Shown: in pieces, positions 1 through 41,026 of the stretch
Layout of the letters: each line of letters opens with the position of its first letter
Position numbering within the stretch: the stretch's first letter is position 1
Source: a virus
Reading direction: 5' to 3' (one strand)
Virus record (IMG/VR): IMGVR_UViG_3300030061_000095
Coordinates: 18,477-59,502 of that record
DNA: 41,026 nt
Position numbers and translations under genes: made by a program
Notes under the pieces: generated by a model
What the model was told of the DNA's origin: nothing
Databases searched by the model: none
Seen by the model: only the letters and a program-made list of their open reading frames with translations

Positions 1-471
1 AGTCTTACCACCGCCATGCTTTTCAATCAGATCAACGATCACCTTCTCATTAACACCATCGTGGCAACCATCATCCAATGTTGGATGCACCTTCTTGATG
101 ATCTCAACGACCTCTTTTTCAAGAGCGTTCTTAGGCTCATACTCCGGTGGACTCTCAGACTCACCATCGCCATCACCATCATCCTCGGACTCGGAAGAAT
201 CATCCTTTTCACCATCTGCATCATCTGCATCATGTGGCTCACCATCACCGCCATCGCCATCATCCGCATCAGCTTTTAGCTGAGCGACATCAATATCGTT
301 ATACATATCGATGAGTTCCTCATCGGACATCTGACTAGCACGCTTGCCATAAGCAACTGCTAACTTTTTAAGAACCCTACGCTCACCATCGGTGAGAGTA
401 TCCAATGTGCAAGGGAATCCAAACATTGCTTTAGCACTTTCAGCAATGCTGAGTATCAAATCTACATTCAT
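1..471 (-). CDS. Acidic protein of unknown function, N-terminal part (cut by left edge)
   Basis: The minus-strand frame is open for 157 codons from an ATG at 471 to the window edge, so only the N-terminal part is seen. GGAG seven bases before the ATG supports this start. Residues 1-65 look globular and helical, followed by a strongly acidic low-complexity stretch (about residues 67-110) of D, G, E and S, then a helical segment ending near a KHGGGKT sequence. No domain can be recognised. In related marine phages a MoxR/CobS-type AAA ATPase with an acidic N-terminal extension can sit in such clusters, and the visible part would fit that. This is inference, since no Walker motif lies inside the window. 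It is the last gene of the minus-strand cluster, 23 bases after the SprT-like gene. Confidence 0.7.
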   Translation of the reverse strand, partial: MNVDLILSIAESAKAMFGFPCTLDTLTDGERRVLKKLAVAYGKRASQMSDEELIDMYNDIDVAQLKADADDGDGGDGEPHDADDADGEKDDSSESEDDGDGDGESESPPEYEPKNALEKEVVEIIKKVHPTLDDGCHDGVNEKVIVDLIEKHGGGKT

Positions 472-494
472 GTTGTATCTCCAATTAACTGCGT

Positions 495-1085
495 TTAAAC
501 AACGAACAGACTGTCAGTCTGCTCACAAGCCGGACAAGGTGCAGTTTCCAAGTCAAGCATAGCTACGTTCTTGCGACTCGTACGGAAGTGAAAGTCGCAA
601 CTGCCACAGGATACTTTCAGCATCCTAGTGGACTGTTTCTTAGTGAAATCGATGTCGATTGCACCATGCGGATAGTCTCCTAAGAGACCAAGCACATCAT
701 CAATCTGTTCCTTCAACTCCTTACCGGCATGGGTAGAGGTAAGTTTTCCCTCAAGACCTATCTTCCTCGCTAAGCGAGCAAATCTGCCCTTGTGACCATT
801 CTCATTCCTATCCACCACATGAACAAGTTCATGTGCAAGTATCTCCAATGCTTGATAGCCATCATCTACCGAAGGACTGATAAACACTTCAAAGTGATTA
901 TCACTTGAGGCATCAGCATGTATGCAGACACCAAGCACCTTCCCACCTCGGTGACGAGGTGCATATCCAACAGACACCCTGTAGGGTGGCACGTCTCTCC
1001 AACTAACATCGTATTTCTCAAAGGTAGAGATCATTTGGTCAGCACCTTCGGTGAGCCAAGCTTCTCGGTCAGTATAATTTTCCAT
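495..1085 (-). CDS. SprT-like zinc metallopeptidase with C-terminal zinc ribbon
   Basis: A 196-residue protein with the SprT-type metal site: HELVH at residues 85-89 and a third histidine at 98 followed by KGRF, as in the HExxH...HGxxF pattern of the SprT/Spartan family. The C-terminal 45 residues carry two CxxC pairs (CGSC and CPAC), a zinc ribbon often found in this family. Bacterial SprT is poorly characterised and the eukaryotic relative Spartan cuts DNA-protein crosslinks, so a role in clearing proteins from phage or host DNA is possible but not shown. I prefer the ATG at 1085 because GGAG lies six bases before it. An ATG at 1097 and a GTG at 1121 are in frame, but the GTG lies inside a hairpin. 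Confidence 0.85.
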   Translation of the reverse strand: MENYTDREAWLTEGADQMISTFEKYDVSWRDVPPYRVSVGYAPRHRGGKVLGVCIHADASSDNHFEVFISPSVDDGYQALEILAHELVHVVDRNENGHKGRFARLARKIGLEGKLTSTHAGKELKEQIDDVLGLLGDYPHGAIDIDFTKKQSTRMLKVSCGSCDFHFRTSRKNVAMLDLETAPCPACEQTDSLFVV

Positions 1086-1102
1086 AGTTTTCTCCATGTT
1101 TA

Positions 1103-1144
1103 GTTTAAATACTCTCTTCACTATGTTCAGAGAGTTATTTAAAC
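1103..1144. other. Intergenic hairpin with GTTTAAA arms (copy 1)
   Basis: Arms GTTTAAATACTCTCT (1103-1117) and AGAGAGTTATTTAAAC (1129-1144) pair with one bulged base around an 11-base loop. It fills the gap between two minus-strand genes. The tip plus closing bases, CTTCACTATGTTCAG, differ at one base from those of the hairpin at 2041-2080, although the stems differ. There is no U-rich tail on either strand, so it is not a standard intrinsic terminator. Confidence 0.75.
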
Positions 1145-1156
1145 AAATAGTTAAAG

Positions 1157-1600
1157 TTAAGAACCGATATGTACTTCAAGTACATCAAGTCCTGTTAGGT
1201 CAAGGTCTCTATCAGCAAAGCTGTATGTACCTCGATTTGCTTTAGCAAAGTTCTCTATAAAGTATCCATGATATCCGGTCTGCTTTAGCAGTTCGTCTGT
1301 TGCTTTCATCACAGACTCAACATCCCAATAGCCATCTTTTACGATGGCTTTCGTAGATGATGTATGCCACATATGTTCGTAGACATTCATGCCCTTCATC
1401 CGATCAAACAAACCGGTATCAATTAATTGGCAATCGATGAGAATGTACTCTCCATCCGGCAAAGCAACATACTCCGAACAAGGGCGACAGCCACTCTCTT
1501 TGAGGCTGTGCGCCTTCGGACTGTCAAGGGCGACATCCCACACGATTCCATATTTTTCTTCAAGTTTTGCAAGCTTGTCAGCAGATATATTTGTATTCAT
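1157..1600 (-). CDS. Hypothetical protein, 147 aa
   Basis: I do not recognise this protein. The preferred start is the ATG at 1600, with GGAG seven bases upstream, rather than an in-frame start at 1642 that would run over a small hairpin and into the preceding gene. The product is a soluble, slightly acidic protein rich in aromatic residues (a WHTSSTKAIVKDGYWD segment in the middle and YHGYF near residue 115). No signal peptide or membrane segment is seen. It is the second gene of the minus-strand cluster, and its base composition matches that cluster (clearly more G+C than the structural genes). It is probably an early or accessory gene. Confidence 0.7.
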   Translation of the reverse strand: MNTNISADKLAKLEEKYGIVWDVALDSPKAHSLKESGCRPCSEYVALPDGEYILIDCQLIDTGLFDRMKGMNVYEHMWHTSSTKAIVKDGYWDVESVMKATDELLKQTGYHGYFIENFAKANRGTYSFADRDLDLTGLDVLEVHIGS

Positions 1601-1617
1601 TCTGTTTCTCCAGTTGT

Positions 1618-1633
1618 GAGGTCTAAAGACCTC
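1618..1633. other. Short dyad with TAAA loop
   Basis: GAGGTC-TAAA-GACCTC is a perfect 6-bp stem with a 4-base loop between the stop of the 1635-2009 gene and the ribosome binding site of the 1157-1600 gene (minus strand, where the loop reads TTTA). Two other dyads, at 2196-2215 and 2718-2733, also have a TTTA loop. It could be an operator or an mRNA-stabilising hairpin. Confidence 0.5.
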
Positions 1634-1634
1634 G

Positions 1635-2009
1635 TTAAGCAAAATAACCAGTGTCAGGATATTCTATCCTGTGGTCACCCAGTTCCTCGTCATAGCTTGC
1701 ATAATCCATGTCAGCCTCATTTACTTCGTAAATTCGTGCATCCGCAAGACCACACTCACAGTCCATGTACCTCCAAAAAGGCTCATCAGCAGAGTAGCAA
1801 TCCAAGAGTTTCAAGCGCAGTCTTTCAGACTCACGCACAACTCTTGTAGCGAATCCATTGTCCTTAAGAAAGGTGTTAACCTTTCTCATGTAGTAGTCAG
1901 ACGTAACCCTGAAAGGGCTGAGCGTAACTACGTCACCTTGAACCCAAGCCACATAGCGACCATTGATTTCCATATAGCTTCCGCTATCAGTATCTTCGTA
2001 TCCAATCAT
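1635..2009 (-). CDS. Hypothetical acidic protein, 124 aa
   Basis: First gene of the minus-strand cluster, with an unknown function. The protein is acidic and tyrosine-rich, with a C-terminal run of D/E/Y residues. It has no predicted membrane segment and no motif I can name. Two ATGs lie six bases apart. The one at 2009 is better placed (GGAG seven bases upstream), whereas the one at 2015 would leave almost no spacing to the Shine-Dalgarno. It follows a leader of about 100 bases containing the hairpin at 2041-2080 and a sigma70-like promoter at 2118-2146. The same CTGGAGAA-type ribosome binding site precedes the next gene of the cluster (1157-1600). Confidence 0.7.
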   Translation of the reverse strand: MIGYEDTDSGSYMEINGRYVAWVQGDVVTLSPFRVTSDYYMRKVNTFLKDNGFATRVVRESERLRLKLLDCYSADEPFWRYMDCECGLADARIYEVNEADMDYASYDEELGDHRIEYPDTGYFA

Positions 2010-2040
2010 ATTCATTCTCCAGTTGTTGTTTGGGGGATAT

Positions 2041-2080
2041 GGTTTAAACCCCCTTCACTACGTTCAGGGGGTTTTAAACC
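2041..2080. other. Leader hairpin with GTTTAAA arms (copy 2)
   Basis: GGTTTAAACCCCC (2041-2053) pairs with GGGGGTTTTAAACC (2067-2080), with one extra T, around loop TTCACTACGTTCA. It lies between the likely promoter and the start of the first minus-strand gene. The loop and closing pair match the hairpin at 1103-1144 except for one base, while the middle of the stem has changed on both sides (CTCTCT/AGAGAG there, CCCCC/GGGGG here). Confidence 0.75.
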
Positions 2081-2117
2081 TATCCTCCTTACAGTTTCCG
2101 ATCTCTCAACATTCCGC

Positions 2118-2146
2118 ATGGTAGCGTAGGACATAATGCACGTCAA
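2118..2146 (-). promoter_or_regulatory. Sigma70-like promoter for the minus-strand cluster
   Basis: On the minus strand TTGACG (2146-2141) is followed by a 17-base spacer and TACCAT (2123-2118). This gives 5 of 6 and 4 of 6 matches to the sigma70 boxes with ideal spacing. Transcription would begin near 2111 and give a leader of about 100 bases that includes the hairpin at 2041-2080. This is a pattern match only. Confidence 0.45.
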
Positions 2147-2182
2147 CTACTGATTGAATGTGGGGTTGCCGAAGGAATCGAA

Positions 2183-2211
2183 TTGATCTAAGAACAGGTA
2201 TGATTTATCAT
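2183..2211 (+). promoter_or_regulatory. Possible promoter giving a leaderless terS mRNA
   Basis: TTGATC (2183-2188), a 17-base spacer and TATCAT (2206-2211) resemble sigma70 boxes (4 of 6 and 5 of 6). The expected start of transcription is close to 2218, the A of the first plausible ATG. That ATG has no Shine-Dalgarno, which fits leaderless initiation. The -10 box lies inside the palindrome at 2196-2215. Confidence 0.3.
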
Positions 2212-2215
2212 ACCT
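2196..2215. promoter_or_regulatory. Perfect 8-bp palindrome, candidate operator
   Basis: AGGTATGA-TTTA-TCATACCT is a perfect inverted repeat ending two bases before the ATG of the small terminase gene. It overlaps the putative -10 box, a classic place for a repressor to bind. It could also fold as an RNA hairpin if transcription starts further upstream. Confidence 0.5.
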
Positions 2216-2217
2216 CT

Positions 2218-2673
2218 ATGACAGATCAAAAGACTAAGAATCCCATAGGTACACTAAGCGTCAAAGAACGCTTATATGCTAGGTATAAGGCTCAAGGCTA
2301 TTCCAATGGCAAGAGCGCAGAACTAGCCGGATACAAGGGCGGTACAAGTGCAGATAAGCAAGGCTACAGACTGTCCAAAAAAGCTGATATAAAGGACGAG
2401 ATCGCAAGGATATTGGCAGAGCAAGAGACTAGAAGTCTCATAGACAGGGAATCCCACCTTGATGAACTGGCAAAACTAAGGGACAAAGCGGTTGATACAG
2501 GGCAGATCGGCTCAGCAGTAACTGCTGAACATTACCGAGGCAAGGTAGCTAACTTATATACCGAGAGACTAGAAGTCTCAGATGCTAATAAGGAGTCCTC
2601 CGATGAGATAATGACTCGTATCAGTAAACTGCTTGGCAAAGAACAGACCGATAAAGATTCATCTTTACACTAG
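2218..2673 (+). CDS. terS: Terminase small subunit (probable)
   Basis: A 151-residue protein directly before the large terminase. Small terminase subunits bind the packaging site on phage DNA and present it to the large subunit at the portal. Residues about 20-75 have the helix-turn-helix layout of many small terminases: an ERLYARYKAQGYS helix, the turn-like KSAELAGYKGG, then a helix through KKADIKDEIARIL. A second helical region (HLDELAKLRDKA) and a RGKVANLYTERLEV segment follow, as in other small terminases. I chose the ATG at 2218. In-frame starts at 2158 and 2200 are possible, but the latter lies inside the palindrome. Codon use and G+C resemble the minus-strand cluster more than the head genes. 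Confidence 0.72.
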   Translation: MTDQKTKNPIGTLSVKERLYARYKAQGYSNGKSAELAGYKGGTSADKQGYRLSKKADIKDEIARILAEQETRSLIDRESHLDELAKLRDKAVDTGQIGSAVTAEHYRGKVANLYTERLEVSDANKESSDEIMTRISKLLGKEQTDKDSSLH

Positions 2674-2717
2674 GGAACTGTTTAAACCTTCTCCAAACTG
2701 CGCAGGTGACGCATACC

Positions 2718-2733
2718 AATGTGTTTACACATT
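2718..2733. other. TTTA-loop dyad
   Basis: AATGTG-TTTA-CACATT is a perfect 6-bp stem with a TTTA loop. It has the same loop as the dyads at 2196-2215 and, read on the minus strand, 1618-1633. It may be a binding site for a phage regulator or a terminase recognition element. Confidence 0.45.
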
Positions 2734-2763
2734 TCCTGTGTAGGCGCGCACAGTTTTAGCGAC

Positions 2764-2784
2764 ACCCCACCCCCCCTGTACACA
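2764..2784 (+). repeat. C-rich direct repeat, copy 1
   Basis: ACCCCACCCCCCCT followed by GTACACA. Copy 2 at 2871-2890 has one C fewer and AA in place of GT. The two copies start 107 bases apart. The complementary strand is G-rich and might fold into non-canonical structures. Confidence 0.7.
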
Positions 2785-2870
2785 AGCGGGACTCCGCACA
2801 CACACATATACATACTGTTTCAAATTTTCACACAGTAAAAAATGAGTTTTATTTAACATAGTATTTACAT

Positions 2871-2890
2871 ACCCCACCCCCCTAAACACA
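2871..2890 (+). repeat. C-rich direct repeat, copy 2
   Basis: ACCCCACCCCCCT followed by AAACACA, matching copy 1 at 2764-2784. Both copies lie in the terS-terL gap and nothing similar is seen elsewhere in the window. Confidence 0.7.
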
Positions 2891-2944
2891 GATAAACGCT
2901 CTAGGTTCACATGGCTAGAAAAATTTTGCATATAATTTTGGGGA

Positions 2945-2983
2945 TAGAGGCTAATCGCGCCCAATAGATAGGATTAGCCTCTA
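2945..2983. other. 12-bp inverted repeat upstream of terL
   Basis: TAGAGGCTAATC (2945-2956) and GATTAGCCTCTA (2972-2983) are perfectly complementary around a 15-base loop. No T-run follows, so it is not an intrinsic terminator for the plus strand. Its position about 100 bases before terL suits an operator, an RNA structure in a longer transcript, or part of a packaging site. Confidence 0.7.
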
Positions 2984-3036
2984 GGGTGACTGGACAGGAT
3001 TTGTTGAGAGTGTAAGACTGTCCTCTGGAGATACCC

Positions 3037-3065
3037 TTGCACTACAGTATATAGAGTTGTAATAT
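3037..3065 (+). promoter_or_regulatory. Weak promoter-like sequence before terL
   Basis: TTGCAC (3037-3042), 17 bases, then TAATAT (3060-3065). Both boxes are imperfect (about 3 of 6 and 4 of 6). Initiation near 3072 would leave only about ten bases before the ATG at 3083, which has no Shine-Dalgarno. This would be a second nearly leaderless arrangement, like that proposed for terS. Confidence 0.2.
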
Positions 3066-3082
3066 GGTTGACAATACTACAT

Positions 3083-4612
3083 ATGGGTATATCACAGAAA
3101 CAGTTGAGAGAGGTTATGGGTCATCTTACAGATGACAATCTTGCTAGGCTTAATGGACCGCAACGTAAAGAACTAGACAACCTTATTGTTAATTTAGAGA
3201 AGGCTGTTGTTAGAGAACAGTCGCAAGATAGCTTTTTAGATTTTGCTGATTCTGTATGGCAAGAGTTTATGTGCGGTGCGCATCATAAGAAGATGGCTGA
3301 TGCCTTTGAGCGTGTAGCTAATGGTGAATGTAAACGCTTGATGATAAATATGCCTCCTAGATTTGGTAAGTCACAGTTAACATCTTGGTTACTACCGGCA
3401 TGGATAGTGGGTAGACAACCACATAAGAAGATTATCATGGCTTCACATACAGCTGAACTGTCTCTCCGGTTCGGTAGAATGGTACGTAACCTCATTGATA
3501 GCGAGGAGTATCAAGATATATTTCCGGAAGTAAGTTTAAATCTCGATTCTAAAGCAGCCGGACGATTTGATATATCGGGTGGCGGTGAATATTTTTCAAT
3601 CGGAGTTGGCGGTGCGGTGACGGGTCGTGGTGCGGATTTGTTAATTATTGATGACCCACACTCAGAACAACAAGGACAGTCTGCTGATCCAAAAATTTTC
3701 GAAAGCACCTATGATTGGTATCTGTCAGGACCGAGGCAGCGTTTGCAGCCGGGTGGTGCGATTATCATTGTTATGACTAGATGGGGTAAGAAAGACTTAT
3801 GTGGTTCTATATTGAAAGACTCTGCTACTAGAGATAATAGTGATGAGTGGGAAGTTATAGAACTACCAGCTATATTGCCATCAGGCAGAAGTCTTTGGGA
3901 AGAATACTGGAAGGTTGATGAACTTGAGAAGATTAAGGCAACTCTACCTATATCGCATTGGGAAGCGCAGTATCAACAAAACCCTGTATCGGAAGAGAGT
4001 GCCATAGTCAAACGTGAATGGTGGCAAGAATGGGAAGATAAAGAACCTCCAGCATGTGAATTCATTATTCAATCATGGGATACCGCTTTTCTAAAAACAC
4101 AACGATCTGACTATTCAGCTTGCACTACATGGGGTGTATTCTACAAAGAAGATCAGAATGGTTATTCTGCTCCACAAGTTATATTGCTTGATGCCTTTCA
4201 AGAAAGATTAGAGTTCCCTGAACTTAAACGTAGAGCATACGAAGAACATCAACAATGGATGCCAGATGCTTTTATTGTTGAGGCAAAAGCTGCCGGTTCA
4301 CCTTTGATCTTTGAATTGAGAGCAATAGGTATACCTGTACAGGAGTTTACACCTTCTAGGGGTAACGATAAGATTGCACGTGTAAACGCTGTAGCAGATT
4401 TATTTGCATCAGGTTCTGTGTGGTATCCGAAAAAAAGATGGGCAGAGGAAGTTGTAGAACAGTTTGCATCTTTTCCTGTAGGAGACCATGATGACTTAGT
4501 TGACTCATCTACACAGGCTTTGCTCAGGTTTAGACAAGGTGGATTTATAAGACTAGAAGATGATCAAGATGATTATGAAGATGTCTCTGACAGGGTTGCT
4601 AAATACTATTAA
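3083..4612 (+). CDS. terL: Terminase large subunit (packaging ATPase and nuclease)
   Basis: This 509-residue motor cuts concatemeric DNA and pumps it through the portal into the prohead. The ATPase half has a Walker A-type loop MPPRFGKS (about residues 90-97), a coupling-type S/H region (ASHTAE) and Walker B LLIIDD with D190-D191 followed by PH. The C-terminal RNase H-like nuclease is marked by spaced acidic residues in SWDTA (D333), VEAKAAG (E400) and GDHDDLVD (D470/D471). An upstream in-frame TTG at 3068 is possible. I prefer the ATG at 3083, though neither has a clear Shine-Dalgarno. The ATG at 3064 is in another frame. Length and motif order are typical. The portal gene follows after 19 bases. 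Confidence 0.95.
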   Translation: MGISQKQLREVMGHLTDDNLARLNGPQRKELDNLIVNLEKAVVREQSQDSFLDFADSVWQEFMCGAHHKKMADAFERVANGECKRLMINMPPRFGKSQLTSWLLPAWIVGRQPHKKIIMASHTAELSLRFGRMVRNLIDSEEYQDIFPEVSLNLDSKAAGRFDISGGGEYFSIGVGGAVTGRGADLLIIDDPHSEQQGQSADPKIFESTYDWYLSGPRQRLQPGGAIIIVMTRWGKKDLCGSILKDSATRDNSDEWEVIELPAILPSGRSLWEEYWKVDELEKIKATLPISHWEAQYQQNPVSEESAIVKREWWQEWEDKEPPACEFIIQSWDTAFLKTQRSDYSACTTWGVFYKEDQNGYSAPQVILLDAFQERLEFPELKRRAYEEHQQWMPDAFIVEAKAAGSPLIFELRAIGIPVQEFTPSRGNDKIARVNAVADLFASGSVWYPKKRWAEEVVEQFASFPVGDHDDLVDSSTQALLRFRQGGFIRLEDDQDDYEDVSDRVAKYY

Positions 4613-4631
4613 TATATTTAAACTGATCTAA

Positions 4632-7049
4632 ATGGCAGAAGAAAATGTTGATATAACTGTTGTCAATCCAGAAGTGGTTGCAATAGAAACAGATGATGGG
4701 GGGATGCTAATTGACTTTGAGCCTGACTCTATGCAGGAACAAATACCTTTCGATGCTAATCTTGCAGAGTACATATCAGAAAAAGATTTATCTTTCTTAG
4801 GACATGAACTTGTATCAGCTTATGAATCAGATAAAGACTCAAGGTCTGATTGGGAAAAAACATATACAGAAGGTTTAGACAACCTTGGTTTAAAAATAGA
4901 AGAACGTAATGAGCCTTGGTCTGGTGCATGTGGTGTTTATCATCCTTTGTTATCAGAAGCAGTAGTTCGTTTCCAATCACAAGCTATCACAGAAATCTTT
5001 CCAGCAGCCGGTCCAGTTAGGACTAGCATAGTTGGCAAGATAACTGATGATAAAGAACAACAAGGTAAACGTGTTCAAGACTATATGAATTATCTTCTTA
5101 CAGAAGAAATGAAAGAATATAGGAATGAAACAGAGAATATGTTATTCAGTTTGCCACTAGCCGGTTCTGCATTTAAGAAGATTTACTATGACATTAACAT
5201 GCAAAGACCATGTTCGATGTTTATACCAGCAGAGGACTTTGTAGTTAGCTATGGTGCTTCCGATTTAAGAACTGCTGCACGTGCTACGCACGTTATGAGG
5301 ATGACACTTAATGACATATTGAAGTTACAGTATGCAGGTTTCTACAGAGAAGTGTCTTTACCTCAGTCTAGTATAGGTGCAGATAGGATTAGACAGAAGT
5401 ATGCAGAGTTAGCAGGTGACAATCCTAACTATGAGTATGATGTTAATAGCTATAGCAAGGATGGATTACATGTTTTATTAGAAATGCATGTTGATTTAGA
5501 CCTTATAGGTTTTGAAGATGAACGTGGAAGTGGTAAAACAGGTATAGCTTTACCCTACGTTGTGACAATAGATCAAGGTTCAGGTGAAGTTTTATCAATC
5601 AGACGTAACTATTTAGAGTCTGACCCCATGAAAGAGCGTAGACAACACTTTGTACACTACAAATACATGCCCGGATTAGGGTTTTATGGCTTTGGATTGA
5701 TACATATGGTAGGTGGATTAGCAAAATCTGCTACTTCTTTGCTCAGACAACTGGTTGATGCAGGTACTTTAGCCAATCTTCCGGGTGGTTTAAAGACTAG
5801 AGGTCTAAGAATCAAGGGTGATGACACTCCAATCTACCCCGGAGAGTTCCGTGACGTAGATATTCCGGGTGGAAGCATTAGAGATAACATAACTTTCCTT
5901 CCATACAAAGAACCATCAGGTACTTTATACCAATTACTAGGTAATATAGTGGAAGAAGGGCGTAGATTTGCTTCTATAACAGACTTAAAGGTGTCTGATA
6001 TGAACAATCAAGCACCTGTAGGCACGACATTAGCGTTATTAGAGCGCAATATGAAGGTGATGGGCGCAATTCAAGCTAGATTACACGCATCTATGCGCCA
6101 AGAACTAGGGATTTTGTCGGATATCATCAAAGATTACATGCCAGCAGACTATGAATACGAAGTTGATGGCGATACAGCTATAAAAGCTATGGATTTTGAC
6201 GAAAGAGTGGACATAATTCCTGTATCAGACCCTAATGCTGCGACTATGGCGCAAAGAATCATGCAATATCAAGCAGCTTTGCAACTTGCACAGTCTGCAC
6301 CGCAGTTATATGACCTACCTAAGCTACATAGACAGATGTTAGAGGTATTAGGCATACGTGACTCGCAAGATATCGTACCTCTTGAGGATGATATTAAGCC
6401 AACTGACCCTGTGTCCGAGAATATGGACATACTCAATGGCAAACCTGTAAAAGCTTTCGAGTATCAAGACCATGCTGCACATATCACAGTGCATATGTCG
6501 ATGTTACAAGACCCCAAGATACAAGAACTTGCTGCACAAGCACCTAATGCAGATGCTATACAAGCTGCACTAAGTAATCACATAGTTGAACACTTAGGTT
6601 TTGAATACAGAAGGCAGATAGAAGAAGAGATCGGAACTAAACTACCACCAGTCGGTGAACCTTTACCTCCAGAAATAGAACTCAGACTATCAAGCTTAGT
6701 AGCTGCTGCTGCACAACAACTATTAGGTAAGAACATGCAAGCTGCACAGATGGAACAAGCACAAGAACAAATGCAAGACCCTGTTCTACAGATGCAACAA
6801 CAAGAACTAGCTATCAAAGCACAACAAGCACAAGACAAAGTTTCAACTGATGAAGCACGTATAGCTGCTGACTTAGAGAAAGCTAGAATGAAAGATGAAC
6901 TTGAACGTATTAAGATTGAAGCTGATCTAAATATAGCTGGTGCTAAAGTAGGTTCTGATATAGCTAGGGTATCTGCACAAGAAAGAACTAAGGGTGCAGA
7001 GATAGGTAGAAAGATAGCAGAAACTCTGACTAAAGACGATGGAAGTTGA
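4632..7049 (+). CDS. Portal protein
   Basis: An 805-residue protein between large terminase and the scaffold/capsid genes, the usual portal position. Portals form the dodecameric ring at the capsid vertex through which DNA enters and leaves. The length fits podovirus portals (P22 and N4 portals are in the 700-residue range). The N-terminal 100 residues are acidic, the middle is mixed alpha/beta (DWEKTYTEGLDNLGL, EDFVVSYGAS, the QAPVGTTLALLERNM helix), and about residues 690-805 are a long Q/A/E/K-rich helical, coiled-coil-like tail, reminiscent of the C-terminal helical barrel of the P22 portal. It has no enzyme motif. The next gene starts inside its last codons. The call rests on position, size and general resemblance. 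Confidence 0.85.
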   Translation: MAEENVDITVVNPEVVAIETDDGGMLIDFEPDSMQEQIPFDANLAEYISEKDLSFLGHELVSAYESDKDSRSDWEKTYTEGLDNLGLKIEERNEPWSGACGVYHPLLSEAVVRFQSQAITEIFPAAGPVRTSIVGKITDDKEQQGKRVQDYMNYLLTEEMKEYRNETENMLFSLPLAGSAFKKIYYDINMQRPCSMFIPAEDFVVSYGASDLRTAARATHVMRMTLNDILKLQYAGFYREVSLPQSSIGADRIRQKYAELAGDNPNYEYDVNSYSKDGLHVLLEMHVDLDLIGFEDERGSGKTGIALPYVVTIDQGSGEVLSIRRNYLESDPMKERRQHFVHYKYMPGLGFYGFGLIHMVGGLAKSATSLLRQLVDAGTLANLPGGLKTRGLRIKGDDTPIYPGEFRDVDIPGGSIRDNITFLPYKEPSGTLYQLLGNIVEEGRRFASITDLKVSDMNNQAPVGTTLALLERNMKVMGAIQARLHASMRQELGILSDIIKDYMPADYEYEVDGDTAIKAMDFDERVDIIPVSDPNAATMAQRIMQYQAALQLAQSAPQLYDLPKLHRQMLEVLGIRDSQDIVPLEDDIKPTDPVSENMDILNGKPVKAFEYQDHAAHITVHMSMLQDPKIQELAAQAPNADAIQAALSNHIVEHLGFEYRRQIEEEIGTKLPPVGEPLPPEIELRLSSLVAAAAQQLLGKNMQAAQMEQAQEQMQDPVLQMQQQELAIKAQQAQDKVSTDEARIAADLEKARMKDELERIKIEADLNIAGAKVGSDIARVSAQERTKGAEIGRKIAETLTKDDGS

Positions 7050-7233
7050 TATAAAGTTTACAGAGGACTTGACACAGAGTTTAAACGATGAGATAAATAG
7101 AATTACTGAAGTCATTGTAGATGGGGAAGTGAAAGATTTAACTGAACTTTACCACCTCAAAGGCAAGATCGAAGGGTTACGTATTGCCCTCCGTGAGATA
7201 ACTGATAAATATAATACAGCTATCGAAAGTTAA
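7039..7233 (+). CDS. Small helical protein, 64 aa
   Basis: Begins 11 bases inside the end of the portal gene in another frame and is followed by the short leader of the co-chaperonin gene. The protein is almost all helix, with heptad-like hydrophobic spacing (LNDEINRITEVIVDG, LYHLKGKIEGLRIALREITDKY). I do not recognise a family by name. Small proteins of this kind after the portal are common in podovirus head operons and may be head-assembly factors. That is inference from context. A GTTTAAAC site lies inside the gene at 7079-7086. Confidence 0.72.
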   Translation: MEVDIKFTEDLTQSLNDEINRITEVIVDGEVKDLTELYHLKGKIEGLRIALREITDKYNTAIES

Positions 7234-7239
7234 TACGCA

Positions 7240-7276
7240 CCTTTCGTGGTGAAAGGAAGGAGAACGTCAAACTCCT
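7240..7276 (+). other. Tandem small hairpins in the co-chaperonin leader
   Basis: CCTTTC-GTGGT-GAAAGG (7240-7256) is followed by AGGAG...CTCCT (7258-7262 with 7272-7276). The 73-base gap before the GroES-like gene is one of the few non-coding gaps in the head operon. The sequestered AGGAG is about 45 bases before the start codon, too far to be its ribosome binding site, so thermometer-type control is not supported. Confidence 0.4.
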
Positions 7277-7306
7277 ATATATATTTGATGCAACATAAGG
7301 CAACTT

Positions 7307-7693
7307 ATGACAGTAGAAGCAGTAAAAGAGGAAGCTGTAGATAAAGTAGAAACTACCGAAGCTACACAACTTCCCGAACCTCAAGGGTATAAAATATTGA
7401 TAGCACTACCAGAACACGAAGAAGTATCTGATGGTGGTATTATTATTGCAGACCAATATAGAAAGAGAGAGGAGACAGCATCCATAGTGGGTTTTGTTCT
7501 AAAGATGGGTCCAGATTGTTATAAAGATGAAAATAGATTTCCTACAGGTGCATACTGTAAGGAAGGTGATTTCATTATTATGAGATCATATAGTGGCACA
7601 CGCATGAATATACATGGAAAAGAATTTAGACTCATTAATGATGATACTGTAGAAGCTGTTGTAGATGACCCTAGAGGAATAGAGAAAGCGTAA
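7307..7693 (+). CDS. groES: GroES-like co-chaperonin (Cpn10 family)
   Basis: A 128-residue protein whose residues 27-120 follow the Cpn10 fold: the opening strand GYKILIALPE, a mobile-loop region with the hydrophobic triplet GGIII (residues 43-47, compare GGIVL in GroES), then ASIVGFVLKMGPDCY, EGDFIIMRSYSGTRM and a closing strand ending TVEAVV. The N-terminal 25 residues are an acidic extension. The protein would cap host GroEL and adapt it to phage proteins, as T4 gp31 does for its capsid protein. Its place between portal and scaffold, upstream of the capsid gene, supports that role. No GroEL gene is seen. The scaffold gene starts at its stop codon (TAATG). Confidence 0.85.
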   Translation: MTVEAVKEEAVDKVETTEATQLPEPQGYKILIALPEHEEVSDGGIIIADQYRKREETASIVGFVLKMGPDCYKDENRFPTGAYCKEGDFIIMRSYSGTRMNIHGKEFRLINDDTVEAVVDDPRGIEKA

Positions 7694-8646
7694 TGGAAGA
7701 AGCACAAGCTTACGAAGATGATATGGAACTAGCACCTACTACAGAAGTGCAAGTACCCATACCAGATGTAGAGATAGAGGTATTAGATGATCGTCCAGTA
7801 GAAGATCAAAGACCTCCTAAACAAGAATTTGCCGGTGATGATGTCGAAGAAGAGATAGAAGGCATTGGTGATAGAACAAAAAAACGTATAGATAAACTTA
7901 AGTTTGACTATCACGAAGAACGTAGAAAAGCAGAAGCAGCACAAAAGGTTAGAGACGAAGCTGCTAATATAGCTAAACAGCTACATGATGAGAATCAAAA
8001 ACTCAAAGCAACTGTAGCTAAAAGTGAAGATGCTTTGATAAATAGTTTAAAGACTAAAACATCTACTGAAATAGAGTCAGCTAAAACTGAATATAAAACA
8101 GCTTATGAGTCAGGTGATACTGAAAAGCTTTTAGAAGCACAAGAGAAACTTAGTGCAGCTTATGCAGATAAGTCATATGTAGAGAACTATCAGCCTACTA
8201 TGCAGCAACCAACTCAGCCACAGACTCAACAACAGTATGTGCAACCGCAATATGCACAACCAACTCCACAACAGCAACCTTCAATAGACCCTGCTGCTGC
8301 GGAATACATTAGAAATAATCCTTGGTTTGAACGTGCTGGTGACGAAGATATGACAGCATTAGCATATGGCATGCATTCTAAATTAGTAAGAGAAGGCGTT
8401 GATCCTATAAGGGATGCCGATACTTATTATTCAAGAGTAGATGAAGCAATAAAACAAAGATTTCCTGAACGCTTTGAGGAGAATACTGCATCCTCACAGC
8501 GACCCTCGACTGTGGTAGCACCTGCTAATAGAGCAAGTTCTAAACAGCGCACAGTGCAGTTAACCAAGACTCAAGTTACTCTCGCCAAGAAACTTGGACT
8601 TACACCAGAACAATACGCAGCGCAATATGCGAAGGAGCAAAGATAA
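7693..8646 (+). CDS. Capsid scaffolding protein (probable)
   Basis: A 317-residue protein just upstream of the capsid genes. It has the composition of scaffolds: an acidic N-terminus (about residues 1-60), a long charged helical/coiled-coil region (about 65-160, with IDKLKFDYHEERRKAE and KLLEAQEKLSAAYADK), a Q/P-rich linker (about 165-200) and a helical C-terminal region ending in basic residues. Scaffold proteins assemble inside the prohead and leave or are degraded before packaging, and a basic C-terminal helix often contacts the capsid shell. No protease domain is visible here or nearby. The start is coupled to the previous stop (TAATG), and its own stop overlaps the next start in the same way. 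Confidence 0.75.
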   Translation: MEEAQAYEDDMELAPTTEVQVPIPDVEIEVLDDRPVEDQRPPKQEFAGDDVEEEIEGIGDRTKKRIDKLKFDYHEERRKAEAAQKVRDEAANIAKQLHDENQKLKATVAKSEDALINSLKTKTSTEIESAKTEYKTAYESGDTEKLLEAQEKLSAAYADKSYVENYQPTMQQPTQPQTQQQYVQPQYAQPTPQQQPSIDPAAAEYIRNNPWFERAGDEDMTALAYGMHSKLVREGVDPIRDADTYYSRVDEAIKQRFPERFEENTASSQRPSTVVAPANRASSKQRTVQLTKTQVTLAKKLGLTPEQYAAQYAKEQR

Positions 8647-9119
8647 TGGAAAAGTCAGAACAAAATGATGTTCAAGAGCGCAACCCACGTGAATTAGAAT
8701 CGAGAGATACTAATGAACGAGAAAAACCTTGGACTCCCCCAAACTTGTTGCCCGACCCTAAACCTGAAGCGGGATATGTTTTTCGTTGGATACGTACAGC
8801 ATCTGCTGGACAATCCGATAATATGAATGTATCAACTAAATTCAGAGAAGGTTGGACACCATGTAAAGCACAGGATCATCCTGAGTTGCAAATGGTTAGA
8901 GATACTAACTCGCAATTCAAAGATGGTATAGAAGTAGGTGGACTGCTTTTATGTAAAGCACCTGAAGAAGAAATCAAGAAGAGAAGCAAATACTATACTG
9001 ATATGGCTGATCAACAGATGTCTGCTTTAGATGCTAACTACATGAGAGACGAAAATCCTGCTATGCCTATGTTTAAAGAAAGGAAGTCACAGGTTACTTT
9101 TGGTAAAGGTGGTAAGTAA
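8646..9119 (+). CDS. Hypothetical head-region protein, 157 aa
   Basis: Lies between scaffold and the capsid-decoration gene. The polar N-terminal 40 residues (many E, R, N) are followed by a compact region with aromatic residues (GYVFRWIRTASAGQ, REGWTPCKAQDHPE) and IEVGGLLLCKAP. A short polar C-terminus ends in FGKGGK. No catalytic motif is visible. Proteins with this VFRWIR/REGWTP/GGLLLCK pattern occur next to capsid genes in marine phages, and function is unknown. Position suggests a minor head or assembly protein. Its start overlaps the scaffold stop by one base. A 43-base AT-rich gap follows, containing nothing recognisable. Confidence 0.7.
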   Translation: MEKSEQNDVQERNPRELESRDTNEREKPWTPPNLLPDPKPEAGYVFRWIRTASAGQSDNMNVSTKFREGWTPCKAQDHPELQMVRDTNSQFKDGIEVGGLLLCKAPEEEIKKRSKYYTDMADQQMSALDANYMRDENPAMPMFKERKSQVTFGKGGK

Positions 9120-9162
9120 TTACTATCTTTTTTGTTAAATTTTTGTATAAAAGGTATATAAA

Positions 9163-9744
9163 ATGAGTAGTTCAGCAACACCTTACGGAGCAAGACCTGT
9201 AGGCACTTTGAGTGCAAGCGGTTCTTTCACCGGCAAGGTAAGACATTACGGCATAGCCTCTGGCTATGGCACTGCAATTTTCTATGGCGATTTCGTTAAG
9301 TTAGTTGCTGCTGGTACAGTCGAGAAAGACACTGGCACAACTTCATTAACTCCCGTAGGAATTTTTCTAGGTGTATCTTATACCGATCCAAATACAAGCC
9401 AGAAAACTTTTTCTCAATACTTTCCAGCAAGTACAGCAGCTGATGATATTTCAGCTTATGTATTGGATGACCCAAATGTTCTTTTCGAAATGCAAGCAGA
9501 TGGCTCAGCCGCTGTGACCAACATCGGAAATAATGTAGCGGTAGTTCAAACAGCTGGTTCAACAAGTATTGGAACAAGTAAAAATGCCATTGATATATCT
9601 ACAGCAGCCACTACGACTGCTACACTTCCTGTAAGGATAGTAGATATCTCGCCTAAATCTGACAACACAAGCGGTGATTCTTTCACTGATTTAGTTGCTA
9701 AGTTTAATGCGGGTCATATCATGGAAAATACAACTGGCATATAA
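9163..9744 (+). CDS. Capsid decoration/cement-type protein (probable)
   Basis: A 193-residue protein immediately upstream of the major capsid gene (13-base gap). It is rich in G, S, T, A and beta-strand-forming residues, with few charges, typical of capsid-stabilising or decoration proteins. The N-terminal SSSATPYGARPVGTLSASGS segment leads into alternating beta segments (YGIASGYGTAIFYGDFVKLV, LTPVGIFLGVSYTD). There is no signal peptide and no membrane segment. The assignment is by position and composition. It might instead be a capsid fibre or assembly protein. Abundant structural proteins of this kind are usually made in amounts close to the capsid protein, in line with the shared transcript. 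Confidence 0.6.
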   Translation: MSSSATPYGARPVGTLSASGSFTGKVRHYGIASGYGTAIFYGDFVKLVAAGTVEKDTGTTSLTPVGIFLGVSYTDPNTSQKTFSQYFPASTAADDISAYVLDDPNVLFEMQADGSAAVTNIGNNVAVVQTAGSTSIGTSKNAIDISTAATTTATLPVRIVDISPKSDNTSGDSFTDLVAKFNAGHIMENTTGI

Positions 9745-9757
9745 AGGAGAATAAGAA

Positions 9758-10672
9758 ATGGCAATTTCAAGAGCGCAGTTACTTAAAGAACTCCTTCCGG
9801 GATTAAATGCCCTGTTTGGATTAGAGTATGCTAAATACGAGAATGAGCATGAACAGATTTATGAAACAGAAACTTCTGATAGATCATTTGAAGAAGAAGT
9901 AAAGTTGAGTGGATTTGGTCAAGCTTCTGTTAAGGATGAAGGTTCAGCTATCAATTACGATACTGCACAAGAATCTTTTAGCACTCGTTACAACCATGAA
10001 ACAATAGCGATGGGTTTTGCTATAACAGAAGAAGCGATGGAGGATAATTTATACGATTCGCTTTCTGCACGTTATACAAAGGCTCTTGCTAGAAGCATGG
10101 CTTACACAAAGCAAGTAAAATCTGCGAATCCTCTTAACCAAGGATTCTCAGGTGGTTCATTCAATTCTGGCGATGGTGTTGATTTGTTTTCAACTGCACA
10201 CCCTTTGGTGTCAGGTGGTACAAACTCCAACACATTTGCAACACAAGCAGACCTTAATGAAACTTCATTAGAGAATGCTGTGATTCAAATCGCAGGATGG
10301 ACAGACGAGCGTGGACTGTTAATAGCAGCTAAACCACGTAAGTTAATTGTTCCTCCAGCTGGAATGTTTACTGCTTCACGTATCTTAGAATCTGATTTAA
10401 GACCAGCAACAGCTGATAATGATCTCAACGCACTTAAAGCGAATGGAAGCATTCCTGAAGGTTACGTTGTTAATCATTTCTTAACAGACACTAATGCTTT
10501 CTTTATAATGACAGACGTACCAAATGGCTTTAAGCACTTTGCACGTACTCCATTAGAAACAAGCATGGATGGTGACTTTGATACTGGTAACGTAAGATAT
10601 AAAGCTAGAGAAAGATATTCCTTTGGAGTATCTGATCCACTAGGTATTTTTGGTTCTTCGGGATCAAGCTAG
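9758..10672 (+). CDS. Major capsid protein (HK97 fold, Mu gpT-like)
   Basis: A 304-residue protein in the canonical place after scaffold, with a strong ribosome binding site (AAGGAGAA). The sequence resembles the Mu-type major head subunit group: an N-terminal LLKELLPGLNALFGLEY helix, an E-loop-like region with DEGSAINYDTA, the spine helix region (EEAMEDNLYDSLSARYTKALARSM), DLFSTAHPLVSG (about residues 141-152), the PRKLIVPP strand and a C-terminal MDGDFDTGNVRYKARERYSFGVSDP. About 415 copies would be expected in a T=7 shell, which is general knowledge and not shown here. An intrinsic terminator directly follows the gene, consistent with strong expression of the upstream unit. Confidence 0.9.
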   Translation: MAISRAQLLKELLPGLNALFGLEYAKYENEHEQIYETETSDRSFEEEVKLSGFGQASVKDEGSAINYDTAQESFSTRYNHETIAMGFAITEEAMEDNLYDSLSARYTKALARSMAYTKQVKSANPLNQGFSGGSFNSGDGVDLFSTAHPLVSGGTNSNTFATQADLNETSLENAVIQIAGWTDERGLLIAAKPRKLIVPPAGMFTASRILESDLRPATADNDLNALKANGSIPEGYVVNHFLTDTNAFFIMTDVPNGFKHFARTPLETSMDGDFDTGNVRYKARERYSFGVSDPLGIFGSSGSS

Positions 10673-10679
10673 TAACTTG

Positions 10680-10716
10680 AGGGGAGTTGAAATGATATAT
10701 ACTCCCCTTTCTTTCT
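10680..10716 (+). terminator. Intrinsic terminator after the capsid gene
   Basis: AGGGGAGT (10680-10687) and ACTCCCCT (10701-10708) form an 8-bp G+C-rich stem with a 13-base loop, followed by the T-rich TTTCTTTCT. It starts eight bases after the capsid stop codon. It is the only clear Rho-independent terminator in the window and probably attenuates transcription into the downstream genes. Confidence 0.85.
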
Positions 10717-10768
10717 AGGGATTAAATTAATCTATCGACTGCCCTAGCAGACTCGCCAAGACGATAGA
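10715..10768 (+). other. Interleaved inverted repeats, possible pseudoknot or operator
   Basis: CTAGGG (10715-10720) pairs with CCCTAG (10742-10747), and TCTATCG (10731-10737) pairs with CGATAGA (10762-10768). The arms alternate in the a-b-a'-b' order of an H-type pseudoknot. A compact dyad GATTAA-A-TTAATC sits at 10720-10732. The block lies between the terminator and the ribosome binding site of the next gene. Confidence 0.5.
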
Positions 10769-10788
10769 ATTTATTAAGGAGACTTAGT

Positions 10789-11295
10789 ATGGCAAAATCA
10801 ACATTTTCAGGACCGGTTAGATCACTAGCTGGTTTTATTTCAGCAGGTAATGCTACAGTAACTAGCCTTACTGCTGACACAACTCTCACAGTCGCTGCAC
10901 ACGCAGGTAAGATTCTTACTTGTAATGATGCTGATGGTAAATTTACTTTACCTAGCATTGTAGCTACAGCACCCGGATCAGATGATGATCCTAATCAACT
11001 AAATAATTTAGGTGCTTCATTTACTTTTGTAATAGAAACAGCAGCTACAGATTTAGATATCTTAACTGATGGAACTGATAAGTTTGTTGGTGGACTGTAT
11101 ATGGGTAAAAGCGATGCAGCAGGTAAAACATTTTTCTCAGGTGCATCTAATGATGTTATAACTTTAAATGGTACAACTAAAGGCGGTATAGCTGGAAGTA
11201 TCATTACAGTTACAGCTATAGGTTCAGCCAAGTACGCAGTAGAAGGCATAGTCCTTGCTTCCGGTACTGTAGTAACTCCATTTGCTGACGCTTAA
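10789..11295 (+). CDS. Structural protein, beta-rich (decoration or head-fibre-like)
   Basis: A 168-residue protein preceded by a good ribosome binding site (AAGGAGA). Composition is A, G, T, S-rich with alternating beta segments: a GNATVTSLTADTTLTVAAHAG start typical of phage fibre or decoration modules, and AGSIITVTAIGSAKYAVEGI near the end. The MAKSTFSGPVRS N-terminus and the overall pattern resemble conserved virion proteins of marine phages that follow the capsid gene. Function is not known. A head-decoration or head-fibre role is the simplest guess. It has no signal peptide, membrane segment or enzyme motif. The gene has its own leader with unusual inverted repeats after the terminator, so its expression may be set separately from the capsid gene. 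Confidence 0.6.
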   Translation: MAKSTFSGPVRSLAGFISAGNATVTSLTADTTLTVAAHAGKILTCNDADGKFTLPSIVATAPGSDDDPNQLNNLGASFTFVIETAATDLDILTDGTDKFVGGLYMGKSDAAGKTFFSGASNDVITLNGTTKGGIAGSIITVTAIGSAKYAVEGIVLASGTVVTPFADA

Positions 11296-11306
11296 GGGGG
11301 TGCATA

Positions 11307-11741
11307 GTGGCTGATGCAGTAACAACACAAACCATCTTAGATGATGGCGGTAAAAACTTAGTAGTTAAGTTAACTAATATTAGTGATGGCACTGGAGAAA
11401 GTGCAGTCACTAAAGTTGATGTGTCAGGTTTAACTTCAGGTATTAATGGTCAGGCTTGTTCTGGTATCAATATAAATAGAATATGGTTTAGTAATGTAGG
11501 AATGGGTTTCAAATTACTTTGGAATGCTTCATCTAACCAATTCATTTTAGAAGCTGGTGCAGATCAAACTGATACATGGGACTTCACTTGGAGTAATAAA
11601 AGTTTGCCGGGTATACCTAATAATGCGGGTAGTGGGAAAAATGGTGATCTATTATTAACTACTGTTGGACATTCCAGCGGTGATAGTTATAGCATAATCA
11701 TTTGGGCAAATAAATCTTACGATACAGCTACTACAGCGTAA
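11307..11741 (+). CDS. Hypothetical structural protein, 144 aa
   Basis: Starts with GTG at 11307, preceded by AAGGGGGTG, a strong Shine-Dalgarno. The product is beta-rich and aromatic (IWFSNVGMGFKLLW, DTWDFTWSNKSLPGIPNN, SYSIIIWANKSY), with a glycine/serine-rich middle. This looks like a single jelly-roll or beta-sandwich domain. It carries no catalytic motif. Its place directly after another beta-rich protein behind the capsid gene suggests a virion component, perhaps a decoration or small fibre protein. I cannot name a family. The next start codon overlaps its stop by one base (TAATG). Confidence 0.65.
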   Translation: MADAVTTQTILDDGGKNLVVKLTNISDGTGESAVTKVDVSGLTSGINGQACSGININRIWFSNVGMGFKLLWNASSNQFILEAGADQTDTWDFTWSNKSLPGIPNNAGSGKNGDLLLTTVGHSSGDSYSIIIWANKSYDTATTA

Positions 11742-11941
11742 TGTCTAAATCAGTAGATACTGATCAAAACTTACCTTTAGAAGCACGTTTAAGTGGTTTA
11801 GAAAGAGAGTACGCTCTACGTTATGAGTACATAGAGCGTAGACTCGATGAAGGTAGTAAGAAGTTTTTAAGAATAGAAAATATGCTATGGGGTTTATATG
11901 GTTTAGTTTCTGTTGCAGTAGCATATATTAAATTTATATGA
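11741..11941 (+). CDS. Small membrane protein with coiled coil, XhlA-like layout
   Basis: A 66-residue protein: a charged helical N-terminal part with coiled-coil spacing (LEARLSGLEREYALRYEYIERRLDEG), then a C-terminal hydrophobic segment (about residues 47-64, MLWGLYGLVSVAVAYIKF). This N-terminal coiled coil plus C-terminal anchor resembles XhlA-type holin partners, but the resemblance is in layout only. It is coupled to the upstream gene by TAATG and overlaps the next gene by four bases (ATGA). That gene is also a small membrane protein, so the pair may act together. Confidence 0.65.
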   Translation: MSKSVDTDQNLPLEARLSGLEREYALRYEYIERRLDEGSKKFLRIENMLWGLYGLVSVAVAYIKFI

Positions 11942-12255
11942 TGGAAGAATCTGTAAAGAAAAAGATAAATCTTGAAGTAGAGATAGATGCTAATGCTAAT
12001 AGTGCTGGTGATAACCCTTTTCAAAAGTGGATACATTTAGCAAGAACTATAGATGCATGGAGAATATTTCCTAGAGCATTTGTAACTGTCTACATCATAT
12101 TACTTTATAAAGTTGTAACTTGGTTTATGGATATACCAGAACCAAACTTAGAACAAGCAGGTCTTGTATCAATAGTTGTAGGTGCTATGGCAGCTGTGTT
12201 CGGTATATATGCTGGAACATCAGGGCAAAGTAAAAAGTTTAAAGGTGAGGACTAA
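11938..12255 (+). CDS. Two-helix membrane protein, holin-like
   Basis: A 105-residue protein with a polar N-terminus, the conserved-looking segment TIDAWRIFPRAF, a first transmembrane helix (about residues 48-66, VTVYIILLYKVVTWFM) and a second (about 77-96, GLVSIVVGAMAAVFGIYAGT), ending in a short basic/acidic tail. Small two-helix proteins with this DAWR-PR start and GAxAAxFGxY second helix are frequent near head genes in marine phages. A class II holin is a reasonable guess, but lysozyme lies 27 kb away at 39221, so another role (DNA entry, membrane anchoring) is possible. ATGs at 11938 and 11941 both fit. Confidence 0.6.
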   Translation: MMEESVKKKINLEVEIDANANSAGDNPFQKWIHLARTIDAWRIFPRAFVTVYIILLYKVVTWFMDIPEPNLEQAGLVSIVVGAMAAVFGIYAGTSGQSKKFKGED

Positions 12256-12536
12256 TGGCTAAAGACCCTAAGTTGAAAGCAGCAGGGGTTAGCGGATATA
12301 ACAAACCTAAAAGAACTCCTAACCATCCTAAGAAGTCACATGTTGTAGTAGCTAAGAAAGGTGATAAAACTAAAACTATACGTTTTGGACAACAGGGTGT
12401 GAAAGGTGCAGGAAAGAATCCTAAATCAAAAAAAGATAAAGCACGTAAAAAATCATACTACGCAAGACATAATGCACAGGATTCTAATCCAGATAAGTTT
12501 AGTGCTAGGTATTGGTCACATAAAGTCAAATGGTAA
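12255..12536 (+). CDS. Small lysine-rich protein 1 (93 aa)
   Basis: Very basic protein, first of six in a row. A core of KTKTIRFGQQGVKGAG, then KARKKSYYARHN and a C-terminal FSARYWSHKVKW define a pattern I recognise from many phage genomes, where it is listed as a domain of unknown function. The high positive charge suggests binding to DNA or RNA or packaging inside the virion, but nothing direct shows this. It is coupled to the preceding membrane-protein gene by TAATG, and its last bases overlap the next gene. Confidence 0.75.
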   Translation: MAKDPKLKAAGVSGYNKPKRTPNHPKKSHVVVAKKGDKTKTIRFGQQGVKGAGKNPKSKKDKARKKSYYARHNAQDSNPDKFSARYWSHKVKW

Positions 12537-12748
12537 TTAGTAGAACGCAAACAAAAAAACAAATGACAGGTAAAAAAAAGAAATCAAGGGTAAATGAAGC
12601 TGGTAATTATACTAAGCCGGGTATGCGTGAGAAGATGTTTAAACGCATTAAGGCTGGTGGTAAGGGTGGAAAGCCCGGACAATGGAGTGCAAGAAAAGCA
12701 CAGATGTTAGCTAAACAATATAAATCAAAAGGTGGAGGATATAAATGA
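12530..12748 (+). CDS. Small lysine-rich protein 2 (72 aa)
   Basis: Basic protein with a well-conserved core VNEAGNYTKPGMREKMF then IKAGGKGGKPGQWSARKAQ and an ending in KSKGGGYK. The same core is common in phages and large DNA viruses, always in small proteins of unknown function. The start at 12530 overlaps the previous gene by seven bases. An internal ATG at 12563 (MTGKKKK) is an alternative, and neither has a clear Shine-Dalgarno. The gene ends in ATGA, giving the next start. It contains a GTTTAAAC site at 12637-12644. It probably has the same unknown role as its basic neighbours. Confidence 0.75.
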   Translation: MVISRTQTKKQMTGKKKKSRVNEAGNYTKPGMREKMFKRIKAGGKGGKPGQWSARKAQMLAKQYKSKGGGYK

Positions 12749-12870
12749 GCAAAGACTTAGAGCCAGTAGTAAAGCAGTTGCAAAATGCATCTAAGATGCA
12801 TGCAGCGCAAGCTAAGATAGTAAAGAACCATATAAAGACTATGCACAATGCCGCTAAAAAAAGGAAGTAG
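12745..12870 (+). CDS. Very small basic protein 3 (41 aa)
   Basis: A 41-codon gene easily missed by length filters. It is supported by a near-perfect Shine-Dalgarno (GGAGG, six bases before the ATG) and a four-base ATGA overlap with the previous gene. The protein begins [20 protein letters not shown] and continues with [21 protein letters not shown], an amphipathic helix rich in K, H and Q. The next small gene starts inside it in another frame. Function is unknown. Its placement in the basic-protein array argues that it is real. Confidence 0.75.
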
Positions 12871-13000
12871 TCAGAAGGTTATATCTTCTAATATTTCTAA
12901 ATTAAAAAAAGAAGGGAGACCACAGAAACAAGCAGTGGCTATTTCATTAGATAAAGCTTATGGCAAAAGACCCAAAAGAAGGAACAGGAAAAAAACCTAA
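12848..13000 (+). CDS. Very small basic protein 4 (50 aa), MPLKKGSS family
   Basis: A 50-codon gene overlapping both neighbours (23 bases upstream, 41 downstream). The start [19 protein letters not shown] and the following [18 protein letters not shown] match a tiny protein pattern I have seen in very many phage genomes (MPLKKGSS...QKQAxAIAL...), always of unknown function. The C-terminal dozen residues are almost all K and R. The frame, the recognisable sequence and the position in the array all support it despite its length. Confidence 0.82.
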
Positions 13001-13259
13001 AGGAAGCGGGAGGCGTTTATACACAGATGAAAATCCTAAAGATACAGTACCCATTAAGTTTGCAACGCCTACTGATGCAAGGAAAACAGTCGCAAAAGTC
13101 AAACGAATTAAAAAACCTTTTGCAAGAAAAATACAAATACTTACAGTCGGAGAGCAAAGATCAAAGGTTATGGGTAAATCTGAGGTCTCTAATATATTTA
13201 AAAAGGGTAAAGATTCAATAAGAAAACAACATGGTAGCAAAAAGTCAAAAAAGTCTTAA
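12960..13259 (+). CDS. Small lysine-rich protein 5 (99 aa)
   Basis: Basic protein with the pattern [40 protein letters not shown], then [21 protein letters not shown] recognise this [16 protein letters not shown]...[11 protein letters not shown] core from other phages and from viruses of larger hosts, again without known function. It starts inside the preceding 50-codon gene in a different frame, with no obvious Shine-Dalgarno. Translation is probably coupled. The lysine content is about one residue in four. Confidence 0.78.
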
Positions 13260-13467
13260 AGACTGGACTAAACAAAAATGGCGTACTAAGTCAGGTAAGA
13301 AGTCCTCTGAAACAGGAGAAAGGTATTTACCTGAGAAAGCTATAAAGGCTATGTCTAGTTCTCAATATGCAGCTACTACTAAAAAGAAAAGAGCAGATAC
13401 TAAGAAAGGAAAACAGTTTTCTAAACAACCTAAGTCTGCTGCTAAGATATCTAAGAGGTATAGGTAA
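13231..13467 (+). CDS. Small lysine-rich protein 6 (78 aa)
   Basis: Last of the basic series. The core [20 protein letters not shown], then TGERYLPEKAIKAMSSSQYA and KQFSKQPKSAAKISKRYR, is a conserved pattern in phages. It overlaps the previous gene by 29 bases, and its stop overlaps the nuclease start (TAATG). Its function is unknown. The conserved W and the GERYLPEKAI segment suggest a small folded domain, so it is probably more than a polycation. Confidence 0.78.
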   Translation: MVAKSQKSLKDWTKQKWRTKSGKKSSETGERYLPEKAIKAMSSSQYAATTKKKRADTKKGKQFSKQPKSAAKISKRYR

Positions 13468-13883
13468 TGTATGAATACAGTTGTAAAGTTGAAAGAGTGG
13501 TTGATGGCGATACTGTTGATGTTGTGTTGGACCTTGGGTTTGACATTCTTCATAAGTGCCGTGTTCGTCTATATGGCATTGATACTCCCGAGTCACGCAC
13601 TCGTAACCTTGATGAAAAGGCTAGAGGAAAAATGGCTTCGGCTTTCTTAAGTGAAGCTATTAATACAGGCAAACAAGTTGTAATACAAACAAAATTAAAA
13701 GACTCTAAAGGTAAATATGGCAGAGTGTTAGGTGATGTAGTTGTAGATGATGTAAACATAAATCAACAAATGGTTGACAAACACCTTGCAGTGAAATACT
13801 TTGGACAAAGTAAAGAAGATGTAGAATCAGAACATCTTAAGAATAGACAAATATTAATTGATAACGGAACATTTGAACCTTAA
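13467..13883 (+). CDS. Staphylococcal-nuclease-like (thermonuclease) protein
   Basis: A 138-residue SNase/OB-fold nuclease. Catalytic and calcium-site positions match staphylococcal nuclease: D15 (VVDGDTVDV; D21 in SNase), R34 (VRLYGIDTPE; R35), D39-T40 (D40-T41), E42 (E43) and R86 (YGRVLG; R87). No signal peptide is present, so it acts in the cell or inside the virion. Likely uses are host DNA breakdown for nucleotides or DNA trimming during packaging, both inference. It is coupled to the basic-protein array by TAATG. A GTTTAAAC site (13897-13904) and a good ribosome binding site for the next gene follow in the 36-base gap. Confidence 0.92.
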   Translation: MYEYSCKVERVVDGDTVDVVLDLGFDILHKCRVRLYGIDTPESRTRNLDEKARGKMASAFLSEAINTGKQVVIQTKLKDSKGKYGRVLGDVVVDDVNINQQMVDKHLAVKYFGQSKEDVESEHLKNRQILIDNGTFEP

Positions 13884-13919
13884 AATAAATCAACATGTTT
13901 AAACAACAGGAGAAAAAAT

Positions 13920-14153
13920 ATGCCAGAAGTAGGTAAAAAGAAATTTTCTTATGATGATGCAGGTATGAAAGCAGCACGTGAGGAAATGAAAAAATCAGGT
14001 AAGGATATGGTAATTAAATATGATGAGGGCGGAAAGGTAGATGACTATCAAGATAGCCTTGTTAAAAAATTTGGTGGCGGTATGCCAAGAATGATGGAAG
14101 GTGGTATGCCTAAGTATGGTACTGGTGGCATGTACGGAAGTAAAAAGAAATAA
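13920..14153 (+). CDS. Small glycine/methionine-rich protein with GG motifs (77 aa)
   Basis: Preceded by CAGGAGAAAA, a strong ribosome binding site. The first half starts MPEVGKKKFSYDDAGMKAA and is helical and basic. The second half has repeated glycine pairs: YDEGGKV, FGGGMP, MMEGGMP, GTGGM. Small MPEVGKKKF proteins are recurrent in marine phages and their function is unknown. The hydrophobic-x-E-G-G pattern also occurs in the internal-virion-type proteins at 24298, 25968 and 28778, hinting at a shared processing or packaging signal. Confidence 0.72.
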   Translation: MPEVGKKKFSYDDAGMKAAREEMKKSGKDMVIKYDEGGKVDDYQDSLVKKFGGGMPRMMEGGMPKYGTGGMYGSKKK

Positions 14154-14156
14154 TAT

Positions 14157-14843
14157 ATGGCAACAGCCACTACTAATAATTTTGATTTAGATATAGCAGA
14201 AGCAGCAGAAGAAGCTTTTGAGTTAGCTGGTCTTGAAATGAGAACCGGTTATGACTTACGCACGGCTAGACGTAGTATAAATCTTATGATGCTTGAATGG
14301 GCAAATAGAGGTTTAAATCTATGGCAAGTCGAAGCAGGTAGTACAACATTAACTTCTGGAACTGCTACATATAGTTTAGATGCAGATACTATAGATTTGT
14401 TAGAACATCATTTAAGAACTGATGATGGAGAAACAAATGCACAAAGTGACACATCTTTAACTAGAGTATCTTTTTCACAATATGCTGATATACCTAATAA
14501 GTTAGATCAAGGTAGACCTAATGAAATATTAGTTAATAGAGATAGTGGCTCTACATCTTTCACTCTTTATCCAGTACCAGATAGTTCAACTACATATAAA
14601 GTAGTATGGTATAGACTTAGACAAATATACGATGCAGGAACACCAGCATCTAATACTATAGATATACCTAAAGTTTTCTTGCCATGTCTAGTAGCAGGTC
14701 TTGCTTATCAATTAGCTATGAAAAATCCAGAGGCTTCTCAAAGAATACCTTTTTTAAAGCAACAATACGAAGAACAATGGAAGCTTGCATCTGAAGAAAA
14801 TAGAGTCAAAGCAGCTGTAAGATTCGTACCGGGAGGGTACTAA
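14157..14843 (+). CDS. Head-tail adaptor (P22 gp4-like) candidate
   Basis: A 228-residue protein opening the neck/tail block. It starts with a helical region (DIAEAAEEAFELAGLEMRTG, RTARRSINLMMLEWANRGLN) followed by a beta-rich domain (TTLTSGTATYSLDADTIDLL, STSFTLYPVPDSSTTYKVVW) and ends with helices (FLPCLVAGLAYQLAMKNPEA). This helices-beta-helices layout resembles phage adaptor proteins that sit under the portal, such as P22 gp4 and T7 tail tubular protein A. A second protein of similar layout lies at 15189. The assignment is by resemblance and by position between head and tail genes. There is no enzyme motif. Confidence 0.6.
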   Translation: MATATTNNFDLDIAEAAEEAFELAGLEMRTGYDLRTARRSINLMMLEWANRGLNLWQVEAGSTTLTSGTATYSLDADTIDLLEHHLRTDDGETNAQSDTSLTRVSFSQYADIPNKLDQGRPNEILVNRDSGSTSFTLYPVPDSSTTYKVVWYRLRQIYDAGTPASNTIDIPKVFLPCLVAGLAYQLAMKNPEASQRIPFLKQQYEEQWKLASEENRVKAAVRFVPGGY

Positions 14844-14844
14844 G

Positions 14845-15189
14845 ATGCCATATGCTAGAGGCAAACATGCATATGGTATATGTGATAGGACTGGATTTAG
14901 ATATCCCTTAAAAGATTTAAGAAATCAAATAAAGGATAAAAAAAGAACAGGACTCTTAGTAGGCAAAGATGTATTAGATAAAGATCAACCACAATTACAA
15001 TTAGGCAGATTAAGATTAAACGACCCACAGGCATTGAAGAATGCTAGACCACAAACAGACTTAGAAGCTAGTAGAGGTTTATTTGGATTTAATCCTATAG
15101 GTGGATGGAACTCTGCATTTGGTGATTGCAATCTTAATAACATGGTTCTAAAAGGTGAACTAGGTAAACTAGAAATAACTACAAGCTAA
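14845..15189 (+). CDS. Hypothetical small structural protein, 114 aa
   Basis: Has a GGAGGG ribosome binding site seven bases upstream. The start GKHAYGICDRTGFRYPLKDL, then TGLLVGKDVLDKDQPQLQLG and DPQALKNARPQTD, form a pattern I recognise from marine phage neck regions. The N-terminal YGICDRTGFRY resembles half of a zinc-binding knuckle, but no second cysteine pair is present. The gene sits between two adaptor-like genes. A minor neck or tail component is likely, with function unknown. Its stop overlaps the next start by one base. Confidence 0.7.
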   Translation: MPYARGKHAYGICDRTGFRYPLKDLRNQIKDKKRTGLLVGKDVLDKDQPQLQLGRLRLNDPQALKNARPQTDLEASRGLFGFNPIGGWNSAFGDCNLNNMVLKGELGKLEITTS

Positions 15190-15839
15190 TGTCATTTACA
15201 TTTACAACATTAAAAACTGCTATACAAGATTATACTGAAAATACAGAGACCACATTTGTAAATAATCTTTCTACTTTAATACAACAAGCAGAGAGTAGAA
15301 TAAATAGTTCAGTAGAATTACCACGTTATAGAAAAAATCAAACAGCAACTGCTACTATAAATAACCAGTATCTTGGAGTGCCTGATGATTTTTTATACTC
15401 ATACTCACTAGCAGTAGTTGATTCAAGTGGTGACTATAGTTTTTTAATAAATAAAGATGTTAACTTTATCAGAGAGGCTTATCCTAAACCTTCTGCTAAT
15501 ACTGGGTTGCCAGAATATTATGCACAATTTGATGATGGTTTTTTTATATTAGGTCCAACACCTGATGCAAATTACACAGTAGAGTTACATTATTTTTATT
15601 TACCACAATCTATTACTGCCTCATCAGATGGTACAAGTTGGTTAGGTTCTAATGCATCTGATGTACTTTTATTTGGTTCTTTAGTAGAGGCATATATATT
15701 TATGAAGGGTGAGCCTGATTTAATTACTCTGTATGAAACTAGATTTAAAGAAGCATTAGATAAGTTAATAATAGAACAAGATGGAAGAAATAGAAAAGAT
15801 GCCTATAGAGGCGGACAAAGAAGGATAGCCGAACAATAA
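15189..15839 (+). CDS. Tail adaptor-like structural protein, 216 aa
   Basis: Similar in layout to the protein at 14157. It has an N-terminal helix pair (LKTAIQDYTENTETTFVNNL, LIQQAESRINSSVELPRY), a beta-rich middle with a GVPDDFLYSYSLAV segment and FDDGFFILGPTPDANYTVEL, and a helical end (EAYIFMKGEPDLITLYETRF). This matches proteins annotated as phage adaptor or tail-tube-associated in podovirus-like genomes. Two adaptors in series would bridge the portal and the tail hub encoded at 21948. The evidence is resemblance and position. TAATG overlaps join it to both neighbours. Confidence 0.62.
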   Translation: MSFTFTTLKTAIQDYTENTETTFVNNLSTLIQQAESRINSSVELPRYRKNQTATATINNQYLGVPDDFLYSYSLAVVDSSGDYSFLINKDVNFIREAYPKPSANTGLPEYYAQFDDGFFILGPTPDANYTVELHYFYLPQSITASSDGTSWLGSNASDVLLFGSLVEAYIFMKGEPDLITLYETRFKEALDKLIIEQDGRNRKDAYRGGQRRIAEQ

Positions 15840-16606
15840 TGTTAAAAGAAAGAATATTATCTTTAGAAGGAAAACATATAGCTATTGTAGCTATGGGTAT
15901 GAGTCAAATAGATTTTCATTTATCACAGCTACATAGTAAGAAGTTTGACGAAGTTTGGGTAATTAATGCAATGATAGGAGTTGTTAAGAAGGCTGATAGA
16001 GCATTTATACTTGATCCTATGTCTCGTTTTTTTGACACAGATGAAGCAGCGTCTATGACAGAAATGATGAGAGAAGAATTACCTAAAATAGATTATCCAA
16101 TATATTCTTGCGAATTAGATGAAAGAGTACCAGCAGTAGAACAGTATCCCATTCAAAGTGTTATAGAAGATACATCATGTGCTTATTTGAATAACACAGT
16201 TGCTTATGCAATAGCATTTGCATATTGGAATGACGTTGGTGCTATAAGCATGTTTGGCACAGATTTTACTTATAATAACAATGCACACTTTGCAGAGATG
16301 GGTAGAGCATGTTGTGAGTATTGGTTAGGTAAATGTATGGAAAATAATATAGATGTATCAGTAGCAGTAAGATCAAACTTGTTAGATGCTAATGTAGATA
16401 TGAAAGATAAACTATATGGGTATCATCGTTTAAACGATCCAGTAGTTTCTTATGTAGATAATGGACAACTTTCTGTATGTAACTATTCAGAAATTATACA
16501 AGAAAAAATGATACCTCATGGAATTATAGGTAGAGAAAATCCTAAAGAATGGGTTATAGATGAAAGGTCTAATGGTGGGCATCCACCTGAACCTAATGTA
16601 CCATAA
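15839..16606 (+). CDS. Rossmann-like protein, possible transferase
   Basis: A 255-residue protein unlike its structural neighbours. It begins with a strand-loop-helix (GKHIAIVAMGMSQIDFHLSQ), then FDEVWVINAMIG, ADRAFILDP and, after a linker, NNTVAYAIAFAYWNDVGAIS followed by MFGTDFTYNNNAHFAEMGRA and EYWLGKCMENNID. This alternating alpha/beta order with a small-residue loop near the start fits a Rossmann-like nucleotide or nucleotide-sugar-binding fold. Relatives may include DUF115/MAF-type or sialyltransferase-like proteins, but I cannot decide from sequence by eye. C-terminal proline-rich tail. It is translationally coupled on both sides, so it is made with tail proteins. It could modify virion or host surface components. 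Confidence 0.5.
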   Translation: MLKERILSLEGKHIAIVAMGMSQIDFHLSQLHSKKFDEVWVINAMIGVVKKADRAFILDPMSRFFDTDEAASMTEMMREELPKIDYPIYSCELDERVPAVEQYPIQSVIEDTSCAYLNNTVAYAIAFAYWNDVGAISMFGTDFTYNNNAHFAEMGRACCEYWLGKCMENNIDVSVAVRSNLLDANVDMKDKLYGYHRLNDPVVSYVDNGQLSVCNYSEIIQEKMIPHGIIGRENPKEWVIDERSNGGHPPEPNVP

Positions 16607-16896
16607 TGCAGACAGATAAATTTGAAATAGGACTAGGTAATTTGGGTGTACAAACTACAGATTACAGAGGTCATACAGTAGAAGAAGTTGCTAATATGGC
16701 AACTGATAGATTAGTTTCGATAAGTGATACTGCACCTGATAATATAAAAGCACAAGCACATATATTTAAAGATGCTGCACGACAGGTAATTACACACTAT
16801 ATGCATGAGGCAGTAAAAAACCATATATGTACAGTATGTAATCAATTAGAACAGCAAGGACATAAAGACCTTGCTAATATAATAAGGAGGCTATAA
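16606..16896 (+). CDS. Small hypothetical protein, 96 aa
   Basis: Starts at the stop of the previous gene (TAATG) and ends in the start of the next. The N-terminal FEIGLGNLGVQTTDYRGHTV followed by EEVANMATDRLVSISDTAPD and a helical C-terminus ending in IIRRL is a pattern I have seen repeatedly in marine phage genomes. Function is unknown. A CTVC pair near residue 76 is the only metal-type motif, and it lacks a partner. It is probably a small tail-assembly or chaperone-like protein, inferred from context only. Confidence 0.7.
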   Translation: MQTDKFEIGLGNLGVQTTDYRGHTVEEVANMATDRLVSISDTAPDNIKAQAHIFKDAARQVITHYMHEAVKNHICTVCNQLEQQGHKDLANIIRRL

Positions 16897-17327
16897 TGGC
16901 TATAACACAAGCAATGTGTACTTCTTTTAAGAAAGAACTTTTAGAAGGTGTACATAATTTTAAAAACTCGGGCGGTAATACATTCAGACTAGCACTCTAT
17001 ACGAGTTCTGCCACTATGAGTGCAGCTACTACTGCATATACTACGACTAATGAAGCTAGTGGTACTAACTATACTGCTAAAGGAAACTCACTTACACGTG
17101 TTGATCCAACCACTTCTAGTACAACAGCGTTTACAGATTTTGCAGATTTAACTTTTGGCACAGCAACTATTACTGCTAGAGGTTGTATGATTTTTAACGA
17201 TTCTGCTTCAGGTGATCCGGCAGTTGCAGTATTTGATTTTGGTGCTGATAAAACATCAACAGCAGGTTCATTTACTATAACTTTTCCAACAGCTGATGCA
17301 AGTAATGCAATTATAAGAATAGCTTAA
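16896..17327 (+). CDS. Structural protein, tail-region, 143 aa
   Basis: The ribosome binding site is AGGAGG within the end of the preceding gene. A short N-terminal helix (SFKKELLEGVHNFK) is followed by a T/S/A-rich beta region (FRLALYTSSATMSAATTAYT, DLTFGTATITARGCMIFNDS, SFTITFPTADASNAIIRIA). This pattern (helix, FRLALYTS, then beta strands) is shared by a conserved family of small phage virion proteins often found next to tail-fibre genes. The exact role is not known. It lies three bases before a repeat-rich protein that likely belongs to the same tail structure. Confidence 0.68.
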   Translation: MAITQAMCTSFKKELLEGVHNFKNSGGNTFRLALYTSSATMSAATTAYTTTNEASGTNYTAKGNSLTRVDPTTSSTTAFTDFADLTFGTATITARGCMIFNDSASGDPAVAVFDFGADKTSTAGSFTITFPTADASNAIIRIA

Positions 17328-17330
17328 TAT

Positions 17331-18158
17331 ATGTCTGTCGGTTGGGGTCGATCCACTTGGGGTTCAGGTGCATGGGGTCAACCTCATAATATAACTGTTG
17401 ACCTAACAGGAGTTGCAGCAACTTCTGCATTAGGTACAGAAACTGTTACTTGTGATGCAAATGTTGCGGAAACGGGTATTGCAGCTACAGGTGGAATAGG
17501 TTCTGTAGTTGCTACTGGTGTAGCTAATGTAACAGAAACAGGGGTAGTAGGTACAACTGCTCTAGGAACAGAGTCTGTTACAGCTGATGCTAATGTATCT
17601 GAAACAGGCGTAACAGCTACCGGAGCGATTGGTAGTGAAACAGTAACAGGCGAAGCTAATGTAACAGAGACAGGTGTAGTAGGAACTACTGCATTAGGCA
17701 CAGAATCTGTAAGTGGTGATGCCAATGTAACTGAGACTGGTATAGCAGGTACATCTGCTGTAGGTAGTGTAACAGCTTCCGGTATAGCTATTACTGGTGT
17801 TTCAGGAACTGCATCTACTATAGCAGTAGGTGATGAAACAGTAACTTGTGATGCTAATGTAGCGTGTACTGGTTTATCTGCAACTAGCGGATTAGGAACA
17901 TTAAGTTTAGTTACAGTAAATATATTATCTATAACAGGTGTATTAGGTACTACTAAAGCAGGTGATCTTAGTGTTTCAGGTGTATCAAATGTATCTGTAA
18001 CAGGTGTAAACGCTACAGGAGAGTTAGGATTTGTAAGTGTATGGGGAAATATTGTACCCGGAGTTACAACATCATGGTCTAATGTAGATGAATCTGTAAC
18101 TACAACCTACAGTAATGTAGATGAATCTGTCACAACAACTTGGAGTGACGTAGCTTAA
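17331..18158 (+). CDS. Repeat-rich tail/fibre protein, 275 aa
   Basis: A low-charge protein of T, G, V, A and S. The N-terminus GWGRSTWGSGAWGQP is a W-G ladder also seen in the tail hub at 21948 (GSGTWGQSTWGGG). About ten degenerate repeats of around 20-22 residues follow (consensus near TGVxGTTALGTESVTxDANV), ending with a triplet of 11-residue units (TTSWSNVDESV). Such beta-repeat proteins typically form elongated fibres. No receptor-binding or chaperone domain is present, so it may be a shaft or a tail-surface decoration. The DNA repeats are diverged in third codon positions, showing selection on protein. Confidence 0.68.
   Translation: MSVGWGRSTWGSGAWGQPHNITVDLTGVAATSALGTETVTCDANVAETGIAATGGIGSVVATGVANVTETGVVGTTALGTESVTADANVSETGVTATGAIGSETVTGEANVTETGVVGTTALGTESVSGDANVTETGIAGTSAVGSVTASGIAITGVSGTASTIAVGDETVTCDANVACTGLSATSGLGTLSLVTVNILSITGVLGTTKAGDLSVSGVSNVSVTGVNATGELGFVSVWGNIVPGVTTSWSNVDESVTTTYSNVDESVTTTWSDVA
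17406..18158 (+). repeat. Degenerate coding repeats in the fibre gene
   Basis: About ten 60-66-base units encode the TGV...ANV repeats. Best-matching pairs are around 17520-17590 and 17650-17720 (VTETGVVGTTALGTESV twice). From 18064 a 33-base unit occurs two and a half times. These are protein-level repeats, not a CRISPR or satellite. Confidence 0.8.
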
Positions 18159-18190
18159 TAAATGGTTTAATATAATTAAGAGGTAAAAAA

Positions 18191-20917
18191 ATGGCAACTT
18201 ATGTTAATGATTTAAGACTCAAAGAAATTGCTACAGGTGATGAGTCGGGAACATGGGGATCATCGACCAATACGAATTTAGAGTTGATAGGTGAAGCTTT
18301 TAGTTATGGCACAGAAGGTATAACTACTAATGCTGATACACATACAACAACTATAGCAGATGGTTCTACTGATCCCGGTAGATCAATGTTTCTTAAATAT
18401 ACAGGTGCATTAGACTCTGCTTGTACTGTAACTATTGGACCAAACACAGTATCTAAACTGTGGTTTATAGAGAATGCTACAACTGGCTCACAGAATTTAG
18501 TTATAAGCCAAGGCACAGGTTCTAACGTAACTATACCAGCTGGTAAAACTAAAATTGTATACTCAGATGGTGCTGGTTCTGGTGGTGCTATGGTCGATGC
18601 ATTAGCATCTATTAATATAGAAACAAGCGGAATATTAGAAACCTCCGCATCTGTACAAACACCTTTAATAGAATTTACAGATGGTGATGATGCCATAACT
18701 ATAGCTGATGGAGGTCATGTAACTTTTGCTGGTAATATAGATGCTTCTAGCGGAACAATCAAATTAGATGGAAATCACCCAACAGCTACAGGTAACGTAG
18801 CTTTAGGAGACACAGCACTAGACTCACTAACAACAGGAACAGATAACGTAGCTGTAGGTAGTGACTCTGGTACTGGTGTTACCACAGGAGCAAACAATAC
18901 TTTTGTAGGACATGATTCTGGTACAGCAGTAACCACAGCAAGCGATAATACTGCTATTGGTTCTAACGCTTTAAAAACAGCAACCACAGGGCATAGTAAT
19001 ACAGCTATCGGTAAAGCTGCAGGTGAAGCAATAACAACAGGTGCTGAAAATGTATTCGTAGGTGAAAGAGCAGGAGATGCTGCAACCACAGGAAATAATA
19101 ACACAGGTGTTGGACACAAAGCTTTAAGTTCTGTAACTACAGCAAATTCTAATGATGCTTTTGGTAACGATGCTCTACAAGCATTAACGACAGGTACTAA
19201 TAATGTTGCAGTAGGTTCATTTGCTTTAGACGCTTTAACTGAAGCTTCTTATCATGTTGCAGTTGGTTATCAGGCTTTATCTGCTAACACAACAGGAACA
19301 CAAAATGTAGGAGTAGGCTGGAGTGCTTTATTAACAAACACCACAGGTAGTTACAACACAGCCATAGGAAGTTCTGCACTATATGCTAATACAACAGGTG
19401 CAAGTAATGTTGCTTTGGGCAGAGATTCTTTAGAATCAAATACTACAGGTGCAGAGAATACTGCGTTGGGTGCGAAAGCATTAAATTCAAATACTACAGG
19501 AAGCTATAACGTAGCAGTTGGTCGAAGGTCTTTGGAGGACAATACCACAGCTAGTAATAATGTTGCTTTAGGTTGGGGTTCTTTAACAGACAACACTACA
19601 GGAACACAGAATACTGCTTTGGGTAGAAGTGCTTTAGCTGCAAACAGTACAGGTGATGATAACACAGCAGTTGGTTATTTAGCTTTAGCATCATGCACAG
19701 TAAGCGATAATACAGCAGTTGGTTATTATGCTATGAATGCTACCACTACTGGTAGAATCAACACAGCAATTGGTTATAACGCCTTGGCAGCCACCACTAC
19801 AGGTGGTGATAATACAGCTTGTGGTGGTGCAGCTTTAGATGCAAATACTACAGGTAGTTCTAACACAGGATTAGGCTATGCAACTTTATCAGCAAGTACA
19901 ACTGCATCTAACAATACTGCTGTTGGTGCTTTAGCTTTACTTAATAACAGTACAGGTTCATATAACGTAGCCCTTGGTTATCAAACTTTAGATGCTAATA
20001 CCACAGGAGCAACAAATACAGGACTCGGAGCAGGTGCTTTAACATCAAACACTACAGGTGGGGATAACACAGCAGTAGGTTTTGATGCTCTAAAAGCGAA
20101 TACTACTGCTTCTTCTAATGTTGCAGTAGGAAGGTCAGCTTTAGATGCTAATAGTACAGGAGCAGAAAACGTAGCTTGTGGTCATTATGCTTTAGTTGGA
20201 GCATCTACTGCTGATAGAAACGTTGCTGTAGGTAAAAGTGCTTTAGATTCAATAACTACAGGTGGTAATAACGTAGGTATTGGCTATGCAGTATACGATG
20301 CTGCTACAACTGTTGCGGGAGCAGTTATTGTAGGGTACAACGGAGGACAAGGAGCAACCACAGCACACCAACAAGTAGCTTTAGGTTTTGAAACCACTTC
20401 TACAAATTTAGATGGTACAGTTACAATAGGAGGTAGTGTAGCTTCTGCTTCTAGTTCCACTAGGATGATAACTCTTGGGTATGGTTCTGATAGAACATAT
20501 ATACAACCCGGAGGATCATCATGGACTGGTACTTCTGATTCAAGACTAAAAGAAAATGTTGCAAACCATACATTAGGATTAAATTTTATAAATGCTTTAA
20601 GACCAGTTACTTATAATTGGAAAAAAGAAAAAGATGTAGACAATTCTTTAGCGTATTACAAAGAAGGTTCAAATAAGCGTGTAAATCAAGATACAGAAAC
20701 AGCAGATTTAAAACATGGCTTTATTGCACAAGAAGTAAAAACTGTTATGGATAGTAATAGTTTAGATTCAAAATCTTTTAATCTTTGGATGGAAATGGAT
20801 GATAGTACACAAGGATTATCAGAAGGAGAACTTATACCAATTCTAGTTAAGGCTTTACAAGAAGCTGATGATAAAATAGATGCGTTGACTACTAGAGTCA
20901 CGACATTAGAAGGATAA
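18191..20917 (+). CDS. Tail fibre with YadA-like repeats and S74 chaperone
   Basis: A 908-residue host-recognition fibre. Residues 1-140 form the virion-attachment part (MATYVNDLRLKEIATGDESG; GTWGSSTNTNLELI), of a type common in marine phages. Residues about 202-744 are 32 repeats of about 17 residues with consensus N-[TV]-A-[LIV]-G-x-x-A-L-x-x-N-T-T-G-x-x, like the head repeats of YadA-type trimeric adhesins. The C-terminal domain (782-908) is an intramolecular chaperone of the S74 type: SDSRLKEN provides the Ser782/Lys787 pair for self-cleavage, with HGFIAQEV and ELIPILVKALQEAD typical of the family. The trimer would fold, then release this domain. Ribosome binding site GAGG. Confidence 0.93.
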   Translation: MATYVNDLRLKEIATGDESGTWGSSTNTNLELIGEAFSYGTEGITTNADTHTTTIADGSTDPGRSMFLKYTGALDSACTVTIGPNTVSKLWFIENATTGSQNLVISQGTGSNVTIPAGKTKIVYSDGAGSGGAMVDALASINIETSGILETSASVQTPLIEFTDGDDAITIADGGHVTFAGNIDASSGTIKLDGNHPTATGNVALGDTALDSLTTGTDNVAVGSDSGTGVTTGANNTFVGHDSGTAVTTASDNTAIGSNALKTATTGHSNTAIGKAAGEAITTGAENVFVGERAGDAATTGNNNTGVGHKALSSVTTANSNDAFGNDALQALTTGTNNVAVGSFALDALTEASYHVAVGYQALSANTTGTQNVGVGWSALLTNTTGSYNTAIGSSALYANTTGASNVALGRDSLESNTTGAENTALGAKALNSNTTGSYNVAVGRRSLEDNTTASNNVALGWGSLTDNTTGTQNTALGRSALAANSTGDDNTAVGYLALASCTVSDNTAVGYYAMNATTTGRINTAIGYNALAATTTGGDNTACGGAALDANTTGSSNTGLGYATLSASTTASNNTAVGALALLNNSTGSYNVALGYQTLDANTTGATNTGLGAGALTSNTTGGDNTAVGFDALKANTTASSNVAVGRSALDANSTGAENVACGHYALVGASTADRNVAVGKSALDSITTGGNNVGIGYAVYDAATTVAGAVIVGYNGGQGATTAHQQVALGFETTSTNLDGTVTIGGSVASASSSTRMITLGYGSDRTYIQPGGSSWTGTSDSRLKENVANHTLGLNFINALRPVTYNWKKEKDVDNSLAYYKEGSNKRVNQDTETADLKHGFIAQEVKTVMDSNSLDSKSFNLWMEMDDSTQGLSEGELIPILVKALQEADDKIDALTTRVTTLEG
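18794..20422 (+). repeat. Array of 32 coding repeats of about 51 bases
   Basis: Each unit encodes 17 residues beginning N-[TV]-A-x-G (one unit has 16). The DNA copies differ widely in synonymous positions, so the array is old and kept at protein level. Such arrays are prone to length change by recombination. Confidence 0.88.
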
Positions 20918-20927
20918 GGAGTAAAAA

Positions 20928-21260
20928 ATGGCAGTAACAAAAACAATAACAAGTTGTACCCCATATGTTAACAGCAGTAGCAAAGTTGATAAATGGGAAA
21001 TAGAAATGACGTATACAAACGATAGTGAAGGTGATTCTACTTATTACACCTCTACTTTTAACACTATAGTTCCACAATTAGACGAAGACGGAGTTGCTAA
21101 CTTTACACTAAAAGCTAAAGGCAGTTGGACTAATGCAAACCTAGTAGCTATCTGTCCTGTATCGCAATGGGATGCAATATTTGCCAGTCAGGTAGATAGT
21201 GTTATTACTAATCCACCAGTAGAAAGTACACCAGACCAAGCGTTTAGCGTACCTAGTTAA
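20928..21260 (+). CDS. Hypothetical tail-region protein, 110 aa
   Basis: Ribosome binding site AAGGAG, ten bases after the fibre gene. A single beta-rich domain is suggested: KTITSCTPYVNSSSKVDKWE, IEMTYTNDSEGDSTYYTSTF, NFTLKAKGSWTNANLVAICP. The middle resembles small immunoglobulin-like or fibre-accessory domains, but nothing decisive is visible. The C-terminus is a proline-rich tail. Its position between the fibre and the oxygenase suggests a fibre-accessory or chaperone protein, inferred from context. It is coupled to the oxygenase gene by TAATG. Confidence 0.62.
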   Translation: MAVTKTITSCTPYVNSSSKVDKWEIEMTYTNDSEGDSTYYTSTFNTIVPQLDEDGVANFTLKAKGSWTNANLVAICPVSQWDAIFASQVDSVITNPPVESTPDQAFSVPS

Positions 21261-21961
21261 TGGCAGAAGTTACAGTACATAATATGCCTTCTGTTTTCGT
21301 TATGGAAACAGAGATGCCTTTAAGTATGGTGAATGACCTAAACGATTACCTTGATGAATATAAAGAAGACCAAGATAAAAAATCATTAGCTGATACTTTA
21401 GTAGGGCAAATATCTCAGGGCGAACAATTACTGATGGATAACGATGATCCTAGAGTGAAAGAGTATTCTGAGTTTATATGCAGTCTTGGTGCTGATTATG
21501 TAAATTACTTTTTTAACCAAACAGGCAATGTACTTAAAAATTCAAAAGCAGTATCAATAGACGAAACTTGGTCAGTACATAGTTATGAAGGCGACTATAA
21601 CCCCATACACGATCACGGCACAAAAACCATTATGGGAATATCAACTACTGGTTGGACAAAAGTACCTCAACAGATATTAGATCAACCTACCGCTGGCTCT
21701 CCAGAATACTCTTTGTATAACGCATCTGGTAGTTGCGATGGCTATATTGCTTTTAAATATGGTAGAAACGAAATAATGAATACAGAAAGACTTAGACCAC
21801 CTCAGTCTTTCGTAATGAAACCAGAAGTAGGAAAACTTTTAGTATTTCCTTCTTGGTTACAACACATGGTATATCCCTTTAGGGGAGAGGGAGAGAGAAG
21901 AACAGTAGCATCTAACCTTAATTGTTGGGATGTGCAGCCAACAGAAGATGCCACTAACTAG
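21260..21961 (+). CDS. 2OG-Fe(II) oxygenase family protein
   Basis: A 233-residue putative 2-oxoglutarate- and iron-dependent oxygenase of the group common in marine phages. Iron ligands are probably H117 and H119 in NPIHDHG and H202 in FPSWLQHMVYPF. The downstream GERRTVASN supplies an arginine that would hold 2-oxoglutarate. These enzymes usually hydroxylate proteins, nucleic acids or small molecules, and the substrate is unknown. The gene lies between fibre and tail-hub genes, overlaps the hub gene by 14 bases and starts on the stop of its neighbour. It is therefore made with tail proteins, which would be reachable substrates. Confidence 0.85.
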   Translation: MAEVTVHNMPSVFVMETEMPLSMVNDLNDYLDEYKEDQDKKSLADTLVGQISQGEQLLMDNDDPRVKEYSEFICSLGADYVNYFFNQTGNVLKNSKAVSIDETWSVHSYEGDYNPIHDHGTKTIMGISTTGWTKVPQQILDQPTAGSPEYSLYNASGSCDGYIAFKYGRNEIMNTERLRPPQSFVMKPEVGKLLVFPSWLQHMVYPFRGEGERRTVASNLNCWDVQPTEDATN

Positions 21962-23792
21962 ATATACATTTAAACCCGGTATTAATAAAGAGGGTACTTC
22001 ATACAGTAATGAGGGTAATTGGTTTGATGCTGATAAGATAAGATTCCGTTCAGGTCGTCCAGAAAAAATAGGTGGATGGGTTAAAAAATCTTTAAATAGT
22101 TTTTTAGGTTCAGCAAGAAAATTACATCAATGGGTATCATTAGATACAGATAAATTTATATCTTTAGGCACACATTTAAAGTTATATTTATTACAAGGTA
22201 ATACCTTTTACGATATAACTCCTATAAGAGCAACTACTACTAATGGAGTTACTTTTGCAGCTACTAATGGTAGTTCTACTATAACTGCTACTGATTCTAC
22301 TCATGGAGCAAACAAAGGTGATTTTGTAACATTTGCACAAGCTGTGTCATTAGGTGGCAATATAACTGCTGCTGTATTAAATCAAGAGTATGAAATAGCT
22401 AGTGTTACAGATGTTAATACTTTTACGTTTACAGCTAAAGATACATCAGGTGTTACAGTAACTGCTAATGCAAGCGATACAGGTAATGGTGGTTCTGGTG
22501 TAGATGGATCATATCAAATAAATATAGGTTCTGATTTTTATACCAGTGGATTTGGATTTGGTTCAGGTACATGGGGTCAAAGTACATGGGGTGGTGGTAT
22601 TAATAGTTTTTCTACACAGCTTAGATTATGGACTATGGATAATTTTGGAGAGGATTTAGTATCTAATCCTAGAGGTGGTAGTATTTATTATTGGGATAAA
22701 ACTAATGGTGTAACAACAAGAGCAGTAGATTTTTCTACTTTATCAGGCGCATCAGATACACCAACAATAGCTAATCAAATATTAGTATCAGAAATAGATA
22801 GACATATTATATGTATGGGTGCTAATCCAATAGGAAGTTCCACACAAGACCCTATGCAAATACGATGGTCTGATCAAGAAAATGCAGCGCAATGGACACC
22901 TAAAACTGATAATACTGCTGGTGGATTAAGACTATCATCAGGTTCAGAAATAATAGGAGCAATAAGAACTAGACAAGAGATAGCTGTGTTTACAGATACT
23001 GCTCTTTATTCTATGCAGTTTATAGGTCCACCTTTTATATTTGGAGTAAATTTAATTACAGAGGGCATAAGTACAGTGTCACCACAATCTTTTATAAATG
23101 CAAATAATGTAGTTTACTTTATGGATCAAGATAATTTTTATATGTATTCAGGAACAGTGCAGTCATTACCATGCACAGTAAGAGCATATGTATTTGAAGA
23201 TTTTAATTATGCGCAAACAAGAAAAACTTTTGCTACAAGAAATGCACAGTTTAATGAAGTATCTTGGTTTTATTGTTCAGGTAGTTCAGATGAAGTAGAT
23301 AGATATGTTACTTATAATTATCTTGAACAAACTTGGTCTATAGGCACATTGCCTAGAGTATCTTGGATGGATGCAGGTAGTGCTAGTGATAATCCATTAG
23401 CAGCTGGTTCAAGTGGTACTACAACAAATTATCTCTATGAACATGAAGTAGGTTCTAATGATGATGGTTCTGCTATGACTGCATTTGTTGAAAGCGCAGA
23501 TTTTGATACAGGTGATGGAGATCAGTTTATGTTTATTAAAAGATTAATACCTGATGTGTCTTTTATAGGAACAGATACAGCACCTGAACTGACATATTCA
23601 ATTAAAACAAGAGACTTTCCTTTAGGTAGTTTAAACACTGCAACTACTGCAACAGTTACTAACACTACTGGTGTGGCTTATGTTAGAGCAAGAGCAAGAC
23701 AAATGCGAGTAAGAATAGAAAGTACAGATACAGATAATACATGGAGGTTAGGTGATACAAGGTTTGATATAAAAGTAGATGGTAGAAGATGA
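21948..23792 (+). CDS. Tail hub / DNA stabilisation protein (P22 gp10-like)
   Basis: A 614-residue protein counted from the ATG at 21948 (MPLTRYTFKPGINKEGT), which fits better than an in-frame ATG at 21930. The N-terminal KPGINKEGTSY...GNWFDADKIRFRSG leads into beta segments with repeated Trp (SLDTDKFISLGTHLKLYLLQ; PMQIRWSDQENAAQWTPKTD), a GAIRTRQEIAVFTDTALYSM stretch and QFIGPPFIFGVNLIT. This is the pattern of gp10-type tail hub proteins of P22-like short tails, which close the portal channel after packaging. A W-G ladder (FGSGTWGQSTWGGG) is inserted in the middle. It supports a podovirus-like tail. Confidence 0.8.
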   Translation: MPLTRYTFKPGINKEGTSYSNEGNWFDADKIRFRSGRPEKIGGWVKKSLNSFLGSARKLHQWVSLDTDKFISLGTHLKLYLLQGNTFYDITPIRATTTNGVTFAATNGSSTITATDSTHGANKGDFVTFAQAVSLGGNITAAVLNQEYEIASVTDVNTFTFTAKDTSGVTVTANASDTGNGGSGVDGSYQINIGSDFYTSGFGFGSGTWGQSTWGGGINSFSTQLRLWTMDNFGEDLVSNPRGGSIYYWDKTNGVTTRAVDFSTLSGASDTPTIANQILVSEIDRHIICMGANPIGSSTQDPMQIRWSDQENAAQWTPKTDNTAGGLRLSSGSEIIGAIRTRQEIAVFTDTALYSMQFIGPPFIFGVNLITEGISTVSPQSFINANNVVYFMDQDNFYMYSGTVQSLPCTVRAYVFEDFNYAQTRKTFATRNAQFNEVSWFYCSGSSDEVDRYVTYNYLEQTWSIGTLPRVSWMDAGSASDNPLAAGSSGTTTNYLYEHEVGSNDDGSAMTAFVESADFDTGDGDQFMFIKRLIPDVSFIGTDTAPELTYSIKTRDFPLGSLNTATTATVTNTTGVAYVRARARQMRVRIESTDTDNTWRLGDTRFDIKVDGRR

Positions 23793-23956
23793 GTGAAGTA
23801 TTTAATGTAAACGCTCCATTAGAAATACCACCTGAAGAGTATAGTGCAGATTATATGCGTAGGTTAATAAATCAACTGCGTTTAAACTTTGTACAAATAG
23901 ATGCACCTGATACTATTAGAGAGGTATCACAAGCATTTGATTGGTATATTTCATAA
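23789..23956 (+). CDS. Very small protein, 55 aa
   Basis: A short gene beginning in the last codons of the tail hub (ATGA overlap) and ending on the start of the next gene (TAATG). The sequence starts MSEVFNVNAPLEIPPEEYSA, continues DYMRRLINQLRLNFVQIDAP and ends in FDWYIS. The double coupling, a full-length open frame and an RLINQLRLNF helix argue it is translated. Small proteins of this kind after the gp10-like gene occur in related phages. Function is unknown. A GTTTAAAC site lies inside at 23880-23887. Confidence 0.75.
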   Translation: MSEVFNVNAPLEIPPEEYSADYMRRLINQLRLNFVQIDAPDTIREVSQAFDWYIS

Positions 23957-24288
23957 TGGCAAATAGATATACAGAAGTATTAACAACATTATCATCAACA
24001 GATGCAACAAGTGTATACACAGTACCGGACAATAAAAGTGCAATAGTAAAGACATTAAGTGCTTACAATTCTGATGGTAGTAGTGCATATACTTTAACAG
24101 TACAGTTGACAGACACTAGCGAAAGTACGACAGTTACTTGGGATGTAGAGTCAATAGCAACGAATACACGTAAAGGTTTTTTAACTAACGGAGAGGTGTT
24201 AGTTTTAGATGAATTAGATATAATAAAGCTGACTGCAAGTTCAGCAAATAAATTTCACATCGTAATAGGTGTGTTGGAAATAGATTAG
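23956..24288 (+). CDS. Small beta-rich structural protein, 110 aa
   Basis: Starts at the ATG overlapping the preceding stop. An upstream in-frame start at 23941 would lie inside the neighbour and is less likely. The sequence MANRYTEVLTTLSSTDATSV, YTVPDNKSAIVKTLSAYNSD and the C-terminal NKFHIVIGVLEID suggest one beta-sandwich domain of the kind seen in small phage tail or neck proteins. It is rich in S, T and aliphatic residues, with no cysteine and no enzyme motif. It is the last gene before the internal virion block. Confidence 0.7.
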   Translation: MANRYTEVLTTLSSTDATSVYTVPDNKSAIVKTLSAYNSDGSSAYTLTVQLTDTSESTTVTWDVESIATNTRKGFLTNGEVLVLDELDIIKLTASSANKFHIVIGVLEID

Positions 24289-24297
24289 GAGACCACT

Positions 24298-25968
24298 ATG
24301 AGTAACTTTCCACTAAAAGACGCAGCAGAACAACTAGCCAGACAGGGTAGATATGGCGATACTATGATGGTTCACATGAACCCCATAGAGGTTGATGCTT
24401 TGGCAAAACTATCTCCTACTGGTCAGTTGACCACTAACCCACAAACAGGGCAACCAGAGGCGTTTCTGCCACTTATAGGCTCATTGATTGCACCAACACT
24501 ATTAGGTGGCACAGCATTAGCTGGAACATTAGGAACAGTAGGAGCATCTGCATTAGGTACAGGACTAGGTACTATTGCTGAGGGTGGTAGTCTTAAAGAA
24601 GGTATAACAGCTGGACTGACAGGAGCAATAACAGGTGGTTTACTAAAAGGATTTATGCCGGGTGCGCCTACAGAAATACCCGGAACTGAAGCTGTAACAG
24701 AAGCATTGCCATCAGGTGTAACTGGACCACCAGTAACTACACCAGCAGTACCAGCACAAAGTGTACCTATGCCTGAGATAAATACTTTAGCAGATTTAAA
24801 TGCAGCAACTACAGGAACATTAGGATTACCAGATGCTTCAATACCCACTTCAGGTGGATTTTTTAATCAAGTAGGAAGAAATTTAGGATTTACTCCGGGA
24901 GCAAGTGATGCAGCTATACAAGCTGGAGAAGGCATAAGTCAATCACAAGCTTTTCAGTCACAGTTTTTACCAGCAGCAGCATCAGGATTAGTTGGTGAAA
25001 TGTATGTGCCAATGGATATGGATATACCAGAAGAAAAAGATTCGTTTGGAGACTATGAAGGTCCTTATATGCCAACAGAACAAAGAAGTATGATTCCGGG
25101 AAGTGGGGGTGATCCATTAGCATCAGCTTTTGGCGGTGAACAAATGCTTATAGGAGGCAATCCTTTTCCATCAGGACCTGAGTTTGAAGAGGGAGGCAAA
25201 GTAGATTCACCTTCAGCTTTCAGTTTTTTACCTTCAATGTCAGGGTTAGCATTAGCTGGTAAAGCAATGGAAGGTATGGGTATACAAGGAATAATACCTT
25301 CACTTATGGACATGAATAAAAAAGATGAACCAGTAAATGAAACTAAAGTAGATCAAGAAAATAAACGTCAAATGATTGGAACTGTACCATTAGATATGGT
25401 GCAAGGTATGGATGCTATGCAAATGCCTATGGAAATGTTAGAAAAAGGTGGCATGCCTTTACAGAATCCTCAAAAAGCTGATCTTGATAATGATGGTGAA
25501 CTATCTTCATATGAAAGAACAAGAGGTAAAGCTGTTGAAGAGAACATGAAAAATATAGGTGGTCTTATAAAGATGGCTAATGGTCGTACACCTGCACAAG
25601 CACAAATAGAAGAAAGCGCAGAAACTTTAGAACGCAGAAGAATAGATGATGCTATAAGAAAACAAGTAGAAGAAACTATGTCAGCACCTATGATTGATCC
25701 AAGACTAGGTAGAATGGCTGACCCTATTAGTACACCTGTACAAAGAAGTTTAAACGATGTGATGACACCACAGCCTTTTCAAGCACCATCATTAGCAGAT
25801 ATAAGAAATATGCAAAGTCAGGCTTTAGATGCTAGGTTTGATCCTGAAGGATTTAATAGACAATACAATCCTGTTGTTAGAGGAATAGAGGCAGTATCAC
25901 CTGTCCTTACTAAAGGTGCTTTAGAACTATATGAAGCTATAGACGAATATAGAAAGAGAGATAACTAA
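24298..25968 (+). CDS. Internal virion/ejection-type protein with EF-hand loop, 556 aa
   Basis: Preceded by TTAGGAGA. The N-terminal RQGRYGDTMMVHMNPIEVDA region is a start I recognise from marine podovirus-like internal proteins. A glycine/alanine-rich, membrane-active-looking stretch follows (about residues 58-125, with LLGGTALAGTLGTVGASALG), then a proline-rich linker and a helical C-terminus. At residues 395-406 DLDNDGELSSYE is a perfect 12-residue calcium-binding EF-hand loop (D1, D3, D5, G6, L8, E12). Two short motifs, FEEGGKV and LEKGGMP, recur in other genes here. Likely role: component injected with DNA or lining the ejection channel (inference). Confidence 0.68.
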   Translation: MSNFPLKDAAEQLARQGRYGDTMMVHMNPIEVDALAKLSPTGQLTTNPQTGQPEAFLPLIGSLIAPTLLGGTALAGTLGTVGASALGTGLGTIAEGGSLKEGITAGLTGAITGGLLKGFMPGAPTEIPGTEAVTEALPSGVTGPPVTTPAVPAQSVPMPEINTLADLNAATTGTLGLPDASIPTSGGFFNQVGRNLGFTPGASDAAIQAGEGISQSQAFQSQFLPAAASGLVGEMYVPMDMDIPEEKDSFGDYEGPYMPTEQRSMIPGSGGDPLASAFGGEQMLIGGNPFPSGPEFEEGGKVDSPSAFSFLPSMSGLALAGKAMEGMGIQGIIPSLMDMNKKDEPVNETKVDQENKRQMIGTVPLDMVQGMDAMQMPMEMLEKGGMPLQNPQKADLDNDGELSSYERTRGKAVEENMKNIGGLIKMANGRTPAQAQIEESAETLERRRIDDAIRKQVEETMSAPMIDPRLGRMADPISTPVQRSLNDVMTPQPFQAPSLADIRNMQSQALDARFDPEGFNRQYNPVVRGIEAVSPVLTKGALELYEAIDEYRKRDN

Positions 25969-27107
25969 TGGGAATGTCAGGCGGTTCTGGTAAAGGAGGA
26001 GGCTTCAATACAGGTCAATTTGGAGGCTTTGATCCGTTTCCTATTGGACCTGTAGGCGGAAGGACTTCAGGTAAAGCTAATACAGGTATGGTAGGTGGAT
26101 TTTCTGATATACAAAGAATGCCACCTAGACCTTCATTGCAACAACAATATGCAGGTCTTAATGCAGGAGTTAGAGGATTTGAACCTTTAGGTATTAGAGG
26201 ATATACACCACGTTTATATGAACAACCTATGCAATCATACGGAGGATTTAATCCATTTGGATTTAATTCTTTTCAAGGCAATCCTTTTAGAAATCCAATA
26301 AGTTTACCTTTTCTTGGACCTATAACTTCTCCTATACAACCTGCATTACCATCAGAAATACCTAACTTTAATAATGCTTATGCTGGGCAATTAGATATGC
26401 CACCACAATTTGATCAGCTAGATAGACAAAATTATGAACGACAAGAAATGGAAGATTATCAAGCACCTCCTACTTATGAAACACAAGTAGTACAAGGTGG
26501 TAGAGATATAGTAAATAGAATTGATCCTCCTGTAGTACAACCTGTTGAACCTGTAACACAACCAATTCAAACACCACAACCATCTTTAAGTAGACAAGAT
26601 TATGAAAGATTAGAAATGGGTCCTAATATAAATATAGGTAAAGCAGGTGGCGGTAGAGTACAAGGATTTGCAGAAGGTGGTATGCCAGAAGAAAATCAAA
26701 CTGGCGAAAGATTAGAAGAAGAAACAATTATGGCATTAATGGGTAAACATCCTAATCCAAAAGAAATATTTACAAAGTATCTACAAGTTTATGGTGAAGA
26801 AGGTTTGATGGCTTTAGCAGCAGAAGTAGAACAAATGATGTCATCACAAGGTAGAATGATTGATGGACCGGGAGGTGGAGTAGATGATTTTGTTCCAGCT
26901 ATCATAGATAATATGCAACCAGCAGCTTTATCAAAAGATGAATATGTTATACCAGCAGATGTGGTTGCACACGCAGGTGATGGTTCAAGTGAAGCTGGTG
27001 GCAAAAAATTTGATCAATTAGTTTCAAGAGTTAGAAAAACTAAAACAGGTAACACCACTCAACCAGAACAAATAGAGTTTGAAGAAGAGATACAACAGAT
27101 TACATAA
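25968..27107 (+). CDS. Internal virion-type protein, 379 aa
   Basis: Starts on the preceding stop (TAATG). The N-terminus is glycine-rich and looks disordered (MGMSGGSGKGGGFN), followed by a long P/Q/N-rich linker. Only the C-terminal 140 residues look folded: RVQGFAEGGMPEENQ, EEETIMALMGKHPNPKEIFT, then GPGGGVDDFVPAIIDNMQPA and the LSKDEYVIPADVVAHAGDGS segment ending in FDQLVSRVRK. This last block (DGPG-x-DD...LS-x-EYV-P-V-x-HxGDGS) is shared by many marine phage proteins next to large internal virion proteins. No enzyme motif is visible. A virion core protein is likely, with the exact role unknown. Confidence 0.68.
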   Translation: MGMSGGSGKGGGFNTGQFGGFDPFPIGPVGGRTSGKANTGMVGGFSDIQRMPPRPSLQQQYAGLNAGVRGFEPLGIRGYTPRLYEQPMQSYGGFNPFGFNSFQGNPFRNPISLPFLGPITSPIQPALPSEIPNFNNAYAGQLDMPPQFDQLDRQNYERQEMEDYQAPPTYETQVVQGGRDIVNRIDPPVVQPVEPVTQPIQTPQPSLSRQDYERLEMGPNINIGKAGGGRVQGFAEGGMPEENQTGERLEEETIMALMGKHPNPKEIFTKYLQVYGEEGLMALAAEVEQMMSSQGRMIDGPGGGVDDFVPAIIDNMQPAALSKDEYVIPADVVAHAGDGSSEAGGKKFDQLVSRVRKTKTGNTTQPEQIEFEEEIQQIT

Positions 27108-27637
27108 TGAAAGTTTATTTAGTACCACAAGAATATATAACTGAAATCTATCCTAAGATAGATAATTATATTGATAGGTTAGTACCAACCTCACATGGTA
27201 GATATGAGAAGATAGATTTAGTTAATGACATATTAATGGGGAAAGCTACTCTTTGGGTAGTTTTAGATGATGAAGATGACAATAAAATATATGGAATAAT
27301 TTTCACAGAAATATCACACTATCCTAGAAAGAAAATGTTATCTATAACTTTTGCATCAGGTGATAATTTAGATTCATGGATAGATGAATCACTTGAAGTA
27401 TTAGAAAATTGGGCAGTAGATAATAATTGTACTGATATGGAAATAACAGGTAGAAGAGGTTGGGTTAGAAAATTAAATTTACATAATTGGAAAGAAGAAT
27501 TTGTAATAGTAAAGAAAGAAAATTTAAAAAAGAATAATCTTAAAGTTGTAAAAACGGAGAAGGAAAATGGGAAAGAGTCGAGGAAGCAGTCAACCTCAAC
27601 AGGTAGAGTCAAGGACATATCAGAGCAGACTGCCTGA
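27107..27637 (+). CDS. GNAT-like protein, T7 gp13-type internal virion protein A
   Basis: A 176-residue protein. The order of segments, ATLWVVLDDEDDNKIYGIIF (strand pair), KKMLSITFASGDNLDSWIDE (strand and helix) and TDMEITGRRGWVRKLNLHNW, follows the GNAT acetyltransferase fold as kept in T7 gp13-type proteins encoded just before the internal core genes. The acetyl-CoA loop (Q/R-x-x-G-x-G/A) is not clearly present, so catalysis is doubtful and an assembly role is more likely. The C-terminal 25 residues are very basic and overlap the next gene by 71 bases in another frame. The start is coupled to the upstream stop. Confidence 0.68.
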   Translation: MKVYLVPQEYITEIYPKIDNYIDRLVPTSHGRYEKIDLVNDILMGKATLWVVLDDEDDNKIYGIIFTEISHYPRKKMLSITFASGDNLDSWIDESLEVLENWAVDNNCTDMEITGRRGWVRKLNLHNWKEEFVIVKKENLKKNNLKVVKTEKENGKESRKQSTSTGRVKDISEQTA

Positions 27638-28778
27638 GTACGCTGCACCTTTCTACAAAAATCTTGTAGGTAGGGCGCAAGCTTTATCCTATGAAGATTA
27701 CATACCATATGAAGCACCAAGAGTTGCTGGGTTTTCTCCTGAAAGTATTGGAGCGCAAGAAGGTATACAAGCAGTAGCTGGTAGAAATTTAACAGGTATT
27801 AATCAAGCAAGAGATATTGCTGGTAGAGCAGCTACAGCTGGTCCAATGTTTGCACAGTCTAGGTTTAGAGGCGCACCTATCCAAAGTACATATAGCGCAG
27901 CACCAATTAGAACAGGAGTAACTGGTTTTTCACCAGAAGCGTATATGCAAGCAGCTAGAGGTTTTGGTGGCAGAGAGGCAGCAAGATATATGAATCCATT
28001 TGTAGGCAATGTTCTTGATAGACAACAACGTAGAGCAACAGATAGATTTGCAGAACAACAAGCTAGAAGAAATCAACAAGCAATACAAGCTGGTGCTTTT
28101 GGAGGAAGTAGGCAAGGTGTGCAAGATGCAATAGCAGAAAGAGAACTAAATCAATCATTACAAGATATAGAAGCAAAAGGATTATCTGATGCGTTTACAC
28201 AGGCTCAACAACAATTTGAAAGAGATAGATCAGCAAGATTTAAAGGACTGTCATCAGCAGATGCACAACAAATAGCATTAGCACAACAAAGATCAGCTGA
28301 ACAAATAGCAACAGAACGAGCAAAACAACAAGCAGCAGATCAAAATTTAAGAGCGCAGATAGCATCAGGACAGTTTGGACAAGCAGCAGGTAAACAAGAT
28401 TTAGAGGCACAACTTGCTAATCAAAGAGCATTAGAAGCTGCATATGGAAGAGGATTACAAGGTTCTAAAGTATTAGGAAATCTTGATGTAACAGAACAAA
28501 GACTTGATTTACAAAGATTAAAAGCTTTATCAGATGTAGGTTCACAAAGACAAGCATTATTACAGAGAGCATATGATCAACAGTATGAGGACTTCTTAGC
28601 ACAAAGAGAGTTCCCATATCAACAGTTAGAAAGATATAGTGCGATACTACAAGGTATGCCAGCACAACCTACTTTTTCAGAAAGAAGATTTTCACCTTCA
28701 CCTAACACAACAGCACAGTTATTGAATACAGGTTTAGGTGCATATGGTGCGTTTAGAGGACTAGGCGGAGGCGGTTAA
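27567..28778 (+). CDS. Internal virion core protein, 403 aa (T7 gp14/15 position)
   Basis: Starts well inside the preceding gene with a good ribosome binding site (GGAGAAGG). The N-terminal 80 residues contain LPEYAAPFYKNLVGRAQALS, then YIPYEAPRVAGFSPESIGAQ, a signature I know from marine podovirus internal proteins. The rest is a long A/Q/R-rich helical domain (about 135-340, for example DRQQRRATDRFAEQQARRNQ) likely to form extended coiled bundles, ending in a glycine-rich tail. No enzyme motif. Such proteins typically form part of the inner core and are ejected with the DNA into the host. The next gene starts on its stop. Confidence 0.75.
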   Translation: MGKSRGSSQPQQVESRTYQSRLPEYAAPFYKNLVGRAQALSYEDYIPYEAPRVAGFSPESIGAQEGIQAVAGRNLTGINQARDIAGRAATAGPMFAQSRFRGAPIQSTYSAAPIRTGVTGFSPEAYMQAARGFGGREAARYMNPFVGNVLDRQQRRATDRFAEQQARRNQQAIQAGAFGGSRQGVQDAIAERELNQSLQDIEAKGLSDAFTQAQQQFERDRSARFKGLSSADAQQIALAQQRSAEQIATERAKQQAADQNLRAQIASGQFGQAAGKQDLEAQLANQRALEAAYGRGLQGSKVLGNLDVTEQRLDLQRLKALSDVGSQRQALLQRAYDQQYEDFLAQREFPYQQLERYSAILQGMPAQPTFSERRFSPSPNTTAQLLNTGLGAYGAFRGLGGGG

Positions 28779-30517
28779 TGATAGATAATAATATTAATAA
28801 ATTAATATCTATGGCTGAACGTCAGTCAGATCAGCGTCTAGCACAAGAATTAAATCCACAAACAGAAACTGGATTACTTGGACCAGCATTTATATCAGCA
28901 TCTGAGTTAGCTTACAGACAAAAAATAAGGGATGAGGCACAAGCACAACCTATGCAAAGTCCTCCTATAGTTCAGCAGTTGGCATCACAAGCAGCAATGT
29001 CACCCATGCAACAAATGCCAACTGCACCTATGCCTATGCAACAACCAATGCAACAGCCGATGCCAATGCCTCAACAACCTTTGCCAAGTTTTCAAACTGG
29101 TGGTTTGGTTGATGATATTACATATGGCAATCCTTTTATGAGAATGGCACAAACAGGAATGCCAACAGACGTTATGGGTAATTACCCTTTTAGTTTTGAT
29201 GGAGGAGGTAGATTTGTTTCAGATTCTTTTGAACTTGATCCTGTATTTAATCAACCAATAGATGATACACCTGTAAATTTACAAGACACCAGTTCTTTTG
29301 TACCAGCCTCTATGCCACAATCAAATACTATGGTTGATAAATCATTAGCAGAACTTGAACTTAGACAAAAAAAACAACCAGTATTTTTACAAAATGTAGG
29401 ACAAGGCATACAAAATGTAGGACAAAGCATAGCTGATTTTAGTAATAGAGTACAAGCAAGAGTAGATGCTAGAAGAGAAGCAGAAGCAGAAAGAAAAAGA
29501 AAAGAAAGTATAGTTGTAGATCAAGACAGACTATTACAAGGATTAAATCCAAGACAAGCTAATAATATACCTATACCTAAAATTGATATGAGTGTTAAAA
29601 CTAATAGTATAGTAACAACTCCTAATGCTAAAACTTTAAAACAAGCTGCACAAAATTCACAAGGTGCTGGCACGTTAACACAAACAACAGGTACTACTAC
29701 TGCAACTGGAACTCAATTAACACCGGCACAACAAAATGCATTATTGACACAAGCACAATCTAATAGTAGTCCTGTAGTAACCACTGCTACTGGAACATCT
29801 ATAAATACTCCACCTTCTACTGGAGTAAGTAAGGCAGCTAAAAAAGATGCAGCTTATGCAGCTTCATCTGACTATGAAACTTTAATTCAACAGTCTATAA
29901 ATGCAATGACCGATGAAAAAGGTAAGATGCAAAATAAATGGTTGCGTATAGCAGCTGGTGCATTTAATGCAGCACAAAAAGGTTCACCAACTTTACTAGG
30001 TGGACTTGCTGATTTAGGTGCTGGAGTAACAGAAGAACTATTAGCATTAAATAAAGAAGAACAAGATCAAGCACAAGAGTTATTTGCATTATATGCAGCA
30101 AGAGAAGAACTTGCATACAAAAGATACACTACACAAAATGATTACGATAAAGATAGACAAACTAGATTAGCTGATAGTATTAAAAATTATAATGCAGACC
30201 TTGCTAGATATCTTAATACAGATATAACTAAAGATATGACTAAGAGAGAAGCAGAAGCAAAAACAGCTACCCAATATGCAGATCAAGGAGTCAAACCAGC
30301 ACAGTCAAATTATGCAAGATTTGTAAAAGAAATAAATGGAATTATTACTAATATAGATGAACAAATTGCAGAAGGAAGTTTAAATATAAATGATCGTGAA
30401 GATGCAATAGATCAAGCTTTAAAATCTGATAAAGCATTATCATATGTTTATGATGTAGGTAGAGATAGAGAAACTAAAGGTCGCGAAGATTGGCTTGAAG
30501 TTCCTTTGTTGAAATAG
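28778..30517 (+). CDS. Internal virion core protein, 579 aa
   Basis: The segment after residue 65 is an M/P/Q-rich low-complexity stretch (QQMPTAPMPMQQPMQQPMPM) followed by the motif FQTGGLVDD and a GNPFMRMAQTGMP region. The middle is a linker rich in T, Q and N. The C-terminal 220 residues form long helices (YETLIQQSINAMTDEKGKMQ, QDQAQELFALYAAREELAYK, NIDEQIAEGSLNIN). It lies in the position of T7 gp15, between gp14-like and giant core proteins, and is probably part of the inner core. No catalytic residues are visible. A 23-base gap with a weak ribosome binding site (GAGAT) separates it from the giant gene. Confidence 0.7.
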   Translation: MIDNNINKLISMAERQSDQRLAQELNPQTETGLLGPAFISASELAYRQKIRDEAQAQPMQSPPIVQQLASQAAMSPMQQMPTAPMPMQQPMQQPMPMPQQPLPSFQTGGLVDDITYGNPFMRMAQTGMPTDVMGNYPFSFDGGGRFVSDSFELDPVFNQPIDDTPVNLQDTSSFVPASMPQSNTMVDKSLAELELRQKKQPVFLQNVGQGIQNVGQSIADFSNRVQARVDARREAEAERKRKESIVVDQDRLLQGLNPRQANNIPIPKIDMSVKTNSIVTTPNAKTLKQAAQNSQGAGTLTQTTGTTTATGTQLTPAQQNALLTQAQSNSSPVVTTATGTSINTPPSTGVSKAAKKDAAYAASSDYETLIQQSINAMTDEKGKMQNKWLRIAAGAFNAAQKGSPTLLGGLADLGAGVTEELLALNKEEQDQAQELFALYAAREELAYKRYTTQNDYDKDRQTRLADSIKNYNADLARYLNTDITKDMTKREAEAKTATQYADQGVKPAQSNYARFVKEINGIITNIDEQIAEGSLNINDREDAIDQALKSDKALSYVYDVGRDRETKGREDWLEVPLLK

Positions 30518-30540
30518 AGGATATAGTATAGAGATATAAA

Positions 30541-33500
30541 ATGGCAGACGAACCAAGAAACACACCAAATCCTTTTGAGATATTTGGTTCAACTACCGGC
30601 AATACACCTGATCCATTTAATATTTTTGATACATATCAAAGACCTACAACACAAGATAATACTTCTGAGCAACTAGGCACTGATAAAGTTAATGATAGAT
30701 CATTACCTATATTTGGTCTTGCTACAAATAATTTTACCCCTGAAGAAAACGATTGGATAGACAGCGTTATAGCTGCACCTAGAGGTGTATTGCGTGGTGC
30801 TGCAAGAACTATACCTTTATTGGGTGAAGGTGTATGGGGCATATTAGATTTAGCAACTAATCTTTCAGGTCAAGAAGATTGGTTAAATCCTAGAGAAAGT
30901 GCATTCATAGCTAGAATGGATGAACTACGTGATGCTATTGGTTATGAAGATAGTGTAGCTGGTAGAACAGGTGAAGCACTAGGTAGTATATTAGGTTTTG
31001 TAGGTACAACTGTACTTACAGGTGGTGCTTCAGCAGCAACAAGAGTAGGTGTTGGCTATAACGCTTTAAAAGCTGGAGAGTTAACTGCTGGTGCAGCAAC
31101 TAAAAGTTTAGCCTCAGCTATGCAAATAGCAGCACCGGGTTCTGCTATAGGTGTAGGAGAAGCTAGTGGTAGGATGCGTGAGTATGAAGCTGAGATAGGT
31201 GAAGATTTATCTATAGCAGATAGAAACTTAGCAACAGCACTTGCTATACCTTTAGGTGCAACAGAGATACTACCTATAGTAAGACCTTTATCTATATTAT
31301 TTTCAAAGATAACTAAACGAGGATTGCCTAAAGAAACTATAGACAGTTATATGGATTTAGCTAAATCAGCTGTTATAACTGGTACAGCGGAGGGAGCGCA
31401 AGAAGCATTAGCAAGCATAGGTCAAGATGCTATTGAGAAGGGTGTATATAACGAAGCTGCAAGTATAGGTGATTCTGTAGCATCAGAGTTTGGATATGGT
31501 GGTGGTGCTGGTGCTATCTTTGACTTAGGTGTTAACTTACTTACTAAAGGTAGACCAAAAGGAGGTAGACCTACAGAACCTGTAGAAGATGATGCGGGTG
31601 GATTATCAGGTACAGAAAATACAGAGGTAGAAGATGCATCGACTATTGATGAAGGCAGACCTAGTACAGTAAGTCAATTCCAAGGTAGTGAAGAGATAGT
31701 ATTAGATAATGAATTTGTAGTACCTACACAAAAAGAACCTGCACCATTAAATGAAAGTGTACTAGATAGTGTCAAAGATAGTCCGCAAAATGAAATAGAA
31801 GCAGCAGCACAAGCATTAAAAGATGAAGTGCCAACGATACCTGATGCCGAACAACAAATAAAAACAGAAGCAGTAAGGCAACAGTTACAAGAAGTTAGTC
31901 CTGAATTGCAATCAAATTTAGATCAAGAGGTAGAACTAGAAAGGCAGATACAAGAAGCAGAGGATGCTGACAATCTAACTCAAGCAGACGAATTAAAAGA
32001 ACAAATAACTCAAGTTAAAGATGCACAAACAGAGTTAATTAAAAAACAAAAAACACCTATAAGAAGAAGTAGATTAATACAGACTTTTGATAGACCAGAT
32101 GGTGAAACATTTACAGCAAGATTTCCTGATAGAGAAAGCGTAGATGCATTTACTAATAAGAATGTAGTAAAAACAAAAAATAAATTAAGTATTACTACAC
32201 CAGCATATAATCAATTTAAAAATAAATATGATACTTACGTAGCAGAAGAAGTTAACTCAGCATATAAATCTGATACAAGAGACTTCAAGTTACAAAGTTT
32301 TAAAGACTTTGTTTCACAAGAACAAGGTTCAGTACAAGCAGAAGATATATTAAGCCAAGCAACTTTTAAAAATATTGATCCTAATGATGCATCGTTTAAA
32401 CGATTCTTGTATCTAAATACTAAGAAAAGAAATTTAAAAGACTTAAATGGATTACAAAGAAAAGATATCTTTAGGCAAATAGAAGCTTTGCCTACACAAA
32501 CTGCTGTCAATACAAGCATAGATAAAGCATTTAGTGAAAGCATAGATAATAGACAGGCATTTAGTAAAGCAGAGGCTATAAAAGATAGAACTAAAGAACT
32601 AGAAAATAAATATACCAAAACACAATTATTAGACTTAGCTAAAACAAGTGGTGTAAGTGAAGAATTTATACAAGATGCAGTAGGCACTAGGGACAAACCA
32701 ACTATAGCAAGAGGTATAGCAAGAAAAGAAATACAAAATCAAATATCAGCAGAAGAAAATTACGAACAAGTAGTAAGTAGAAGTGTTCCTAATGTACAAG
32801 TTAGGAAAGTAAAAACTAAAGCAGCTGATCAAGCAAAAGGATTCCAACAATATAGTGTGTTATATCCTGACGATACAGTAATTAAAACTTTGATACCGGC
32901 TAATATAGATGTTGCAGATGCAAAAGAACAAGCAGCAAGACAAACATTCGCACAAAGAGTAGAAAAATTAGAACAAGAAAATATAAAAACTAAAGATGTA
33001 CCAGATGCATCACAACAAGATTATATACAAGCTGTTAATAACTCATTGTTTAAACGCACCAACCCATTAGCAGAATTATTATCTATAGCTGGTCCACAAG
33101 TAAAACAAAGTAGAACACCAGCAATACAAACAGAACAAGTTCAAGACTTAATAAAAGAAGCACCGGAGTTAGAAGTACCTGATATATCTGGTATTAATTA
33201 TCAGGGAAACTTATATAAGTTTAAAGACAATATAAATGCCAGTGATTTTATAATGAATCTAAGGCGTATAGCTAAAAGAACTATGCCTGATGCAGATGTA
33301 GTTGCAGTAGATACATTGTTTAATGAAAGTGGTGAAGAAGTAGCTGGTGTAACTATTGGTGACATAATAGCTATAAATTTAGAAACTAATCCTGAAAATG
33401 GTAGACCTAGATTTGCTTCACCTACAGATACTGTCTATCACGAAGCTGTTCATTACTTTATAAATAATAATTATTTTAAACCAGAAGTATTACAAATCTT

Positions 33501-36500
33501 AGCTGAGAATCAACAAAGAATATTTAATATAGCTGAGACAAGATTTGGTGGAAAAGTAGATACTTTTGAAGAAGCTGTTGCTATAGCATCAGGATATTAC
33601 AACGAACAAAAACTACAAGGCAGAACTCCTTTTGAATTTACACCCGGAATAAGAAGAGTATTTGAACCTCTCTTCAAATTTTTTAATCAGGTTGCTAAAT
33701 ACTTTAGTGGCAAAAAATACAGGAAACTAGAGGATGTATTTGATGCTATAAGAACAGGTGATTTATATCAAGATGCTGTAGACAATCCTAAGATACTTAG
33801 TCCACCACAACAACAGTTCCAAGAAGAATTGTTTAAACAAACTGGATATGTAGGCTCATACAAAGGCGGATCAATAACAGAAGATATGAATCTTGATTAT
33901 GATTCAAATAGAAACATGACACCTTTGTATAGCAGAACACCTTCTTTTGGTTTACAAGAACTAAAGATTAGTGAAATGGGTCAAAGGATTGATAGGTTAC
34001 AAGATGCTGTAAATAATACTAAAACTAAATCTACTAAAGCAGATAAATGGTTAACAACTAATAAACAAGGACAAGAGTTATTAACAGGTTCTAATATACC
34101 TTTTAATAAACTTTATTTACAAGACACAAGATTAGAAGAATGGTTAGCAGAACAAGTAAATAAAGATGGTGTACCAAGAGAAGTAAGTATAGATGAAATA
34201 AAAAACTATCTTAAAACTAATACTGGTTTTATATCTATGCAAATGACAGGTGGTGATACTACAACTTATGTAAGAGCAACTAATATAAATGAACAACAGA
34301 CTATAGAGTATTATAAAGATGAAATTAGAAATAGTTCTATAGCTTTGAATCAATTTACGTCAGCTGTGCAATCACATTTAGTTAATAGGGATGATACATA
34401 TAAAGCATTAAAAGAAGAGTTTTATACAGGACCAGACGATCAAGGTTCAGGAGCATTCTATGATTTAACAAGAAATTTAAATCAAATAGAAGAGTCTTAT
34501 AAAAAATTAAATCTTTCTATGAAACAACCTATAGAAAGAAACTTTGATATTTTAAGACAAGCATTAAATGTAGAAACTAAATCACCTGATTTTCTTTTTT
34601 CAGATGCCAAGGCTGGAGAAATAGAACAAGCTATAAATCAATTAACTGTATCAGGGCAGTTGTTACAAAATACAGACGCTTTAAGAAAAGCTGATCCTGA
34701 TGGTTATTTAGAAAAATTTTTAGTAGCTTTAGAAAATAGTAAAATAGTTAGTGATCCTGTAATAGAAATATTAGATGAAATAAATGCAGATCAATTTGAT
34801 GGTGGCAATAGATACAATAAATTAGATTTACAAGATAATAAATTAACTCAATTAGTTAATGCAAGAAATCAAACAAAAAGACAAAATGAATATTTTACAA
34901 GGTTGTTATATGGAGAGGGTACAACAGGTGAACTTAACCCTGTAATAAAATCATCATATGAATCTGCTGGATATGCAGCAACTCCCGGTTTTAACATAGA
35001 TACTACAAGTGGTAGGTTTACTGATATACAAAGATTAGCATTTCAAGCTATTAAAAATGGCAACCCTAATAAATCAGAAGGACAAATAATACAAGAACGT
35101 ATACAAGGAATACCACAAGAAGTTGCAAACTTTACAGAAGAACAATTAAGAGAGTTTTCAGATAAACGTAGATTTAATGGTGAAAATTATGGAACTACAG
35201 TACACGTAGAAAATAGTAGAAATGTTCTTTATGCTTGGAATCCCGGTGCTTCGCAAGAACAAAAAGGATACTATTCAAATGAACACTTTCCTAAATCTAT
35301 ACGTAATGCTTTTGTTCATGCAAGAATAAAAGATGTTTATGTATTAGACGATAACAATACTTTAAAGAAAATATTATTTATAGATGAAGTGCAATCTGAT
35401 ATGTATGCAGATGTAAAGAAAGCTATAGATAAATACTTAAATGAATTAAATGATGGTGATCCTAGAAAAGAAGGAGGAGCATCTTCTTTAACAGAAGCAG
35501 AAGTAAAAGAAGCATTAGAAGGATATCCTTCTACTAAAGATATGCCAGCTGTACCACTTATAGGATTTCCCAAACCTAACTTTAATAAGTGGCAAGATTT
35601 TATTATTGAAGAAATGAACATGCTTGCTGTTAATGAAGGATTTGATGGCATAGCTATTGCTAGTACAGCAATACAAGCAGAAAGAAATGGTAACAATCTT
35701 AAGAATAATTTTAACTTTTTAAGTTTTTATCCTTCAGTAAACCCATCAGATATTTCTACTAATCTTAGTACAGAATTAACTCATACTCCCTCTGGATTAA
35801 AAGTAGAAGAAGGTATTTTGTTACAGCAAGGATATTTAACACAAGAAGAAGCAAATCAAGACGATCCTGTTAATCCTAATTTTAGCAGAATTGCAGCTGC
35901 ACAATATTTTGGTGATGTATTTACAAGAGATACTAACTCATATGAATTTAAAACATATGTAAATTATGCACGTTTAGTGGGTATGACAGATGGATTTATC
36001 TCTAAAGATATGACTTTATCTTTACAAGAATCTAATCCTATTCGTGAGCATTTTGTAAATGATGTTAATTATTTAGGTGATGGTCAAGACGTTGTTTTTG
36101 GAGAAACACAAGTAGGTAGTGTGTCTTCTATATTACCAAATGATCTTGCTGATTTAATTATAGGACAAATAAAAAATGGTATAAGGTCGCCCATGCAAAG
36201 ACCTGATATAAATGTTGTAACACAAGAAGAAACTAGGTTAGAAGAACTTATGGATGTTGGTGGCAACTACGTTAATAATCTAACTATTGATACTTCAAGA
36301 TTATTGCGTAATGCAGGTAATCAAACAGCGATAGGTGCTGGATATATAAACTTAAGAAAGTTAACTGATAATCAAACGCAACAGTTTTTTGCTAAGTCTG
36401 GATGGGATATATATAGCAATACATATCCTAATAAAATTAAAAAATCTTTAGATAAATTAGGTGTTAAATATGAAACACAAGGTCAATCTGTTAAAGAAAT

Positions 36501-39228
36501 AATACAAGATATATTTGGTGCAGATTCTGATGTAACTATTAATAATGTAGTAGATAGAGACTTCCATTCTAATAGACAATATCAAGCACCATATGACGAG
36601 TTAGTAGAGCAAGAACAATTTGTTATAGATGAAATTATATTTAGAACTAAAGCTGAAATAGATGCTAGAAAGGGTAAACCTTTATTACTACAAACAGCAT
36701 TTAAAGATAATGCCAGATTACTTTATAAAGGTGAGCCAGCAAAGAAACATCAATCAAGATTTAATGTGCCAGTATTTACTTTTGAAAGTGATGCGCAAGT
36801 AGTAAACAACCCAGCAAAATATTCTAGTACACCAGCTGATGCACAAAAAGCTAGTTACTGGAAAAGAATAGTAAATTTTTTAGGTAGCCTTACAGAAAGT
36901 AAATATTTTAGTGGTCTTGGTAATCTTGAACAAAGAAAAGAATATCAAAGATTAAAAGGATTAACTGCTGGTGAAATAACTAAAGCCGAGAAAGTAGCTA
37001 AAGATTTTTATAATGATTTAGGACCATATTTTAATCCAAGAAAATCACAAAAATCTAAACAAGAACTTGATAGAAATATACAAGAGTTTAATACATTTAT
37101 AGAAGGTGGCATGGATGCAAACCCATTAATCATAACAGATGAAGGTTTAAGAAAGGTTGCTATTAAAAGTAAACAAGCTATAGATAGAATTGGACAGATG
37201 TTAGTGCAAAGAGGTTTATTACCTAGATCAAAGTTTGAAGAAAATAGAGGAACATATTTACCTTTGTTATATATGAAACATATTTTGAATAATCCAACAG
37301 GCACTAAGTTTTCATATACAAAAGCTAGAAAAGATTTAACAGATGAAACTAAATTAATACTAGGTGATATAACAGAACTATCACCACAATATAGAGTTCT
37401 TGCTGGTGTACAAAGACCATTGCGTGACATGGCAATATTAGATTTTTTTAATCAAGTTTCTAAGAATCAACAATGGGCAATACGTAATGATGATATGTTG
37501 GTTACTATTGAACAAGGTGGAGTAGAACAAAAGGTAAGTGCTTTGTGGTTATTAGAAGAATCTAAAAGATTAAAAGATCAAGCAACTTATTTTGAGAATG
37601 GTCAACCTGAACAAGCACTAGCTATGAGAAATCTTGCACAGCAATATGAAGAACTAGGTATGCCCGTAGCAGAAAGATTAGGATATGGTGCTGATAAACC
37701 ATTAGATGTAAACTTTAAAAGACTACCTACTACTAAACAATATGGAATGATGAGGGGTGTAGCTGTAAGAAAAGAAATCTATGATGATGTTATAGGTACT
37801 TTTACTATGGGTGATACTGATAATGCTTTTAGTAAAACCATAGCTGCTTTAGAAAAAGGCACAAGTATTTGGAAACTTCTTAAAGTACCACTCAACCCAC
37901 CAACTGTAGTGCGTAACGTAGGTTCTAACATGATACTTATGAATATAGTGGGGGGTGTGCCTATACATAAAGTATTGCCTAGAATGAGACAAGCTATAGA
38001 ACAAATAAGAAGTAATGGTAAGTATTGGAAGATAGCTGAAGATTACGGCATACAAAATACACAGTTTACAAATCAAGAAATGCTACAAATAAGTGAAGAG
38101 TATTTAGATTTACAACAAGAAGTTGATGCTTTAGGACCAGTAGCTAAATTTTTTAGACTGCCAAAATTGTTAACTGCTAGAGTATTTAAAACTGCTGGTG
38201 ATGTATATCAATTTACAGAGTCTGTAGGTAAGACAGCAGTAATAATAGATGCTATGGAGAGACAAGGAATGTCAGAGTTTGATGCATTTCAACTTGCACA
38301 GAAAGCTTTGTTTGATTATTCAGATGTACCTATGGCTGGTAAGTTATTTAGGAAAGCACCTATAGGTATGCCTTTCTTTACTTTTTATTACAAGGCATTT
38401 CCAGCTTTAGTTGAAGCAGCTATTAATCATCCATTTAGATATGCACCATACGTAGCCTTATCAGCTGGACTAACTGCTTTATCTGCATATGCATTTGGTT
38501 TTGAAGATGATGAAGAAGAAAAGTTACAGAAAGGATTAGAGCCTTGGCTTGCTAAAAGAACAGGTGTTTATGTATTGCCTTATAAAGATAGTGATGGAAG
38601 ATATCAATTTTTAGATATAGGATATTTCTTTCCTTGGACTATGTACACAGATGCAGTAAGAGATATAGCTGGTGGTGATTTTTTTGAAGCACAAAGGACA
38701 ACAGGATTTTTATCAGGACCTTTCTCAGATATTTTCCTAGCAATTAAAACTAATAAAGACCCGTTTACACAACGTACTATATGGGATAAACGTGATCCTG
38801 TAGAAGATAGAATACAAAATATGTTTTGGTATATGTACAGTTTAGGTATGCCATCATGGTTAACACCTAATGGTGCTATAAGTAAAACTACTAAAGCACT
38901 ACAAGATATACCTAGACCAACAGGTTCACCATCAGATACTGTGCCACAAGCATTGTTACGTTTTGTTGGAGTAAACGTGTATGGATTAGATACCGAAGAA
39001 ACTAGGACAAGAAATCTTAAAAAAATGAGACAAGAGATTCTTGATATACAACAAAGGTTTAAGTATGCAATGGCAAATCAATCTTATACTCAAGAAAAAA
39101 AAGATAGATTGCGACAAAGATATATGCAAATGATTAAAGAAAAGGTAGATCAATTACAACAATATAAAATAGATACAGCTATACCAAGACACATATTAGA
39201 AAGGGAGAGTAAATTTCAAGATGGATAG
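30541..39228 (+). CDS. Giant polyvalent internal virion protein, 2,895 aa
   Basis: About 21 percent of the window. Position equals T7 gp16. Visible parts: a leader with two NPFEIF/DPFNIF repeats (1-30); alanine/glycine-rich helices that look membrane-active (about 75-320); a long acidic and coiled-coil linker (about 340-520); a zincin-like HEAVH at 967-971; a polyvalent-protein domain centred on FIDEVQSD (residues 1613-1620) followed by PLIGFPKPNFNKWQDFIIEE and FDGIAIASTAIQAER; and a C-terminal block like LPD38 of phage polyvalent proteins (about 2435-2720; PLNPPTVVRNVGSN, ALFDYSDVPMAGKLFRKAP) with a hydrophobic helix near 2640. Such proteins are ejected with the DNA and carry several anti-host or entry activities. 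Which ones act here is unknown. No lytic transglycosylase motif was identified. Confidence 0.85.
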   Translation: MADEPRNTPNPFEIFGSTTGNTPDPFNIFDTYQRPTTQDNTSEQLGTDKVNDRSLPIFGLATNNFTPEENDWIDSVIAAPRGVLRGAARTIPLLGEGVWGILDLATNLSGQEDWLNPRESAFIARMDELRDAIGYEDSVAGRTGEALGSILGFVGTTVLTGGASAATRVGVGYNALKAGELTAGAATKSLASAMQIAAPGSAIGVGEASGRMREYEAEIGEDLSIADRNLATALAIPLGATEILPIVRPLSILFSKITKRGLPKETIDSYMDLAKSAVITGTAEGAQEALASIGQDAIEKGVYNEAASIGDSVASEFGYGGGAGAIFDLGVNLLTKGRPKGGRPTEPVEDDAGGLSGTENTEVEDASTIDEGRPSTVSQFQGSEEIVLDNEFVVPTQKEPAPLNESVLDSVKDSPQNEIEAAAQALKDEVPTIPDAEQQIKTEAVRQQLQEVSPELQSNLDQEVELERQIQEAEDADNLTQADELKEQITQVKDAQTELIKKQKTPIRRSRLIQTFDRPDGETFTARFPDRESVDAFTNKNVVKTKNKLSITTPAYNQFKNKYDTYVAEEVNSAYKSDTRDFKLQSFKDFVSQEQGSVQAEDILSQATFKNIDPNDASFKRFLYLNTKKRNLKDLNGLQRKDIFRQIEALPTQTAVNTSIDKAFSESIDNRQAFSKAEAIKDRTKELENKYTKTQLLDLAKTSGVSEEFIQDAVGTRDKPTIARGIARKEIQNQISAEENYEQVVSRSVPNVQVRKVKTKAADQAKGFQQYSVLYPDDTVIKTLIPANIDVADAKEQAARQTFAQRVEKLEQENIKTKDVPDASQQDYIQAVNNSLFKRTNPLAELLSIAGPQVKQSRTPAIQTEQVQDLIKEAPELEVPDISGINYQGNLYKFKDNINASDFIMNLRRIAKRTMPDADVVAVDTLFNESGEEVAGVTIGDIIAINLETNPENGRPRFASPTDTVYHEAVHYFINNNYFKPEVLQILAENQQRIFNIAETRFGGKVDTFEEAVAIASGYYNEQKLQGRTPFEFTPGIRRVFEPLFKFFNQVAKYFSGKKYRKLEDVFDAIRTGDLYQDAVDNPKILSPPQQQFQEELFKQTGYVGSYKGGSITEDMNLDYDSNRNMTPLYSRTPSFGLQELKISEMGQRIDRLQDAVNNTKTKSTKADKWLTTNKQGQELLTGSNIPFNKLYLQDTRLEEWLAEQVNKDGVPREVSIDEIKNYLKTNTGFISMQMTGGDTTTYVRATNINEQQTIEYYKDEIRNSSIALNQFTSAVQSHLVNRDDTYKALKEEFYTGPDDQGSGAFYDLTRNLNQIEESYKKLNLSMKQPIERNFDILRQALNVETKSPDFLFSDAKAGEIEQAINQLTVSGQLLQNTDALRKADPDGYLEKFLVALENSKIVSDPVIEILDEINADQFDGGNRYNKLDLQDNKLTQLVNARNQTKRQNEYFTRLLYGEGTTGELNPVIKSSYESAGYAATPGFNIDTTSGRFTDIQRLAFQAIKNGNPNKSEGQIIQERIQGIPQEVANFTEEQLREFSDKRRFNGENYGTTVHVENSRNVLYAWNPGASQEQKGYYSNEHFPKSIRNAFVHARIKDVYVLDDNNTLKKILFIDEVQSDMYADVKKAIDKYLNELNDGDPRKEGGASSLTEAEVKEALEGYPSTKDMPAVPLIGFPKPNFNKWQDFIIEEMNMLAVNEGFDGIAIASTAIQAERNGNNLKNNFNFLSFYPSVNPSDISTNLSTELTHTPSGLKVEEGILLQQGYLTQEEANQDDPVNPNFSRIAAAQYFGDVFTRDTNSYEFKTYVNYARLVGMTDGFISKDMTLSLQESNPIREHFVNDVNYLGDGQDVVFGETQVGSVSSILPNDLADLIIGQIKNGIRSPMQRPDINVVTQEETRLEELMDVGGNYVNNLTIDTSRLLRNAGNQTAIGAGYINLRKLTDNQTQQFFAKSGWDIYSNTYPNKIKKSLDKLGVKYETQGQSVKEIIQDIFGADSDVTINNVVDRDFHSNRQYQAPYDELVEQEQFVIDEIIFRTKAEIDARKGKPLLLQTAFKDNARLLYKGEPAKKHQSRFNVPVFTFESDAQVVNNPAKYSSTPADAQKASYWKRIVNFLGSLTESKYFSGLGNLEQRKEYQRLKGLTAGEITKAEKVAKDFYNDLGPYFNPRKSQKSKQELDRNIQEFNTFIEGGMDANPLIITDEGLRKVAIKSKQAIDRIGQMLVQRGLLPRSKFEENRGTYLPLLYMKHILNNPTGTKFSYTKARKDLTDETKLILGDITELSPQYRVLAGVQRPLRDMAILDFFNQVSKNQQWAIRNDDMLVTIEQGGVEQKVSALWLLEESKRLKDQATYFENGQPEQALAMRNLAQQYEELGMPVAERLGYGADKPLDVNFKRLPTTKQYGMMRGVAVRKEIYDDVIGTFTMGDTDNAFSKTIAALEKGTSIWKLLKVPLNPPTVVRNVGSNMILMNIVGGVPIHKVLPRMRQAIEQIRSNGKYWKIAEDYGIQNTQFTNQEMLQISEEYLDLQQEVDALGPVAKFFRLPKLLTARVFKTAGDVYQFTESVGKTAVIIDAMERQGMSEFDAFQLAQKALFDYSDVPMAGKLFRKAPIGMPFFTFYYKAFPALVEAAINHPFRYAPYVALSAGLTALSAYAFGFEDDEEEKLQKGLEPWLAKRTGVYVLPYKDSDGRYQFLDIGYFFPWTMYTDAVRDIAGGDFFEAQRTTGFLSGPFSDIFLAIKTNKDPFTQRTIWDKRDPVEDRIQNMFWYMYSLGMPSWLTPNGAISKTTKALQDIPRPTGSPSDTVPQALLRFVGVNVYGLDTEETRTRNLKKMRQEILDIQQRFKYAMANQSYTQEKKDRLRQRYMQMIKEKVDQLQQYKIDTAIPRHILERESKFQDG

Positions 39229-39658
39229 AGATAAATTAGTAAAAGAAATAATATTAGATGAAGGCTTTATGTATGAAATATATAGAGATCATCTAGGTTA
39301 TCCAACATTAGGCGTAGGTCATTTGTTAACAGAAAAAGATAAAGAGTGGGGTCTACCTATGGGTACTCCTATATCTGAAGAAAGAATATATGAATGTTTA
39401 AACGCTGATATAGATATTGTTTGTAAAGAACTAGATAAAAATTTATCTTGGTGGAAAGATTTAGATGATAACAAACAAAGAGTCATGGCTAACATGGCAT
39501 TTAATTTAGGTTTGCCAAGATTAAAAAAATTCAAAAACTTTTTAGCAGCTATGAAAAAAGCTGACTTTGAAACAGCAGCAGAAGAAATGATGGATAGTAA
39601 ATGGGCAAATCAAGTTGGTGCAAGAGCAATAAGATTAAGAGATAGAGTTTTAAAATAA
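39221..39658 (+). CDS. T4-type lysozyme (glycoside hydrolase 24)
   Basis: A 145-residue muramidase cutting the MurNAc-GlcNAc bond. Catalytic residues have the exact T4 spacing: E14 (LDEGF), D23 (YRDHLGY) and T29 (PTLGVGH), compare E11/D20/T26. The C-terminal KWANQVGARAIRLRDRVL matches the last helix of the family. No signal peptide or signal-anchor is present, so a holin is needed for access to the cell wall. Candidates follow directly downstream. The gene overlaps the giant gene by eight bases, and its stop overlaps the next start by one. It contains a GTTTAAAC site at 39396-39403. Confidence 0.95.
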   Translation: MDRDKLVKEIILDEGFMYEIYRDHLGYPTLGVGHLLTEKDKEWGLPMGTPISEERIYECLNADIDIVCKELDKNLSWWKDLDDNKQRVMANMAFNLGLPRLKKFKNFLAAMKKADFETAAEEMMDSKWANQVGARAIRLRDRVLK

Positions 39659-39951
39659 TGGAAGTATTTAATTTAATAGCTGAAGTTGGTTTACCTATAG
39701 CATCAGGATTAATTATGGCTTTTTTTATATTTTTAGTTATGAAACAAATGATGGATGCTTTGATAGGTGAGATACAAACAGTACAAGGTATAACTAAGAT
39801 GCTTATAACTAGAGCAAGTGCTATGAATAATGACATCATAAGGATAGATACAAGTGTATCTAGTGTGCTAGATTTACCACCAGATTTAGAACGTATAGCG
39901 CGCGCCGAAAATTTTGTAGAGGATGGAAGCATAGATGCTAGAAGAGATTAG
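39658..39951 (+). CDS. Membrane-anchored helical protein A, candidate holin
   Basis: A 97-residue protein with one N-terminal transmembrane helix (about residues 11-30, LPIASGLIMAFFIFLVMKQM) and a long helical cytoplasmic or periplasmic part ending in an acidic tail. It starts on the lysozyme stop, the typical place for a holin or lysis regulator. Topology is unlike the classic two- or three-helix holins but possible for single-helix types. Residues 6-63 align without gaps to residues 10-67 of the next protein, so the two are probably duplicates. Confidence 0.68.
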   Translation: MEVFNLIAEVGLPIASGLIMAFFIFLVMKQMMDALIGEIQTVQGITKMLITRASAMNNDIIRIDTSVSSVLDLPPDLERIARAENFVEDGSIDARRD

Positions 39952-40198
39952 CATTGCACAGTTAATAGCAGACTTTGGGTTTGCAGCTGTAATGGTAGTG
40001 GGTTTAGGTTATTTTGTTTACTTTGTATGGCAGACAATAACTAAGAAGATAGACCCAGCAGTACAAGATATGAAAACAACTATCATTAGATTAACAGATC
40101 AACTTAGATTATTAGATCAAGATATGATTCGTTTACAGCAGAAAGTTAATACAGTTATTGAAATGAAAGAACAAGATAAAAAACCTAAGAAGATGTAA
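39935..40198 (+). CDS. Membrane-anchored coiled-coil protein B, paralogue of A
   Basis: An 87-residue protein: a transmembrane helix at about residues 15-34 (GFAAVMVVGLGYFVYFVW), then a coiled coil (MKTTIIRLTDQLRLLDQDMI, RLQQKVNTVIEM) and a lysine-rich end. It overlaps gene A by 17 bases and is coupled to the csgF-like gene (TAATG). Shared landmarks with A are LIAxxG before the helix and D-x-I-R then V-x-x-V in the coiled coil, at equal spacing. A holin/antiholin-like pair or a membrane anchor for the secretion channel are both possible. Confidence 0.68.
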   Translation: MLEEISIAQLIADFGFAAVMVVGLGYFVYFVWQTITKKIDPAVQDMKTTIIRLTDQLRLLDQDMIRLQQKVNTVIEMKEQDKKPKKM

Positions 40199-40659
40199 TG
40201 GATAGGTGGGATAACATTTTTATTATTCTAAGTATCTTAAGCATTGGATTGTTTGTTGCTTATTTAAGTGCTGATGAAATGACACATAAGTTTAAGAATC
40301 CTAGCTTCTCAGGTGTTGGTACATCAAGTCATTACTTAACTATAGAGAATCAAGAGTTCAATAGGAAAGAAGCTATACGTGAAGAGATACAAGCTTATGT
40401 AGAGGACTTAGAAAGAGAGGCTGACAACACTACTCTAGCTAGGTTTATTCGTAACTTAGAAAGTAGAATATACGCACAGCTTTCAAGACAGTTAGTAGAT
40501 AGTTTGTTTGGTGAGACTGCATCAGATTTTGGTGTTCTTGAATTAGAAGGTAACACTATAGAATACAGAGTAGAGGACGATAAAGTAACATTGGTAATAA
40601 CAGATGAAGAAGGTAATACAACAGAAATTACTGTACCTCTTGGCTCTTTTACTTTCTAA
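40198..40659 (+). CDS. csgF: CsgF-like curli channel accessory protein
   Basis: A 153-residue homologue of CsgF, which caps the CsgG pore in the outer membrane and couples it to curli subunit nucleation. After an N-terminal signal/anchor (about residues 6-24) comes HKFKNPSFSG (residues 30-39), matching the F-x-F-x-N-P-x-F-x-G at the start of mature CsgF, which inserts into CsgG, then SSHYLTIENQEFNRK in place of the GAFLLNSAQAQN region. A helical middle (FIRNLESRIYAQLSRQLVDS; compare FTQAIQSQILGGLL) and a C-terminal beta part (NTIEYRVEDDKVTLVITDEE, GNTTEITVPLGSF) agree with CsgF. It has an acidic insert of about 20 residues. The csgG-like gene starts within its last 56 bases. Confidence 0.87.
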   Translation: MDRWDNIFIILSILSIGLFVAYLSADEMTHKFKNPSFSGVGTSSHYLTIENQEFNRKEAIREEIQAYVEDLEREADNTTLARFIRNLESRIYAQLSRQLVDSLFGETASDFGVLELEGNTIEYRVEDDKVTLVITDEEGNTTEITVPLGSFTF

Positions 40660-41026
40660 TTGTGCGACACTCGTAGACCCTTTAGATAATGGGTTGCCTC
40701 CGATAAGAAGTATAGAGTCAGCAGAGGTTGGTTCTTTATTAACTAAACTATCAGAAGTACCTGTTCCTGTACGTAAACCCGTAGTAGCTGTATATCCTAA
40801 CTCTTTCAAAGATGATACAGGACAACGTAGAAGTAACAGTCAGTATGCTAGTTTTAGCACAGCTATTACACAGTCTCCTGATGCTTATCTTATAAGGGCA
40901 TTGCAACATTCTGGAGTGTTTGATGTAGTAGAGCGCAAAGGGTTAGATAATTTAACTAAAGAACGACAGATTATACGTACTACTAGAGAAAACTTTGATG
41001 AAAAACAAAAGGTAAAACCTTTATTG
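40604..41026 (+). CDS. csgG: CsgG-like outer-membrane secretion channel (cut by right edge)
   Basis: The first 141 residues of a CsgG homologue. The true start is the ATG at 40604, inside csgF in another frame, because it gives a lipoprotein signal MKKVIQQKLLYLLALLLSNC with the modified cysteine at residue 20. The -1 residue is Asn rather than Gly or Ala, slightly unusual. Then KPVVAVYPNSFKDDTGQ, SFSTAITQSPDAYLIRAL, FDVVERKGLDNLTKERQ and IIRTTRENF follow E. coli CsgG closely (compare FSTAVPQS, LERQGLQNLLNERKIIRAAQEN). In bacteria nine copies form a large beta-barrel pore. The constriction residues are partly changed (see findings). There is no curli subunit gene in view. No Shine-Dalgarno is obvious, so translation is probably coupled. 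Confidence 0.93.
   Translation, partial: MKKVIQQKLLYLLALLLSNCATLVDPLDNGLPPIRSIESAEVGSLLTKLSEVPVPVRKPVVAVYPNSFKDDTGQRRSNSQYASFSTAITQSPDAYLIRALQHSGVFDVVERKGLDNLTKERQIIRTTRENFDEKQKVKPLL

Follow-up and report, generated by a model that had tools for sequence, protein, structure and literature searches.

We find that the gap between the small (terS) and large (terL) terminase subunit genes of an uncultured marine bacteriophage is probably a composite region, with a putative packaging-initiation site in its first half and a predicted terL leader in its second half. We place the probability of this interpretation at roughly 0.6. The DNA analyzed (hereafter the window) is 41 kb from a 59.5-kb virus record, and its terL is 51–54% identical to those of HTVC023P, HTVC027P and phage 023Pt_psg01. 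Genes run leftward before position 2015 and rightward after 2158, with rightward structural genes from 3083 on; genes for an Erf-like annealing protein, an exonuclease and a primase/helicase lie in the left arm. On the minus strand, two intergenic hairpins (1116–1129 and 2053–2066) share a common loop, TGAACRTAGTGAA, and sit beside TTTAAA(C). The window end and the start of L083, both of them record ends, carry similar, non-identical stretches of one gene type that by eye reads like CsgG; curli genes are reported in such phages (excerpts of PMC9599517). The genes bounding the gap are:

2158 to 2673, plus strand: terS, small terminase subunit (Pfam PF03592, Terminase_2, 29.2 bits against a cut-off of 26.1; PHROG phrog_51, E 2e-11)
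3083 to 4612, plus strand: terL, large terminase subunit (phrog_38, E 3e-103; start set from relatives)

The terS gene may alternatively start at ATG 2218. The TTG at 3068 reads TTT or TTA in some relatives and falls outside the terL frame in others; since it is not conserved as a start, we set the terL start at ATG 3083. With the terS stop at 2673, the gap is therefore 409 nt (2674–3082). A preliminary description had reported about 400 bases without a gene, and we likewise found no conserved gene there. A 79-aa minus-strand ORF (2725–2964) overlaps the gap, and a protein encoded in the gap was rejected since this ORF contains stops or is only partly matched beyond the closest relatives. Also rejected were a tRNA or attP (the tRNA search found none) and a short leader ORF before terL, whose starts and stops vary between clades as judged by eye. 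No Rfam family matched at gathering score within the window, and two sub-threshold eukaryotic matches fell on the minus strand of the gap. For the clade, 52 terL loci were found, 48 were analyzed and 33 had a terS match; all 33 of these relatives have a gap of 390–479 nt (29 distinct sequences, including the window).

The repeats and dyads that had been named in the gap are all present. The two C-rich repeats (ACCCCAC...), at 2764 and 2871, begin exactly 107 bases from each other; no further CCCC(0-2)CCCC doublet occurs on either strand of the 41-kb window. The TTTA-loop dyad (AATGTG-TTTA-CACATT, 2718–2733), the perfect 12-bp inverted repeat (2945–2956/2972–2983) and the short stem following it (GGACAG 2992–2997/CTGTCC 3018–3023) were likewise found. 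The first half of the gap contains a composite element, in the order C-block, GGGACTCC and then TATACATA, and is laid out as follows:

2690 to 2758, plus strand: hairpin P0 after the terS stop, containing the TTTA dyad (read by eye)
2764 to 2776, plus strand: C-block 1 of the composite element (sequence and conservation in relatives)
2788 to 2795, no strand assigned: GG box, GGGACTCC (GGAGTCCC or GGTACC in other viruses)
2807 to 2814, plus strand: TATACATA block of the composite element
2815 to 2870, no strand assigned: clade-conserved stretch CTGTTYCAAAT...TTTAACA...TTKACA
2871 to 2882, plus strand: C-block 2, the second direct repeat

The arms of P0 vary among relatives, and the hairpin is still predicted in most (by eye, without a pair count). 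Conservation was gauged against fourfold-degenerate terL sites in 13 relatives, and these sites are 0.50–0.61 identical in the nine farther ones. In the same nine relatives the C-block (0.77–1.00 identical), block 2805–2870 (0.73–0.77) and the final 38 nt of the leader (3042–3079; 0.76–0.84, and 0.76–1.00 across all 13) are better kept than this baseline. Conservation of the direct repeats had been suggested earlier as a check; C-block 2 is kept in many relatives and altered to CCCCCTACCC in several.

We then examined the element in other viruses. At 114 terL loci (those with terL plus enough upstream DNA), the C-block, TATACATA and the GG box recurred in order in many relatives, down to ~64% terL identity, and most relatives with another gene order did not carry element blocks directly upstream of terL. 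In 437 control windows downstream of terL at these loci there were five C-blocks, no pair of C-blocks, no TATACATA and 12 GG boxes. Scanning 2.9 million IMG/VR viral contigs for C-block plus TATACATA, without terL as bait (pattern CCCCACCCCC-N20-50-TATACATANT), returned at least 120 stretches; the same pattern with the letters of TATACATA permuted gave 13 matches, three of which carry an element variant 585 nt before terL. From the at least 120 stretches, 80 loci among the matches listed were examined, and 73 of these 80 have a same-strand terL 255–3080 nt downstream. Among the matches listed, 33 of 77 loci have a GG box that precedes TATACATA by no more than 28 nt, where shuffles expect 0.7, and a CNCTCAAA-like tail after TATACATA, outside the search pattern, was conserved at up to 1.4 bits (76 loci used, 62 non-redundant, among the matches listed; loci too short around the motif left out). 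These two results and the fourth-block scores below exclude L186, L218 and L234, which have no terL. In L211, L230 and L198, tandem copies of a TTCCACTCGAA-like element tail recur ~20–30 nt apart.

When the window's element was compared with the four blocks, three were found in the right order and the fourth, the CNCTCAAA-like tail, was not matched; the clade-conserved stretch at 2815–2870 does not match this fourth block either. The window scored -7.6 and nine loci of its clade scored -12.6 to -0.5, whereas 68 other loci among the matches listed had a median of 16.6 and a single one of them fell below 2.1 (loci too short around the motif left out). We therefore regard the window as a divergent member of the element family. 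Of 13 records, 10 carry the element at a single place and three do not carry it. Within 3–4 kb of terL, the composite element was not found in nine annotated relatives; of these, 023Pt_psg01 carries C-blocks, and in HTVC023P TATACATA stands alone. BLAST of the element against annotated phages and plasmids, a program that masks simple C-rich DNA, returned no family member. In the literature searched, we found no description of the composite element, and the excerpts of PMC12753301, PMC12324425 and PMC9599517 do not mention it.

The element tracks terS. To locate terS we used profiles of two TerS groups, which are themselves related in their C-terminal part (hhalign E 7e-9 over 75 columns), and found the gene beside or around the element in 72 of the 80 loci among the matches listed. 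In 41 of the 80, terS ends 2–181 nt before the element, and the ORFs ending directly before it form one family; in nine, terS reads through the element in frame, beyond the TerS domain; and in 22 the TerS domain follows the element. The rest comprise one stray match (L234) and seven loci without a terS match. Four of these seven have the element within 174 nt of the upstream end of the stretch, L202 is a short stretch, and L186 and L218, which also have no terL, look like chance matches. Of nine proteins sampled, PHROG assigned six, the window's own among them, to small terminase and gave no match for three members of the downstream group, whose name thus rests on profile match and position. 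Among the 41 listed loci with terS before the element, nine have terL 1.3–3.1 kb further on, behind other genes, and one has no terL within the stretch; given these distant terL genes, the element follows terS rather than the terL start.

An element in, before or after terS, in one orientation and in one copy is best read as a packaging-initiation site. A pac site is expected in or next to terS and once per genome, and the window's C-block lies 91 nt after the terS stop, with a single place for the element in the window's record. The preliminary description had put the gap forward as a candidate for packaging initiation, as pac or cos; pac is our preferred reading for the first half, where the element tracks terS, and cos is disfavored, as contigs run through the gap with no pile-up of ends and relatives assemble as circles. 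It had also counted a gene occupying this space in relatives against such a site; a gene does occur there in some relatives, and their element lies elsewhere, beside or inside terS. In the headful pac mechanism that we prefer, the small terminase would recognize the C-block, GG box and TATACATA block (~2760–2870), and the large terminase would cut the replicated concatemer near the element so that packaging starts, with later cuts made by headful termination. The Erf-like annealing protein and exonuclease would fit circularization of a redundant headful genome.

Known packaging sites offer partial likenesses. The pac site of P22 lies in its terS gene and is 22 bp long (excerpts of the review PMC9611059); the present element resembles it as an asymmetric DNA element in or beside terS, but is larger, multipart and recognizable across distantly related viruses, with a putative function. 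The pac site of SPP1 has multiple contact points flanking the cut (excerpts of PMC9611059), and by description the multipart recognition region postulated here is similar, its function again being putative. Lambda cos is likewise a terminase recognition site (excerpts of PMC9611059), but we saw no fixed ends for the present element, through which contigs run.

Fixed staggered cuts in the gap that yield cohesive ends are disfavored, and we consider them improbable. Since cos sites too are recognized by TerS (excerpts of PMC9611059), a TerS-linked element is compatible with them, and an HNH-like gene (named by eye) directly precedes terL in some relatives. However, in 35 of 38 relatives the contig extends beyond the gap, to at least 436 nt upstream of the terL match, and no end point within the gap is common to any two of the 38 (samples of unspecified size fraction). 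A 58.6-kb relative also closes on itself to within ~33 nt inside terL, and 81 HTVC023P-type genomes were circularized via terminal overlaps (excerpts of PMC9599517); circular assembly is therefore seen in relatives, and end comparison found no overlap in the window's own record. Contig ends as cut sites were rejected, as 56 whole contigs among the matches listed (L184 left out) show no sharp peak, and the asymmetry between upstream and downstream contig ends may come from selection for hallmark genes. Among L052 (end), L053 (end) and L036 (start), two contigs end ~1 base apart at terL residue 97–98, which is probably an assembly break.

Returning to the composite reading of the gap, we see in its second half a probable structured leader of terL, one hairpin of which covaries strongly. 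Approximately 2895–3082 would form the 5′ leader of the terL message, in which a fast-changing hairpin (P1) and then a conserved one (P2/P3) precede the start codon:

2931 to 2936, plus strand: TATAAT, possible -10 hexamer of a terL promoter (sequence only)
2945 to 2983, plus strand: hairpin P1, the perfect 12-bp inverted repeat (arm-pair covariation)
2984 to 3037, plus strand: helix P2 (2992–2997/3018–3023) within helix P3 (2984–2987/3033–3036)
3042 to 3082, plus strand: conserved end of the terL leader (identity over 3042–3079)

The TATAAT is not kept in relatives. The sequence of P1 is 0.23–0.40 identical in the nine farther relatives and 0.54 identical to L003 and L028, though in these two the flank (2871–2944) is 97–99% identical. 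Among 17 distinct arm pairs, 93% of positions paired with the own partner and 49% when partners were swapped, with arms picked by best stem, a choice that favors the own-pair figure. Folding energy of the P1 region alone was not unusual (z -1.53), so support for P1 comes from covariation rather than energy. Over 21 sequences, 94.8% of P2/P3 cells were paired, with two pairs changed on both sides and an A–C mismatch in P2 in eight of the 21. A P2/P3 covariance model matched strongly only in the window and L029 among 38 sources and did not find the helices in the distant relatives searched; matches at 1801–1865 on the minus strand of the window (16.8 bits) and in L043 (10.8 bits) look like chance. 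The inverted repeat and later stem had been assigned to the packaging site, and their covariation, pairing and conservation make it more likely that they belong to the terL mRNA leader, where they would act as RNA. Tandem hairpins in a phage message leader are familiar from the HK022 put antitermination RNAs, which the predicted gap leader resembles in this respect. One structured RNA across the whole gap was rejected, as its first half is conserved as DNA motifs and is coding in some viruses.

Short repeat arrays, often palindromic, lie in roughly the last 210 nt before terL in L037, L040, L041, L100, L115, L098 and L101. They are of ATCGATAGC, AGAACGTTCT and ACTTANTAAGT types, differ per phage lineage, and sit between a promoter-like TGCTAAAAT (or similar) and terL. 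As a candidate for the gap these arrays were rejected, being found in more distant relatives and absent from the window's clade.

The chief rival holds that the gap is a late-operon control region, in which the element would serve the terminase and structural operon as promoter or activator site, the rest would be a 5′ leader, and packaging would play no part; we judge this unlikely, if worth keeping in view. The switch from leftward to rightward genes between 2015 and 2158, the leader-like hairpins before terL and the TTKACA that precedes C-block 2 in the alignment all suit it, as does the fact that, among the matches listed, each of the 73 loci that have terL carries the element ahead of it on the same strand. 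Yet the terS frame encloses the element in nine listed loci and in 22 the TerS domain follows it; at the element itself we saw no consistent -35/-10 pair, and promoter-like sites in 1800–3600 are at chance level (six found, 4.4 expected). A packaging-initiation site, unlike a terL promoter, predicts such linkage to terS on either side, even where terL is as much as 3 kb off. GG-N10-GC is the sigma-54 promoter consensus and is contained in TGGAGATACCCTTGCA; this candidate was dropped because L029 lacks the GC and L033 the GG. A replication origin in the gap is very improbable. The cumulative GC skew minimum in the 1-kb bin 2001–3000 is weakly suggestive of one, but gene orientation flips in this bin, which gives the same minimum, and the linkage of the element is to terS.

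A scan of bacterial and archaeal genomes also turned up a related element on 22 contigs; the titles of 12 name Gammaproteobacteria or one of its lineages. None of the 22 has terL on the scanned stretch, and the bacterial element is thus not explained by a pure packaging site. Of 23 bacterial sites, 12 score at least 10 for the viral tail, where the top 0.1% of random 18-mers reach 7.2 (scored from 40 non-redundant viral loci among the matches listed, leaving out L186, L218, L234 and loci too short). In the gammaproteobacterial contigs L290–L310, L324 and L325 the related element is repeated between genes on one strand. One genome (L324, L325) carries 13 copies with the C-rich upstream part on one strand over 40 kb, along with one bare TATACATA, and the arrangement is like an integron gene-cassette array.

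That the element is a recombination site related to integron attC is a highly improbable reading. This same-strand array and, in another genome, related elements near a weak integron-integrase fragment speak for it; but the integron-integrase matches are below cut-off and all 14 control genomes match too, inspection by eye showed paired outer boxes in the bacterial copies but no evident ones in the viral copies, and the commonest bacterial form has no match in viral contigs. The bacterial relative may be a packaging signal that was copied, a regulatory site common to both or a relative of attC. We hold it as a long shot that uncultured viruses of a wide group have one packaging-signal family in common, which was also copied to integron-like cassette arrays of possible hosts; if so, phages could package and move host cassettes.

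Across many distantly related viruses the composite element accompanies one and the same gene, and a packaging tag is its simplest reading. The way in which small terminases recognize their DNA site is not settled, and pac binding by TerS is called weak and hard to study in vitro (excerpts of PMC9611059). A packaging element recognizable by sequence, with its own terS alongside, would provide matched TerS–DNA pairs, and would let packaging sites be called in uncultured viruses and in elements riding on them.
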